DNA from: Apostichopus japonicus
Taxonomy: Eukaryota; Echinodermata; Holothuroidea; Aspidochirotida; Stichopodidae
Direction: 5' to 3'
Assembly (NCBI RefSeq): GCF_037975245.1
Contig: NC_092575.1
Span: 1,991,001 to 2,055,000 of the forward strand
DNA length: 64,000 nt
The position numbers and the translations under genes were made by a program. Below are positions 1-64,000 of this stretch, piece after piece (position 1 is the stretch's first letter; each line of letters starts with the position of its first letter). Under the pieces are notes generated by a model. That model searched no databases. It worked only from the letters and a program-made list of their open reading frames with translations, and was not told the origin of the DNA.

Positions 1-955
1 ATATACTACTATATATAGCGAGTCCATATACTACTGTCCATATACTACTATATATAGCGAGTCCATATACTACTGTCCATATACTACTATATATAGCGAG
101 TCCATATACTACTGTCCATATACTACTATATATAGGGAGTCCATATACTACTGTCCATATACTACTATATATAGCGAGTCCATATACTACTGTCCATATA
201 CTACTATGTATAGCGAGTCCATATACTACTGTCCATATACTACTATGTATAGCGAGTCCATATACTACTGTCCATATACTACTATATATAGGGAGTCCAT
301 ATACTACTGTCCATATACTACTAAATATAGCGAGTCCATATACTACTGTCCATATACTACTATATATAGCGAGTCCATATACTACTGTCCATATACTACT
401 ATATATAGCGAGTCCATATACTACTGTCCATATACTACTATATATAGCGAGTCCATATACTACTGTCCATATACTAAATATAGCGAGTCCATATACTACT
501 GTCCATATACTACTATATATAGCGAGTCCATATACTACTGTCCATATACTACTATATATAGCGAGTCCATACTACTGTCCATATACTACTATATATAGCG
601 AGTCCAAATACTACTGTCCATATACTACTATATATAGCGAGTCAATATACTACTGTTCATATACTAAATATAGCGAGTCCATATACTACTGTCCATATAC
701 TACTATATATAGCGAGTCCATATACTACTGTCCATATACTACTATATATAGCGAGTCCATATACTACTGTCCATATACTACTATATATAGGGAGTCCATA
801 TACTACTGTCCATATACTAAATATAGCGAGTCCATATACTACTGTCCATATACTACTATATATAGGGAGTCCATATACTACTGTCCATATACTAAATATA
901 GCGAGTCCATATACTACTGTCCATATACTACTATATATAGCGAGTCCATATACTA
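1..955. repeat. 39-bp minisatellite, about 24 copies
   Basis: The unit is built from two related halves, one around TATATATAGCGAGTCC and one around ATATACTACTGTCC. Length variants of about 36 bp (ATACTAAATATAGCGAG) and single-base variants (gcgag/gggag, tatata/tatgta) are interspersed. Because 39 is a multiple of three and lacks stops, long open frames of a 13-residue repeat appear on both strands (YSESIYYCPYTTI on plus, VVYGLAIYSSIWT on minus). These are by-products. The array lies in the NCBP3 intron after exon 6 and continues past base 1. Confidence 0.95.
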
Positions 956-967
956 CTGCTGCTTTAC

Positions 968-1099
968 CTGGTCTCGACTGCATAGAATCGGTATTTAAGG
1001 TATCTACAAGCAAAGAGGATGATAGAGGGCTCTTTGGAATTCGCTCTTTCTCTCCCGTTTCTTTGTTACTTATCAAATCAAGGATTTGGTCTTCATCAT
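968..1099 (-). CDS. NCBP3: NCBP3 coding exon 6 (last one inside the window)
   Basis: Acceptor follows a TTTTA-rich tract (TTTTATCAG); donor is GTAAAG; phase 1 to 1. Codes for DEDQILDLISNKETGEKERI and a Ser/Leu-rich tail ending MQSRPG. The 39-bp minisatellite begins 12 bp past the donor. The next exon is off the left edge. Confidence 0.85.
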
Positions 1100-4000
1100 C
1101 TGATAAAATAAAATAAAATAAAACGGGGGATAAAAACCAAATTCTACATGAAATGTGAAGAGGAATAGTTTAAGATAGCTACTTTTCTTGACAATGCCTC
1201 TCATTCAAATTATCTGAAAAAGTTTGCTTTTTGATACTTTCTGTAACAGGGCATAGTTTACCCGGCATCCCAGAATGCTACGCAAAATGGGCAATATGCT
1301 ACGCAAGTGAAAAGGTATTGCATAGTTGGCACACAGGGAACCAAAGTATCTTACATACGACAAAGTTCACACAGCCTTAAAACTGCTACACTCTTGACTA
1401 AAGGCACATAGCAGTTGTTGCCATTGGTACCAGATGCTATCTACTAAGGGCAGTAGGGCATGTAGTAGGGGTACCAAATTATTAATTAGAGCCCTTCAGC
1501 TCATGTTACCTTCTTCCATTGGTTCTTCATCCGACCCAGGAGGTGGTCTCTGAGATGATGATGATTTGGTGGTCTGCTCCTCTTGGGTGTCCTCCTCCTG
1601 CCTCGGCTGGGATGAACTCATACCAGCCAGTGCCCTCGCTGTTGATTGATGATCCAGCCAAACCACATTACCTAATCAATAAATACAAAGACACATCCTC
1701 ATTAAAAGAGGAGATTAAACGCTAATTGATTAATCCCCAGTATGGTACAAAGTGTTTTAAGGGTCACTAAAATTTTGATTAAAAGGTGGGACAGAAGTTC
1801 GAAAGAAGAAAAAGTATATTTCATTTCATTGATTTTGTTTTCACAACATGCATTTATATGTTTACAAATAAAAAATAACATAGTAGTTCGTGAATAGTAG
1901 AAGTGAATAATACATGAAGTGAAGGAAGAGGAACAATAAACCCTTGCGGGCTTGACGGGGTGCTTCGCTCCCTAAAATACAGAGAAAGAGACCAATGAAA
2001 AGTACTATAAAGCAAAATACACAATTACATACAAAAAGGTCAAAGACTATAACAAAGACAATAACATCCCCCCTCCCAATCCAGTACAGCTGAACACCTG
2101 TGTCCATGCAATAAATGAAAGAAATTGGAGCATTTCAAAGTAGTAAAAGACTAAGGGCAGACAATCACTAGTCAAGAGTTAGTACTGTACCTGCTTGAAA
2201 GATAACATTTTAGTAAAGGGGTCTAAAAGATCTTAAGCTGGGCCTGTCACTTATTGCCTTGGGTTATAAGTTCCAAAGATTGTTGGCACGATAACGAAGG
2301 CTTGAGTGGGAAGAAGTTATGCGATTCAGCTGACAATTTCATGTATTGTAGTTTCGTGTATCGTAGTTATATAAATATATATATATAAACATACATATAT
2401 TTACATATAGCTTATATATTTACATACCATATACAGTATACACCATAAAGTGATGATGCTGTTGTCAATCTAGAGGCCGCAGATGACAAATTAACTCTCT
2501 GGTCACAAGTGCTATTGTCCGCATCCAGTTTAAACCGCAACATGTACCACAATGCAACTAGACTAGGGTCTCTTACCTGTAATCTGTACCCTCATAGCTG
2601 TCTTACATAAACAATGGTCATGTGATAATATAATCACTTCATTTTAAACATGGTCTACACTTGTATGGTAAGCAAACTCTAGACAGGAGACATGTTAGCA
2701 TGTACAAGTTATCATGACAAACATCTGTTACACCCCAACCACCCACCACCCCCATCCCAACCAAAAAGAGAAAAAAAAATAAAATAAAAAATAATGTATA
2801 CTTTCTGCACAATATACCATTCATAAAAAGGAACATTCCAGACATCTGAACAACTTCAAAGGGGCATACCTAGAAAACTAAATTAGATAGTGAGAATGTA
2901 CCTTAACTCAGTTAAGAATATCAAACAGCAAATGTGACTAATATTTTGCCAAAATGCCATGATCGCTTTAATTACCACTGTCATGATAACTCTTAAAATA
3001 CTCACTTACTTTTATAAGAAGGGTAAAACCGATTCCAAGAGGGTTGCTCTCGGGAAACTAAGCTAGTCGGATAATTCATCCAAGAATCCAAATTTTGATC
3101 AAAGTGTAACGCGATCATGATGACGATCGACCACCGTGTGACACACTCGAGCCTTTTTTTTTAAGTCTTTAAAAATTGCCAGATAGATGACGGACATGTT
3201 TTGAGGTCAAAGCCAGTCATTTTATTGAGATCCACCAGAGAGAAAATTAATACTTCCTTTGGAAGGGAATGAAGTTCCTGGCTTTATTGAACCAATAAAG
3301 ATGAAAGAAGATAATCACCTTCAGACGACTTCAAATATTAATTGAAGCGGCCGGAGGGTAATTGAAATTTGGAAACTGGGTATGTGTATATGAGAAGTGA
3401 TCTGGACTTAAAGAACGGGTTGTGAAGTAGGCCCTGCTGTGACTATACGAATGGTATATATGGGTTTGAACAAAAGCGAAGTGTTCTTCTTGACATATGA
3501 AAGGGACTTTCACCTTTATTAAACAGTACATTTGAATTCGTAACAAACTTATTCATCGTCACTCCCAACCATTTTGAAAGTTTTAAGGGTTGATTTTCTT
3601 TAATATTTGACTTTTGTAAAAAAAAATTATTGAAGTAGGACCAGAATTTTTTCTACACAGGGAATGTTTTCTATTGGAATGGCAAAATGATTTTGCATAA
3701 ATACCACAAAGGTTTAGTAAATTTTTCATGTCCTGGTACACCAAACTCAAATATATTGTATAAACAGTGCATAATTACAATCAGTCCAGTCCTGGAATGA
3801 CCTTACTGCCCTAAACCAATGAAAAAGACTTCCAACTATGAATCGTTAGAGCTGTTTCTAACATCTGTGCACACGGTTATTGACCTCAAGACAGGTCGCC
3901 GTGGTGATGAGATTCATCACTTGTCGACCTAAATTAGCCCCAGCTGTCAAGTTAGGGTACAAGATGTGAAACTTCCCTCGGCTCGGTCCAGTTTTAACAT

Positions 4001-7000
4001 CCTGGCTGTAGCAAAAATCCACCTTGTACAGGAAATGGACGTCCGTAATCTAATTAAATCTCCATTTTATGAGGCCCTAACACAAGATTGAACATTTTGT
4101 AGCCTACATAAAAAGTCATAATTATTTTCATAGGTAGGATGTGGCAGGATGGCCAGTGAGACAAACAAAGAGAGAGAGGGGAATGTCCCCATAAAACTGC
4201 ACTAACTTTTTATGACACACAATAAGTAAAAGGCATTTTATAGACAAGTTTTATCTGATATATATGAGGGGTGAGGTCACTCCTTCTGTCCATTGAAAAT
4301 GAAGGTTTCAGTAGAGATCTCCAAAAACGATATTGACATGTCCCGTCAAATTCTCTGCTTGCACCATCACCCCCTCGCTTGTTATTGTTTGAAGAGTCAT
4401 GGATCAATTCTACAGCAGGATGACAATTTTACTCTGGGGTTGCCAAGCTATCGACATGAACAATAAATTTCCTGGTAGAGGTAAGCTCCAGGACCCCTTA
4501 CCTAGTCCACGGGTGGTAAAGGGGGCGCAAACATTGTTTAAGTAGTGAACAAAGATTAAGAAACACTGCTGTATATTAACGTATGTTACATTTCCTAACG
4601 CAGTAATAAATCATGAAAACTATGTCGTTATTATCGATGAACCTAATTACGACGAGGTACAAACACTGGTGATTGCAATTATCAATTAATATATTTTCAG
4701 AAATAAATATCAATCTATTCCATTAAGCTAGGGTAGTAATACACAAAAATGTCTAAAATAGTTCTTAACATTTGTCCTCTACTAAAATGGAGTACATCAC
4801 CCGTGAAGTTGTACCAACCACATAGATGTGAGAATGAAATGTATTAATGATGCGGCGTGTATCGTCAACGTACAGTAGGTAGCCATTAACATGAACAGAG
4901 GGCAGTTCTTCGGAATTTCAAGAAACTTACCTGGGTTGGTCACCAACGACCAAAATTAACCCGCCTGCGGTATACCTGTCTCCACACAACGACTGCACTA
5001 TCGTTCTACCAGCTATCTAGCGGGCAATTGGTACTTTCAGCATTGTCCTTTCTTGTCGACAGACTCATTCTACAACACAAAACGTGTCTGGAGCAACTAA
5101 TTGAGAGCACGGTTGTTGTGAGGAGACAGGGAAGTGTATTATAAATGTTAATTTGATGATCCTAGTATTTACCCAATTAACTTATCTTCAGTACTACTCA
5201 CATGAAGAATCATCAACCCATTCTATAGAGGATGGCATATAATCCCTGAAGTAGTTAAAGATATCCTTAGTGCTCATATCATCGACTCCTCTTAGGTGGA
5301 TGGCTTCAAGTCGTATAGGACTTCCATCTACGGAGGATAATTGAACGAACATATATAGAATTCATTTCTAAAATCTCTTGGTTGGAAAATTTTTTAAGCA
5401 GGAAATGTTAAGTAATATAATAAGGAAATGCAAATACCAATAAATGACATTGTGTTTACCTGAAGATGTCAAACATTTCAACTTCTCTATTATTGTTCTG
5501 ATTGTAGTACTAGTTTTGTTTTTTTAACTACAAAAGGGGGGGGGGGGAAGAGGGAGGGATCTGGGATATGACTAACATTTTGGAAGGAAAAACTGGTGAC
5601 AAACACAGCTGGTCATAATTCCAAAATAAGAGTTCATGGTTTCATACGATACTTTCTATGACTATTAAATGAAGTAGCAAGCTGCTTGAGATAACATATG
5701 GGCAAGTTTGAGAAAAACATACTTGGAAAATGTTGATTCATTACTGTTTGATAAATTTCAATCGACTCGGCTACCCATGTACATGATATGTATAGTACAT
5801 CCATGTTAGTTGCCTGCCGTGCTTAGCTATAAATGCTTGCAATGCTCCTTGAACGGAGAGTGCACACTGCTTTTAGCTACAATGATGAGAGATGGTTATT
5901 GCTTATAGCAGCCATTATGCTGACAACATTTTCACCAGCATGTCACTACATTGAATGAGATTTCATAAGTGACATTTAACAGTCATAACAGTGTGTGTCT
6001 ATGACCAAGTGAAAAATCTGGTAGAATATTTGGCAATGTATCTCCAGTTCCACTTCTCTTTCTGCACAGTATATATTGAAACTTGAAAATCTCAGATACC
6101 TATTTTGGATCCTGGAGCTAGCGTGACCCCAGCAATGTCCTCTATACCACCATCAGGGCTGCTCTTTCGTTCCTGTTTCGACAAACCAAATCTGTCTGCT
6201 CTTTTGCTTCTCTTCTCTCTGGCTTCCTGCAGAAAGACATGTGAGCAAAATATGTTGGAGGGAGAGTAAATAATCAGAAATGAACGACTTATTATTGTAC
6301 CGTGGCATACCGTACAATAATTACGATAGTAGTCTTAATCTTGGCAACCAGACCTACAAATTTGATCCAACTGGTTCAATTATATAATGAACTAAGCACT
6401 CATATGTCTTCATCTAGTCCATCACTTATGAGATTAAGGTACAAATAGGTCTGCAAAATTTTGGAATTAGAAATGTTTTCAGTACAGAATTTTGAAAATT
6501 AGGAAATTTATAATGCTTCTCAGCGCAGAACTTCTAAAGTATGGAATTTATAATGCTTTTCAACGCATAACTTCTAAAGTATGGAATTTAGAATGCTTTC
6601 AGTGCATACCTTCTAAAGTATGGAATTTACAATGCTTTCAGTATATTATTTACAAATCATTTTGCAAAAAGCTATGGTGTCACCTTTGTTTACAAGATTA
6701 GCTGCCTTTGTACATACCTTCGATAGGACATCAATGCCTGTGACAAAGGTCCCAGTTTTATTAGGATACCGCTTTACTTTGACATCTTCTTCCTATTGTA
6801 TTGTAGAGAAAATAAATGATACATTATGACCTAAAATTAATATGAAAATCATATTCATGACATGGACTTGGAGAGATATAGCCTTCAAATTTCACGTCCT
6901 TCTCATTGAAGTCAATGTTATGTTGCAATTTATCATCAAACTGGCTGCAAAGCAATTGTATACCTGTAGTCAAGTTACAATTTTTCCTTTTTCTTTTTTA

Positions 7001-8332
7001 TTTTCTGCTTCTCACAGCCATTACGACAGAATTACCAATTCTCTCAGTTTTACAACTTACAGTCCATGCTGTGAAAGGCAATTTTATACACATGTGTTTT
7101 TCTCCCAGAAAAATGTTATTTCTTACTTTTGTTTCTAAATTACTATCAGGATGTGGCTGTGCATAGGCTACTAAGTTTTACTTCCATTAGTAATGTGGAG
7201 AAATATCCACTTTGTTTTTCAGGAAATAAGTTTATGAAATGATTGAGAATTTGCGGTTTCAGTGTTTACTGTTTAGCTGTATTTCATAAGTCCTTGATAG
7301 GGGTTTGATGTCCCTCTTTAAACTGAACTGCAAAGGTAACATGTAAAACTAAAAAGCATTTCTCTTTTACTGTTTGTATCTCTTTATCAAGTTTAGCAAA
7401 TAGTCTGGTTGGATTTTGCAGAGCACTCAATTCTACCTCATTATTCTCCTGATGTTTTGGTCACAAAATTCCCTTATCTAGAAGTTAGTATTTCCCTCAT
7501 GAACATTGGATGCCATCTTACTCTATGCTATGGGGAAACAGATATGAGAACTGTTCAATTTCCTGTAGGGGGCTAGTTTAAGTTACATAACAAAGTGGAT
7601 GTATAGCCGTCAGACGGTTCCTGGTTCCCGATTCCAGTTTACTATTTAGCCGTCACTTCCATGCGCAGTTATCAATCTTGCGGACTTTTCATTTTTTTTT
7701 TCTTTTTCATTTTTTTTACATTCTTTTTTTTTGTGGTTGTTTTTGTTTTGTTTTGAAGTGACGGCAAAATAGTAAACTGGAATCAGGAACCGTCTGACGG
7801 CTATATATCCACTGCCTAAAATGTTTCCCCTCAACTTTCTTTAGACTGAGGCATAGCCTAGTTGGGCCACAATTGGCCATCTTCTGTTGTTAGGATGTGA
7901 CTATGACATGATTAATGTAGTAAACGTTTGGTTAACTTAACCTTAGGTTTAACTTTAGCTTAGGCTAGGTCTTTAGTGTGAGGTCAACAGCAGTACGGTT
8001 AAGCCTTAACTATCCTAGGCTACATTAATAATACTATACGCAGTTAACAATAACATGTAGGACAATGCACTAATGCAAGTCTATACCACAAGTGCAGACA
8101 GAGGCCTATCGACTCGTGAACTGCTACTGCTAGTGGCACGGTCACTTTCGGGAACTGCTCGATTTCTTCGGTCTGGTTGTCTTCTGACAACATCTTCTTT
8201 GTCATCCTCTTCATCATCATCATCGGAGGAAGAAGCATCAATTAATTCTAAGACAGCCAAATCCTCGTCACTGTCGTGTTCACTTTCACTGTTTGAATTT
8301 TCCATTTCTCTGTCGGCATCTTCGCTTGCCAT
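968..8332 (-). CDS. NCBP3: NCBP3 (nuclear cap-binding protein subunit 3), 5' six coding exons, partial
   Basis: NCBP3 binds capped mRNA in the nucleus and works with NCBP1 and the TREX/exon-junction machinery in mRNA export (family knowledge). Exons on the minus strand: 8087-8332, 6718-6792, 6100-6226, 5202-5327, 1510-1671 and 968-1099. Every junction keeps frame, giving 289 residues before the window ends. Domains in order: an acidic, Ser-rich N-terminus (1-82); a conserved NKTGTFVTGIDVLSK segment before a basic KRADRFG helix (about 95-122); an RRM-like fold (about 151-215) with LEAIHLRGVDDMSTKDIF and EWVDDSSCNVVWLD; then a low-complexity Glu/Ser region. The family's W-L-D-D cap-binding motif reads W-V-D-D here. 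The start ATG is in a fair context (aacATGG) and opens the acidic N-terminus. The C-terminal half lies left of base 1. The weakest junction is the exon 1 donor (GTATAG). Confidence 0.9.
1100..1509. other. NCBP3 intron 5
   Basis: 410 bp between exons 5 and 6. It starts next to an (AAAAT)n stretch that serves as the polypyrimidine tract on the minus strand. No other feature seen. Confidence 0.6.
1510..1671 (-). CDS. NCBP3: NCBP3 coding exon 5 (second half of RRM-like domain)
   Basis: Acceptor TTGATTAG, donor GTAACA, phase 1 to 1. It completes the split Cys codon and reads NVVWLDHQSTARALAGMSS, matching the NVVWLD block of the family, then a Gln/Glu/Ser-rich stretch ending SDEEPMEE. Confidence 0.92.
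1672..5201. other. NCBP3 intron 4
   Basis: 3.5 kb of AT-rich sequence with a short TA run near 2370-2420 and a C-rich patch near 2735-2760. No coding exon, repeat array or RNA gene was recognised. A donor-like site at about 4930 (minus) fits neither phase nor homology. Confidence 0.55.
5202..5327 (-). CDS. NCBP3: NCBP3 coding exon 4 (first half of RRM-like domain)
   Basis: Acceptor TCCTCCGTAG, strong donor GTGAGT, phase 1 to 1. Codes for GSPIRLEAIHLRGVDDMSTK then DIFNYFRDYMPSSIEWVDD. It aligns with the beta1-alpha1-beta2 part of the NCBP3 RRM and carries the W-V-D-D version of the cap-binding W-L-D-D motif. Confidence 0.93.
5328..6099. other. NCBP3 intron 3
   Basis: 772 bp. The only marked feature is a G tract at about 5537-5549. 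No other structure seen. Confidence 0.5.
6100..6226 (-). CDS. NCBP3: NCBP3 coding exon 3
   Basis: Acceptor TTTCTGCAG, donor GTATCT, phase 0 to 1. Codes for EAREKRSKRADRFGLSK, the basic helix after the GIDV block, then a linker (ERKSSPDGGIEDIAGV). Confidence 0.9.
6480..6655. repeat. 40-bp tandem repeat, about 3-4 copies, in NCBP3 intron 2
   Basis: CTTCTAAAGTATGGAATTTA recurs at 6531, 6571 and 6610, followed each time by (T/G/C)AATGCTTT. A more diverged copy precedes it. It lies 60 bp from the exon 2 donor. Small plus-strand open frames here only reflect the repeat. Confidence 0.8.
6718..6792 (-). CDS. NCBP3: NCBP3 coding exon 2
   Basis: A 75-bp phase 0-0 exon between an acceptor ending CAATAG and a GTATGT donor. 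It codes for EEDVKVKRYPNKTGTF and VTGIDVLSK, the most conserved N-terminal block of NCBP3 (vertebrate form NKAGSFITGIDV). Confidence 0.9.
7594..7813. mobile_element. Foldback/MITE-like element in NCBP3 intron 1
   Basis: Two inverted arms of about 60 bp (7594-7659 and 7755-7813) share AGCCGTCAGACGGTTCCTG and CCAGTTTACTAT, with few mismatches. The loop of about 95 bp is mostly T-rich. No coding potential. The outer ends (GTGGATGTATAGCC and GGCTATATATCCAC) suggest insertion at TA, but no clear target duplication was defined. Confidence 0.8.
8087..8332 (-). CDS. NCBP3: NCBP3 coding exon 1
   Basis: Codes for 82 residues from MASEDADREMEN, very rich in Asp, Glu and Ser, ending PLSALV at a weak GTATAG donor in phase 0. 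The phase fits the next exon. An alternative in-phase donor lies a few codons upstream (CGA|GTCGAT), so the exact 3' end is less certain than the start. Confidence 0.75.
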
Positions 8333-9730
8333 GTTTACAATCGGTACTGTATCAGCGGCTTGAAGTTAGCAAACTGACAAATGGTCAACACATTCAACAT
8401 TGGTTTTGTTTAACAATGTTGTGAAGTCTCCTTCAAGCGACCGTTCTTCCAGTTATATTTTCTGTCGATTTTTTCTTCGATATCAAATCTGTTTCAATAT
8501 AAACTATCTGCTATCATGTTGAATTAATGCCACAACTGAATGGGCAGCTGGGAGAGAACTTGCTGTTTTTCAAATATACATCTAAGCCTAACTTGCTTAT
8601 AAAAATTGTGCTGAAGCAGGACGTGACCACACTAACTGATTAGGCTAGCCACAAGATGATTATACCATATATTGAACAACAATGCTTTCTCATACACCAT
8701 GTTGAGAACGTTGCTCAAAAATACTGGAGGTTGATTGTGTTAATTCAAGACCTATCAATGGCTTTTAATAATAATACCAAAAATGATGAAAGCATCAGAA
8801 ACAGGAATCGGAAGGAAGAGACTGGGGGAAGGGGGCGGGGAAGAGAAGGGGAGGACATTGGCTGCCTGCATGCCCAGGTTGATTATAGAAATACAATATA
8901 ATGCAAGTCTTGAATGAAAAAATTGTAACTGAAGTATTTATTGAATAATAGTTTTTTTTTATAACAATTGAAATAAAGCAGGCTATACTGGCAATTATTG
9001 AAAGATAAATCATTACCAAACTTAACAAGCCAAAAGATTTAGGACCCTTCAAGTTAAACATTAAACTAAACATTGAACCCAACATGCCAAAGCACACCAT
9101 AGGTACCATTGGCTTAAGTTACAGCTGCCATCAGTGTGTAAACAGTTTTTGTTTTGTTTCCTTTTTTCTCGTGGCCGAGCACCTGCAAGGTGCAGTGCAT
9201 AGAAAAGTAACCAGAGGCTGATATGGAGAGCCAAATATGTCAATAAACAACCCTGTGATGGGTATCCATCTCATGAAGCTAGTAGAATTAATAAAGAGAC
9301 AACACTTTAATAGTTTCACCATTTTAATAACATCCTCTTTCAATTGAAATGATGAGTTGGATAAGTAGAGTAAAAACATTTAACTTCTGTTACTCTACTT
9401 AACCAGTTTGTTCTCTGCGGTGAAGTATTTAAAATTCCACATAGTGGTTTAATGGGCAAAATGGCAAATGAAATAAAATAAAATATAATAAAAAATAAGT
9501 CTCAGGAAATGATTCAGCAGTAATTCTTCTATTTCGTGTACCGAAACATCAATCTTGAACTTAACATTTCAAAAAACCAAGATTTGAGATTCTAGTTGGC
9601 ATCGCTACTTTCATAGCTAGTGTTATTGACTAACTTGGTTCGATTATGCTTGCCGTCAGAATATCACAGCTAGTGTATTGACTGCGATGATAACAGACAG
9701 TACTTGCCAACTTTGCATGCATACCCTTAA

Positions 9731-10084
9731 AGGCATTGAAAACTCGCCCCAAACCGTGTGCGGCCATCTGAAAATGTTAACTTTCGTTGCAAGTGACGTT
9801 TTGTTTGTGTCGCTACAAAATGCAGACAGTAATGAAACGTGATACCTTGTTATCTTTTATCTAGACCTGAGATGTCCATCGCTGCTATATACACTGTGTT
9901 GCGGGTATTGACCGTAGTTGCATGTTCTGACTGTGCACTTTAGTGTCTTCATACGGACGATAGCAAGCTATGTGTGTATTTTCTGGGATCGATGGTGGTG
10001 TCTAACACTTCTGTTGCACCTCATTCGGAACTAGGTCAGATTACCGGCATGAGACGTTTCTTTGTGCGCGAGTCTTCACACCCT
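9731..10084 (+). mobile_element. MITE with TTAA at both ends (copy 1)
   Basis: 354 bp lying between TTAA at 9727-9730 and 10085-10088. The ends are imperfect inverted repeats: AGGCATTGAAAACTCGC on the left, and the complement of GCGAGTCTTCACACCCT on the right. A second, inverted copy lies at 54014-54371. TTAA sites are typical of piggyBac-type insertion (family knowledge). No transposase is encoded. Confidence 0.75.
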
Positions 10085-13000
10085 TTAAGTAATGCATTTT
10101 TGGAAGCTCACTAATAAACTTACTATGCTTTCTGTGTACAAAAGCAGCTACACATAATTTGCAATTGTACAGCATATTGTCCACTTTGCATAGCATTTTT
10201 GCTAAGCGATGCTTGGATATATTATTCCTGATATAATATGTTGGTTGAGTTGTATGTAACCTACAGCCTCAACCTGTGCAGTACTTTACTTGTACATATA
10301 TTCTGCTTTGTATGAATGAATACACTCAAATTAGATACACATGTCTCTCTATTGGACCTTTACACTACCATTTTACCATTAGACCACAGACATGTTTTAG
10401 CTAACTAATCAACATTTTATACCAATACGAATCGAGATTCTTTTGCATAAAATGTTACAAGTGTAAACAGAGGTTTTCGTCTTGAGTGAGGTCCATGCCA
10501 CCGATACTTCCCATGAAAGGTTATTAAAGTCATACTCAATACAGGATATGAAATGAATTACATCTTAAATGTAAAAGGCTATCAAAAAGAAAATATATAT
10601 ATATATATCGAAAAAAATAGGTTCACATTGGTCATGTGACAGACACAGTTAGCTGACCGAGAATTCTGAGAGATTGTAACATGAACCTTGGTGGTAAATT
10701 CATAAACCCTGTTCCAACAACCGAAACAAGAGTCCATTGTCCCATCAATGCAGTAAAAACCCATCTTGAACTTTTTCATAAATTATAAACATTTTGCAAT
10801 ATGGCACCTTCAAATAACACAAGGCAAATATTAGCAAACAAACAAAAAATATGACAAGAATATGTATACACCAAACCAGCACATCTTGTGGTTATACATG
10901 CAGTTTTATTTTCAAAAATGAGCAAAACAAATATAAAAGCAAAAATTTGGCGGGCTTCTTTTTCAAGTTGGTTTTTCCTTTCTTTCAAGAAGTAGTAAGA
11001 AAGCAGCTTTGTAGACAAAATAAAACATCCCTTTAGATGAAAACAACATTTACCAATTAACAACCCCCCCCCCCATAAAAATTTAAAAACCTAAATTAAA
11101 CTTTTGATGATCAATAATATCATATGCTTGGTCAGAGAAAAATTCCAAAGTGACACCTCATTTTATATCATTCCAAAAGTCTTTGGTATTAAACTAGATG
11201 TGAGATATGCAACAGTAGCACTCCAATGTCAAAGAGGTTTCATTTGCTAAAATCATGAAAATGATATCCTTTATATGGAAAAAAAAGTAAGGCAAGTGTC
11301 ACTAGAACATGACAACAACAAAAAATGGCCTAAATCTTGAGATTTTGTACCAACTGAGGAAAGAGCTCCCTTAAAATATTAATTTGCCTGTAATGTATCT
11401 TAAGTAATAAAGGACCTGGAATCTCATGCAATGTTCCACACAGCCCCCTCCCCTTCCCCCTCCCCTCCCTTAAACTTATTATACTACAGCTTTGTTGCCA
11501 AATCAGACAGTGATAGGACTGGACTGGACGATACTGAATATTTTCACAACTAACCTTACATTTTCCGATTAAAAAGAAAAGCACATTTCACATGTTTACA
11601 TATTTCACAATGGGGCAGGTGCATTTCTCTTACAGTATAGTTTTCCACCCCTCTCTTCCTACTCCCCCTCCCCTCCCCACCCCTTCCCCCCAATAAACGT
11701 CTCATAAGGAGTGTAGTTTACTATAGACTACATTGGTCACCCTTACACATTTAGTACAACCCTGATGAATACTGACTCAGTTATTTGATCATACCGCTGT
11801 TAGTTTTGAGTTTGCTCGATAACTATAATAATTTACTACTTGAATGACAATGCAAAAAGCAAATAAATGAGTCAGTTTATTATCTTATTGAACAACAGTC
11901 ATAAATAGCATCAGATGATTACTTAGTCAAACATCATAAATACTGGTGTCTTTAATAATATAAGTATGAAGTTGTTGCCTCCGTGTGCCATCATTTATTT
12001 TAATTATTGAAAATAAATTTCTCAAACAGAAAAAACAATTAAAATAATAATAATAATAATAAACGAGTACAGAAATCTATGATAAATATATCTCTAGTCT
12101 GAATTTCTTCCCAACAATCAATAAAAGTGTGAATAAGTTCTACAAAATAAAAAAGAATCGGTCATTTTACCGGTGGGTTATAGCAATGCCCCCTCAAAAC
12201 TTACCTCCCGACTTTATTCTATCGATGGAGTGTTGAGCGCCCAAAAGGTTAATACAATGAATACCCATGACTGTTTAACGGAGGGTCAAAATGCAACCAA
12301 ATCAATGCGAGTAAAAATGAGAAGATGGAATTATTATTGGATTCAAGTAGGTGGTATATCTGCTTAAATAAACTGTTAAAGCATGTACTAAAATGTACGC
12401 TGGTAGCTCTACACTAAATCACAAAATGTCCCGATTACATACACATATACATGAGGTTGAGTATAAGAAAAAGAGACAGTTTGAGTACAAGTACAAATAC
12501 AATGCTGTGTGCTATCACATATGACCAGGTTTCTGTGATGATTGTTGTATACATCAGTGGACACCAGCCCCCCCCCCCCCAGCATCTTTCCTCTTTTGTC
12601 TCGTGTAGATACATATTTTTAATACCAATTACACTACCTATGAAAGAATGAAGAACAGTTAACCATAAGTGCATATACAGCACCACTGGTATCTTCATTA
12701 ACTTAATTCTTATATGCTGAAAATATACACACCAAAAAAATTGTTTGGAATATAGAAAGACATCACGTTTACACAGAATACTGACTGCATGATGCAGCAT
12801 CATCACTTATGCATGTAGAAAACCTTCAAAACCTGTCAAATATCAAAGTTCAATCAAAATATCTGCCGGGTCTTTTGACGGAATTGAAATAAATATCTAA
12901 CTATCATAGTAAACAAAGTCAACAAATTCTGCTGGTTACCGCCTGGGTAGGCAGCAAACCCCGAAGGGATGCAGATTTTGAGGCTCTTCTGGGTCATGCG

Positions 13001-13109
13001 AGGCCCTACATTTATCTTAAGGTGGGACTGAATGGACTGTAAAGGTGATCAAAAATATATGATCAAAAAATTAAAATGAAGGTTTATTAAATATTAGGCT
13101 AAGGTAGGT

Positions 13110-13570
13110 TCATTGATCAGTATACTTCACATTGATCCTTGTAGGTGGATCAGTTTATTTCACATAGATCCCTGTAGTTGGATCAGTATCACTAATGTAG
13201 ATTCATGTACATGGATCAGCATACCTCACATAGATCCTTATGGGTGGGATCAATTTATTTCACATAGATCACTAATGTAGATTCATGAACATGGATCAGC
13301 ATACCTCACATAGATCATTATGGGTGGATCAATTTATTTCACATAGATCACTAATGTACATTCATGAACATGGATCAGCATACCTCAGATAGATCCTTAA
13401 AAGTGGATCACTTTATTTCACATAGATCACTAATGTAGATTCACATACATGGATCAGCAAACCTCATATATATCCTTATGGGTGGATCTGTTTATTTCAC
13501 ATAGATCACTAATGTAGATTCACGTACATGGATCAGTTTATTTCACATAGATCCTGACAGGTGGATCAGT
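13110..13570. repeat. 79-bp tandem repeat, about 5-6 copies, GATC-rich
   Basis: The phrase ACTAATGTA recurs at 13191, 13271, 13350, 13429 and 13508. Each unit is made of alternating blocks of the form (C/T)ACATAGATC and GGATCA(G/A), so GATC occurs about four times per unit. It lies 0.4-0.9 kb beyond the sialyltransferase stop codon, probably in or near the 3' UTR. Confidence 0.9.
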
Positions 13571-13991
13571 ATACTTATTAAAGGTGAAGAGAAAGAATAC
13601 TGAGGAGGTATTAAGCAAGTCAGGTAATCAAACGTTCCTGTGAAACAGATTTCAGGACCAGTAATAAAACATGTACATCCAAATGTAAGAAATGATTCTC
13701 GCCTCTCTGGCAAATGTGGAGGCAGAAGAGATGACCATTGTACACAAAGCTGAGAGGATTTTATCAGTTTGAATAACGGGCCATTAAAAACTAGTTCTAA
13801 CAAGCTTTAAAAAATGTATTTTTTAAAAACTATGATGACTGCTTTGCTCTGTCTGCAAGGTTTCTTCATATTCCTTTGTGTCTAGAATCTCCAACAATGA
13901 CGAAAAGCTTGTGGATCATCGTGAAACAAAAACAATGACAGGGGTCTGGAAGACTTGAGAGAACCGCCAGTTTTATCTCTTGCATTTTGGA

Positions 13992-14171
13992 TCACCTCTT
14001 GTCCTCGTCTCGTTTGTATAAGCTTATGATCTTCTGCTCGTCCAACATGTGCCACATTTTCTGCTCGGTTCTGTCGTCGTGGTTTGCGTAAAACGTGTGC
14101 TTGCTGAATTTCCTTTCGTAATAATGATCTGAGTATTTGGTGTAGCTTCCGCCGAACCCGTAGGCATTGAC
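13992..14171 (-). CDS. ST6GALNAC2: ST6GalNAc coding exon 10 (motifs III and VS, stop)
   Basis: Acceptor TGCTCTTCCAG. Codes for VNAYGFGGSYTKYSDHYYE (end of motif S, motif III), then FYANHDDRTE (motif VS, catalytic His), ending KRDEDKR and TGA at 13992-13994. Confidence 0.95.
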   Translation of the reverse strand, partial: VNAYGFGGSYTKYSDHYYERKFSKHTFYANHDDRTEQKMWHMLDEQKIISLYKRDEDKR

Positions 14172-17100
14172 CTGGAAGAGCAAAAAGTTTAAAAGAATTT
14201 AAAAAAAATGGTGATAAAAAGTGGATTTAAATGAGTAAACCACATTCAACATGAAGTAGCTTTCTCCTACTTTTTTGCCACTTGATTATTTCTGTCACAT
14301 CAATTAATTGCCACTTTTGCCACTGGATTATTTCTGCCACATCTATTAATTGCCACTTTTTGCCACTAGATTATTTCTGCCACATCAATTAATTGCCACG
14401 TTTTGACACTTCATTATTTTGGCCACTTCATTAGGTCATTGAAGCAACAGGTTAGCTTTCACTACCAAAAACAAGGAGGGAAAAAAAAAAAGAAATATTA
14501 CTTTCCTTGTCATAAATTCAATCACCATGGAATCAGCATAACCATGGCAACAAAATTGTTCAATTCAAAATACTAAAATAGAAGTTTTCATGATTCAGAG
14601 TAAAATACTATTCACTTCTTTGTTTTCAATTTTTTTTTTTTTTTTTTTTTAATTGCTCCCATATCAATACGACCACACCTGCAACTGGCGTATATGCCAT
14701 TACATGATTGCATTCGCACAGCTTATATCATTACACAATGCTACTGAATACTCAGCAATAAAGAATGTTATGTTTCTTTCAGTTCAGGAAAACAATCTCA
14801 CGGAAGAGAAAGTACCTACTTATTGAAATTTGAAACCAACCTATACAACTTAAGGCCTGGTCACACTATACCGATTTTTATCGGAATACTATCCGATTTC
14901 CCGGAGAAATCGAAACAGCCAGTTTTTCGTTTGGGTCTTCTAGCCACAGTGACAAAAGACCTGATTTGCTATTTGTTGAGCCATTCCGATGTGGAATAGC
15001 CCTCTCCTAACTTTTGATATTGACTCTGTTCCCTTTTATCAGATAGCTATCCGATTTCTCTTCCGATTTTTATCGTTTTTCGATGTGACGTCACTTCATA
15101 ATGTAGTCCGTTCCAGAACCCCTCAGATTTGGAGTAGGTATTCGAATATTCCACTACATTCATTACATTCACTACCACAAACCTCACTCTTCGGCCTAAA
15201 ATCGGAAAAATCGGACCGTATTCCGATAAAATATCGCTGTAGTGTGACCGGGCCTTTACACCGGGAAAAAAAAAAAAAAAAAAATACTTGAATCTACAAA
15301 CACAATGTAGAACTTTCTAACATTTGATTAAACTACCAGACATTGCCAAAACAAATAAAGGTATTTTAATGATGGCCATCATTCCAAGATGGCTGGAAAA
15401 TCATTCATAATATTAATTACATTCTTAACATTCTGTTACAGAGATGCTCATACTTGTCATAACAATATTCATAAATTGTAAATATCAAGTTGGAAGTAAT
15501 GTTCAACCGCTGAATAAAAGCTACCAGGACTACGTTACAGGTTTTTTAATATCAAATCTCATCAAGAGGTACTTTGATACGGATCCCCAAGACGATGGGG
15601 CTGGTTAGTTCAGGTGGTGGAGTTTAGAGAGCTTACCTCATCACATGTATGAAGGGCGACTAGAAGCATAATAGCTCCAGTGGTTGGTCTGTGGATAGTT
15701 TTGTGCTGATTAGTAGAATTAACCCAGCTATAAGAAAGGAGGAAAGAGAACAGAATGATTGGGTAACTGTCAGCTTCTAGCAAATTCTAAAAATTCAACG
15801 AAAAGAAAAAAAGAAAAGGGACTACAGGCTTTATGATTCATTTCCATTATTACTTATATATGGACGTTCACTGCACGCAAGTTTTGACGGCAAACAACCT
15901 TTGACCTTCACAGATTTCAGTTGCAAAATAGAGTTATTCTTCTGACTAAGGTGGATCCACATAATATGTATAAAATCCATCTAGGCTTTGCTTATGACTG
16001 CTGTTGATGTTAAATGACCTTTGAGTGCCACAGGTACAAAATAGGTTGTTTGTTTTTACTCAGCTTACTGCATCCTCAAAGCAAGCAAGAGGTTGAGTTA
16101 CCATGTATTTTTCGAATTTGTTATAGTGGTTTACAATTCAAAGTGTCGCAAACAGTACACATAACTAAACACACCCCCACAATCGCTCCAAGTGCCACAC
16201 ACACACATTAATGCACACACCCCCACAATCACTATCCACACAAAGAATACCAGAAAAAACGGGGAAGGATATCTCACCAAAAATGTGTCAGCAATGATTG
16301 ATAAAATTATCAAATCACATTGGCCAAACCTCATGTTTGAGAATAACACCAGTTCATTAGTCAAACCTTTTGAAAGCGGAAAGTATGTTCTTGATGAACA
16401 TCTGCTGTCTAACTAATTAACATAGTACGTTTCAACATGTCAATGATTTAAGTACATGATGATAATTTTAAGAAATATGTTTCTAAACTATTGCAGCAAA
16501 GCTGCAGCATCTTGTGCTTGCCAGCTGGTCAGTGTATCAGTTAAGACAGGTATTGAGAGCGGTCAATTGTAGTATATATATTATAATGTGACCTGCCACT
16601 TTCAGGCTATAATTTTGTCTTATTCGAGAGTGCAATCAAAGCCCTCTAGACCATTGCAGCTCCATGGTCAAGTCAGGTCAAGCCTTAGGTGAGGAATCTG
16701 TCCTTCACTCGCAGGCTAGCGTTACCACTGTCACATTAGCACAGTCTGTTATATAATTGTTCAATCAAGTGTGTCAAGTGAACAGTCCTTTCTTAACCTC
16801 TTTCACTAGCTAAGCTTTGGAGCAGTTTTGAAGGTCAGCAACTACTTTAAGGTGGTTTTTGCAAGACTGTGCTTGACATTAAGATGTAACCTTAGATGAG
16901 AAATGTGTGTTTTCATGCAACAATAAATGCTATAAAATACAAGCCACTCTCATATCGCCACAGAGTGACAACATTTCAAAAATCCCTGGTTGCCGTCAAG
17001 CATTACAACATCTCAGGTAGTAATTATACCTAAAGAGATAAAAAAATCACATCTGGGAACCTGTTGAAAGTCACAACCACTAACCATAATTGCAGCTGCT

Positions 17101-20100
17101 TTTGAGTTTGTTTATTCATTCAAAACAAATCTTTTCTCCCTTTTTATTTATTTGCCATTTGCCCTTCCCCCCTCCCCCCATTCCAGGAACACCAGGTGAG
17201 ATAATATTTGCAAGCTTGCAAAGACAACACAGAGCTGGCCAAACAAAGACAACAGCTGCATTGGTTCTAAAAATCCACGAGAAGAACAAACCATCTTAAA
17301 CTTAGTATTTGATTTTTTACTTTTTTTGCTCTTTCTCACAGAAAAAAAAAAAAAAATGATTCAACAGGGGTTGTGCCATCTGAAAAAAAAGTTGAAAGGT
17401 ATTGTATGGACATTTGCCATAACATTTTGATCAGCATTATTCAATATCTCAGATTTGTTTTTAGATATTATTTATTTAAAATAAATCTGATCGAGTCAGT
17501 CATTAACCAGAACAAGCAAACTATTTAATAGACTTTTGTTAAATATAATATACTCCCGTGAAGCTTAGAGGCTCGAGTTAGCGTTAACGGAGACATTGAA
17601 GAAGGGGAGGAAACCGAACGAGCACTTGATTGGAAACTATATGAAATGGTTGGGAAGGGGAAGTTTACTCGGAAACATAGAGGCAGCATGGATATGATAA
17701 ATGCACGGTGGTAGGGGGGGGGGGTGAGAATGATGCTGGAACCAGAAATGTACTGAATACAATGAACTTACTGTTAATGTAAATCAAATAACTGTTATTG
17801 GTTGAAAAGTTTACAAATATTTTACTTACCTCCATTTAAGGTACCTGAGGAAATCTGGATGTACTAACTTCACGATATCTGGGGTCACAGGGATGTTAAA
17901 CTTTGGTGGTGACCTACACAAAAAGGGAGGGGGGGGGGGAGAAATAAGAAATCCAATATGGTTGAAAATTGTATAAATTGGTTCCATATTTAAGATAGGG
18001 TGCAACAAAAGAAGAGCACGACAAAATATTACTGAAATTATTAACATGCAAAACGTATATCAATGTTGCAAGAAGAGGCTTAGCGGTAGAGACCTTTCTA
18101 AAGAATAATACTTGTTTACAACATATTACACATTTGTCAAGAACAAATTGTATTTGATGTCAACGAATGGTGGTGCTCTGTCCCTAAAGTGAAGTTACAA
18201 GAATATGTGTTGGTTAGATTATTAGAATTTCCCCTAAAAAAAAAAGAAAAAAAAGAGATTTAACATTAACGTTTGCACTGAGAAGATGCCTTCATCAATG
18301 CAGCTTTAAAGGAGCAGTCCTGAGGTTTATCTTGGAAACCAACATAGCTGTAGACAACACTGTTTTGCATTTATTATTTTTTTATATCTTTATTGATGAG
18401 CAGAAAAAAGTCAAAGCAAATAGTTGACACAGTACACTGTTTCACTAGCTAAGACCCCAAAAAAAAGAAAATTTGGCAGCAAATATTTGCTGTGAAGCTG
18501 TTCTATGACTACATCAAAGGACTGATTTGCCAGACAGAATTGACATTGTTGCGTGTTTAATCAACAACTTGACCTGTTAGCGTTTCAATAGAATATCACA
18601 AAAAATGTTTGTCTTTTATATTACAGTTGCTGTCAACTCGTACTGTTCAACTGCTAGCGTTAAAATAACACTCCAAGACAGCTGCTAATTGTTTTTTTTT
18701 TGTAACTTCTAAACACAAACGATACTACAACTTCTTTGATGCAGTTGAAATATTCACCTGTATGTCAGTTTTAATATCAAATGTTAATGAGGGCTAGGGT
18801 ACGTGTTGGTGGCGTATCATGCATTGTTGAATTTTTCATACACATATTGTGTGATAAAGTTAGAAACTGAAACCAAGGAATCTGTTGTTGAATGTTCCGC
18901 ATAGGCGTACGAGGCGGGGGGCAGACTGCCCCCCCCCCCCCAAATTTCCAGAGGACAAGAAATTCGGGCAAAAGTCCTGAAAAATTCAGGCAGCCTAAGA
19001 GGAGATAAAAATATATATATAAATATGTAGTAGCTTGCCCGAATCTTTTTCATATTTTCGCCCGAAAATTCCGTGGAGAGCGTTCTGTGTTATTTGTTTT
19101 GTGACATTAATATTAATATAGGCCTAATGATTTTCTTTATTTAGCATCATGATGCCTGAATATTTCCGTGTAACACCACCGTAAGCGCAGCTCATCTGGG
19201 CTACCACGCTTTTTGCACTATCGCCCAAAATTATTAACAGGGAACGTTGCTCACAATCGTGGTGACAAGCATGCATGGAGATTAGCAGTCTCTGAAGTGA
19301 AAAAACCGCAGTAAACATTTTTTTCTAACTAGTCAACTGTACACCTGGACATCCAAGACATGAGTGTATATAAGAAACTTTTCTTTTTCATGGATGGTGG
19401 GGGGGGGGGGGGGTGTCTACAAGCCTAAAAGTACAGGTTTATCATATTCTTTGTTATTTTTTATACTTTTTTGTGAGACAAATTGCAGTCTCACCCGACA
19501 CAGCGACATTTTCCCGCCTACGTGTCGTTGAACAATGTATGTTTTTTTCTGGGGGTAGCTGAGTACTGTGTTAAAATAATAAATACGGTAACTAAATAGG
19601 AGTTTAAAAAAAAAATGTCCTAGTTTTCCCTGTCAAAGTGATGTTACCATTTTTTCTTCTTCTAATTTACCAAATTTTTGGGGAAGTGTAAATTTCTAAA
19701 CGTGAGATTATAAAACAAGAGCCCAAGGGAACTGTGGTTCCTTGCTTGGGGTATATGACAATACACATAATATTATCAAGCAAGATTGGGCTCAAATAGT
19801 CCAAGTAATTGTGGTCCTACATGTTCCCATAAAGTAACCAACACTACAGCCAAAACTTTTGTGATCACAAAATGTGATCGGATTTTGGATCAAAAGGCAC
19901 TTTTGAGATCTAAATATGGCGTCGAAAATGTAAGAAATATAAGAGACCTACAAGCGTGTCAACAGATATGATAACATTGGTGACCTCAGATGACATGACC
20001 TTTAAGTTTCAAAATGTTCCACCACCACGTTCACAACTTGTCCCAAAATATCAACCATGTCACACCTTGGCATTGAGATTTAATTGCATTAAATTAAAAA

Positions 20101-23100
20101 AAATTAACTTTGAACTTGTAAACATAACTTCACACACAAAGGTCACCCGAAGGTCAACCTATTGACATTTTTGATCGGTGAGACCTAAATAGAGCATGAC
20201 TGTAAAAATTCAAACATTTTTTCTTTGCCCATTTTCTCCCCCCAAAATACTACTTTTTTAACATTAGCTGACCTTTGGTGACGTTGGACCACATGACCGT
20301 TAAGTTTGAAAATATTCCCCTATACCATTTGCAACTTATCCAAAAAAATAAACATTGTCACACCTTGGCACTGGGAGTTATTGCATTAAATGTGTGAAAA
20401 TTAACTTTGACCTCATATAACTTCACACACGAAGGTCACATGGGGGTCAACCCGTTGACATTTATGATCAGAAGGTACCTTTAACATCTGAAAATAGCAT
20501 CGAAACTGTAAAAATCCACAAAACACGAAAAGATCACCAGAGGTCAAATTGAGGTCAAGGGTCACCCAGATGCGGGTCGACAATTGGATTACATTGAAGC
20601 AACTCCCAACCCTAACGGACAATTTGTTCTCAAGTTATCGCAAAAATACTAGTTTTTTATCATTAATTGACCTTTGGTGACCTCGGATCACATGACCCTT
20701 AAGTTTGAAAATATTCCCCTATACCATTTGCAACTACTCCAAAAATATCAACCTTGTCACAACTTGGAACTGGGAGTTATTGCATTAAATGTCTGAAAAT
20801 TAACTTTGACCTCATATAACTTCGCACACGAAGGTCACACGGGGGTCAACCCATTGACATTTATGATCAGAAGGTACCTTTGACATCTGAAAATAGCATC
20901 GAAACTGTAAAAATCCACAAAACATGAAAAGGTCACCAGAGGTCAAATTGAGGTCAAGGGTCACCCAGATGCGGGTCGACAATTGGATTACATTGAAGCA
21001 ACTCCCAACCCTAACGGACAATTTGTTCTCAAGTTACCGCAAAAATACTAGTTTTTTATCATTAATTGACCTTTGGTGACCTCGGATCACATGACCTTTA
21101 AGTTTGAAAATATTCCCCTATACCATTTGCAACTTGTCTCAAAATATCAACTGTGTAACACCTTGGCACTTGGAGTTATTACACTAAATGTCTGAAAATT
21201 AACTTTGACCTCATATAACTTAACATACAAAGGTCACCTTGGGTCAACTTATTGACATTTTTGATTGATGAGACCTAAATTAGAGCATCAAACTATAAAA
21301 ATTCAAACATTTTTTCTTTGCCCATTTTCTGCCCCCAAAATACTAGTTTTTTAACATTAATTGACCTTTGGTGACCTCGGATCACATGACCGTTAAGTTT
21401 GAAAATATTTCCCTATACCATTTGCAACTTGTCCAAAAATATCAACCATGTCACACCTTGGAACTGGGAGTTGTTGCATTAAATGTCTGAAAATTAACTT
21501 TGACCTCGTATAACTTCGCACACGAAGGTCACACGGGTGTCAACCAATTGACATTTTTGATCGGAAGGTACCTTTGATATCCAAATCTAGCATCAAAACC
21601 AAACATTTCCTTTTTTGCTCGTTTCCTCCCAAAATAAGCACATTTTTTCTAATGTGACCTTTGACCTTTTGACCTTGATTTCAGATGTAGTTTAATCTCC
21701 TGATTCCAAAAAACAAAACGACAAGTCTGTACCACCATCCTAACTCCGACCGAAAAACTTTGACCCCATATAACTTCGCACATAAAGGTCACACGGGGTC
21801 AACCTATTGACATTTATGATCAGAAGGTACCTTTGACATCTGAAAATAGCATCGAAACTGTAAAAATCCCCAAAAACACGTAAAGGTCACCAGAGGTCAA
21901 ATTGAGGTCAAGGGTCACCCAGATGCGGGTCGACAATTGGATAACATTGAAGCAACTCCCAACCCTAACGGACATTTCGTTCTCAAGTTATCGCAAAAAT
22001 ACTAGTTTTTTATCATTACTTGACCTTTGGTGACCTCGGATCACATGACCGTTAAGTTTGAAAATGCTCCCCTAACCAGTTCACAACTTGTCCCAAAATA
22101 TCAATCTTGTCACACATTGGCACTGGGAGTTATTGCAGTTTTAATATTTTCGGTTTTTGGACCATAACTGACCTTTGGTGACCTTTGTGGGCACCAGAAA
22201 CAATAGGGCACACCTTCTCCATATGGCGGATCTATAGTCCAAGTTTGGCCTCAATCCAACATTCCCTTATTGAGATAGAGCGTACCCAAGCAAGTGTCAC
22301 AGACACACACACGCACATACACACATACATACATACATACATACATACACACACACGCCAACCTGACTGCATAGGTTCCTTTTGCTAAAGCAAGGAACCA
22401 ATAAAGAATGTTTAGATGCAACTTGCAAGGCCTCAGAAGTGCCATTTCCAGCAATCTGAGAGGCATATTTTGCCAAAAGAAAATCTTGTACGCTACGCGC
22501 CAACCGATGGTGGCGCTCCGCTTAGATAGTGTCACGGGAACTTTCGGGCACAAAAGTTTCTGCCCCCCCCAACCGAAATGGTCCCGTACGCCTATGATGT
22601 TCTGTACCTAGAGATTTCACTTTTCTCTGAAACAAAAAAAGTCATAAATCCTTCCATCAATCTGTTTGGATATAAAACAACAGCCAACTAGAGGCCTATG
22701 CCAAACGTATCACAATTGTAACATCATTTTACTTGTGCTGCTATATGTATGCATATTTCTTGTATGCCATGAACTTGCATTTTACTTGTATTGCCATGAA
22801 TATGCATACTTCTTGTACCATGACTATGCATATTTTTGTACCATGAATAAGCATACTTCTTGAACTCCATGAATATGCATATATGTCCTCTACAAAGAGA
22901 ACACCTAACTATAACAGTTAGGCTTAATTATAAGGATATGTCCAAAACAAAGTGCATTTCCATGAACAAAACAACACACTTTCTATGCATATATTTCCTA
23001 GCTAAGATGTGGATAATTGGGTGTAAAGAATGCTCCAGTAGATCATTATGACTTCCAATGACAAAGCCTTACCTGTGGTATTTATCCGCACTTCTGGGTA

Positions 23101-26100
23101 ACGTATTACCGGCAAAATGTGCCCCAAAATACATGTAGGTCCACTCATTGTCTGCAAAGACCAGGTATCGTATACCCTAGTGATATGTGAAAACAATGAA
23201 GCAATGCTGATAGATAAATATATGTAAACACTTACACATTGATGTATATACAAAAGATTAACTTATTAGCATCTATTTTAATTTTCTCTCCTTGTTTTGT
23301 ATTTTTGAGCCTTCTTAACTGTACACAGAAGTTACAAAGATATGATTACAATCTAATCTTGAACTCAGAAATATCTTGATACAACTTTTACTGATTGGCC
23401 AGCAATTTCTGGTGATTTTAATAATCCTACCAGTCACTGCTACATACGACACATCAAATTGAGACATTCCCAAAGATGTTATTTGTCTTCTTCTTTTTTC
23501 TTTTTTTTCATCAAATAGACATAAACTGCTCCATTAAATCATGTTTGTCTGCATCCTATTCTACAGATTGTGTTTTGCAAACATATTTTCATGCGCGCAT
23601 AAAATTAATCATGTTTCAAAAACACAATAAGGAACTTTTTGAATTTTTCCTTCATTATTTGAGGAGTAGACCTAAATAAACTTCACTTTTCACAATTTTT
23701 TTTGCAATCTTGTCGAATATCAACACTTGTCCAAGATCACTATACAGTATCAAGTCTCACATACAGTATCACATACATATCACATAGAGTATCATATACA
23801 TACAGTATCACTATACAGCATCACTATACAGTATCAAGTATCACATGCATATCACATACATATCACATACAGTATCATATACTGTACATACAATATCATA
23901 AACATACAGTATCACTATACAGTATCAAGTATCACATACAGAATCACATACATATCACATACAGTATCATATACATACAGTATCACTATACAGTATCAAG
24001 TAACTTTGACATAAAGAAAAGAAGGCTGGAATTATCTCTTACCGGAGGGGAAGGCGGTGCTGTAAACCCAAATTTTCTGCTCCCTCCTAGGGTGTTTGAA
24101 AGGGTTACCATGGTAAAACAATAGAAGGAGGTCTTGCCACCCACATCCTTTTCAAAACCTTTGGTTAATGCTGTGTTGACCCTGCAAGACGATAGAGGTT
24201 CGTGAGATCGAAATTTACTGGAACACTCAAACGTATGAGACCGACCGATAAGATAAACATGTACATTACAGCGCAAGTTACATTGTAGCGGTAATTGAGG
24301 GCCTTAGATACAAATATTGATGGTTCACCTGTCAAACGGGTACAAAACTACCAAACGTTTGTTTTTATTATGGAGACTAATTACTTTGTAATACTGTTAT
24401 AATTTGGAATGTTCCTTTGCCGAAAAATTGACACATCTGTCTGTTTCATATTTTTGAGACATTTAAGTCTTTCAGACCCCCCCCCCCCCCGAAAAAATGT
24501 GACTTTTGTTTCAAACATGTTTAATTTATTATTTATATGTTACTCAAGGACCTGATGTTTTATTTACCCTACACAGGCTTTTTGCAACTATATCAAGCAC
24601 AGTTTTGCTAACAATGTTTTTTCTTTTCTTTGCTCTCCTTAATATTATTCAATTTAATTTAACGAGAGCGTATATTTAACCCCAATTTTTTTCTCCCGTT
24701 TTATATGAGAAACAAATTCTCCTTTCACAGCTGGCATAATGAAGTACCTGAAGACATAATCGTGTGAGTCGATCTCCGCCCCCATCTTGGATCCGTTCAG
24801 GATTCCGCCATTGCCGATGATCGCGCATCTTATGCATTCTTTCTTCTCTTCGGCGTGAAGTAGATCGTCGAACATGTAACGGTTGTTTTCCGACGTTAAT
24901 TTATGGATTGTGGAAGAAAGATCTGAAGAGAAGATACATCTAGAATTACCGAGAGTCAGAGAGTTTGATTCGATCCCAGTTTCTCAAATTAATAAACTTG
25001 GATATTTTTCAAACAAGTTTTTTGTGATAGACAATTTCGGCCTCTTACGCTTGAACCTGGAAAGTCCAATTTGTGAGGAAAGTGATGACATTAATCAAAT
25101 AAATTTAAAAAAATTATTTCTATTTCATTTGAATGTCTTTCTTTCTTGGTTTTTTCTTCTCACCGGCCTTATAAAAAAGGAATGACATCATAGCAAAAAC
25201 ATCTGGAAATGAACCCCCCGGAGCTTAGAATATGTACAGTGTCAACACAAACTGTGAAGGCATATATATCTGCCACATAATTGTGGGTTTTAGATTTCGT
25301 AAATGTTAGATTTGGGTGGAGGAGGAGAAGGTTGAGGAGTAGGAGGAGGGGGACATGAAGGAGGACCAGTTACACAGTGGGTCATGGGGGGGTACAATGA
25401 TGTATGCTGAAACCAGCGTCCAGACTAGATAGATGATAAAAGTGCAATTGTAGGGTGGAAATAGGTAAGAGCAGTGCGAAATAAACTGTACAGTCAAATA
25501 TCGCTTACTTTTGTAGTGCATATTATGAAACCCGTTGATGTTGAGAAATCTTGACATCCTCTTATATTCCGTGGGATTCAGATGCTTATCCCAGATCAAG
25601 ATTGGCATATCCTCGATGAACTTGTGCTTGATGAGTGAGTTGTTCGCTATTCTTAACCGCACGCTTGTTGGACATTTCTGCATGGGAAGGAAAAAAAAAA
25701 TCTTTTCAGTCATTCTTTCATTCTATATTCAGTATCGTCCCACTTCAATTTCTAAACCTCAAAGCACTTGGCATGAATAATTAGTACTAGCAACCAACTT
25801 ACCTGTCCCCTCTCAAGAAAAGCACTCTCGTCAACATAATCTACAGTACTAACAGGTAGGCAACTACACATTGACATGCAAAGCACCTACTGTACCTACA
25901 GTACGTTGCAACATTGTGCAGCCACATACATCCATGCGTGGACAGCCGAGAGAGGTTTTAACCTAAAAACTGTACCTCTGATAGGGCCAACCTACATTAG
26001 TGCACAAGTTAACTGTACCTCATGTTGGGTTAATTTTCAGTTCCAGTTTTGGAAGACAATTTTTATGGAAAAGATGTTTAATTGCTCCTTTGATCAATAC

Positions 26101-29078
26101 AGACTATTTTTAAAGGCATTAGAAGTCAAATGTTGAGATTGCAGTCCCCTAGATGTTATGACTTTCAAATCAACAACTTCTTACTGTCTATCCAACTCAA
26201 CTACACTACTGTACCTTGATTGGTGGGACCATGGAATCTATAGAAAGCATCTTAAATATGTACAAAATGAATATGTATTAAAGCTTTATAATAATAATAT
26301 TGAGGATTTAAAAAATGCAGACATATCCACTGATAACTGTGCTCAAGGCACATAACAATATTACCCTGGTCAACGATAACCTGTCAAACAGAGAGACAAT
26401 CCCTCCCACATGGCAACGCTAAACAGCCCCCAACTGACATTTTATCTCACAGGTCCAAATTTACACACCAGGGTGAAGAGAGGCAATGGAGATAAAGTGC
26501 CTTGCCAAAGGACACAACGTAATGATCTGGCCAGGACTCGAACCTGCAAGCCTTAGATCACAAGTTGACTGCCTTAACCACTGGACCACAATGCTTTCAT
26601 ATTCTTGTGTAAGTAAGACAGTGCAGTTGAGCAAGTTATTGTAATTGGTTGAGTGATATCTTACTCATTAGCTGTCTACAGCCAGATATATCATAAACTG
26701 ACTAGATAAAATCAATCATCAATTGCTGAATAGTTATCAGGGTGGGTTTTTTGATCTTCTTAAATCGTATAAGGTTGCAAACTTCTGTAAATGTTTAGGA
26801 CTGCAAATTTACTTACTAATTAATGATCACAATAGACAAAAAGTAAATAAATTCAATGAAAATTAAATGTAAAATAGTGTTAATTGTACGCTGTCTAATT
26901 ACTGTCAATGGTAGCAATGTTTTATACAACTTGTTAGGATTTGTGGCAAAGGTGTTTAACCACAGGCTTTCACTGAAACACAGAGATGTTCATATCTGCC
27001 GTTCAAGGTATTAATCTCTACCAGTTCAATATGGGGAGGGGGTGGGGGGAAGGAATTTTCTATTCATTCTATAAACTAACTTGAAACATTCTACAAAAAT
27101 TTGCTAGCCAAGCAACTATAATGTAAAAATATCTCTCTTGTATGCTAGCTTGTTTCAGCAGTTTTTTCGTACCCAAACTGTTAAGCTGACCTAGAAAATT
27201 AATTAATTTTCTACCAGCTTAACAGTTTGTGCTGAACTCCTTTTCAAAGTACTCTAAAGTACTTTGAAAGGAGTTCAGTATACCCTGTGACGAAATTTGA
27301 TTTACCAACTGAGCGACAATTTTTCCTGAAGTAGCCAATCCATACAGTGTGTGGTTTTCAAGTGTGAAAGCGACCCTTTCAGAAGTTAACTTCTTTATCA
27401 GATTTAATGGGACTTGAATAGACACATTGTTTAAAGGCCTTTTCAAAGCTTCTACTGCTATGACCTGCAGTGGACTACTTTCTTCTTTTTTTTTATAAAA
27501 TCTTTATTCCTTGTGTGAAGTACAAAAACGTTGCCAAATGCTGTCTGTTAGGTAGATCTGAGTGTACAGTATATACATATATATACATATATATATTAGT
27601 GTTTACACGGGTCCAAAAATCGGGAACCTGGTACCCGAGGGCCGTTACCCCTCGGGTATCCGGGTACCCGGAAAAAATTTGTTCACCCTCGTGTATCACG
27701 ATTTTCAAGAAATTACATATTGGATGCTGTAATAAATGCATTATAGGCCTATTCTCTACTGACAATGTTTACATGTTCAAATACGTAGGTGTTAGATAAG
27801 GTATAAAACCTCCCTCAATAATTTTTATTTGCTTCTGTTTCTTTCATTAACTTGTTAATAAATTAATTATTTAATTATAATTAGCATTACTACTAACATC
27901 GCACTGCCGCCGCTGCTTATGCTAGCTCGTGCACGTCTATTGGATCAAACCATATAAATATTCAATTTAGCTCTTAAACAGTTTTTAATACTACTACTAT
28001 ATATTATGCAGGCCCAGGGTTAGCATTAGCCGCGAGATTGCGCGATTCGCGCAATTTGATCGCATTTGGAATAAACGATTAGTAAAAGCCACTTGCGATT
28101 ACTATTTTTTAGTTATCCCGTCTATAATCCATAAACATCGCGTAAAATTCCTTGTCAGCCTTTCCTTCTTTGAAATAAACGAAGGAATAAATAATAATTT
28201 CTTCCACATGTTAGCCTAACACCACACTAAGTCAATGAGAAATCTAGTTAAGCCTAACCATCTGTTTATTTGCTGGACTTGTGACGCAGTTATAAGACAT
28301 CCATGGAATACTTTCGTTACTGCTGTTACGTTCGACCACATGGTTGCCTAACACCACACTAAGTCAATGGGGGTAGTCTAGCCTAGCCATCTGTTTATTA
28401 GCTGAAATTGTGACGCAGTTATAAGATATCTATGGAAAGCTTTCGTTATTGCTGTTATCTTCGAACACATGGTAGCCTAACAACACACTAAGTCAATGGG
28501 AAATCAGCCTAACCATCGGTTTGCAAATTGTTTTTTTAAACAATCACACTTTGTGTACGATTCGGGTAATAAATTAGGAACCAGGTAGTATCACGATGAG
28601 CGGGCCCCTTCGTTATTGCTGTTATCTTCGACCACATTGTAGCCTAACACCACACTAAGTCAATGGGAAATCTGCCTAACCGTCGGTTTGCCAATTTTTT
28701 TTATTTTTTTTTATTTTAAATTAGGATTCGGGTAATAAATTAGGAACCGGGTAGTATCGCGTCGAGCGGGTACCCGGATAACCCGTGTAAACACTAATAT
28801 ATATATATATATACATTTATATATATATATAGGGCGAAATTGAACAATAGGGGGGGTGGAAATTTGACGTTTAGGCGAAAAAGTTGTTTCGCCTTAACGT
28901 TTTGACTACCATTTCTAGGCATAATTTTATCGTCGCAAATGGTCTTATCTTGTTCTCCACTGTCTAAAACTAGGGTTTGGTTAGTTTTAGGGTCAGAGGT
29001 TAGGGAGTATATGAGGAATTAATGTTTTATTTTAGTGTGTAAATCAATGGGGATTTCGCCCAACCGTCAAATTTAGCC

Positions 29079-29143
<65 letters not shown>

Positions 29144-32100
29144 ATTGTATCATATAAATAAATATATGTAGAATAGAGACAGTTGTGAGAGAAGTGAAGG
29201 AAATTTTTGTAAAATAATTTACATATTTACATTATAAAGTGTTACAATATTTTCAAATTATGTACAAATGCTACATTGCAGGGCTAGAGTAACTCAAGTT
29301 AAATCAACACCACACAGAATGAAGTTTAACAGAGAAATTAGGAAGAAATAACGAGGATTGCTGTCTTGTCCTTGTGAAAGAGAACCACAGCCAGTTTTCT
29401 GTACTTATTTAACGATTGTGAATTACAGTAATCACAAACAGAATGATCCACTAAACCAATTTTTGCCATATTTCTTTTTTTGGGGGGGTTCATTTTTACC
29501 GTTGCATAATTTGCAATTTTCCCCTATTTTGTTCAAGTTCTAAATAAACACTTATGTGCAATTCAAACTTATTACAATACCTCATTCTATTCATTCAGGA
29601 CTTTTGATTAAGTACAAGACACAGGGCTGGAGATGGAGGGCAGGGGGAGGGGCATCATTCTCATTTCAAGAAACATTTTGTTTGTTTTACTGTAGCATGA
29701 TTCTTTCAGAATTGGATGTACAGGGTTTTTTTTGTTAATCAGCCAACTGAAATATCTCTGTATGACTTTTACATTGCACATACTGTAAATTATCAGAAAA
29801 ATAACTGACCGAAAAAAAGGCAATGAAATGAAATTTGAAAAGGAAGGGAAAAAATCGTTGCCATTTGTATTCACCTTGTACAAGAGGTATTGGTCGTCGT
29901 GGTAATAGTTTTTTTCTTCTTCGTATAATTCCTTCGGGGAAATCTCTGGTAAATCTGGCATAGGGACATCTTCAACTTCCATCGTTTCTGCTATCTTGCG
30001 ACTCAAGCTGCTGCTGTTGAAAAATGCTTTAAAGGACCCGTTCACTGCGACCCTGTTAGATCTAAAAATGGAGGAGTGAGGAAAGAACGAAAAGAGATTT
30101 TTACTTTTATACTAGAACTGGATTCGAACCCAGTGAGGTCAGGGTGACGTCAGAGATTGTTAGAAAAGAACATGAGGTCGCTGTTTCAAATTCTGTTCCA
30201 GCCAAAATGTCTTTTCCTCTTCTCCACGGAAATATTTATTGTTTTCAATGGCTTAATGTGTCTACAGTGTAGTATTTATGCAATCTGTAGCACTGTATCT
30301 CAAGTGATACGGATCAGTGTACAATAGGCCAATTTCGTTACAACTTTACAGGCCTGCAAATACCAGTGCATGGGAAGAGAAACTCATAACCTGGGCTTTT
30401 TTTTTTCATTCTGTTGGAAAACACAACCAGTCGGTTGACTCCCTTGGGAAGAGCATCACAAAGAATGCAAGGCAACCCCATTTGTATATAAATTACTTTT
30501 TATCTTCTTAACTAACCCAAGTGTATTTAATTTTTCTTTCCATCAATTGGAATCAAAAGGCAGAGCTCATGACTACAGATTGTTCAGGGAAATGTTTGTA
30601 AGACTTTCGGTCCTCAAATTGGGCATTTTCGGAACGGGACGCTATATAATGAGTTACTTACAATTTGTGGATGACGTCCAAGTCGGTAAATTTCTTCAAA
30701 AGCTGGGGAATGGTCGAGCCTTCCTCCACGGACCAGAGCCGAATCGCAAAATAGAATGAACAGAACATGATCACCAGAAGAAAGAAGAGTTTGGGACTGT
30801 TTGGGAAGAAAGAGAAAGAATGTCTTATGACTTGGAAGCCAAAAAAAAAACAAAGTGATCATCAGCCTTAATACTGTACACATTCCATAACTTCCCTGTT
30901 TGGATGATCAGTTTAATGAAAGCACCAAACTTTATAAACTGTAGGTCTATATTAACCTCTTCTCCATTAATTTGTAATGCACTTCCTACTGTATCTAACT
31001 ACAGCACAGTACACTGTCCCTTCTCAAATCAATTTTTTAAATAACCTGAAGGAGAGACAACAAACTAAGCCATCATTAGGTCTACATTATGTGATCGAGG
31101 TAAACTGTTCAAGGATGTGCCCAGGATATCCTGAGTGCCGGGTAAACTGATCGCCGTCCTGTGGGAGGGGTCTAAGGGGGAGGGCATGTCCCCCTCCCCT
31201 TTGAGAAATTTTTTGAAGGTGCTCAGATGCCAAATGCTGGCACTTGTGTAGCTTTTTAAGCACATACACAAATACTAGTTTTGCTAACAATTTACATTTT
31301 TTCAATTTTTTCTTCAATTTATGTTGAATACAGTATATCAGGATTTTAGATGAAAATAGTGCTGGGCGGGATGCACGATTTTTAAGACAGTGCTGGGCGG
31401 TAATTTTTGGTGCTGGGTGTGGCCGCCCAGTGCCGCCCAGCGTGGGCACATCCCTGCTGTTACAGGAACATCTTCCCCAACCTGCAAACGAAAATCTTTT
31501 TTTTCATAAATTTGGGAGATATCACAGTTTTCTTTTTTACACACAAGGCCACAGACTTGATCAAGTCTAAATAAATATGAAATCAATATTCCAAACTGGC
31601 TGAAATGTTTGTTTTTCCCCCTATTAAAATGTTTATTTTGGGTTATGTACAATACTGTAGATGGGTTTTGTAAATAATGTTGAATCAAAAATATTGAACT
31701 TCCTAACAAAACCCTGACGATGGCATTGGTTTCAGTGTTGATCAACACAGTTAACAGTTTACCTTGAAAATATGAAAAGGCAAACAACCAAGAGAAACTA
31801 ACAGGTTTCAGATCTTAGGGGCATTATGACATCAAAGCTTTACAAAATGGCAGCTGCCAGACAGGAGGATTATTACACTAGGATATATGCCAAAAAGGAC
31901 AAGATTTTTCTTAGATGTTTTGGGTACAATCATAGGTGTAGGAGCCCACTTTGATTTGGGGGGGATGTAACGACTTGCCCGAAGAATATAACCAAAATTT
32001 TTCACTTGCTTCGCTTGCGTGCAACATCTGACAGTGCACATCATATAGACATGCATCAGTTATTACATCGCATGCCAATTGCATACAATCATATGCCATG

Positions 32101-35100
32101 TTATTACCCCTTTCATAAATGGTTATAACTTTTGGGGAAGTCGTTACAATAATAATGATAATAATATAAGTGTAACCAATGAAAAACACATTGCAATTTA
32201 TTTTTCTTTCTGTAGGTGCCCGAAAAATTCTCAGAATATTGCCCAAATTTTCACAAAAATATTTCGTTGGGTGGGGGGAGGGCTGCAGCCCCCCCCCCGA
32301 CTCCCACGCCTAAGGATACAATAGTTGTTCTTGGCAAAGATTGTTGGTCATGCCAGAGGTGAAGGTTGGGTTTTGTGTCTCTCCTTTAAGCATCTCTCCA
32401 ATACCGTACCTAACCAGCCACTTATAGTGTACAGTACATGTATCTATCCACACTCAATACAGTATAAGTACTGTATACTACCTGTAGTTGCAGACTGAAT
32501 TTGGTAACACTGTATTGTAACACTGTATCACCTCTAACCTACTTTATTGTCAATTAAAACCTTCCCTTTCAAACTGCACATGTGTACATTATATGCTTGT
32601 ATGTACTCAAAATCCGTACTCTAGATATATATACAGTATATTGCTTAAATAATTGTTTATATGCTAAAACAACACAGAGGACTTTGTTAGTACTGTACTG
32701 CACTGCACTGTACTGGGAACCAGCTGTTGGAAATGGGACGATTATGAAATAAGATAAGAGGCAATCAGCAAAGATTTGCAGACTGTACTTAAGTGTAATC
32801 AATCAGACACGACATAACTTTTGTTCTAATGTAATTATTTAATAATAGTTTTTACATGTTACATTTAAAATGTCATTATATTGTTTGCTACTCTTGCTAA
32901 GCCCATCTGTACCAGCTATACAGTACAGTAGATTGATCACTCAGCAAAATAATATCAACTTCACTGCAGTATGTAACCGGATTATTTGTTAAGATATTAA
33001 TCATAGTTTGTCAGGAAGTTAATAATGAAGGAATTCGTACTGCATGAAAAGAGTAATGCATGAAAGACTCTTTGTCTACAGTGCTCACAGCATTTTCATC
33101 AGCTCATTGCAGACAATACAGTTATGTCTGTGAATTACATAATGCGTGTGAAATCATTTAAAATAACCATATAAGGTAAAACAAAAAGGTGTATATACCT
33201 CATGAATCATATTATCATGTGGAAACCGGTCATAACTGAACCATGATGGCGAAGGATACTGGGTGCACACAGTCGGGCATATAGATAATGTGCACTACCA
33301 AAATTGCAAACTTATTATAATACTCAATGCTGGACTCTCTACCTGCAGACACACAGTACTGTACGTACCTGTACAAACTTTACAAAAGTAATTTAATATA
33401 TTTATCCACCCAAGTTCACATCCTGTACGGTAATTACACCACTGTGATAAAATAAAACTCTGGTATTAACTATACCACAGAAATTACTGGGATCAGCGAT
33501 TCACCTCTTAAAATGAATAACTATAGATCCATAGACACATACAGTACACTGTGGTAAAGGTACACTGACTGTTCAATACAGTTGGCTAACACTAGCAGAG
33601 CACTTGGCTAAAATCGTATGTACACTGAGTAGTTTAACAATCACAGTTTTACAGCATTTTCTACAGATATTTATTACCGTTTTGTTTACCCACACGAATG
33701 TGCAGGTGTACACAGCAAAAGGGTGCGGTAGAGCCAATGGTCTTGTCGGGTTCATACTGCAGGTCCATGTTTGAACATCTCAGGGATCAAATGGATATGA
33801 AATGGATATGAAATGGAGTACTGTACAGTAACTTCCACGACTGGTAATGTCAGTATTTAACTAAACTGACAGTGCTCAGCCTCAGGTACAAATCACCACA
33901 GTTCAGGGAGATTTCATTACACTTACTACAGTAGTACTACAGTAGTTCTGTACTTATATACTTGATAACTGCTGTACTGTACTATACAATACTGTATACT
34001 ATAGATACTATACTATACTATACAGTTACTATACTATACTATACTATGCTGTACTTAACTGTACAGTACTGCACAGCACTGTACAGTACCGTACCATACC
34101 ATATTTATTTATACAAAGGTAGAGTACAATAGACAGTCTACAGTACATTTATACTGTAGTACATACAGTACTGTACCAATAACATATAGATCACTTACAC
34201 ATAGGCAAAGATACTTAAAGCAATTGAGTAACTTTGACATGAACTTGTTCATCATACACATGTGGCAACGGCAGAAACGAATGACATTATCATCACATGA
34301 TCAAAACATTTGATTTGTACATAGACCTACTGTACTGTACTGCACAGGTTTACTATGTACAGTATCTGTAATATGTGATGTGACATTTTCATGTCACATT
34401 TAACCATTTTTTAATGAACTACTGAAGTACTGAATAATAAAGATATCCCTTTAAGAGGAAGCAAATTTTGCAAATTTGATGATATTTTGTGAATGCATCT
34501 GGCAAGAGCAGAGTGAACAATATCATTACGGCCATTGATATTATTATTATTATTATAATGATTTCACAAGTTCTGTACTCACAAAGTACTGTTTGCAGAC
34601 CAAAACTGTACTGTAGATCATAAATTAAGAAAGAAACACTGACATATGTACAGTAAGCAGTCAATTTACAAGCCAATGTACAGTACATACAGTTACACTG
34701 TACTGAACAGGTATACACTGTAAAAGCATATGACATCACAACAACATCTTTGATGTGACAAGACCGTCATTTACTAATCAGGTAATAACTCCGAGCGAAA
34801 TGCTACGGAAAAATTTGGTCAACCTTGCTACATTTACACCTATGTACGGTATACTTAGCAAGATAAATAGCATCTTTTTTTTCTTACACAGGATGGACCA
34901 TCTTCAGTAGTATTTTATGACAGCAAAAAGTCAGAACCTTCAAAACTACTTCACAAAATCTGCTAGCACTGAAAACTTATTTCCTATCACTTTTTTATTT
35001 TTTATACATCAGAATAAGTAGCATAACTAGTAGTTATTTTATATCAATTGGGTTTGTTTACAATTTAAATTAACTGTGAGTCCTCTACTGTCCTTTGCAG

Positions 35101-35599
35101 ATCTTTCAAACTTTTACTTGTACTATAAACATGATCAATTGTGTAGCTGTACACTTGTACAGTATACCACACAAACTTGCCTGTCTAAAAGGAGCTTTGG
35201 AACAATTTCTGGCAATTTTAGAGAAATGATATTCACTTTAAATTCCCACAAACCAAACAATGCCATTCACTAGCTTAACAAGTCAAGTTTAAATTCAAAT
35301 AATAGAGCAAAAAAGTCAAGCACTTTATCTGATTGTTTTGCACATGTACTGTATGAAAATAATCAAATGTATACAGCACTTGTCTGGGCAACACACTCCT
35401 TTCTATCCACATTTGTCACCAATTATAACTCATTGCTATAATAAGATAAGCATACCCATGCTTATATAAAGTACTTAAACTTGTTTTAACCCTACTGTGA
35501 AACAGCTGTGGGGAAAACAATATCATAAGTAAAACATGAATACAATAATAAAAATTAAAACTTTTGTCCTTACTTTCGTTTACTCTCTGATGCAGCCAT
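13992..35599 (-). CDS. ST6GALNAC2: ST6GalNAc I/II-type sialyltransferase, complete, 10 coding exons
   Basis: A Golgi type II enzyme expected to transfer sialic acid from CMP-Neu5Ac in alpha-2,6 linkage to GalNAc of O-glycans (family knowledge). Exons: 35574-35599, 30662-30796, 29875-30061, 25509-25677, 24748-24922, 24043-24181, 23073-23176, 17830-17913, 15637-15727 and 13992-14171. They total 1290 bp and 429 residues, with every junction phase-consistent. Layout: a 9-residue cytoplasmic tail; a signal anchor (about 12-27, LFFLLVIMFCSFYFAI); a stem with NGS and NSS sequons; motif L (about 204-251, from CAIIGNGGILNGS); motif S (about 353-376, RPTTGAIMLLVALHTCDEV); motif III (HYYE, 386-389); motif VS (H401-x4-E406). 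Cys205 and Cys368 are the expected disulfide pair. KGFE-DVG, LHTCD and ANHD favour the ST6GALNAC2-like side; 1 versus 2 is not resolved. Confidence 0.93.
14272..14440. repeat. 43-bp tandem repeat, about 4 copies
   Basis: Repeats of GCCACT-GATTATTTCTG followed by CCACATCAATTAATTGCCAC, starting at about 14277, 14319, 14362 and 14405. It starts about 100 bp into the last intron of the sialyltransferase. Confidence 0.85.
14852..15257. mobile_element. MITE with GGTCACACTA inverted ends
   Basis: About 406 bp bounded by AAGGCCTGGTCACACTA and the inverted CCCGGTCACACTA form, each followed by CGAT-TTTATCGGAATA. Internal ATCGGA motifs repeat in both directions. It lies in the last sialyltransferase intron. 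It encodes no transposase; the open frame across it is incidental. The superfamily is not assigned. Confidence 0.75.
15637..15727 (-). CDS. ST6GALNAC2: ST6GalNAc coding exon 9 (motif S)
   Basis: Acceptor CTTTCTTATAG, donor GTAAGC, phase 2 to 0. Codes for WVNSTNQHKTIHRPTTG and AIMLLVALHTCDE, the core of motif S with its conserved Cys. Confidence 0.95.
15728..17829. other. ST6GalNAc intron 8
   Basis: 2.1 kb. Contains a short CA-rich stretch (16168-16235), a C-rich tract (17165-17180) and G tracts (17713-17723). No exon or mobile element recognised. Confidence 0.5.
17830..17913 (-). CDS. ST6GALNAC2: ST6GalNAc coding exon 8
   Basis: Acceptor CTTTTTGTGTAG, donor GTAAGT, phase 2 to 2. Codes for SPPKFNIPVTPDIVKLVHPD and FLRYLKWR; the HPDFLRY block is typical of ST6GalNAc I/II. 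Confidence 0.93.
18900..19060. repeat. Dispersed G/C-tract repeat fragment (left end)
   Basis: Starts CATAGGCGTACGAGGCGGGG and runs through a C tract, then pieces of the form CCCGAA and TTCGGGC. A matching inverted end (CCCGTACGCCTATGATG) is at 22584-22600, and related ends occur at 31928 and 32310. Its nature is unknown. Confidence 0.5.
19715..22400. repeat. TGACCT-rich dispersed element, copy 1 (2.7 kb)
   Basis: Begins ACAAGAGCCCAAGGGAACTG and GGTTCCTTGCTTGGGG, and ends with a CA-rich stretch and CTAAAGCAAGGAACC. The termini GGTTCCTTGCTT and AAGCAAGGAACC are inverted. The interior is made of tandem units of a few hundred bp (20413-20622 and 20812-21021 are 399 bp apart and nearly identical), each with many TGACCT or AGGTCA hexamers. 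No coding capacity. The second copy is at 45795-48741. It lies in sialyltransferase intron 7. Confidence 0.9.
22408..22602. repeat. CG-rich dispersed module, copy 1
   Basis: Contains GCAACTTGCAAGGCCTCAG, a run like TTTTGCCAAAAGAAAATC, then CTACGCGCCAACCGATGG and TGGCGCTCCGCTTAGATAG, and ends at the CCCGTACGCCTATG terminus. Related copies are at 43425-43545 and 63390-63520. Confidence 0.75.
23073..23176 (-). CDS. ST6GALNAC2: ST6GalNAc coding exon 7
   Basis: Acceptor CATATCACTAG, donor GTAAGG, phase 0 to 2. Codes for GIRYLVFADNEWTYMYFGAH and FAGNTLPRSADKYHR, the variable region between motifs L and S. Confidence 0.88.
23735..24002. repeat. Short tandem repeat of CATACAGTATCA type
   Basis: Irregular copies of CACATACAGTATCA, CATACATATCACATA and CTATACAGTATCAAGTA. 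It ends about 40 bp from the donor of ST6GalNAc exon 6. Plus-strand open frames across it are repeat artefacts. Confidence 0.85.
24043..24181 (-). CDS. ST6GALNAC2: ST6GalNAc coding exon 6 (motif L, second part)
   Basis: Acceptor CGTCTTGCAG, donor GTAAGA, phase 2 to 0. Reads VNTALTKGFEKDVGGKTSFY then CFTMVTLSNTLGG. The family usually has NGA where this has NTA. A short tandem repeat begins about 40 bp beyond the donor. Confidence 0.93.
24748..24922 (-). CDS. ST6GALNAC2: ST6GalNAc coding exon 5 (motif L, first part)
   Basis: Acceptor CTTCTCTTCAG, donor GTACTT, phase 1 to 2. Codes for the core of motif L, CIRCAIIGNGGILNGSKMG then AEIDSHDYVFR, which binds CMP-sialic acid (family knowledge). Confidence 0.95.
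25509..25677 (-). CDS. ST6GALNAC2: ST6GalNAc coding exon 4
   Basis: Acceptor after a long T/C tract (CCCATGCAG), donor GTAAGC, phase 0 to 1. Begins KCPTSVRLRIANNS and contains PILIWDKHLNPTEYKR, the conserved block just before motif L in ST6GalNAc I/II. Confidence 0.92.
26288..26595 (-). mobile_element. tRNA-derived SINE (copy 1)
   Basis: Read on the minus strand, the 5' head has an A box (TGGTCCAGTGG, 26578-26588) and a perfect B box (GGTTCGAGTCC, 26534-26544) with tRNA-like spacing. A body follows that is shared with the copy at 57155-57375 (GGGATTGTCTC, GACAGGTTATC), and then an AATATTATTATTAT tail at about 26290. It lies in sialyltransferase intron 3. Confidence 0.85.
27174..27276. repeat. 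Two adjacent long palindromes
   Basis: The first palindrome (27174-27229) has arms CAAACTGTTAAGCTG and CAGCTTAACAGTTTG around an inner palindrome of AGAAAATTAATT type. The second (27234-27276) pairs GAACTCCTTTTCAAAGTACT with AAGTACTTTGAAAGGAGTTC around CTA. No gene assigned. Confidence 0.85.
27597..28796. mobile_element. hAT-like non-autonomous transposon, 1.2 kb
   Basis: The termini TAGTGTTTACACGGGT and ACCCGTGTAAACACTA are perfect inverted repeats, followed inside by GGGTACCCGG-type palindromes. TAGNG ends suit hAT (family knowledge). The element sits in a TA microsatellite, so its target duplication cannot be read. Internally CCTAACACCACACTAAGTCA recurs four times (about 28215, 28347, 28476, 28643). 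No transposase frame. Confidence 0.75.
28832..29061. mobile_element. Putative small element with GGGCGAAAT ends
   Basis: GGGCGAAAT at 28832 and ATTTCGCCC at 29053 are inverted, and both lie next to TA runs. The interior repeats TTCGCC/GGCGAA motifs. No coding potential. Superfamily unknown. Confidence 0.4.
29080..29140. repeat. (TA)n microsatellite
   Basis: About 30 uninterrupted TA units, directly after the element ending at about 29061. Confidence 0.95.
29875..30061 (-). CDS. ST6GALNAC2: ST6GalNAc coding exon 3 (stem region)
   Basis: Acceptor CCATTTTTAG, donor GTGAAT, phase 2 to 0. Codes for 62 residues of luminal stem with two N-glycosylation sequons (NGS, NSS) and an acidic segment ending YYHDDQYLLYK. 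Confidence 0.88.
30662..30796 (-). CDS. ST6GALNAC2: ST6GalNAc coding exon 2 (signal anchor)
   Basis: Acceptor TTCCCAAACAG, perfect GTAAGT donor, phase 2 to 2. Codes for PKLFFLLVIMFCSFYFAIRL, a single hydrophobic helix after a basic tail, then the start of the stem (WSVEEGSTIPQLLKKF). Confidence 0.9.
31505..31925. repeat. Dispersed repeat, related to 44150-44935 and 53290-53365
   Basis: Shares GGGAGATATCACAG and GACTTGATCAAGTCT with 53290-53365. Shares GTTGAATC-AAAAAT-TTGAAC, GGCATTATGACATCA and TTTCTTAG-TGTTTTGGG with 44150-44935. Non-coding; class unknown. Confidence 0.6.
31928..32316. mobile_element. Small element with TAGGTGTAGGAG / CTCCCACGCCTA ends
   Basis: The left end CATAGGTGTAGGAGCCC and the right end CGACTCCCACGCCTAAGG are inverted, each next to a G or C tract. 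CCCGAA and TTCGGGC-type pieces occur inside, as at 18900-19060. Non-coding. Confidence 0.5.
33940..34180. repeat. Degenerate TACTATAC / TACTGTAC short repeat
   Basis: Mixed runs of TACTATAC, TACAGTAC and GTACTGTAC, many self-complementary. It is the densest part of a wider region (32400-36450) with the same words. Confidence 0.75.
35574..35599 (-). CDS. ST6GALNAC2: ST6GalNAc coding exon 1 (start codon)
   Basis: Short coding part, ATG plus MAASESKR, ending AA|GTAAGG in phase 2. It joins the TM exon in frame. The ATG has a strong context (caaaATGG). The upstream ATG at 35667 is rejected because its frame hits a stop after splicing. Confidence 0.75.
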
Positions 35600-36891
35600 T
35601 TTGTCAGGAAGTCACTTGAAATTCTCGCTGCAATGTTTTTTCTCACCGGAACACTTAACTGCTTCACTTTACAGCACTATCGTCTCTTTTCATAACTATG
35701 ACAGCTGAATTAAGTGTGGTCTTTGCATCCCCAGGTAGCCCAGGATGTGATACAAGGTTCAGTTAAATTTACTCACATATAACCTTACTTCAAACTGTGC
35801 CAATACTGCTCATCAAAGTATTTTGTGAAGAATGTCCCAGTAATAACAAACACAATACATCTTTGTCACTTTCAAAAGTGCTCAGCACTTAAATTTAACC
35901 AGCCAGAATTATCTATCATTTCAACAGAATATATAACCTGCATTGATCCAACAGAGACTTGGTTTGTACATCCCGTACAAACTAAAGATGTTGATAGAAG
36001 ATATCGCGAGTAGTCAGCGTTTAGCATTGAAGGCAGTACTATTCCATTGTAATAATCATAGGGTGACAGGCACTATTATTAACAGATCCTCATGGCACGT
36101 TACAGTACTTGTCAGTTTGTACATCACGCATAAAGTTTACGCCTATATCAATATTTGTTAAGACTGTTTGTGTTACTTTAGCTAAAACAAGCACAAATTC
36201 CTGTGTGTATTTATACCAAGCAAGTAGGCTACTGTATGTTATCAATTTACAATATTTCATCAAGATAATATTGATCTTAATAATGTTACGTTACATAACA
36301 TTGACATTGTAAGGTACATACATTTTGCATGGTCCTAGGCTAGTAACACTAACAGTTACGCTAGCAAGCACATGATTGTATTGACTATTTGTCAACTGTT
36401 ACTACTTCTAGTGTTACTGTTACTGTTAGTGTTACTGTACACAGTAAGATGCAAGTTACAATACACACTACTGCTAATCTGGAAATTTTTCAACACTTGT
36501 ATTTTAAACATGCAATAAACAGATATGACCAGTCTTCTTTATATAGTCGCTTTTCTACCTTAGCACATAATAACATTAACAATGCACGGTGGACCTACGT
36601 AGGCTATCGCTTAGTAGTAGTTAGTAGTTTAACTTTAACTTAGGCTGTCATAGCACAATCCACTGTTTTATGCGATTTGCTGAATACAAACAATTCCATA
36701 GCAATATAAATACAAAAATTTCTTCCCTCTTCGCTTCCAAAAGCACGGAAACTAACTACAAATCAGTAAATTCCAGACAGAATTCAATTTCACGTCGAGG
36801 GGATTCAGATCTGCGAGATACAAGTAGACAGTATTTGCACGAAATACTAGTTTATACGTTGACATGATCTCGACGATAAAGGAAGCGATAC

Positions 36892-37572
36892 GTTAACTCA
36901 ACGAGGTAAATGAATCTGGAGGATTCATGTCAATTGGGTGCGCGCGTACCATGTATGGAGGGTCATGTGATGTGTTCCAGGGTGGTACTATACTGATATT
37001 TCTCTGTAGCAGTTCGAGAACAGTGTTAGTGACTTCGTGAAAGATTGGTCGGTTCGGACATGGGAACTAACGGCATAAGAAGGTACTGGTACTTCAGGCC
37101 TACGAAATAGTGCTAATATGCTAACGTTCAACCTTATTCTCTTGAATGAAGTCAGGCTTTCTACATAATCTTACTTATTAATACAGCTCTAGGGGCAAGC
37201 TTTATCTCATATGGCCTAACGTTATTACTACACGCTATAAGTGAGTGTAGAAATGGGAAATGTGGGGAAATGTTTAGTTCAGTGCAACCACGGAATTCTC
37301 CATGGAACAGAGCCTAATGCTGTTCGACGGGAATATAGCTATCACGTTAGGCTACAGGCACGGTTATTGCTAGGTAACGGGTGTCGTCTGCTGCTCTAAG
37401 CGCGCAAACTCATTTACGTACTAGTTGGGTGAAATCATCATGCGTAATAGGGAGAGTAGTATATTAGTACCACCCTGGAACACATCACATGACCCTCCAT
37501 ACATGGTACGCGCGTGCGCGCTTATTTACTGTGTGATAGTTTCTCCAGATTCATTTACCTCGTTGCGTTAAC
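36892..37572. repeat. Long inverted repeat, about 680 bp
   Basis: The outer arms GTTAACTCAACGAGG (36892) and CCTCGTTGCGTTAAC (37558-37572) continue through AAATGAATCTGGAG. After about 20 unmatched bases, inner arms of about 50 bp (36941-36990 and 37464-37513) match essentially perfectly, including CGTACCATGTATGGAGGG. The spacer is about 470 bp. Non-coding. Confidence 0.85.
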
Positions 37573-38640
37573 TTTCTTGAGGGTGTACTAACATATATAT
37601 CGACTAAGATGAGCACACTTCCGATGCGAAAGTTGTGGTGTATTGTCACAACATTTTTGTGCAGGTCGAAATAAAATCAACCCACCTCCTCATTCTAGAG
37701 AACAGTAAATATCTTAACCCGTTTATGTAGTTCTACATCCTTTCTAATAACTAAACTAACATTGCGGTTTATACTGCAAACGTGCTTCAACAATGAACCA
37801 TGATCAAATCGGGTTAAATGACCACCCCATGATCATAGTATATAGAATACAGGCCCACATCAATATAAAAAACAAAATAAATTTGCACCTTGTTTTAATC
37901 CGTGTAGGTTGTTCATGGGTTACAATGGGGTAGACACGGTTGGTTGATGATGTTCAGAATTCTTTGTACCGATATTAATGAGGTGTATACGTATAGCCAT
38001 AAGGTTACCTGAGTCTTGAGACATGAAATGCAAACTTGGTTAGGCTACGCGGCGATGTATGTTTCAGTTAACTTCAGAGATATCATGGAACATGCACAGT
38101 TGCATTCTAACCTATACATTACATAAACAAAAGGCGGCAATTTGAAAGATGTAAGTCATTGCATTGATCGATTGTGATTCATTTTGATTCCTTAATTGTG
38201 ATGTCGATCTAGGGGAAGATATATAGTAACGTTACACAAGTTGGTGTTGCGCAATTGCTATAAATGCTGTGCTATATAACTACTATACATGGATCAAACA
38301 TATTTTAGAAACTTTTTTTTGTTTCGCGAATTCCGGCAGAATTTACACACATATAACGTTAGTAGAACATTTAGTTCAAACTAGCGAGCACCTCTTCGCT
38401 GTGACACTTCTGTTAAATAGTGTAGCACTTTCCGGTATTCTAGCGAGATGGCTCTTCATGAGCCACACCAATGAGTGATATCATGATCGGGCATCACATC
38501 ACATGCTTAGCTTATACGTTTCCGCAAAGGATTTACTTTTACGTAACTGAGAGATTTGCTGGTATTAAAGTCATAATGCATCGTTGCATAGTCTGTATAA
38601 TATATCAATATATTCTCTCTCACAGTATCATCATCGTCAT

Positions 38641-38883
38641 CAGGGTTGTCACCACGCCGGGCGGCGCCGGGCGGTGCTATACCCATCTCTCAAAATTTCC
38701 GCCCGGTACTCAAGGTCAATTTCAGCCTTACCGCCCGGCACAAATTAGCCTATACAGTACCGCCAATAAGTAACTTGGTAAAGATTAGCGCGATTCAGTG
38801 CAAAACGCAGCTTAACTAATATTAACCCCGCGGATCACTGTCACAAATTACCCGGCTCTAAAAATGGTCTGGTGACAACCCTG
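38641..38883. mobile_element. hAT-type MITE with intact 8-bp target duplication
   Basis: The ends CAGGGTTGTCACCA and TGGTGACAACCCTG are perfect inverted repeats. The 8-bp flank ATCGTCAT occurs at 38633-38640 and again at 38884-38891. CAGGG ends with an 8-bp duplication are the hAT signature (family knowledge). 243 bp, no coding; the interior is rich in GCCGGGCGG/CCGCCCGG. Confidence 0.92.
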
Positions 38884-38999
38884 ATCGTCATGATCATTAT
38901 TATTACTAGTCTTTTATTTTTATCATTACTGTTATAACTATCACAACTTACATTCGTATCCTAAATTTCGTCTTTCGTCCAAAATAAGCCAATCAACAA

Positions 39000-39355
39000 T
39001 TATATGAATATGGGTAAAACGGAATATCACAAGCGTAGATTTTCCTTCATAGCTGCCAAAGAATGGAATAGTTTGCCAGCTGAATGCAAGCATGCCAAAT
39101 CTTTACCTATTTTTAAACGTTTAGTCAATGAATTTTTCAAGTCTTAATCATCTCATTACGCTTTTATGTTCTATACCCATTTTACAGTTTTGTGATTTAC
39201 TGTTGTATATTTGTATGTTTAATAGTCTTACTCTTTGTTTATTGTTTTATAATATTATTCTTTTTATATTGATTGTATTTTAGGGCCTCGGGGAAGATTA
39301 GCTTTGGCTAACCGAGTCACCCTTTTAAAGGTTAATAAATAAATAAAATAAAAAA
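39000..39355 (+). mobile_element. 5'-truncated non-LTR retrotransposon (LINE) 3' end
   Basis: An open frame ends RRFSFIAAKEWNSLPAECKH and AKSLPIFKRLVNEFFKS with stop at 39145-39147. This is the usual C-terminus of CR1/L2/Rex-type reverse transcriptase proteins (family knowledge: SF..AA..WNSLP....K....FK). A 3' UTR follows with GGCCTCGGGGAAGATTAGC and a TAAATAAATAAAATAAAA tail. The 5' boundary is approximate. Confidence 0.85.
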
Positions 39356-40969
39356 TGAATGTAAATTAATAAACAAAGATGGTATACGCCCGTTACTTAA
39401 AAGCTTTCAGTTTGTATTGTAGGCCTATCATAGATATTTATATATATTCTCTCCCAAAAGCATCGTCATATCCGCTTCTTCACCATCATTGTCTTTTATT
39501 GTTATCATTACTATTATGATAATCATAACAGATTCGTATTCTAAATTTCGTCTTTCACACCCCTTTACCCCCCCCCCCCGCCTTCACCCCCAGAAAGTCA
39601 ATAACACAAAGAAATAATTTAAAATAAATTAACAAAGATGCTTACGTCAACGTAAATGTTATCAGAAGGATGAGTGGTCGGCGCGCCGTATAAAATTGCC
39701 GACTAAAATATTCATCACGGTTACACATAATAAAGGGATATTTAGCGTATACCATAAAAATTATACAATTTTTTACTTACCGTACAGAAATCAGCCTCGG
39801 TTGTAACATTTTGTTTTCACTATTGGAAGGTCCGTCGGACTATGTCTCAGATTGTAAATTATAACATATCTGTAAATTTAAACTATATAATTAAAATTAT
39901 TCACAAAACTGGTTCTGTATATGATATACGGCAGTAGTCTCATCTCTGCCTATAGCTACTGTCGCTTTCTCAATACCTATAACCGTGACTATAAAAATTT
40001 ACCAAACTTACCAGTTATTGTAAAAGTCAATATAGTGTTGTTTAGAAGAAGCGCCGTCCCGTTCATTTTTGTATTGATAAACACTGCTGCTTTCAACTGA
40101 CATGCTCAGAAATACCACCTGTGGTCTAACGGATCGTTCGTGCCATGATATTAGCACGGTGCAAATAATCCAGTCATGACAACTACAACTTTAATGCGAT
40201 TTTTATATATCGACGGTTCACAACGCAAAAGTTGATAATTACCAGAGTTGGGAGCCATCACTTTTAATTCATAACTTTCATTTTTAAGCTATAACTAGAC
40301 CTTTGTCTGGTTAAAACATATCATGTTTTTATTTGATAGGGAAATATGGTTTTATGAATTTCACGTCACTTACATCTTTTGTACAGTTGATTGTGAGCTA
40401 TAGATGAGGAAAAAATGTTGAGCATGAGCGCTCGGCGGCCCCACTGTTATGTGTGCTCAATTCGCATTACACCCCCCCCCCCACACCTCCATTTCAACAT
40501 CGCATTGATACAATCCTCCTGATTTTTACAATGTTAGTATAGTTTATACTATCCAAGCCTGAAAACATGATGATGGTAACTACAACTATGCGAAAATATT
40601 ATGTCCGTTTATGTGGCATAACATAGAGTATGTATCAATCCGCCAGCACGGGTGTTCTTCTATCTCAGGAAAAGTGCCGGCAACTTGAGCGGCATCAGGA
40701 GAGCATCTTTTTGATTATGCTATCAACAAAATCGGGATTGTTGGGCTTTGATGTTGAAAAGCATGAATGGAAGTACATGTGGTGCAAAAAAAAATTTGGT
40801 CAATTCATTCAATTTTTAGACAACTTTAGGCCTCCAAGGAGCAGCGTACGAAAATTGCTTACAACTAAGTGAAGAGGTTTGTTTACAAGTGAAGAAAACT
40901 TCAGGCTCTCATAGCAAAAAATATTCATTGTCATGGAAAGGCGATGACGCGTGAAACTACGTATTCAAA

Positions 40970-41205
40970 ACGGGTTGAATCGGGTTAATAAGGGTTGATA
41001 CGGGTCCAGTACGGGTTACTACGACATTGCTACGGGTTGATAAGGATTGTTTCGCCGGGTAGCTTCCCGGGTCTACTCCGTATAGTTACGGAAAACTTCC
41101 GGATAGCTACGACTCTCTTACGGGTTAATGCGGTTCAACTACGGTTTACAGACTGTTACGTTTCCCCTACGGGTAGTTACGGCTTGGTACGGTAATATGT
41201 TACCC
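40970..41205. repeat. Degenerate TACGGGTT-type short repeat
   Basis: Irregular, spaced copies of ACGGGTT, TACGGGT and TACGG-TA variants over about 230 bp. The open frame 40995-41195 has matching YGLLR/YGLIR repeats and is a by-product. It is not canonical telomeric TTAGGG. Confidence 0.6.
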
Positions 41206-43048
41206 CCGGGTCCCATGGGTTAGGGCTGCTACCGGGGTGGTTGCCTTTAGGGCTGCAGAAATGAGACCGAGATCACATGAGTCAAACAGCTCAATTTATT
41301 GGCAGATATAGAAGCGCATGTGAACGCACGATCCTACATAGGCACGCATGTGCACATTTAGTGCGCGTTTAGGTGCTTGTAATTTATATGGAACGCCAAT
41401 TTGATAAATTTTGTAGGCCGTACTAATTATTTTTCCGCGCAACGTATACAAGGGACCTTCCTCCCGATGCAGTCATTCATTCCACACGGCTTGCTTCATA
41501 CATAGAAGACACCTCGACAGAAGGAGATGTATATCTGGAACCAGGCCTAAGTCAACGTTGGATCCGGCCTCTGGTGGTGACTCTGCAGCTGCTTATGCTG
41601 GGCTCTTCCTTTCAGCTTGGTGCCCTCTTCTTTGGTGGTATGATGAACTGCAGTGACGTGGAGATATGTTCTGATCGATGGAGAAATGCAGAATGATTGA
41701 CTTGTTGTGTAAGCATCTGGTTACGTGCTTTCACTGGTCGTGACCAGAGTGCATGAGCAGCCAGTTGGGACAATTTCCTAACGCTAATACCCCTCTAAAC
41801 TGTACTCTAATATCATGCTTGCATCAAAGCACTGGTATATTGTCAGTACAATCAGTTACTAACCTTAATCTGATAGAAACATGATATTCATACTGCCCGT
41901 ACTGGCAATACGATCGCTCTGAAGCGGGACATGACACTACAGTATAGAAAATATGGTCCCAAACTGGATAGAGCGAGGCAAGGAAATATGAATATTCATA
42001 CAACAAAACACATAATATGAATAATTCATAATCTTCTCTCGCGGTGCACTTGTACTACAAAAACATTATGCTTCCGTTGGGTGGACGTACTTTATATGTT
42101 GCAAACAACTTATACGCTAGGAATGCACGGTTCAACATTTGCATCTCGGGCATATGTCGGTGATATCAGTGTTACTGTACTCTCGAACGAAAACTTCATT
42201 GTGTATTTGAGTTCAATGCACCATTAATTTACAACATATTTGTTTTATAACGTAATAGGATCCATTGCAAACAAAACAGTTCTCCTTTTGTGTAACCATG
42301 ACAATATATTATTATTATATCTAACACACAACCCGTATATAGTTTGAACAATTAACACACACAAAACTCATTAAGTAGTGAGTCACGAACCAACTAGATG
42401 GCTTCCGTCGACAAATAACAACACGTGGCATCTTGTTTTGGTCAGTTTGATCAATCAATAAAAATTACAACGTGGCTCTAATTTCCGATGCGAATTAACA
42501 CTTCACGCGATGGTAACTTAACTTCAAACATCAGAACAAAAAGACTGTCCTTAAAAAAAAAATCACAAAGTCAGCATGATGTGTCGTGTTGGCATATTGT
42601 GACGTCACCACAAGTCTTCTATGCTAAACTCACATTGGAGTAATTTGCGATAACTCACCAATACTATTCTCCCTTCACTACTACGCCACCCTCCCCGGAA
42701 AACATGCCTTTACACGGGCTACTGAGTACGTAAAAACACTGCATACTTAAACACTGGTTTGGTTTCCATGCGTTAACTATCATATAAGATCGATTCTTGC
42801 CCCCCCCCCCCCCCAACGTCTCTGAGATGGTCCTATATCCACTCTGACCGGTAACAGAAAGATGTATAATCAGATAACTGCAGTTAGCTCCAACTTTGAT
42901 ATATATAGGCTTGTCGTTTGACCAGAGGTAGTACTGTATAGCTAATGTTATATATCGTATCGGACACCGACAATGATGTTTGACGTGAAATTCAACTATA
43001 CATAGACTCGAGTGATTCCTTCGAACAGAATGAGTCTTACTTGTCATG

Positions 43049-43590
43049 GGCGCAGATCCTGGTGGGGACAGCGGAACGCGTCCCCACCAACGCTTTTCAG
43101 TGGTGGGGACATGACATACTGTGTCCCCACCAATCTGTCTTGACTAATAGCTGCATTTCAAGTTCCCCTGTATTGAACTTTGGAGCAGTTTGATCCAGCA
43201 TTGTGCAAATGACATGCAGCAGTTCTCATTTTATTATATATTTGATCCACAGTTGTTAAATATAGGACGGAAATCGCATTTGCGGTAGTCTTTGTTTTCT
43301 GGGAGAGGACCCCAGACCCATCGTATACAAAAGTCTACTTGGTATATGTGTCCCCTGATTTTTTTTCTGCAGACGCCCATGCATTTCCCCAAACTAAATA
43401 TCTAAGCCATGAAATCTAAAAGTGAAGGTTTGGGGGCATCATTGGGTCTGGGAAGTGTTATTTCCGGCGATATGGGAGGTATATTTGCCCAAAAAAATCT
43501 CTACGCGCGAACCCATGGTCGCGCTCCGTTTAGATAGTGTCAGAGAACAGACACGCGTCCCCACCATTATATCCAAGACTGATCTGCGCC
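43049..43590. mobile_element. Element with GGCGCAGATC inverted ends
   Basis: GGCGCAGATC at 43049 and GATCTGCGCC at 43581 are inverted. Each is followed inside by GGTGGGGAC-type sequence (GTCCCCACC on the right). It contains a CG-rich dispersed module (43425-43545) near its right end. Non-coding, about 540 bp. Confidence 0.6.
43425..43545. repeat. CG-rich dispersed module, copy 2
   Basis: Carries GGGAAGTGTTATTTCCGGCG, TTTGCCCAAAAAAATCT and CTACGCGCGAACCCATGG, then TCGCGCTCCGTTTAGATAG. Homologous to 22408-22550 and 63390-63520. Confidence 0.75.
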
Positions 43591-44149
43591 AATGTTATTT
43601 GTTAATACAAAAGAGCATATTCAATCAAAGTTATTGCAACATTAAATAGGAGGGCGCAATTATCTGTGTGGATAGGCTGCTGCGGGGCTGACAATGATGA
43701 AGGGAATATTGTATGGGTGTAACTATATACTTTTGACTTCTTTTTTGTGAGAGCTAGAAAGGAGTTGGGGCGGGGGAAAGAGATTAACACGAAACACACC
43801 ACCAATCAATGAACGAGAAACAAAGGTTCAGAATTTACACTGACAATATTTTCCTGATAAACCTTATAAAAGAGTGACACACAAAGGTTATACAATTCCC
43901 AGCAGGCTTCCCACAACCCCCCCCCCCCCCCCGCCCCACGCTCCTCCTTTCTTTTATGTTGAAACCTCCCTCTGTGTCGCAAAAACTCGCACAGAAAAGA
44001 AAGAAATTGATAACTTGTTTAATAATGTTATAAGAAGCTGCAAATGATTTATTAGATAAAAGAAGATACAAATATTGGTCTATGTGATTGAGATGAATTG
44101 TTATGAACAACTTTATCCCACATAAATAAGAAAAATCTTATTCCATTTG

Positions 44150-44935
44150 GAAGATATCACAGATTTATTGTTACTTTTTTTTAAAACTTTTAATGGTACA
44201 ACCAAATTAAAGGCTGAGGAATTGATTACTTCCAACTATAACATCAGCGAGCCACATGTGCTTTTATTCTCTGATATGTTCGGCTTTCTTTAGTTATTTT
44301 ACAATGTTTATTTTCTTTAATGGGATGGAGTTTCTAAATGTTGAATAAAAAATGTTGAACCTGCTAACATGACCTAATGATGTCGTTGGTTTCAGGATCG
44401 ACACTGGTAACATTTTACATTTGGAATCATGAAATGAAAAAACAAAGAAAAACTCAAAAGGTCTCAGATTCTAGTGGCATTATGACATCACAAATTGGCC
44501 AAAAAATGGGCAGCTCCCAGACGTGACTGTATAGGCTCCAATTATTGCATGCTATAGCAATGAAAGTTTTGTGATTACGTAATCGACCTGCTACGGTCGT
44601 AAATCGACCTGTATGCTTTACAATTAGCCTGCATAGCTTCTGACCATTATAGGCTCTTTGTGTAAACACTGTGTGGAAATATATTCATGTCTACAGTGTA
44701 GTTAATCATACAGCGTTCACACAAAGACCCTTATACAAGATAAAATATGTGGCAGGCATTGCAGACTATTTGGTTAAAAGAGGTCATTTTACGACCAAGG
44801 CAGATCGATTATGTAATCTCAAGAAACTTTTCCATGATAGCATGCTATATATAGTTGGGTTCTATACAGCAGACCTTGAAAGCAGGAAATCTCCAAAACA
44901 TGACCAAGATATTTCTTAGCTGTTTTGGGGGTAGT
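44150..44935. repeat. Dispersed repeat (relative of 31505-31925) split by a foldback insertion
   Basis: Matches 31505-31925 from AGATATCACAG onward (GGCATTATGACATCA, GGCAGCT-CCAGAC). It is then interrupted at about 44525-44866 and resumes with CAAGATATTTCTTAGCTG and TTTTGGG. Confidence 0.6.
44525..44866. mobile_element. Foldback MITE, arms of about 140 bp
   Basis: The left arm (44525-44672) and right arm (44709-44866) are imperfect inverted copies sharing TGCATGCTAT, GATTACGTAATCGACCTG, GGTCGTAAA-TGACCT and CTTTGTGT-AAC. The spacer is about 35 bp. It sits inside the dispersed repeat at 44150-44935. Both arms contain short open frames with a related FTT-A-RL-N-K peptide, explained by the palindrome. 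Confidence 0.7.
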
Positions 44936-45299
44936 TGTTCTACTCACTTATCTCTGTTATATATTTAAAGATGATGGTTATTTTCCTGTCTCCTTCAAAA
45001 TATTTGTGACTATAATCACAGTACTATGACAATAGTAAAGAAGAAGTAAAAAAAGTACTTATGTTTGTCTCTTCATAACATATGTCCTACAATGATGTAA
45101 TATAAAACATTTGTTCAACATGGATGTTCACATAGTCATGTACATGTTTAAAATGATTTTTTTGAGAATAACCATTATCATTTCATGCCAATAATTTTTT
45201 TGAAAGTTTGAAAGCACTGAAAGTCAGTTTGCTTACTGATTTCTTTGCCAACAAGATTTGACCATTACTGGCTTCAAGTGATCTGCTAGGTTCTAGCAC

Positions 45300-45735
45300 A
45301 AATGCGTACTTACCTGTCAGGTACAAAGTTTATTCAAGATTTACTTGGCAGTTATCACGTTTATAAGGTTTTGGTATTTTCGATTTCTGCTGACCTCAAA
45401 TGCCCTTTGACCTCCATCAATTTCAATATTACTCTTGGATGCACCAATGGGGATCTACATACCAGATATGAACCAAATCCAAGCTGCACTTTTTAAGCTA
45501 TCTATGTTTACAGTGTTTAAATGCTTTAAGCGCTGTTGTCCACAAATGACCTTTGACCTCTTCCAATTTCAATAGGGTTCTTTTACTCATCAAGCACAAT
45601 CAACATTCCAAGTATGAAGTTCAGCCAAGATGTACTTTTTGACTTATCATTTTAAAAATCAGAATGTCACATACACACACAGACGCAATCACCATAGGCA
45701 TCCAATTCCTCTTGCCTGCAGCAAAGAATCAAAGG
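45300..45735. repeat. Short TGACCT-family repeat
   Basis: Contains TGACCTTTGACCTC blocks, CACATACACACACAGACGCA, and an end of the form TTGCCTGCAGCAAAGAAT. The same end structure occurs at 55180-55262 and, less closely, in the long elements at 19715 and 45795. Confidence 0.6.
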
Positions 45736-45794
45736 CTGGAATTTAAAAAAATGTATCAACTTCTAAGATCAGGAAATGGTAACAAAACATACAA

Positions 45795-48741
45795 ACAAGA
45801 GCCCAAGGGCACTGTGGTTCCTTGCTTGGGGTATATGACAATACACATAATATTATCAAGCAAGATTGGGCTCAAATAGTCCAAGTAATTGTGGTCCTAC
45901 AAGTAACCAACAATATAGCCAACACTTTTGTGATCACAAAATGTGATCGGATTTTGATCAAAAGGCACTTTTGAGAGCTAAATATGGCGTCGAAAATGTA
46001 AGAAATATAAGAGACCTACAAGCGTGTCAACAGATATGATAACATTGGTGACCTCAGATGACATGACCTTTAAGTTTCAAAATGTTCCACCACCCCATTC
46101 ACAACTTGTCCCAAAATATCAACCATGTCACACCTTGGCATTGAGATTTAATTGCATTAAATGTCTGAAAATTAACTTTGAACTTGTATACATAACTTCA
46201 CACACAAAGGTCACCCGGAGGTCAACCAATTGACATTTTTGATCGGTGAGACCTAAATACTAAATAGAGCATGACTGTAAAAATTCAAACATTTTTGCTT
46301 TGCCCATTTTCTCCCCCAAAAATACTACTTTTTTAACATTAGCTGACCTTTGGTGACGTTGGATCACATGACCGTTAAGTTTGAAAATATTCCCCTATAC
46401 CATTTGCAACTTGTCCAAAAAAATCAACCTTGTCACACCTTGGCACTGGGAGTTATTGCATTAAATGTCTGAAAATTAACTTTGACCTCATATAACTTCG
46501 CACACGAAGGTCACACGGGGGTCAACCCATTGACATTTATGATCAGAAGGTACCTTTAACATCTGAAAATAGCATCAAAACTGTAAAAATCCACAAAACA
46601 CGAAAAGGTCACAAGAGGTCAAATTGAGGTCAAGGGTTACCTAGATGCAGGTCGACAATTGGATTACATTGAAGCAACTCCCAACCCTAACGGACAATTT
46701 GTTCTCAAGTTATTGCAAAAATACTAGTTTTTTATCATTAATTCACCTTTGGTGACCTCGGATCACATGACCGTTAAGTTTGAAAATATTCCCCTATACC
46801 ATTTGCAACTTGTCTCAAAATATCAACTGTGTAACACCTTGGCACTGGGAGTTATTACACTAAATGTCTGAAAATTAACTTTGACCTCATATAACTTAAC
46901 ATACAAAGGTCACCTTGGGTCAACTTATTGACATTTTTGATTGATGAGACCTAAATTAGAGCATCAAACTATAAAAATTCAAACATTTTTTTCTTTGCCC
47001 ATTTTCTACCCCAAAAATACTACTTTTTTAACATTAATTGACCTTTGGTGACCTCAGATCACATGACCGTTAAGTTTGAAAATATTCCCCTAGACCATTT
47101 GCAACTTGTCCAAAAATATCAACCTTGTCACACCTTGGAACTGGGAGTTGTTGCATTAAATGTCTGAAAATTAACTTTGACCTCATATAACTTCGCACAC
47201 GAAGGTCGCACGGGGGTCAACCCATTGACATTTATGATCAGAAGGTACCTTTAACATCTGAAAATAGCATCAAAACTGTAAAAATCCACAAAACACGAAA
47301 AGGTCACAAGAGGTCAAATTGAGGTCAAGGGTCACCTAGATGCAGGTCGACAATTGGATTACATTGAAGCAACTCCCAACCCTAACGGACAATTTGTTCT
47401 CAAGTTATCGCAAAAATACTAGTTTTTTATCATTAATTCACCTTTGGTGACCTCGGATCACATGACCGTTAAGTTTGAAAATATTCCCCTATACCATTTG
47501 CAACTTGTCTCAAAATATCAACTGTGTAACACCTTGGCACTGGGAGTTATTACACTAAATGTCTGAAAATTAACTTTGACCTCATATAACTTAACATACA
47601 AAGGTCACCTTGGGTCACCTTATTGACATTTTTGATTGATGAGACCTAAATTAGAGCATTAAACTATAAAAATTCAAACATTTTTTCTTTGCCCATTTTC
47701 TACCCCCAAAATACTACTTTTTTAACATTAATTGAACTTTGGTGACCTCGGATCACATGACCGTTAAGTTTGAAAATATTCCCCTAGACCATTTGCAACT
47801 TGTCCAAAAATATCAACCATGTCACACCTTGGAACTGGGAGTTATTGCATGAAATGTCTGAAAATTAACTTTGACCTCGTATAACTTCGCACACGAAGGT
47901 CACACGGGTGTCAACCAATTGACATTTTTGATCGGAAGGTACCTTTGATATCCAAATCTAGCATCAAAACCAGACATTTTCTTTTGCGTTCGTTTCCTCC
48001 CAAAATAAGCACATTTTTTTTAATGTGACCTTTGACCTTTTGACCTTGGTTTCAGATGTAGTTTAATCTCCTGATTCCAAAAAACAAAACGACAAGTCTG
48101 TACAACCATCCTAACTCCGACCGAAAAACTTTGACCCCATATAACTTCGCACATAAAGGTCACACGGGGTCAACCTATTGACATTTATGATCAGAAGGTA
48201 CCTTTGACATCTGAAAATAGCATCAAAACTGTAAAAATCCCCCAAAACACATAAAGGTCACAAGAGGTCAAATTGAGGTCAAGGGTCACCCAGATGCGGG
48301 TCGACAATTGGATAGCATTGAAGCAACTCCCAACCCTAACGGACATTTCGTTCTCAAGTTATCGCAAAAATACTAGTTTTTTATCATTAATTGACCTTCA
48401 GTGACCTCGGATCACATGACCATTAAATTGGAAAATGTTCCTCTAACTAGTTCACAACTTTTCCCAAAATATCAATCTTGTCACACATTGGCACTGGGAG
48501 TTATTGCAGTTTTAATGTTTTCTGTTTTTGGACCATAACTGACCTTTGGTGACCTTTGTGGGCACCAAAAACAATAGGGCACACCTTCTCCATATGGCGG
48601 ATCTATAGTCCAAGTTTGGCCTCAATCCAACATTCCCTTATTGAGATAGAGCGTACCCAAGCAAGTGTCACAGACACACACACACATACACACACACGCC
48701 AACCTGACTGCATAGGTTCCTTTTGCTAAAGCAAGGAACCA
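45795..48741. repeat. TGACCT-rich dispersed element, copy 2 (2.9 kb)
   Basis: Starts ACAAGAGCCCAAGGGCACTG and ends CTAAAGCAAGGAACC, like 19715-22400, at high identity and in the same orientation 26 kb away. The order and number of internal units differ: the unit with GATCAGAAGGTACC is repeated 693 bp apart here but about 400 bp apart in copy 1. It lies 0.9 kb beyond the HPGD stop codon. Non-coding. Confidence 0.9.
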
Positions 48742-49633
48742 AAAAAGAGTCACTTTTGGAAAAAATCAATACACACTGTCTCACCTTTAAGCAAACAACA
48801 TACTGCAAATATTTGATGACACCATTTTGAAAAGCTGTTAAAATATTAACAAATTAGTGAACGTTGTTACCAAATTTGTAAGGTTATTAGCTAGTGATCT
48901 CTGTTGATTTGGAAAAAATATCAGCTGCAGTAGGCTATAAATGGATGGCTACAGAAAAAGCAACCTAAAGATACAGAATGTGAAAATATGAAATATGACA
49001 ATCTTCTAAGGAATTACATTTGTCATCGTACTAGAAAACTAATAGTGTTATTTAAGGCAAACCAAAATGGCTGAGAAATCTCTCCTCATAACTTGAATTT
49101 CAAGAAGATATTTTGCCACAAAAAAAAAAATCGGCCCAGAAAATGCTTTCTTAACTGGTCTCTGCCTGTCGCCAACCTGCCTGTGACCACTAAACAACAC
49201 ATAACTAAAAAAAAAATGTTTAGCTTCCTACGATCTAAATATTTCTGAAAATGATCAAATAGATTTATACAACATTATCATCAGACTTAATTATATCAGA
49301 CAGAGTTATAGATTATGATCAGATTTTAAATAGCCTGAATTTTGATGCCTGCAGTAGTTTATGATGCACTGTGACACATTATAGGGTTTACACCTGGGAA
49401 GATTAAAGAACAAAGAGATATGAAATATGCTGATGATATCAACTTGATAAAGAAGAGCCCGTGGCAAAAATTTACAATAATTTTTACACACAGATATGAT
49501 GAATAATGTTGTGCAAGTGTATAGTTTTGAATTATAATTTTTAAACTTTTGATGTCCATCACATTTTGTAAATGAATTGAAACATGTGGTAAGAAGATAA
49601 AACCGTTTCTCATGTCATCAGCTAGTCTCCTCG

Positions 49634-49781
49634 TCATGGAAAGATCTTCAGCTCTGAATCAATCTCTTGGTTGCTCTTGAACGGCCATGGTAGGTTCCCG
49701 GCTAGGGTCGTGGTCATGACCATTCCATTTATTGAATCATCGTTAATCATAGTAATATATCCATCAACAACACTCGCCACT
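49634..49781 (-). CDS. HPGD: HPGD-like coding exon 7 (stop)
   Basis: Acceptor CATCTTTGCAG, phase 2. VASVVDGYITMINDDSINGM then VMTTTLAGNLPWPF, matching the C-terminal LI.D..LNG...... helix and strand of HPGD. Stop TGA at 49634-49636. Confidence 0.92.
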
Positions 49782-52700
49782 CTGCAAAGATGAGACAAAA
49801 AGACAAAAAAAAAAATCAGAATGTTTGTTTCTTTTTTCTTAAGATTAAAAGAACTGAATTAGTTTTCTTAAGAGTTTGGGCTTTCAAAAGTCGATTAAAA
49901 GTTGACTTTCAGAGACACCTTTAATAATAGTCAGATGAAGATACGTCTCAGGACAATAATTGGTTGGAGTGGGGAGGGAAGGCACTGTTCTTATCGTAAA
50001 ATTGGAAAGTTCCACTGATACTCAATACACAACAGGACAAGCAATTTACTGCGTCAATTTTTTTTCCTTCATTGAAAGGGAGAATGGTTCCCACTTCCTT
50101 TCTCAACATCCACTGTAGGCACTACATATTAACTGGCATGGCATCCATTTCAGTCAAAATCATGTTGTTTTAGCAATGACTTCTGGCACTTGTACCACCC
50201 AGTTCTCCACCACCCCTTCCCCTTAATCGCTAGAAAATCCAAACTGCAGTGAGTCTTGGCCGGCCCACCAAAATTCCAAGCCTCCTCAAAGGATATGGTC
50301 AACAGTTAAGGTTACAGGTCATTTAAAGTCCAAAGGCAACAACATGACAAATGGCAGTTGGTACTGTATGTGACATGCAACATGGGCCACCAGACAATCC
50401 TTTTAACACTATAGGCATATAAACCTTCTAGTAATATCTATCTCATAATATAGAGAAATCTACCTCATAATATAGTTAAATCATAATATAGTTAAATCTA
50501 CCTCATAATATAGTTATATCTACCTCATAATATAGTTAAATCATAATATAGTTAAATCTACCTCATAATATAGTTATATCTACCTCATAATATACTTAAA
50601 ATCTACCTCATAATATAGTTAAATCTACCTCATAATATACTTAAATTCTACCTCATAATATGGTTAAATCTACCTCATATTATAGTTGAATCTAACCCCA
50701 TTACATAGTTAAATCTACCTCATAATATACTATAGTTTAAATTTACTTCATAATATAGTTAAATCTACCTCATAATATAGTTAAATCTACCTCATAATAT
50801 ACAGTAGTTAAATCTACCTTATAATATATTATAGTTAAATCTACCTCATAATACAGTTAAATCTACCTCATAATATAGTTTAATCTACCTCATAATATAC
50901 AGTAGTTAAATCTACCTTATAATATACTATAGTTAAATCTACCTCATAATATAGTTAAATCTACTTCATAATACAGTTAAATCTACCTCATAATACAGTT
51001 AAATCTGCCTCATAATATAGTTAAATCTACCTCATAATATAGTTATATCTACCTCATAATATAGTTAAATCTACTTCATAAATTAGTTAAATCTATATCA
51101 TAATACAGTTAAATCTACCTCATAATATAGTAAAATCTACCTCATAATATAGTTAATCTACCTCATAATATACTATGGTTTAATCTACCTCATAATATAG
51201 TTAAATCTACTTCATAATATACTATAGTTAAATCTACCTCATAATATAGTTAAATCTACTTCATAATACAGTTAAATCTACCTCATAATACAGTTAAATC
51301 TACCTCATAATACAGTTAAATCTGCCTCATAATATAGTTAAATCTACCTCATAATATAGTTATATCTACCTCATAATATAGTTAAATCTACTTCATAAAT
51401 TAGTTAAATCTACATCATAATACAGTTAAATCTACCTCATAATATAGTTAAATCTACCTCATAATATAGTTAATCTACCTCATAATATACTATAGTTTAA
51501 TCTACCTCATAATATAGTTAAATCTACTTCATAATACAGTTAAATCTACCTCATAATACAGTTAAATCTACCTCATAATACAGTTAAATCTGCCTCATAA
51601 TATAGTTAAATCTACTTCATAAATTAGTTAAATCTACATCATAATACAGTTAAATCTACCTCATAATATAGTTAAATCTACCTCATAATATTGTTAAATC
51701 TACCTCATAATATACTATATAGTTAAATCTACCTCATAATATAGTTAATCTACCTCATAATATACTATAGTTTAATCTACCTCATAATATAGTTAAATCT
51801 ACTTCATAATACAGTTAAATCTACCTCATAATACAGTTAAATCTACCTCATAATACAGTTCAATCTGCCTCATAATATAGTTAAATCTACTTCATAAATT
51901 AGTTAAATCTACATCATAATACAGTTAAATCTACCTCATAATATAGTTAAATCTACCTCATAATATACTATAGTTAAATCTACCTCATAATATAGTTAAA
52001 TCTACCTCATAATATACTATAGTTAAATCTACCTCATAAAATAGTTAAACCAGCATCATAATATATTTAAATCCACCTCATAATATAGTTAAATCTACCT
52101 AAAATATATTGAGTTTATAGCTAACTGTTGATAAAGAGGAACTAAACACTTTCTTTCACACGAACAATAGACTTACGGTACTGGGGAAGGCCAATTGTCA
52201 TCTGGAAGTAACATGTTTCCAGCTTTGCCAAGGACAGTTTCGACGTATCCAGGACAGATTGCACCGACACGCATACCCCCCTTAATGAAAGCAGAGTCCC
52301 CTTCCTGTGAAAAATATGACAAAGAAACCATCAAGTGGTTTTGAACGTTAACATTCAGTCCATGTCTTACATTTACCCCAATCACCCACCCTGATTCCCC
52401 AACCATACATACATGTATATTCCCCTAAACAACCACCTCCACCGCTCCACTTTTCCTAACATTATCTCACACAATTCAGATCAAACAGGTCAAACCGACA
52501 CTTTTTTCAATCGTAAAATAATTTTCCGCAGGAAACAGGGTGCGATATTTGTTTCCAATATTGTGGCAGTGTTGGCATAGACTACTCATTAAAAATCAAT
52601 AAGTAAGACATATGTCTGTTTATGTCAATATAGTGCCTTCTTTGACAAAAGATATATATATACATATATCACATTTAGGTTTTCCCTTGTTGACTTAATG

Positions 52701-55700
52701 AATTTGTACAGCTAACAGCTGACTTTCTCTCAAAATACAGTCCCTGCTCCATTCTAGGGTTGTACTATGGAATAAAACTTTGGTGTGATCCCGATTCATT
52801 TATTCTTCTGCTTCTTTTCACAAGTTAAAATAAGCTCTCAAAACGTTTTACTACAACTGTCATATAAAGCTGGATCTGTATAACTGTTTTTGGAAGGTCA
52901 AGTCTGACCCTTTTCTTGGGGCGGTCGGGGTGGGGGAGATGTGACCACCTATCACTCCAATAATAACTAAAAAGAGTCTAAACTTTCATTGTATCCAAAC
53001 CTGCAATAGATGGCACATGCATTGAAAAGCGTCTCAAAACAGACATGTACAATTTATACACACCAAAGGGAGACCTGTGTGACCATACATTCTGTTTGGT
53101 GACCAAAGTCCCCGCACTGTGAGCTGCATGTCAAAAGCTTTTATGTTTTCATCTCTTTTCCATAATCCATAGTTGTGTTAATGAACAATCATTACTTGTA
53201 CATCGTTATCTTCTGTGCACCTTTCAAAGTTCAAGGAAACACAAACCCTACCAACACAGATGGTCTGTGTGATAAAGAATGTCACCAAACTGGGAGATAT
53301 CACAGATTTTAATGTTCCTTCACACACATGGTGGAAGACTTGATCAAGTCTTTTACGTGACATCATTGAACACAAATTTGTTCTGAGCTTCCTGTAACGA
53401 TTACATTCAATATTGACAAATCTGTCGCCACACCAATTCAATCAATCCATTGAATGTTTTTCATCGCAAAGAAATCCATACAAACATTCTCTGTGTAGCA
53501 GATGGTTTCAGAATTAAAGTAACAAATGGTAATGCTTATAATAGTTGGCTTGCTTCTATTTTTGTCTGATTGATTTTTTTTCTATTTCAAACACCACTTT
53601 CTGAAGAAAATAGACCAAATTTAAAGCCAATAATTCTAAATCGGTTACAGCTTCCGCTTCCCACGTATGAAAAGCAGTTATTACGTGGAATCACATCATC
53701 CTTAAGTTGAATCATTAAAAGGTATGAATATTCATAAGTTCTGACTTTCTGCCACCCTATTGGACACTTTCTTTATACACTGTAGTTACATGTCAAAAAT
53801 TTTGAACTGTTTATACTGCCAGTACATGTGCATTGAAGCATCATATGAGAGGATAGTACTGAATTGTAACGGTGCTCAATAGAAAATATGTCCCAAACTT
53901 GCTCTTTCTGCAAAAACTGGTTGGCAATTGTTTTAGCATATCGCACTAGCAAAACTACAATATTAACATATTAATGATCTAGACTTTCACTTGAAGAGTA
54001 ACCCTATCAAGTTAGAGGGTTTGAAGACTCGCCCACAAAGAAACGTCTCATGCCGGTTATCTGACCTAGTTTGAATGAGGTGTAACAGAAGTGCTAGACA
54101 CCACCATCGATCCCAGAAAATACACACACAGCTTGCTACCGTTGGTAATTAGACACTAGTGTACAGTCATTACAGCTACGGTCAATACCCACAACACAGT
54201 GTACATAGCAGCGATGGACATCTCAGGTCTAGATAAAAGATAACAAGGTATCACGTTTCATTACTGTCTGCATTTTGTAACGACAAGAAGAAAACGTCAC
54301 TTGCAAGCAACGGAGAGTTAACTTTTTCAGAGTGCGGCACGCGGTTTGGGGCCAGTCTTCAATGCCTTTAAGCCGTAATGGGCTAATGCATGTAAAGATA
54401 CTCTGACAATGCACAGTATGCTTCTTTAAGAGCGTATTTGCTGTACAACACTCGGAAAGAGTTACAGTTCAGAGATGAAATGATAATACATCAAGGGTTT
54501 GAGAGAAGCATAATTCTGAAATAGGACTAACCGGCAAACACCTGCTGAGAGAAATAATGGCTGCCTTGGTTGAAGCGTAGACCGGCACCCAAGCTTTACG
54601 AAAACCTAACAAAAAATACCAGAAAAACAAACTGGGTGAGTGATTCCTTGCAAAATTTCCTGATAAGAACATTTAATATTAACCAGAAATACATCTTATC
54701 TGGAGTTATTCTGATAACAAGGCTTTCACACTATGACCTCTGTTGGCCTCAAATAACCTTTGACCACCAAAGGATGAAAGTGTTGTTGTACTCACTATTA
54801 AAGTTGGATCTAAATATCAAGCATGAAGTGCGTAAAAGATTTGCTTCTGAAGTTAGCAAGTTTACAAGGTTTTCACACTTTTGACCTCTTGCCCTCTACA
54901 AAAAAAAATATAAAGGATTCTCCACCACACTGAGGTGGTTCCACAAGCTGAGTTTTAAAATTCAGCTCAGCTTTATTTTTGAAAATAATGAGGTTACAAC
55001 TTTTGCAGACTTTGACCTCTGGTGACCTCAAAATAATGACCTAATGACCTCTACAAACAAAGAAAATAGAGCTGTTGTACTCAATAAGGTGGATCCATAT
55101 ATAGCACATGAAGTTCTTCCAAGTTTTACTTTTAGAGTTATCATGTTTACAAGACTTTCATGCTTTGACCTATGGTGACAAGCCAAGGCCACACTAACAC
55201 ATACATACGCACCCACCCAAACCATCACCATCTCATAGGTTCCTTTTGCCTTCAGCAAGGAATAAAAAAAAAAATACAAACACAAAACTCATGAACACTG
55301 ATCTGATTAATGTAGGCATACAGCCTTATAACCTACATATATGAACCTTACCTAGCAAAGTATCACCTTCGTTTCATTAATACTAAACAGAAATTTACAA
55401 CGAAGAGAAAATTCTCCAACTTGACTGTCTGACTTCAAACTGGATAAGGCAAGTTCATGAATCACATTGTAATGGGACTTTGGGTGTCAACTAGCTCTGA
55501 AAAAAGAAATTAACCAAAACTGTTATGAACTCAAAGACCCTGCAATAGGTGAATATAAGCTTAGCATAACATTTTCCTCACGAAGAAGACAAACCTTGTT
55601 AAACTAGTCTCCCTACCGTTACACGACGCTGTGTTGATCACTACTCCACCGTTCCCTCCATTCTCTGTACTCATGTACTTCTTTGCCAAACGGATTCCTC

Positions 55701-58700
55701 GAACAACAGCGAGCTGTAGGGATTAAATGGAACCTGTGTATATAACACTGACGTCATGAGGCTTGTAAACATGTTGCCGATTCAACTCGGACAAAGGACA
55801 ACCAAAATCACCTTTATGAATATGTTATTAGTGTATATATATATATATATATATATAGTAAATAAATAAAGAACAACACACCAGAAAATTCCACTTCACG
55901 ACCGGTTTCGTCCTATTGGGACTCATCAGGCGAAGGTAGGAATCGAAACCCCAGGATCTTAATTGTGTCACAGACAGAAGTCCGTACCACTCGACCACAG
56001 TGATTCACTGGTGTTTGAAATGCGTATAAATTGGCTTTGTATAACTGTCATTGGGAGCTATATATATATATACTTAAGAAAATGTAAAACAATTTACAAT
56101 AACAATACCAACATGAGCATATTCTATCAGATTTGATATAGAATTGTGAAGTAGTAAAATATTAAAGGGTGAAGTATAAATACACTTACATAGTTTACTT
56201 GTACCGTAGCTTCCCATTGTGTTTCATCTTGGATAGCTGCATTGTTCACCACTATATCTAGCCGATTGTGTTTCTTGTACGTTTCCTCAAAGACATCTGA
56301 GAGAATGTAATGAAACTGCTTTCATTTATTTGGTCTACACAGTCCCTCTCAAAAAAATGAACATTTTTTAATTTGTGCAAAATATTTTGGAAAAGAAAAT
56401 CAAAAAGGTATATCTTATCTAAATATATTTGGAATAAATCTGCTATTTTCATTATATACTACAAATGCTACTATAGACTTACTCAGGAAAAGAGAATGTT
56501 CTGTAAGTCCTGAAACGCTTGTCGGCAACTTTTGGAACATTGACTTAGCAATGGAGTAACACATAAGTTCCAACCGTGGCCTTGAAAACTTTCAGATAAT
56601 TAATCTTTTGGGCACATTTATTGTTAAAATTTGATGTTGTGCTGATCATAAAGTTAAACAAAATATAGTACAGTCAGTAGAAAGCCAACATATCGTAGCT
56701 TTGAGCCAATACTATATTCAAACGTAGGATTAAACATGGAGTGGACAGAGAAACTTCTCCAGTTTCAAGGTGAAACTTGCGTCTACCAAAATTCAGTAGA
56801 AATGAGCTGGTCGAGTGCATTTTGCTGTCCGATGGGGTCGCATGCCAGAATGATAAAACAATCTCAAAAAACGATCCATATCAAAGTTGTATTTACCATG
56901 ACGGAGTGTACCAAAAGATAGTTTTGGTCTTGAAAGACACTTCAAGCCTTACCTGCCAGTTTATCTCCATAGGCTATATCACACCACATGAAGCCCACTC
57001 TATCTTTGCCATACTTTTCAGCTAGCTCTTCTGCCAATGTTCCACCTAGTTTCTTGTCGATGTCGATGATCGACACCCACTAATTGAAACAAAAATTATA
57101 AAGCTGTAGAGAATCTTTGCAAAATATGGTATTCAAATATTCCAGTCTGAGGATGGAACTTATAATAATAATAATATTTGCTTTTTATATAGCGCTTTAT
57201 ACCAGCGATAGGTCTCAAAGTGCTTTACAGATGTTATATTACCCCTGGACAATGATAACCTGTCCCAGAGACAATCCCTCCAGTCGGCAGCAGTTATATA
57301 CTGCACCCAATGACAAGTTACCTCACAGGTACCCATTTAACCCCGATGCCTTTGCCAATTGACCACCACGCTCTCACTTATCTGGTATCGAGAAATCAAT
57401 AAACTGTTCAATCAATCAAACAATCAGAAAATATTTATATAGCACCAATATCAATGACAGTTGTTCAAAGGCGCTAAAAGACAGTTACATGAAAATTAAT
57501 TGCAATACACTGGTTCAAACAGATCAAATTTTATGCAGTTTCTTGAATATATCAACAACCTGAACATTCTTGGTGTGGTTTGGAAGTGTGTTCCATTGTT
57601 TAGGACCAAACCATTGAAAATGACTGATTTGTAAATGACACTCTGTGAGGTTTGGGTGTGCACAATAAAATGAGGCAGTGAAGATGTAGATGTTCTGAGC
57701 TATCTGCATGATGGTTGTAGCTGTTCGTTCGAGATGAAATATGGCGAATTGTTTATGGTAAGCTTTATACACAAGAGGAAGTTCTCTGAACATGATACGC
57801 TATTGCATGGGGAGCCAGTGTATGCGTGATGGTTGAACATGATACGCTGTTGTATGGGGAGCCAGTGTATACGTGATGGTTGTAGCTGAAGCAAGTCCGA
57901 GATGAAATATGGCGATTGTTTATGGTAAGCTTTATACACAATCTGGAAGTATTCTGAACATGATATGCTGTTGTATGGGGAGCCAGTGTCTGCATGATGG
58001 TTGTAAGCTGAAGTAAGTCTGAGATGAAATATGGCGATTGTTTATGGTAAGCTTTATACAGTACACAAGAAGAAGTACTCTGAATATGATATGCTGTTGT
58101 ATGGGGAGCCAGTGTATGCATGATATGGTTGTAGGTGAAGTAAGTCAGAGATGAAATATGGCATTTGTTTAGGGTAAGCTTTATACACAAGAAGAAGTAC
58201 TCTGAACATGATACGCTGTTGTATGGGGAGCCAGTGTATGCGTGATGGTTGTAGCTGAAGTAAGTCTGAGATGTAAGATGGCGATTGTTTGTGGTAAGCT
58301 TTATACACAAGAAGAAGTACTCTGAACATGATATTCTGTTGTATGAGGAGCCAGTGTATGCATGATATGGTTGTAGGTGAAGTAAGTCTGAGATGAAATA
58401 TGGCAATTGTTTATGGTAAGCTTTATACACAAGAAGAAGTACTTTGAACATGATACGCTGTTGTATGGGGAGCCAGTGTATGCGTGATGGTTGTAGCTGA
58501 AGTAAGTCTGAGATGTAAGATGGCATTTGTTTATGGTAAGCTTTATACACAAGAAGAAGTACTCTGAACATGATACGCTGTTGTATGGGGAGCCAGTGTA
58601 TGCGTGATGGTTGTAGGTGAAGTAAGTCCGAGATGTAAGATGGCGATTGTTTATGATAACTAGAGTGATTTCCTACCAATTTTCTTCAATCGTTTATGAT

Positions 58701-60423
58701 AATTAGAGTGATTTCCTACCAATTTTCTTGATAACAGTTCAGTCAGTGGGTTGTGTCTGTTCACATTTGCTCAGCTTGGATTTCTTAATTATGTCACTGA
58801 ATGGAAAGATAACAGTTATAAGTACTGCAACAATATATGCTAGAATGTGAAATACAGTAATAGTCACACATATTCAAACATCACTATTGGGCCATTCTCG
58901 GTCACGAAAAATGGGATATTTGCACTTTACCACTAAGTAACTACTTTTAGGTAAAGAAAGTTGGGTTAATTCGATTGTAGTACTGAAGTATGCACTAGGG
59001 GAATCTTTTACAAAACCATATAGCTTCTAGCTCAAATCAGAGCATTCATGTGCTGGCAGAGGTCATATAAATGTCGGTCACATGTGTGACATGAAATAAA
59101 ACTGGCTTTTTTGCACAAAAAATCATTGGCAAATTCCTGTTTCTAACAGGACTGGATAACCCTAATTTCTCATGTTTCTACCTTAATGTGTTTCCATTCT
59201 AACAAGACATTTCACCTAAATATATCAATTCTAATAATTAGCATAATACTACATTTATAAGCTAACGGTCACGTGTGTGACATTGTTGGGTCACGTATGT
59301 GACATTCTGAATTTTCATTCCATAGATGCAATTTTTGCAGTGCAAATGTTGACACTAGTAATGACCACAGAACAGCACTGATGCTGATCAAATTCCATAG
59401 GAATTACTTTAAAATAGTTTTACTGCCATAGTTTTGTATTTGGAGGGTCACGTGTGTGACATTGTTGGGTCATGTGTGTGACATTCTGCATTTTCATGGA
59501 TGCTGCAATTTCATTGGATGAAGCTTTCCACATTTGCACATAACACTGTTGTCATGCCATACACACATGACATAACAACAGTCCAAGTCCACAATGCTGC
59601 TGCAATTTCATTGGATGAAGCTTTTCTCATGTGCAAATGACACTGTTGTAATGCCACACATTCATGACATAACAACAGTCCAAGTCCACAATGCTGCTGC
59701 AATTTCATTGGATGAAGCTTTTCTCATGTGCAAATGACACTGTTGTAATGCCACACATTCATGACATAACAACAGTCCAAGTCCACAGTGCTGCTGCAAA
59801 TTTCATTGGATGAAGCTTTCCTCATTTGCATATGACACTGTTGTAATGCCATACACTCATGGCATAACAACAGTCCAAGTCCACAGTGCTACTGCAATTT
59901 CATTGGATGAAGCTTTTCTCATGTGCATATGACACTGTTGTAATGCCATACACTCATGGCATAACAACAGTCCAAGTCCACAGTGCTGCTGCAATTTCAT
60001 TGGATGAAGCTTTTCTCATTTGCATATGACACTGTTGTAATGCCACACACTCATGACATAACAACAGTCCAAGTCCACAGTGCTGCTGCAATTTAATTGG
60101 ATGAAGCTTTTCTCATGTGCATATGACACTGTTGTAATGCCACACACTCATGACATAACAACAGTCCAAGTCCACAGTGCTACTGCAATTTCATTGGATG
60201 AAGCTTTTCTCATTTGCATATGACACTGTTGTAGAAAACTTAGCAAACTTTTTGCAAGCCAACATTTTGTGATAACAATGCTGGCCTCAGTTTTGTACAG
60301 TGCATGTTTCGTGGAGATACTGGTATTTACCTTAGCACCCAGTTCCAGCAGTCTTTCTGTTAGGGATCTACCAATCCCCTGTGCAGCACCAGTTACCAAG
60401 GCAACAGTCCCTTCTACCTTCAT
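49634..60423 (-). CDS. HPGD: HPGD-like short-chain dehydrogenase (15-hydroxyprostaglandin dehydrogenase type), complete, 7 coding exons
   Basis: A cytosolic NAD(H)-dependent classical SDR; HPGD oxidises the 15-hydroxyl of prostaglandins and related lipids (family knowledge). Exons: 60331-60423, 56953-57079, 56190-56296, 55617-55713, 54532-54605, 52177-52304 and 49634-49781. They total 774 bp and 257 residues (human HPGD 266), phase-consistent throughout. Motifs: TGAAQGIG (11-18) for the dinucleotide; Asp at the end of strand 2 (IIDID), favouring NAD; NNAA (91-94) where most members have NNAG; Ser139, Tyr151 and Lys155 (YASTK) as catalytic residues; ICPGYVET (182-189). The N-terminal 18 residues are nearly those of HPGD. 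An acceptor (TTTTCAG) at 60438 implies a 5' UTR intron; a possible UTR exon ends at about 62188 (CCACG|GTAAAG). The substrate could be another alcohol. Confidence 0.92.
50434..52108. repeat. 22-bp minisatellite, about 75 copies, with higher-order repeats
   Basis: Unit TTAAATCTACCTCATAATATAG with variants (CTTCATAAT, CTGCCTC, ACAG for ATAG, inserted TACTATAG). Variant units recur in blocks: AGTTAATCTACC at 51151, 51469 and 51743; TTCATAAATTAG at 51075, 51392, 51616 and 51891. It fills most of HPGD intron 6. Confidence 0.95.
52177..52304 (-). CDS. HPGD: HPGD-like coding exon 6
   Basis: Acceptor ATTTTTCACAG, donor GTAAGT, phase 0 to 2. EGDSAFIKGGMRVGAICPGY then VETVLGKAGNMLLP, the cofactor-closing PG motif. 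The 22-bp minisatellite lies 68 bp past the donor. Confidence 0.92.
52305..54531. other. HPGD-like intron 5
   Basis: 2.2 kb. Holds a short dispersed repeat (53290-53365, GGGAGATATCACAG and GACTTGATCAAGTCT) and the inverted MITE copy (54014-54371). The rest shows nothing recognisable. Confidence 0.55.
54014..54371 (-). mobile_element. MITE, copy 2 (inverted relative to 9731-10084)
   Basis: The reverse complement matches 9731-10084 over its whole length, e.g. GTCTAGATAAAAGATAACAA and GGACATCTCAGGTCTAGAT. The right end meets TTAA (54368-54371); the left flank (GTTAGAGGG) has lost it. It ends 160 bp from HPGD exon 5. Confidence 0.8.
54532..54605 (-). CDS. HPGD: HPGD-like coding exon 5 (active-site Tyr and Lys)
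   Basis: Acceptor TTTTTTGTTAG, donor GTTAGT, phase 1 to 0. FRKAWVPVYASTKAAIISLS then RCLP. The GTTAGT donor is chosen over a GTGTTT site 10 bp upstream because only it joins the next exon in the frame carrying ICPG. Confidence 0.85.
54700..55266. repeat. TGACCT-family repeat (truncated member)
   Basis: Loose tandem blocks of about 170-200 bp with TTTGACCTCTGGTGACCTCA, GGTGGATCCA-ATAT and TTTACAAG-CTTTCA, ending ATAGGTTCCTTTTGCCTTC and AGCAAGGAA. Related at its end to 45300-45735 and to the long elements. It lies in HPGD intron 4. Confidence 0.7.
55617..55713 (-). CDS. HPGD: HPGD-like coding exon 4
   Basis: Acceptor AATCCCTACAG, donor GTAGGG, phase 0 to 1. LAVVRGIRLAKKYMSTENGG then NGGVVINTASCN; holds the catalytic Ser. 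Confidence 0.92.
55858..56055 (-). mobile_element. tRNA-derived SINE carrying a hammerhead ribozyme
   Basis: Read on the minus strand, an A box (TGGTCGAGTGG, 55987-55997) and a B box (GTTTCGATTCC, 55939-55949) with tRNA-like spacing are followed directly by a hammerhead (55885-55945) and then TTTATTTATTTAC and a TA run at 55840-55858. TA runs lie at both ends. It sits in HPGD intron 3, on the sense strand of the gene. Outer boundaries are approximate. Confidence 0.75.
55885..55945 (-). ncRNA. Type I hammerhead ribozyme with minimal stem III
   Basis: On the minus strand: CTGATGA (55923-55929), stem II GTCC/GGAC with loop CAATA, GAAA (55906-55909), a very short palindromic stem III (ACCGGT), the cleavage triplet GTC ending at 55900, then GTGAAG. 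Stem I forms between CTTCGC, just 5' of CTGATGA, and GTGAAG, just after the cleavage site (6 pairs, one G-U). It continues after an internal loop with ATTCC/GGAAT. All invariant core bases are present. Minimal stem III type I hammerheads are known from Penelope-like elements and animal retrozymes (established). Confidence 0.88.
56190..56296 (-). CDS. HPGD: HPGD-like coding exon 3
   Basis: Acceptor ATTCTCTCAG, donor GTAAGT, phase 1 to 0. VFEETYKKHNRLDIVVNNAA then IQDETQWEATVQVNY; contains the NNAG-equivalent NNAA. Confidence 0.93.
56953..57079 (-). CDS. HPGD: HPGD-like coding exon 2
   Basis: Acceptor TTTCAATTAG, donor GTAAGG, phase 0 to 1. WVSIIDIDKKLGGTLAEELA then EKYGKDRVGFMWCDIAYGDK, covering strand 2 with the NAD-selecting Asp and the CD motif after strand 3. 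Confidence 0.93.
57155..57375 (-). mobile_element. SINE (copy 2), B box region deleted
   Basis: The minus strand has an A-box-like head (TGGTCAATTGGCAAAGGCAT), then the same body as 26288-26595 (GAGGGATTGTCTC, GACAGGTTATC). It ends CTGGTATAAAGCGCTATATA and AATATTATTATTAT. The stretch carrying the B box in copy 1 is missing. In HPGD intron 1. Confidence 0.8.
57400..58660 (-). mobile_element. LINE 3' end with internally amplified 40-codon tandem repeat
   Basis: The minus-strand frames read PSYISDLL.LQPSRIHWLPIQ and QRIMFRVLLLVYKAYHKQ, the C-terminal region of CR1/L2-type reverse transcriptase proteins. They repeat about 8 times with a 120-125 bp period between about 57700 and 58650. After the last copy comes FQWFGPKQWNTLPNHTKN and VVDIFKKLHKI with a stop near 57524, the usual C-terminus. 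A 3' tail follows with GGTGCTATATAAATA and TTGATTGATTGA (57400-57470). Frameshifts interrupt several units; it is not a functional gene. In HPGD intron 1. Confidence 0.85.
58680..59450. other. HPGD-like intron 1, unique part
   Basis: Begins with a duplicated stretch of about 33 bp (AGAGTGATTTCCTACCAATT at about 58662 and 58705). It contains GTCACRYRTGTGAC palindromes at about 59077 and 59267-59303. Nothing else recognised. Confidence 0.5.
59499..60235. repeat. 97-bp tandem repeat, 8 copies, one hairpin per unit
   Basis: CAATTTCATTGGATGAAGC recurs at about 59506, 59603, 59700, 59797, 59894, 59992, 60089 and 60186. Each unit has arms ACTGTTGTAATGCCA and TGGCATAACAACAGT (with small variants) around an 8-base loop. 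It ends about 95 bp from the HPGD exon 1 donor. A minus-strand open frame running out of exon 1 into it is incidental. Confidence 0.92.
60331..60423 (-). CDS. HPGD: HPGD-like coding exon 1 (start, Rossmann glycine motif)
   Basis: MKVEGTVALVTGAAQGIGR then SLTERLLELGAK, phase 0 donor GTAAAT. Fourteen UTR bases precede the ATG after an acceptor at 60438. Confidence 0.93.
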
Positions 60424-63389
60424 GATGATCTAGAGCTCTGAAAACTGTCAGCAAACCGAAAGAGAAATATATATGTGAATGTCAAACATTAAAGTAAAAA
60501 GTTCATTGATATTCCAAAGATTAAATTTCAGTGCAAACATCATGCAAGCAACAATTAAGTAGGTTTTGTGACAGGGAATAGTATATATGGTATCAAATAA
60601 ATCAATGCTGTGTAAATTGGCTCAACCTACTGCATAATGGCAAAGATGCATACCGTTTGACCCACCAGACCCACAGAATGAAAGCTACAGTAGCTTAAAT
60701 TTTGGACTTGATCTTAAAAAAAAGGCAATTAACTTAATTGATACCCTCGGCGAGCTCTGAAAACTGCACCGTAGATCAATTTTCTGACGTTTGGAAAAAA
60801 CCTGCAGGAACAACCAATTTTTGACTCCCTTCCCATATTGGGCAGAGGATCGATCAGTCTTAAGTCACAAAATATCTCTTTTAGTATAAACAACATTTTT
60901 TTTCACTGGAAGATTATAAAGTTTGTAATTATAAATGTGTAAAGTAATATGGGGACATTAAGTTCAGTTTATATTTTCGCAATACAGACATAATAAATTT
61001 GTGAAATGAACATAAGCCCATATGAACAATCTTAATAGCAATGTATATATTATTAATCCTTATGAATAACAATGCATATTCATGCCACAAGCATGGTCAA
61101 CTACTTCATAAACTCTTTTTGCTTCGGTTAATCAATTCAGGGTTCTTATTAAGCAACAGTTCAACAGTCATCAAGACCAATGGTCTTACAAAAGACCCTG
61201 TATTCTGAGCCACACAAAGACTGTTTTCTGTCAATGACAGGTGCTCATTTAGGTTAGCCCTTCATGTCACATTATTTTCCTGTGATTGGTACATTTGCCA
61301 GAACTGTGCAGTTTCAGTGATGAACTGGTGCAAGCTGCCGATTGCCAGCCAGTAATATGCTAAATGTTCAGTTTTCCTACCTGAAGGCTAAATTTTGATC
61401 AGCCTTAGTATTATTCCCACGCACACTGCATGATTCCCCGCCCCCCTCCCTCCCCGCGCCCACCATTTTAATTCAAATTACCACAGTTGATTTGAGTCTG
61501 TGCTCAGTCAGTGTGTGTGCTTCACACATAACTCTTTTCTGACCAATGATAATTCCACTGAGCCAATAACTTTTAATGTAGACTACTAACCCCCACCCTG
61601 TTATTAATATACATGTTTATTATTTAATTTTCTGTGGGAGGCACTCGAGCTTACCCCACCACCTATCACAACCCCTTCCCTCACAACCTCCTGTGGCTGT
61701 GCCACTGTCGACAAGTACTATGGAAGGTTGCATCAACTGGTTAACCGCAATTACTGTATGCTAGACATAACACCAGACTACGATTACAATAACTTAGAAC
61801 TCTAGTGGCTGACTTTACATAAAACCGTCATCACCTTTGTGGCTCTGTATTAACTGTACTGTACTTTGTGACCTAGTACTTAGGCTTAGGCCTAGTCTAG
61901 GGCTCAATTCTATTTACGTAAGTTGAGTTACGCTATCGTACATACACTGCGATTGCACTACGGCCCGACTAACGTTAGGTTTAGGACATTAGCAGACCTG
62001 TAAAAGTGTCACCTAACGTCGGAGCCTAGGCCTCGTTTCCTCCGATTTGAGTTACAATTTGGTTGGTCAACAAGGTCGGAAAACGTCTTAAGTTGTGATA
62101 TATTTGTGCCTTCCATGTATTATGTAAGTGCTAGTGAGCCAGTGCCACAGGTCACGGTGGTTCACAGAAATGTATACAATTCTTTACCGTGGATTTTTCG
62201 CGAAGCACCACGTGAAGCGTAGAACTGACATTGACCAGGGAGTTCCATAATCCCTGCGTGAAAACACATCGAAAATTAAAAATATGTAATTTACTGTTTA
62301 AGCACTTCTTACATTTCTCTTTTTCTATTTCTTTCGAAGTTAAGGTGGAAATTATTTTTTTTAAATCTTATACCATTTTATTGAGATTGCAACACGGTAT
62401 TCTTTCTATGCTTTCGTGTATAACATGAAGACACACTGAATAATATCAAACCGGTGGGCATGAAATCGATCAATTGTACGTGAGCTATCGACGGACCGCA
62501 TCTTATTGTAGCGGTTTGTGGTCGATGGTGGGCTATCATTATTTATTAATTAGTTCATATTGTTTATAGCCAACCAATTTACCACAGACGAGGAATGTTC
62601 CATTGATCCGTATCTACATTACGATCTTCCCTGCCAGTGGCGTAACTTCTATGGGCTCGCGGACCGTGCTGAGCCGGGGCCCCGACCAAAAGTGGCCCCC
62701 GCTATACTGATGCACAGAAAATGGGTACCTCTTTGGATAGGGAGGGTTCGTTTTTACTGAGAAAGAAACACTAATGCAAGACTGAACAAGACATTATACA
62801 TATTTTCACGTGATACGGAATACGGACATCATGGGCTCATTGGGTATAAATGTATGCATATAGTTGTGTTATTTATTATTATAATGAAAACAAAGTATAT
62901 AGTTTAAAACCCAACTCCAGCCAATCATTGTAGCCTACTGAGTACAACATCGGGACATGGGATTTTTTTTATAAAATTCTAAAACAATAACCCAACACCC
63001 CACAGCCTTGAAACTGCGTTCATTAGAGAAAAAAGGCAGGGCTTTCATATAAATATAATAATAAAAGGTAGGAATAAAGATGCCTTCGGTGTATCTGCTG
63101 AGTAAAAAAGCACAGGAAATTAGGCTTAGATGGAGACAGTTTCAGCCGAAATTAGGCCTATGCTTAGGTTTAATTACTGTATTTGTACAGTAGTCTACAT
63201 TATACTCCACACAGTAGGGGGACTCCCCCCCACCACGCCCCCCCCTGGAAAATCAAAAATTGAAAAAAAAGTTACACATTTGACATTTCAATGATTTCAC
63301 CCAACCAACAGTTCTCTAGTTATGTTCATTGCATACGGACCCATAATGCATTACTGAAATTATTGAATTTGAAAATTATCTCAAAATAA

Positions 63390-63520
63390 CCGATGTGTAA
63401 ATGCAACTTGAAACGCCCGGGAAGTGTCTTTTCCGACGATCTAGGAGTATTTTTTGGCCAAAAAAAAATCGTGGTACGCTCCACGCCAACCGATGGTGGC
63501 GCTCCGCTAATATAGTATCC
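63390..63520. repeat. CG-rich dispersed module, copy 3
   Basis: GCAACTTGAAACGCCCGGGA, TTTTTTGGCCAAAAAAAAAT, then CCACGCCAACCGATGGTGG and CGCTCCGCTAATATAGT. Homologous to 22408-22550 and 43425-43545, same strand. Confidence 0.75.
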
Positions 63521-63895
63521 AGAGCCGTATAATTCTCCCAAGTTTTGGTACTATATAAACAAAAGTTTTATCTATTGTTGTATTGGGGTGGGGGTGGGGA
63601 GAGGGGAGTGAACAAGGTACGAAGTTGCCCCAACTTTTAGATCGTAATATTTTCTGGATCTGTATGCAACCATTGATCAGCTACATGAGAAACCAAAGCA
63701 ATGAAAGGTTTATTCTTCAAATTTATTTGTTCTTTCCCATTTATTCCCTCTGTGATAAACGATAACATAAATGGAGTAAACACTGATTCGTTTCAGAGAT
63801 GGGATTAACTTACTGTATACATCATGATGATAGTGGTTCATATTTACAAGAGGTCTATGCTATGTCCATGCTAATTAGGTATCTTAAGTGCTACA

Positions 63896-63904
63896 CTATA
63901 TATA

Positions 63905-63961
<57 letters not shown>
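63896..63961. repeat. (TA)n microsatellite
   Basis: About 30 TA units with one TTTA interruption near the start. Confidence 0.95.
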
Positions 63962-63964
<3 letters not shown>

Positions 63965-64000
63965 TTAATGCATATTACTGTGACATACAATAATAATAAC

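What the first reader, a model, noticed from the sequence alone, without database searches (positions are those of the whole stretch)
55885..55998. Complete hammerhead ribozyme fused behind a tRNA-type SINE head in an HPGD intron
The minus strand carries all invariant hammerhead bases: CTGATGA, a 4-bp stem II, GAAA, and a GTC cleavage site. Stem I has 6 pairs plus a second helix across an internal loop. Stem III is just the palindrome ACCGGT, so one copy should be weak and two copies could act as a dimer. Polymerase III-type A and B boxes sit directly upstream, so the transcript could cut itself about 100 nt downstream of the start. Hammerheads with minimal stem III are known in Penelope-like elements and animal retrozymes. 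The pairing with a tRNA-type SINE head in the same unit is the notable part. The ribozyme is on the sense strand of intron 3 and could also cut the pre-mRNA.
Basis: partly seen in the sequence, partly recalled or inferred. Interest (0 to 1): 0.85.

Follow-up and report, generated by a model that had tools for sequence, protein, structure and literature searches.

The report
Self-cutting mobile element in an intron
A small jumping element with a tRNA-type promoter and a self-cutting RNA sits in an intron of an echinoderm gene (very likely a sea cucumber); it belongs to a family of hundreds of copies whose insertion scars resemble those of Penelope-like elements, which hints at the enzyme that copies it.

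Summary
The hammerhead is real: Rfam type I, 40.6 bits (gathering 34, E 7e-7), cut 55900/55899. It is one 5'-truncated copy (about 55851-56052, minus) of a dispersed family with a 341-bp unit; 299 genome places match a strict core pattern, 0 the reversed pattern. A and B boxes lie just upstream and travel with the ribozyme, though this copy's B box has an extra T and no tRNA covariance match exists. Units also occur head to tail, so the family fits metazoan non-LTR retrozymes better than an ordinary SINE. A tRNA sequence plus hammerhead has a precedent in schistosomes.

What looks new is the junctions. 3' ends cluster about 50 and 84 nt after the cut, often at (TA)n; inverted neighbours are 19 head-to-head, 0 tail-to-tail. 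A Penelope-like element (PLE) of the same genome ends +52 and +84 nt after its hammerhead-like motif, also at (TA)n, with 9 head-to-head pairs, 0 tail-to-tail. Best reading: a retrozyme with a Pol III-type promoter, copied by PLE machinery. Against: no clear tail homology, another PLE family with different spacing, few TA-rich 5' flanks, no RNA data.

The parts
55851..56052 (-). Retrozyme copy in the window (u194 of one unit to u50 of the next, 0.6 unit, 5'-truncated); TA-rich sequence on both sides
   Evidence: Alignment to a real unit of L046: L001 1472-1673, 90% identity, converted to window coordinates; flanks read
55894..55935 (-). Type I hammerhead ribozyme, core
   Evidence: RF00163, 40.6 bits, E 7.2e-7
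55899..55900 (-). Predicted cut site GTC|G
   Evidence: Position of the NUH triplet; cutting itself not tested
55888..55943 (-). Hammerhead plus outer stem I helix ATTCC/GGAAT, whose 5' strand is the end of the B box
   Evidence: Read; pair probabilities 0.82-0.98 for inner stem I and 0.98-1.0 for stem II in the predicted RNA
55901..55906 (-). Palindrome ACCGGT, minimal stem III, possible dimer contact
   Evidence: ACCGGT in 93 of 117 distinct copies
55987..55997 (-). A box TGGTCGAGTGG
   Evidence: Exact fit to TRGYNNARNNG; exact fit within the 100 nt upstream in 76 of 117 copies
55939..55950 (-). B box GGTTTCGATTCC, one T longer than the family's GGTTCGATTCC
   Evidence: exact GGTTCGANNCC in 65 of 117 copies, both boxes exact in 50 of 117
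55885..55888 (-). Run TTTT after stem I, possible Pol III terminator (T5 in 60 of 117 copies)
   Evidence: T-run tally; the only run of four or more T in the L046 unit
55714..56189 (-). HPGD intron that holds the element, between exons ...VQVNY and LAVVRG...
   Evidence: Splice signals; exon translation; HPGD match

Best explanation
The feature is one 5'-truncated copy of a non-LTR retrozyme family with a 341-bp unit. SHOWN from sequence: the unit carries Pol III-type A and B boxes joined to a type I hammerhead, the B box supplying the 5' strand of the outer stem I helix; units occur singly, head to tail (up to about 2.9 units) and head to head; 3' ends cluster at a few sites about 45-90 nt after the cut, often at (TA)n; a PLE of the same genome has the same junction layout. 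INFERRED: transcripts start at the internal Pol III-type promoter or by read-through; the ribozyme cuts, weakly alone and better as a dimer through ACCGGT; units may be circularised by a host ligase, as published for other retrozymes; a PLE protein starts reverse transcription internally about 50 or 84 nt after the cut site and can start from both DNA ends, which gives 5' truncations, tandem units and head-to-head pairs. The HPGD insertion is probably incidental.
For: Family. Linkage of head and hammerhead: 15 of 20 head-selected and 30 of 36 body-selected loci. Tandem: 37 of 106 loci have an alignment longer than one unit plus 30 nt. 3' ends: u48-54 in 50, u82-90 in 22, u73-79 in 10 of 126; strict re-alignment u43-52 in 41, u72-79 in 17, u80-88 in 13 of 126. 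5' ends spread over the unit. Inverted neighbours 19 head-to-head, 0 tail-to-tail (two-sided binomial 4e-6). PLE family A, same genome: RVT_1 plus GIY-YIG; 3' ends at +84 (12 fetched) or +52 (8 fetched), into (TA)n; of 44 matches 28 end at query 140, 15 at 101-102, 1 runs through; 9 head-to-head, 0 tail-to-tail. Published anole PLE: internal starts at two sites, 30-40 bp optional tail, AT-rich targets, both strands extended.
Against: No clear homology between retrozyme and PLE tails: p 0.065 and 0.075 for PLE-A, 0.14-0.63 for three others; a narrower test gave local p 0.024 and global p 0.51. PLE-B, the more abundant family by candidate count, has its end 124 nt after its motif. The PLE-A motif lacks a proper CUGANGA, and Rfam lists no hammerhead in 6 PLE loci up to E 5, so the +52/+84 count rests on a hammerhead-like anchor. 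Only 10 of 129 5' flanks are TA-rich, so (TA)n as a pre-existing target is not proven. A Pol III transcript ending at the T run would lack both usual 3' sites. This copy's B box is altered. No RNA, cleavage or circle data.
Confidence: 0.65

Rival explanations
1. An ordinary tRNA-derived SINE copied by a LINE: Pol III transcript, hammerhead as a passenger in the body, (TA)n as its 3' tail.
For: A and B boxes, a simple-repeat 3' junction, hundreds of dispersed short copies. Copy L129 ends right at the T run, as a Pol III transcript would.
Against: Two or three alternative 3' ends instead of one; 0 of 126 ends at the T run (L129 was fetched later and is outside that count); copies continue upstream of the boxes and into tandem units; no tRNA covariance match. 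No LINE of this genome was compared.
Confidence: 0.15
2. A retrozyme whose circular RNA is copied by some other reverse transcriptase; the likeness to PLE-A is convergence on TA-rich priming sites.
For: Units of one insertion are more alike (0.917 direct, 0.923 inverted, 0.874 between loci), as expected of one circular template. The unit's own TATATAT at u44-50 could favour priming by itself.
Against: The second site (u83/84, CTTAT) has no long TA run, yet equals the PLE-A site +84; the head-to-head rule is shared with PLE-A. The identity test was not significant in a global version (p 0.36 and 0.80), and local duplication could also make units alike.
Confidence: 0.14
3. A hammerhead put to use by HPGD, cutting its pre-mRNA in the intron.
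For: Sense strand of the intron, intact core.
Against: One of hundreds of dispersed copies, truncated, between TA-rich flanks; no conservation of this site could be examined.
Confidence: 0.04
4. Satellite DNA spread by unequal crossing-over and segmental duplication.
For: Head-to-tail arrays; duplicated blocks such as L014 and L085.
Against: Copies on many chromosomes, clustered 3' ends with spread 5' ends, only head-to-head inversions.
Confidence: 0.02

Closest known systems
Metazoan non-LTR retrozymes (coral, mussel, axolotl; PMC7229834, abstract and parts 1-3 of 6 plus found passages read)
   Same: Type I hammerhead in 170-400 bp non-coding units of low GC, single to tandem; weak stem III with a palindromic loop like axolotl HHR_Amex1
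   Different: Carries Pol III-type boxes, whereas a review says retrozymes seem to have no promoter (PMC7761336 section 9); shows PLE-like junctions, whereas that review says no motif reveals the helper; expression and circles untested here
[quoted passage not shown] the original 1998 and 2000 papers not seen)
   Same: tRNA sequence and type I hammerhead in one repeat
   Different: Schistosome repeats hold a full tRNA-Gln (text of PMC4918200; its Fig. 7 legend says tRNA-Glu) and are scored as tRNA genes (PMC2770079); here only the boxes are recognisable; no sequence comparison was possible
Penelope-like elements (family A, L114, in this genome; anole Poseidon, PMC11167929, parts 1-2 of 4 and passages read)
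   Same: Hammerhead or hammerhead-like motif followed by two alternative 3' ends, far end 83/84 nt here, +84 in family A, about 85-92 nt in anole by subtraction; AT-rich or (TA)n junctions; tandem copies; head-to-head copies in family A
   Different: PLEs encode RT and GIY-YIG; the retrozyme codes for nothing and its tail has no clear sequence homology
tRNA-derived SINEs moved by LINEs
   Same: A/B boxes, short, dispersed
   Different: Several internal 3' ends, tandem units, only head-to-head inversions; no LINE partner identified or searched

Membership tests
Type I hammerhead ribozyme | Covariance score over the family's gathering score | tested here: met
   40.6 bits against 34
Type I hammerhead ribozyme | Self-cleavage | not testable with these tools
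   Predicted fold compatible: constrained fold 2.6 kcal/mol above the minimum
Type I hammerhead ribozyme | Compensatory changes in the stems | tested here: inconclusive
   92.2% of cells paired, covariation equal to shuffles (93 of 500 at least as high), stems nearly invariant
Metazoan non-LTR retrozyme | Unit of about 170-400 bp, GC below about 45-50%, no protein coding | tested here: met
   341 bp, GC 42%; coding not examined beyond the short unit length
Metazoan non-LTR retrozyme | Dimers to multimers in tandem | tested here: met
   37 of 106 loci hold more than one unit plus 30 nt
Metazoan non-LTR retrozyme | Target site duplications | tested here: inconclusive
   Not searched systematically; TA-rich junctions would hide them
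Metazoan non-LTR retrozyme | Linear and circular RNAs in tissue | not testable with these tools
   No RNA data held
tRNA-derived SINE | Internal Pol III A and B boxes at tRNA-like spacing | tested here: met
   A at u249, B at u292; both exact in 50 of 117 copies
tRNA-derived SINE | Head recognisable as tRNA | tested here: not met
   ARAGORN 0 in the window; no tRNA match up to E 10 in L046
tRNA-derived SINE | One fixed 3' end shared with a LINE | tested here: not met
   Several 3' end sites; sharing with a LINE not tested
PLE-type mobilisation | Two adjacent internal 3' ends after the hammerhead, 30-40 nt apart | tested here: met
   About u45-50 and u83/84, plus u76; PLE-A +52 and +84; PLE-B differs, 124 nt
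PLE-type mobilisation | Initiation from both DNA ends (head-to-head copies) | tested here: met
   19 to 0; PLE-A 9 to 0
PLE-type mobilisation | AT-rich target | tested here: inconclusive
   3' flanks strongly TA-rich, 5' flanks in 10 of 129 only
PLE-type mobilisation | Tail sequence homologous to a PLE | tested here: inconclusive
   p 0.065/0.075 for PLE-A; local 0.024, global 0.51 in the narrower test
PLE (autonomous) | RT and GIY-YIG reading frame | tested here: not met
   Unit is only 341 bp

The most novel reading that the evidence does not exclude
A Penelope-dependent SINE: a Pol III tRNA-type head fused to the hammerhead-plus-tail module that a PLE protein uses to start reverse transcription, with the promoter's B box doubling as the ribozyme's outer stem. 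It would be the PLE counterpart of the SINE-LINE partnership and would supply both the promoter and the helper that published accounts of metazoan retrozymes lack.
Probability: 0.42. Interest if true: 0.8.

Novelty: new variant of a known kind. Interest (0 to 1): 0.6.

Why it matters
A review states that retrozymes seem to have no promoter and that metazoan ones show no motif revealing which retrotransposon moves them (PMC7761336 section 9); PLEs or LINEs are only proposed (PMC7761336 and PMC11722881 passages). This family offers a candidate answer to both: Pol III-type boxes in the unit, and junctions that match a PLE of the same genome in position, flank and inversion pattern. Both claims can be tested with one RNA and one protein. 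It also adds a case of a tRNA-type promoter joined to a hammerhead in a phylum far from schistosomes.

Tried and rejected
Other hammerhead families: a pattern with a different stem II start gave 6 matches against 4 in the reversed control; four of the 6 end in this family's GAAACCGGTC. Covariation as proof of structure: no signal. Tail homology to PLEs: not convincing. One circular template per insertion: not significant by global identity, confounded by truncated ends; significant by local identity, but local duplication could do the same. PLE-B as partner: spacing differs, and the 40 matches scored of 962 candidates all span the whole query, so shorter ends could not be seen. tRNA ancestry: tRNA-like genes sharing GTGGCCGAGTGGTTAAGG have a longer A-B gap (23 matches); left open. 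A third junction site (u76) fits neither PLE-A class exactly. Satellite origin and an HPGD role were ranked low. Comparison with other animal species was not possible with the collections on hand.

Literature: 10 searches. 'retrozyme'+'echinoderm' gave 0 papers; 'hammerhead'+'ribozyme'+'sea cucumber' gave 1, a CRISPR review; 'hammerhead ribozyme'+'Strongylocentrotus' gave 3, listing only. The library holds only open-licence papers, so this is no proof that the family is unpublished.

Full report
1. The observation. The minus strand at 55935-55894 holds a complete type I hammerhead: stem I CTTCGC/GTGAAG, CTGATGA, stem II GTCC/GGAC, GAAA, a minimal stem III in the palindrome ACCGGT, and GTC, with the predicted cut between 55900 and 55899. 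Rfam's type I model gives 40.6 bits (gathering 34, E 7.2e-7), the only match over gathering in the window. An A box lies at 55997-55987. The B box at 55950-55939 has one extra T in this copy. Neither ARAGORN (window) nor Rfam up to E 10 (L046) reports a tRNA, so the head is tRNA-like by boxes and spacing only.

2. Context. The intron (about 56189-55714, from splice signals) belongs to HPGD: four exon pieces match 15-hydroxyprostaglandin dehydrogenase best. Its number was not verified. The COI frame makes sense with AAA = Asn (NCBI table 9), which by recalled knowledge fits an echinoderm. A total of 671,581,487 bases in 35 contigs, with contigs of 46,036,110 and 18,203,763 bases, fits the published Apostichopus japonicus assembly (671.6 Mb, 34 scaffolds, 23 chromosomes of 18.21-46.02 Mb; PMC10344927, passages). 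The species is inferred, not given.

3. A family. A DNA search listed 40 places matching 121-131 of the 131 bases, 39 of them other than this copy at 89-92%, from 964 rough candidates of which 40 were scored. The Rfam model found 59 places, 50 over cut-off; each of the 37 loci that I fetched around such places holds this family's hammerhead. A strict core pattern matches 299 places against 0 for the reversed pattern (100 shown). I used 106 loci (L001-L086, L088-L107), chosen by whole match, ribozyme, body or head; they include some segmental duplicates. The body- and head-selected sets test linkage without choosing for the ribozyme: 30 of 36 and 15 of 20 hold head and whole hammerhead in one alignment; these 36 and 20 loci are part of the 42 and 41 matches. 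The five head-selected exceptions keep at least the 5' strand of stem I, four of them also part of the core.

4. Anatomy. Position u1 is the first base after the cut in a real 341-bp unit of L046. A box u249, B box u292, then the hammerhead to u341; GC 42%. The only run of four or more T is u12-16, just after the 3' strand of the outer stem I helix; T5 is kept in 60 of 117 distinct copies, T4 in 9, T6 in 3; in 33 the tally found no GGAA-T run. The 5' strand of that helix, ATTCC, is the end of the B box, so promoter and ribozyme share bases. The predicted fold from the A-box region to the T run contains stems I (inner) and II with pair probabilities 0.82-1.0; the hammerhead-constrained fold lies 2.6 kcal/mol above the minimum, in the window copy and in L046. 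ACCGGT is kept in 93 of 117 copies; a regular expression for the core is met in 82 of 117. A single A-U pair capped by a palindromic tetraloop is what PMC7229834 describes for axolotl HHR_Amex1, which cuts poorly as a monomer. Covariation is uninformative.

5. Arrangement. 37 of 106 loci hold an alignment longer than one unit plus 30 nt, up to about 2.9 units. Opposite-strand neighbours within 60 bp are 19 head-to-head and 0 tail-to-tail (two-sided binomial 4e-6). 12 of the 19 left-hand pieces end between u35 and u87, the zone where single copies end; the others end elsewhere. Neighbouring units are more alike than units of different loci: 0.917 (21 direct pairs) and 0.923 (8 inverted pairs from 5 loci) against 0.874; the earlier global version was not significant.

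6. 3' junctions. Of 126 alignments with enough flank, 50 end at u48-54, 22 at u82-90, 10 at u73-79, 5 at the cut site and 0 at the T run; the rest are scattered. Strict re-alignment gives 41 (u43-52), 17 (u72-79) and 13 (u80-88) of 126, u84 reading CTTAT|ATAT. 5' ends are spread around the unit. The next 30 nt are more than 80% TA/AT steps in 23 of 50, 12 of 22 and 7 of 55 others, against 0.14% of 30-nt pieces of the window, but only in 10 of 129 5' flanks. So (TA)n lies at many 3' junctions; that it was there beforehand is not proven.

7. PLEs in the same genome. 37 GIY-YIG matches led to frames of 910 and 835 aa with RVT_1 plus GIY-YIG. Family A (L114) is in tandem and head to head with outward 3' ends at (TA)n. 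It carries AAAGGGTTTATACCCGAAACGTC|GTG, a stem II and GAAAC-GTC without a proper CUGANGA; Rfam reports no hammerhead in six PLE loci. Counted from that GTC, the 20 fetched family-A junctions end at +84 (12) or +52 (8) and run into (TA)n; of all 44 matches 28 end at query 140, 15 at 101-102 and 1 runs through. Opposite-strand pairs within 4 kb are 9 head-to-head, 0 tail-to-tail. For the anole PLE, reverse transcription starts internally, most often 111-118 nt into the ORF, with the hammerhead cut at 26; a 30-40 bp tail is optional; AT-rich DNA is cut and both strands are extended (PMC11167929, parts 1-2 of 4 and passages). The retrozyme has the same layout: ends about 35 nt apart, the far one at u83/84. 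Its unit has 14 YTA sites, and the ends fall mainly around u45 and u83. My own estimate: two of 14 sites chosen at random would fall on these two with odds of about 1 in 91, less surprising if the TATATAT at u44-50 alone favours an end there.

8. Limits. Sequence likeness of retrozyme and PLE tails is not convincing. PLE-B, with 40 listed copies at 99-100%, ends 124 nt after its motif in L116. A Pol III transcript ending at T5 would lack both usual 3' sites, so templates would have to be read-through, multimeric or circular RNA. One copy, L129, does end at the T run and faces a family-A 3' end across a (TA)n tract. No LINE was compared. There is no RNA evidence.

9. Comparison. The family meets the testable features of metazoan non-LTR retrozymes except that target duplications were not resolved. 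The tRNA-plus-hammerhead pairing has a precedent in schistosomes (passages of PMC2770079; PMC4918200 section 10). New relative to what I read: a promoter in the unit, and junction evidence for the helper (PMC7761336 section 9). I rate it a new variant of a known kind.

Noticed in passing
window 26588 to about 26440, minus strand: A second tRNA-like element with exact A and B boxes, 54 nt from A-box start to B-box end, followed by a SINE-like body; ARAGORN calls no tRNA.
   Followed up: partly
L116 3836-4140 (G000 C22): Two further tRNA-like, SINE-like inserts with TA-rich flanks beside a PLE-B 3' end; (TA)n may be a shared landing place.
   Followed up: no
L129 (G000 C11:4173900-4174470): A retrozyme copy ending at its T run faces a PLE-A 3' end across a (TA)n-rich tract of about 290 bp.
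   Followed up: no
L035 around 599-860 (G000 C5): After a full copy, two more hammerheads without head repeat at 157-bp spacing.
   Followed up: no
window 57765-58685, minus strand: A tandem repeat of about 120 bp reads as an open frame of 306 aa with a recurring WLPIQQRIMF...LLLVYKAYHKQ motif, LINE-RT-like from recall.
   Followed up: no
window 50429-52108 and 59501-60233: Long minisatellites (22 bp x 74, 97 bp x 7.5) in or near HPGD introns.
   Followed up: no
G000 C29:14745-31219: Pieces of further COI-like sequence on a contig other than C35: a nuclear copy or unplaced mitochondrial DNA.
   Followed up: no
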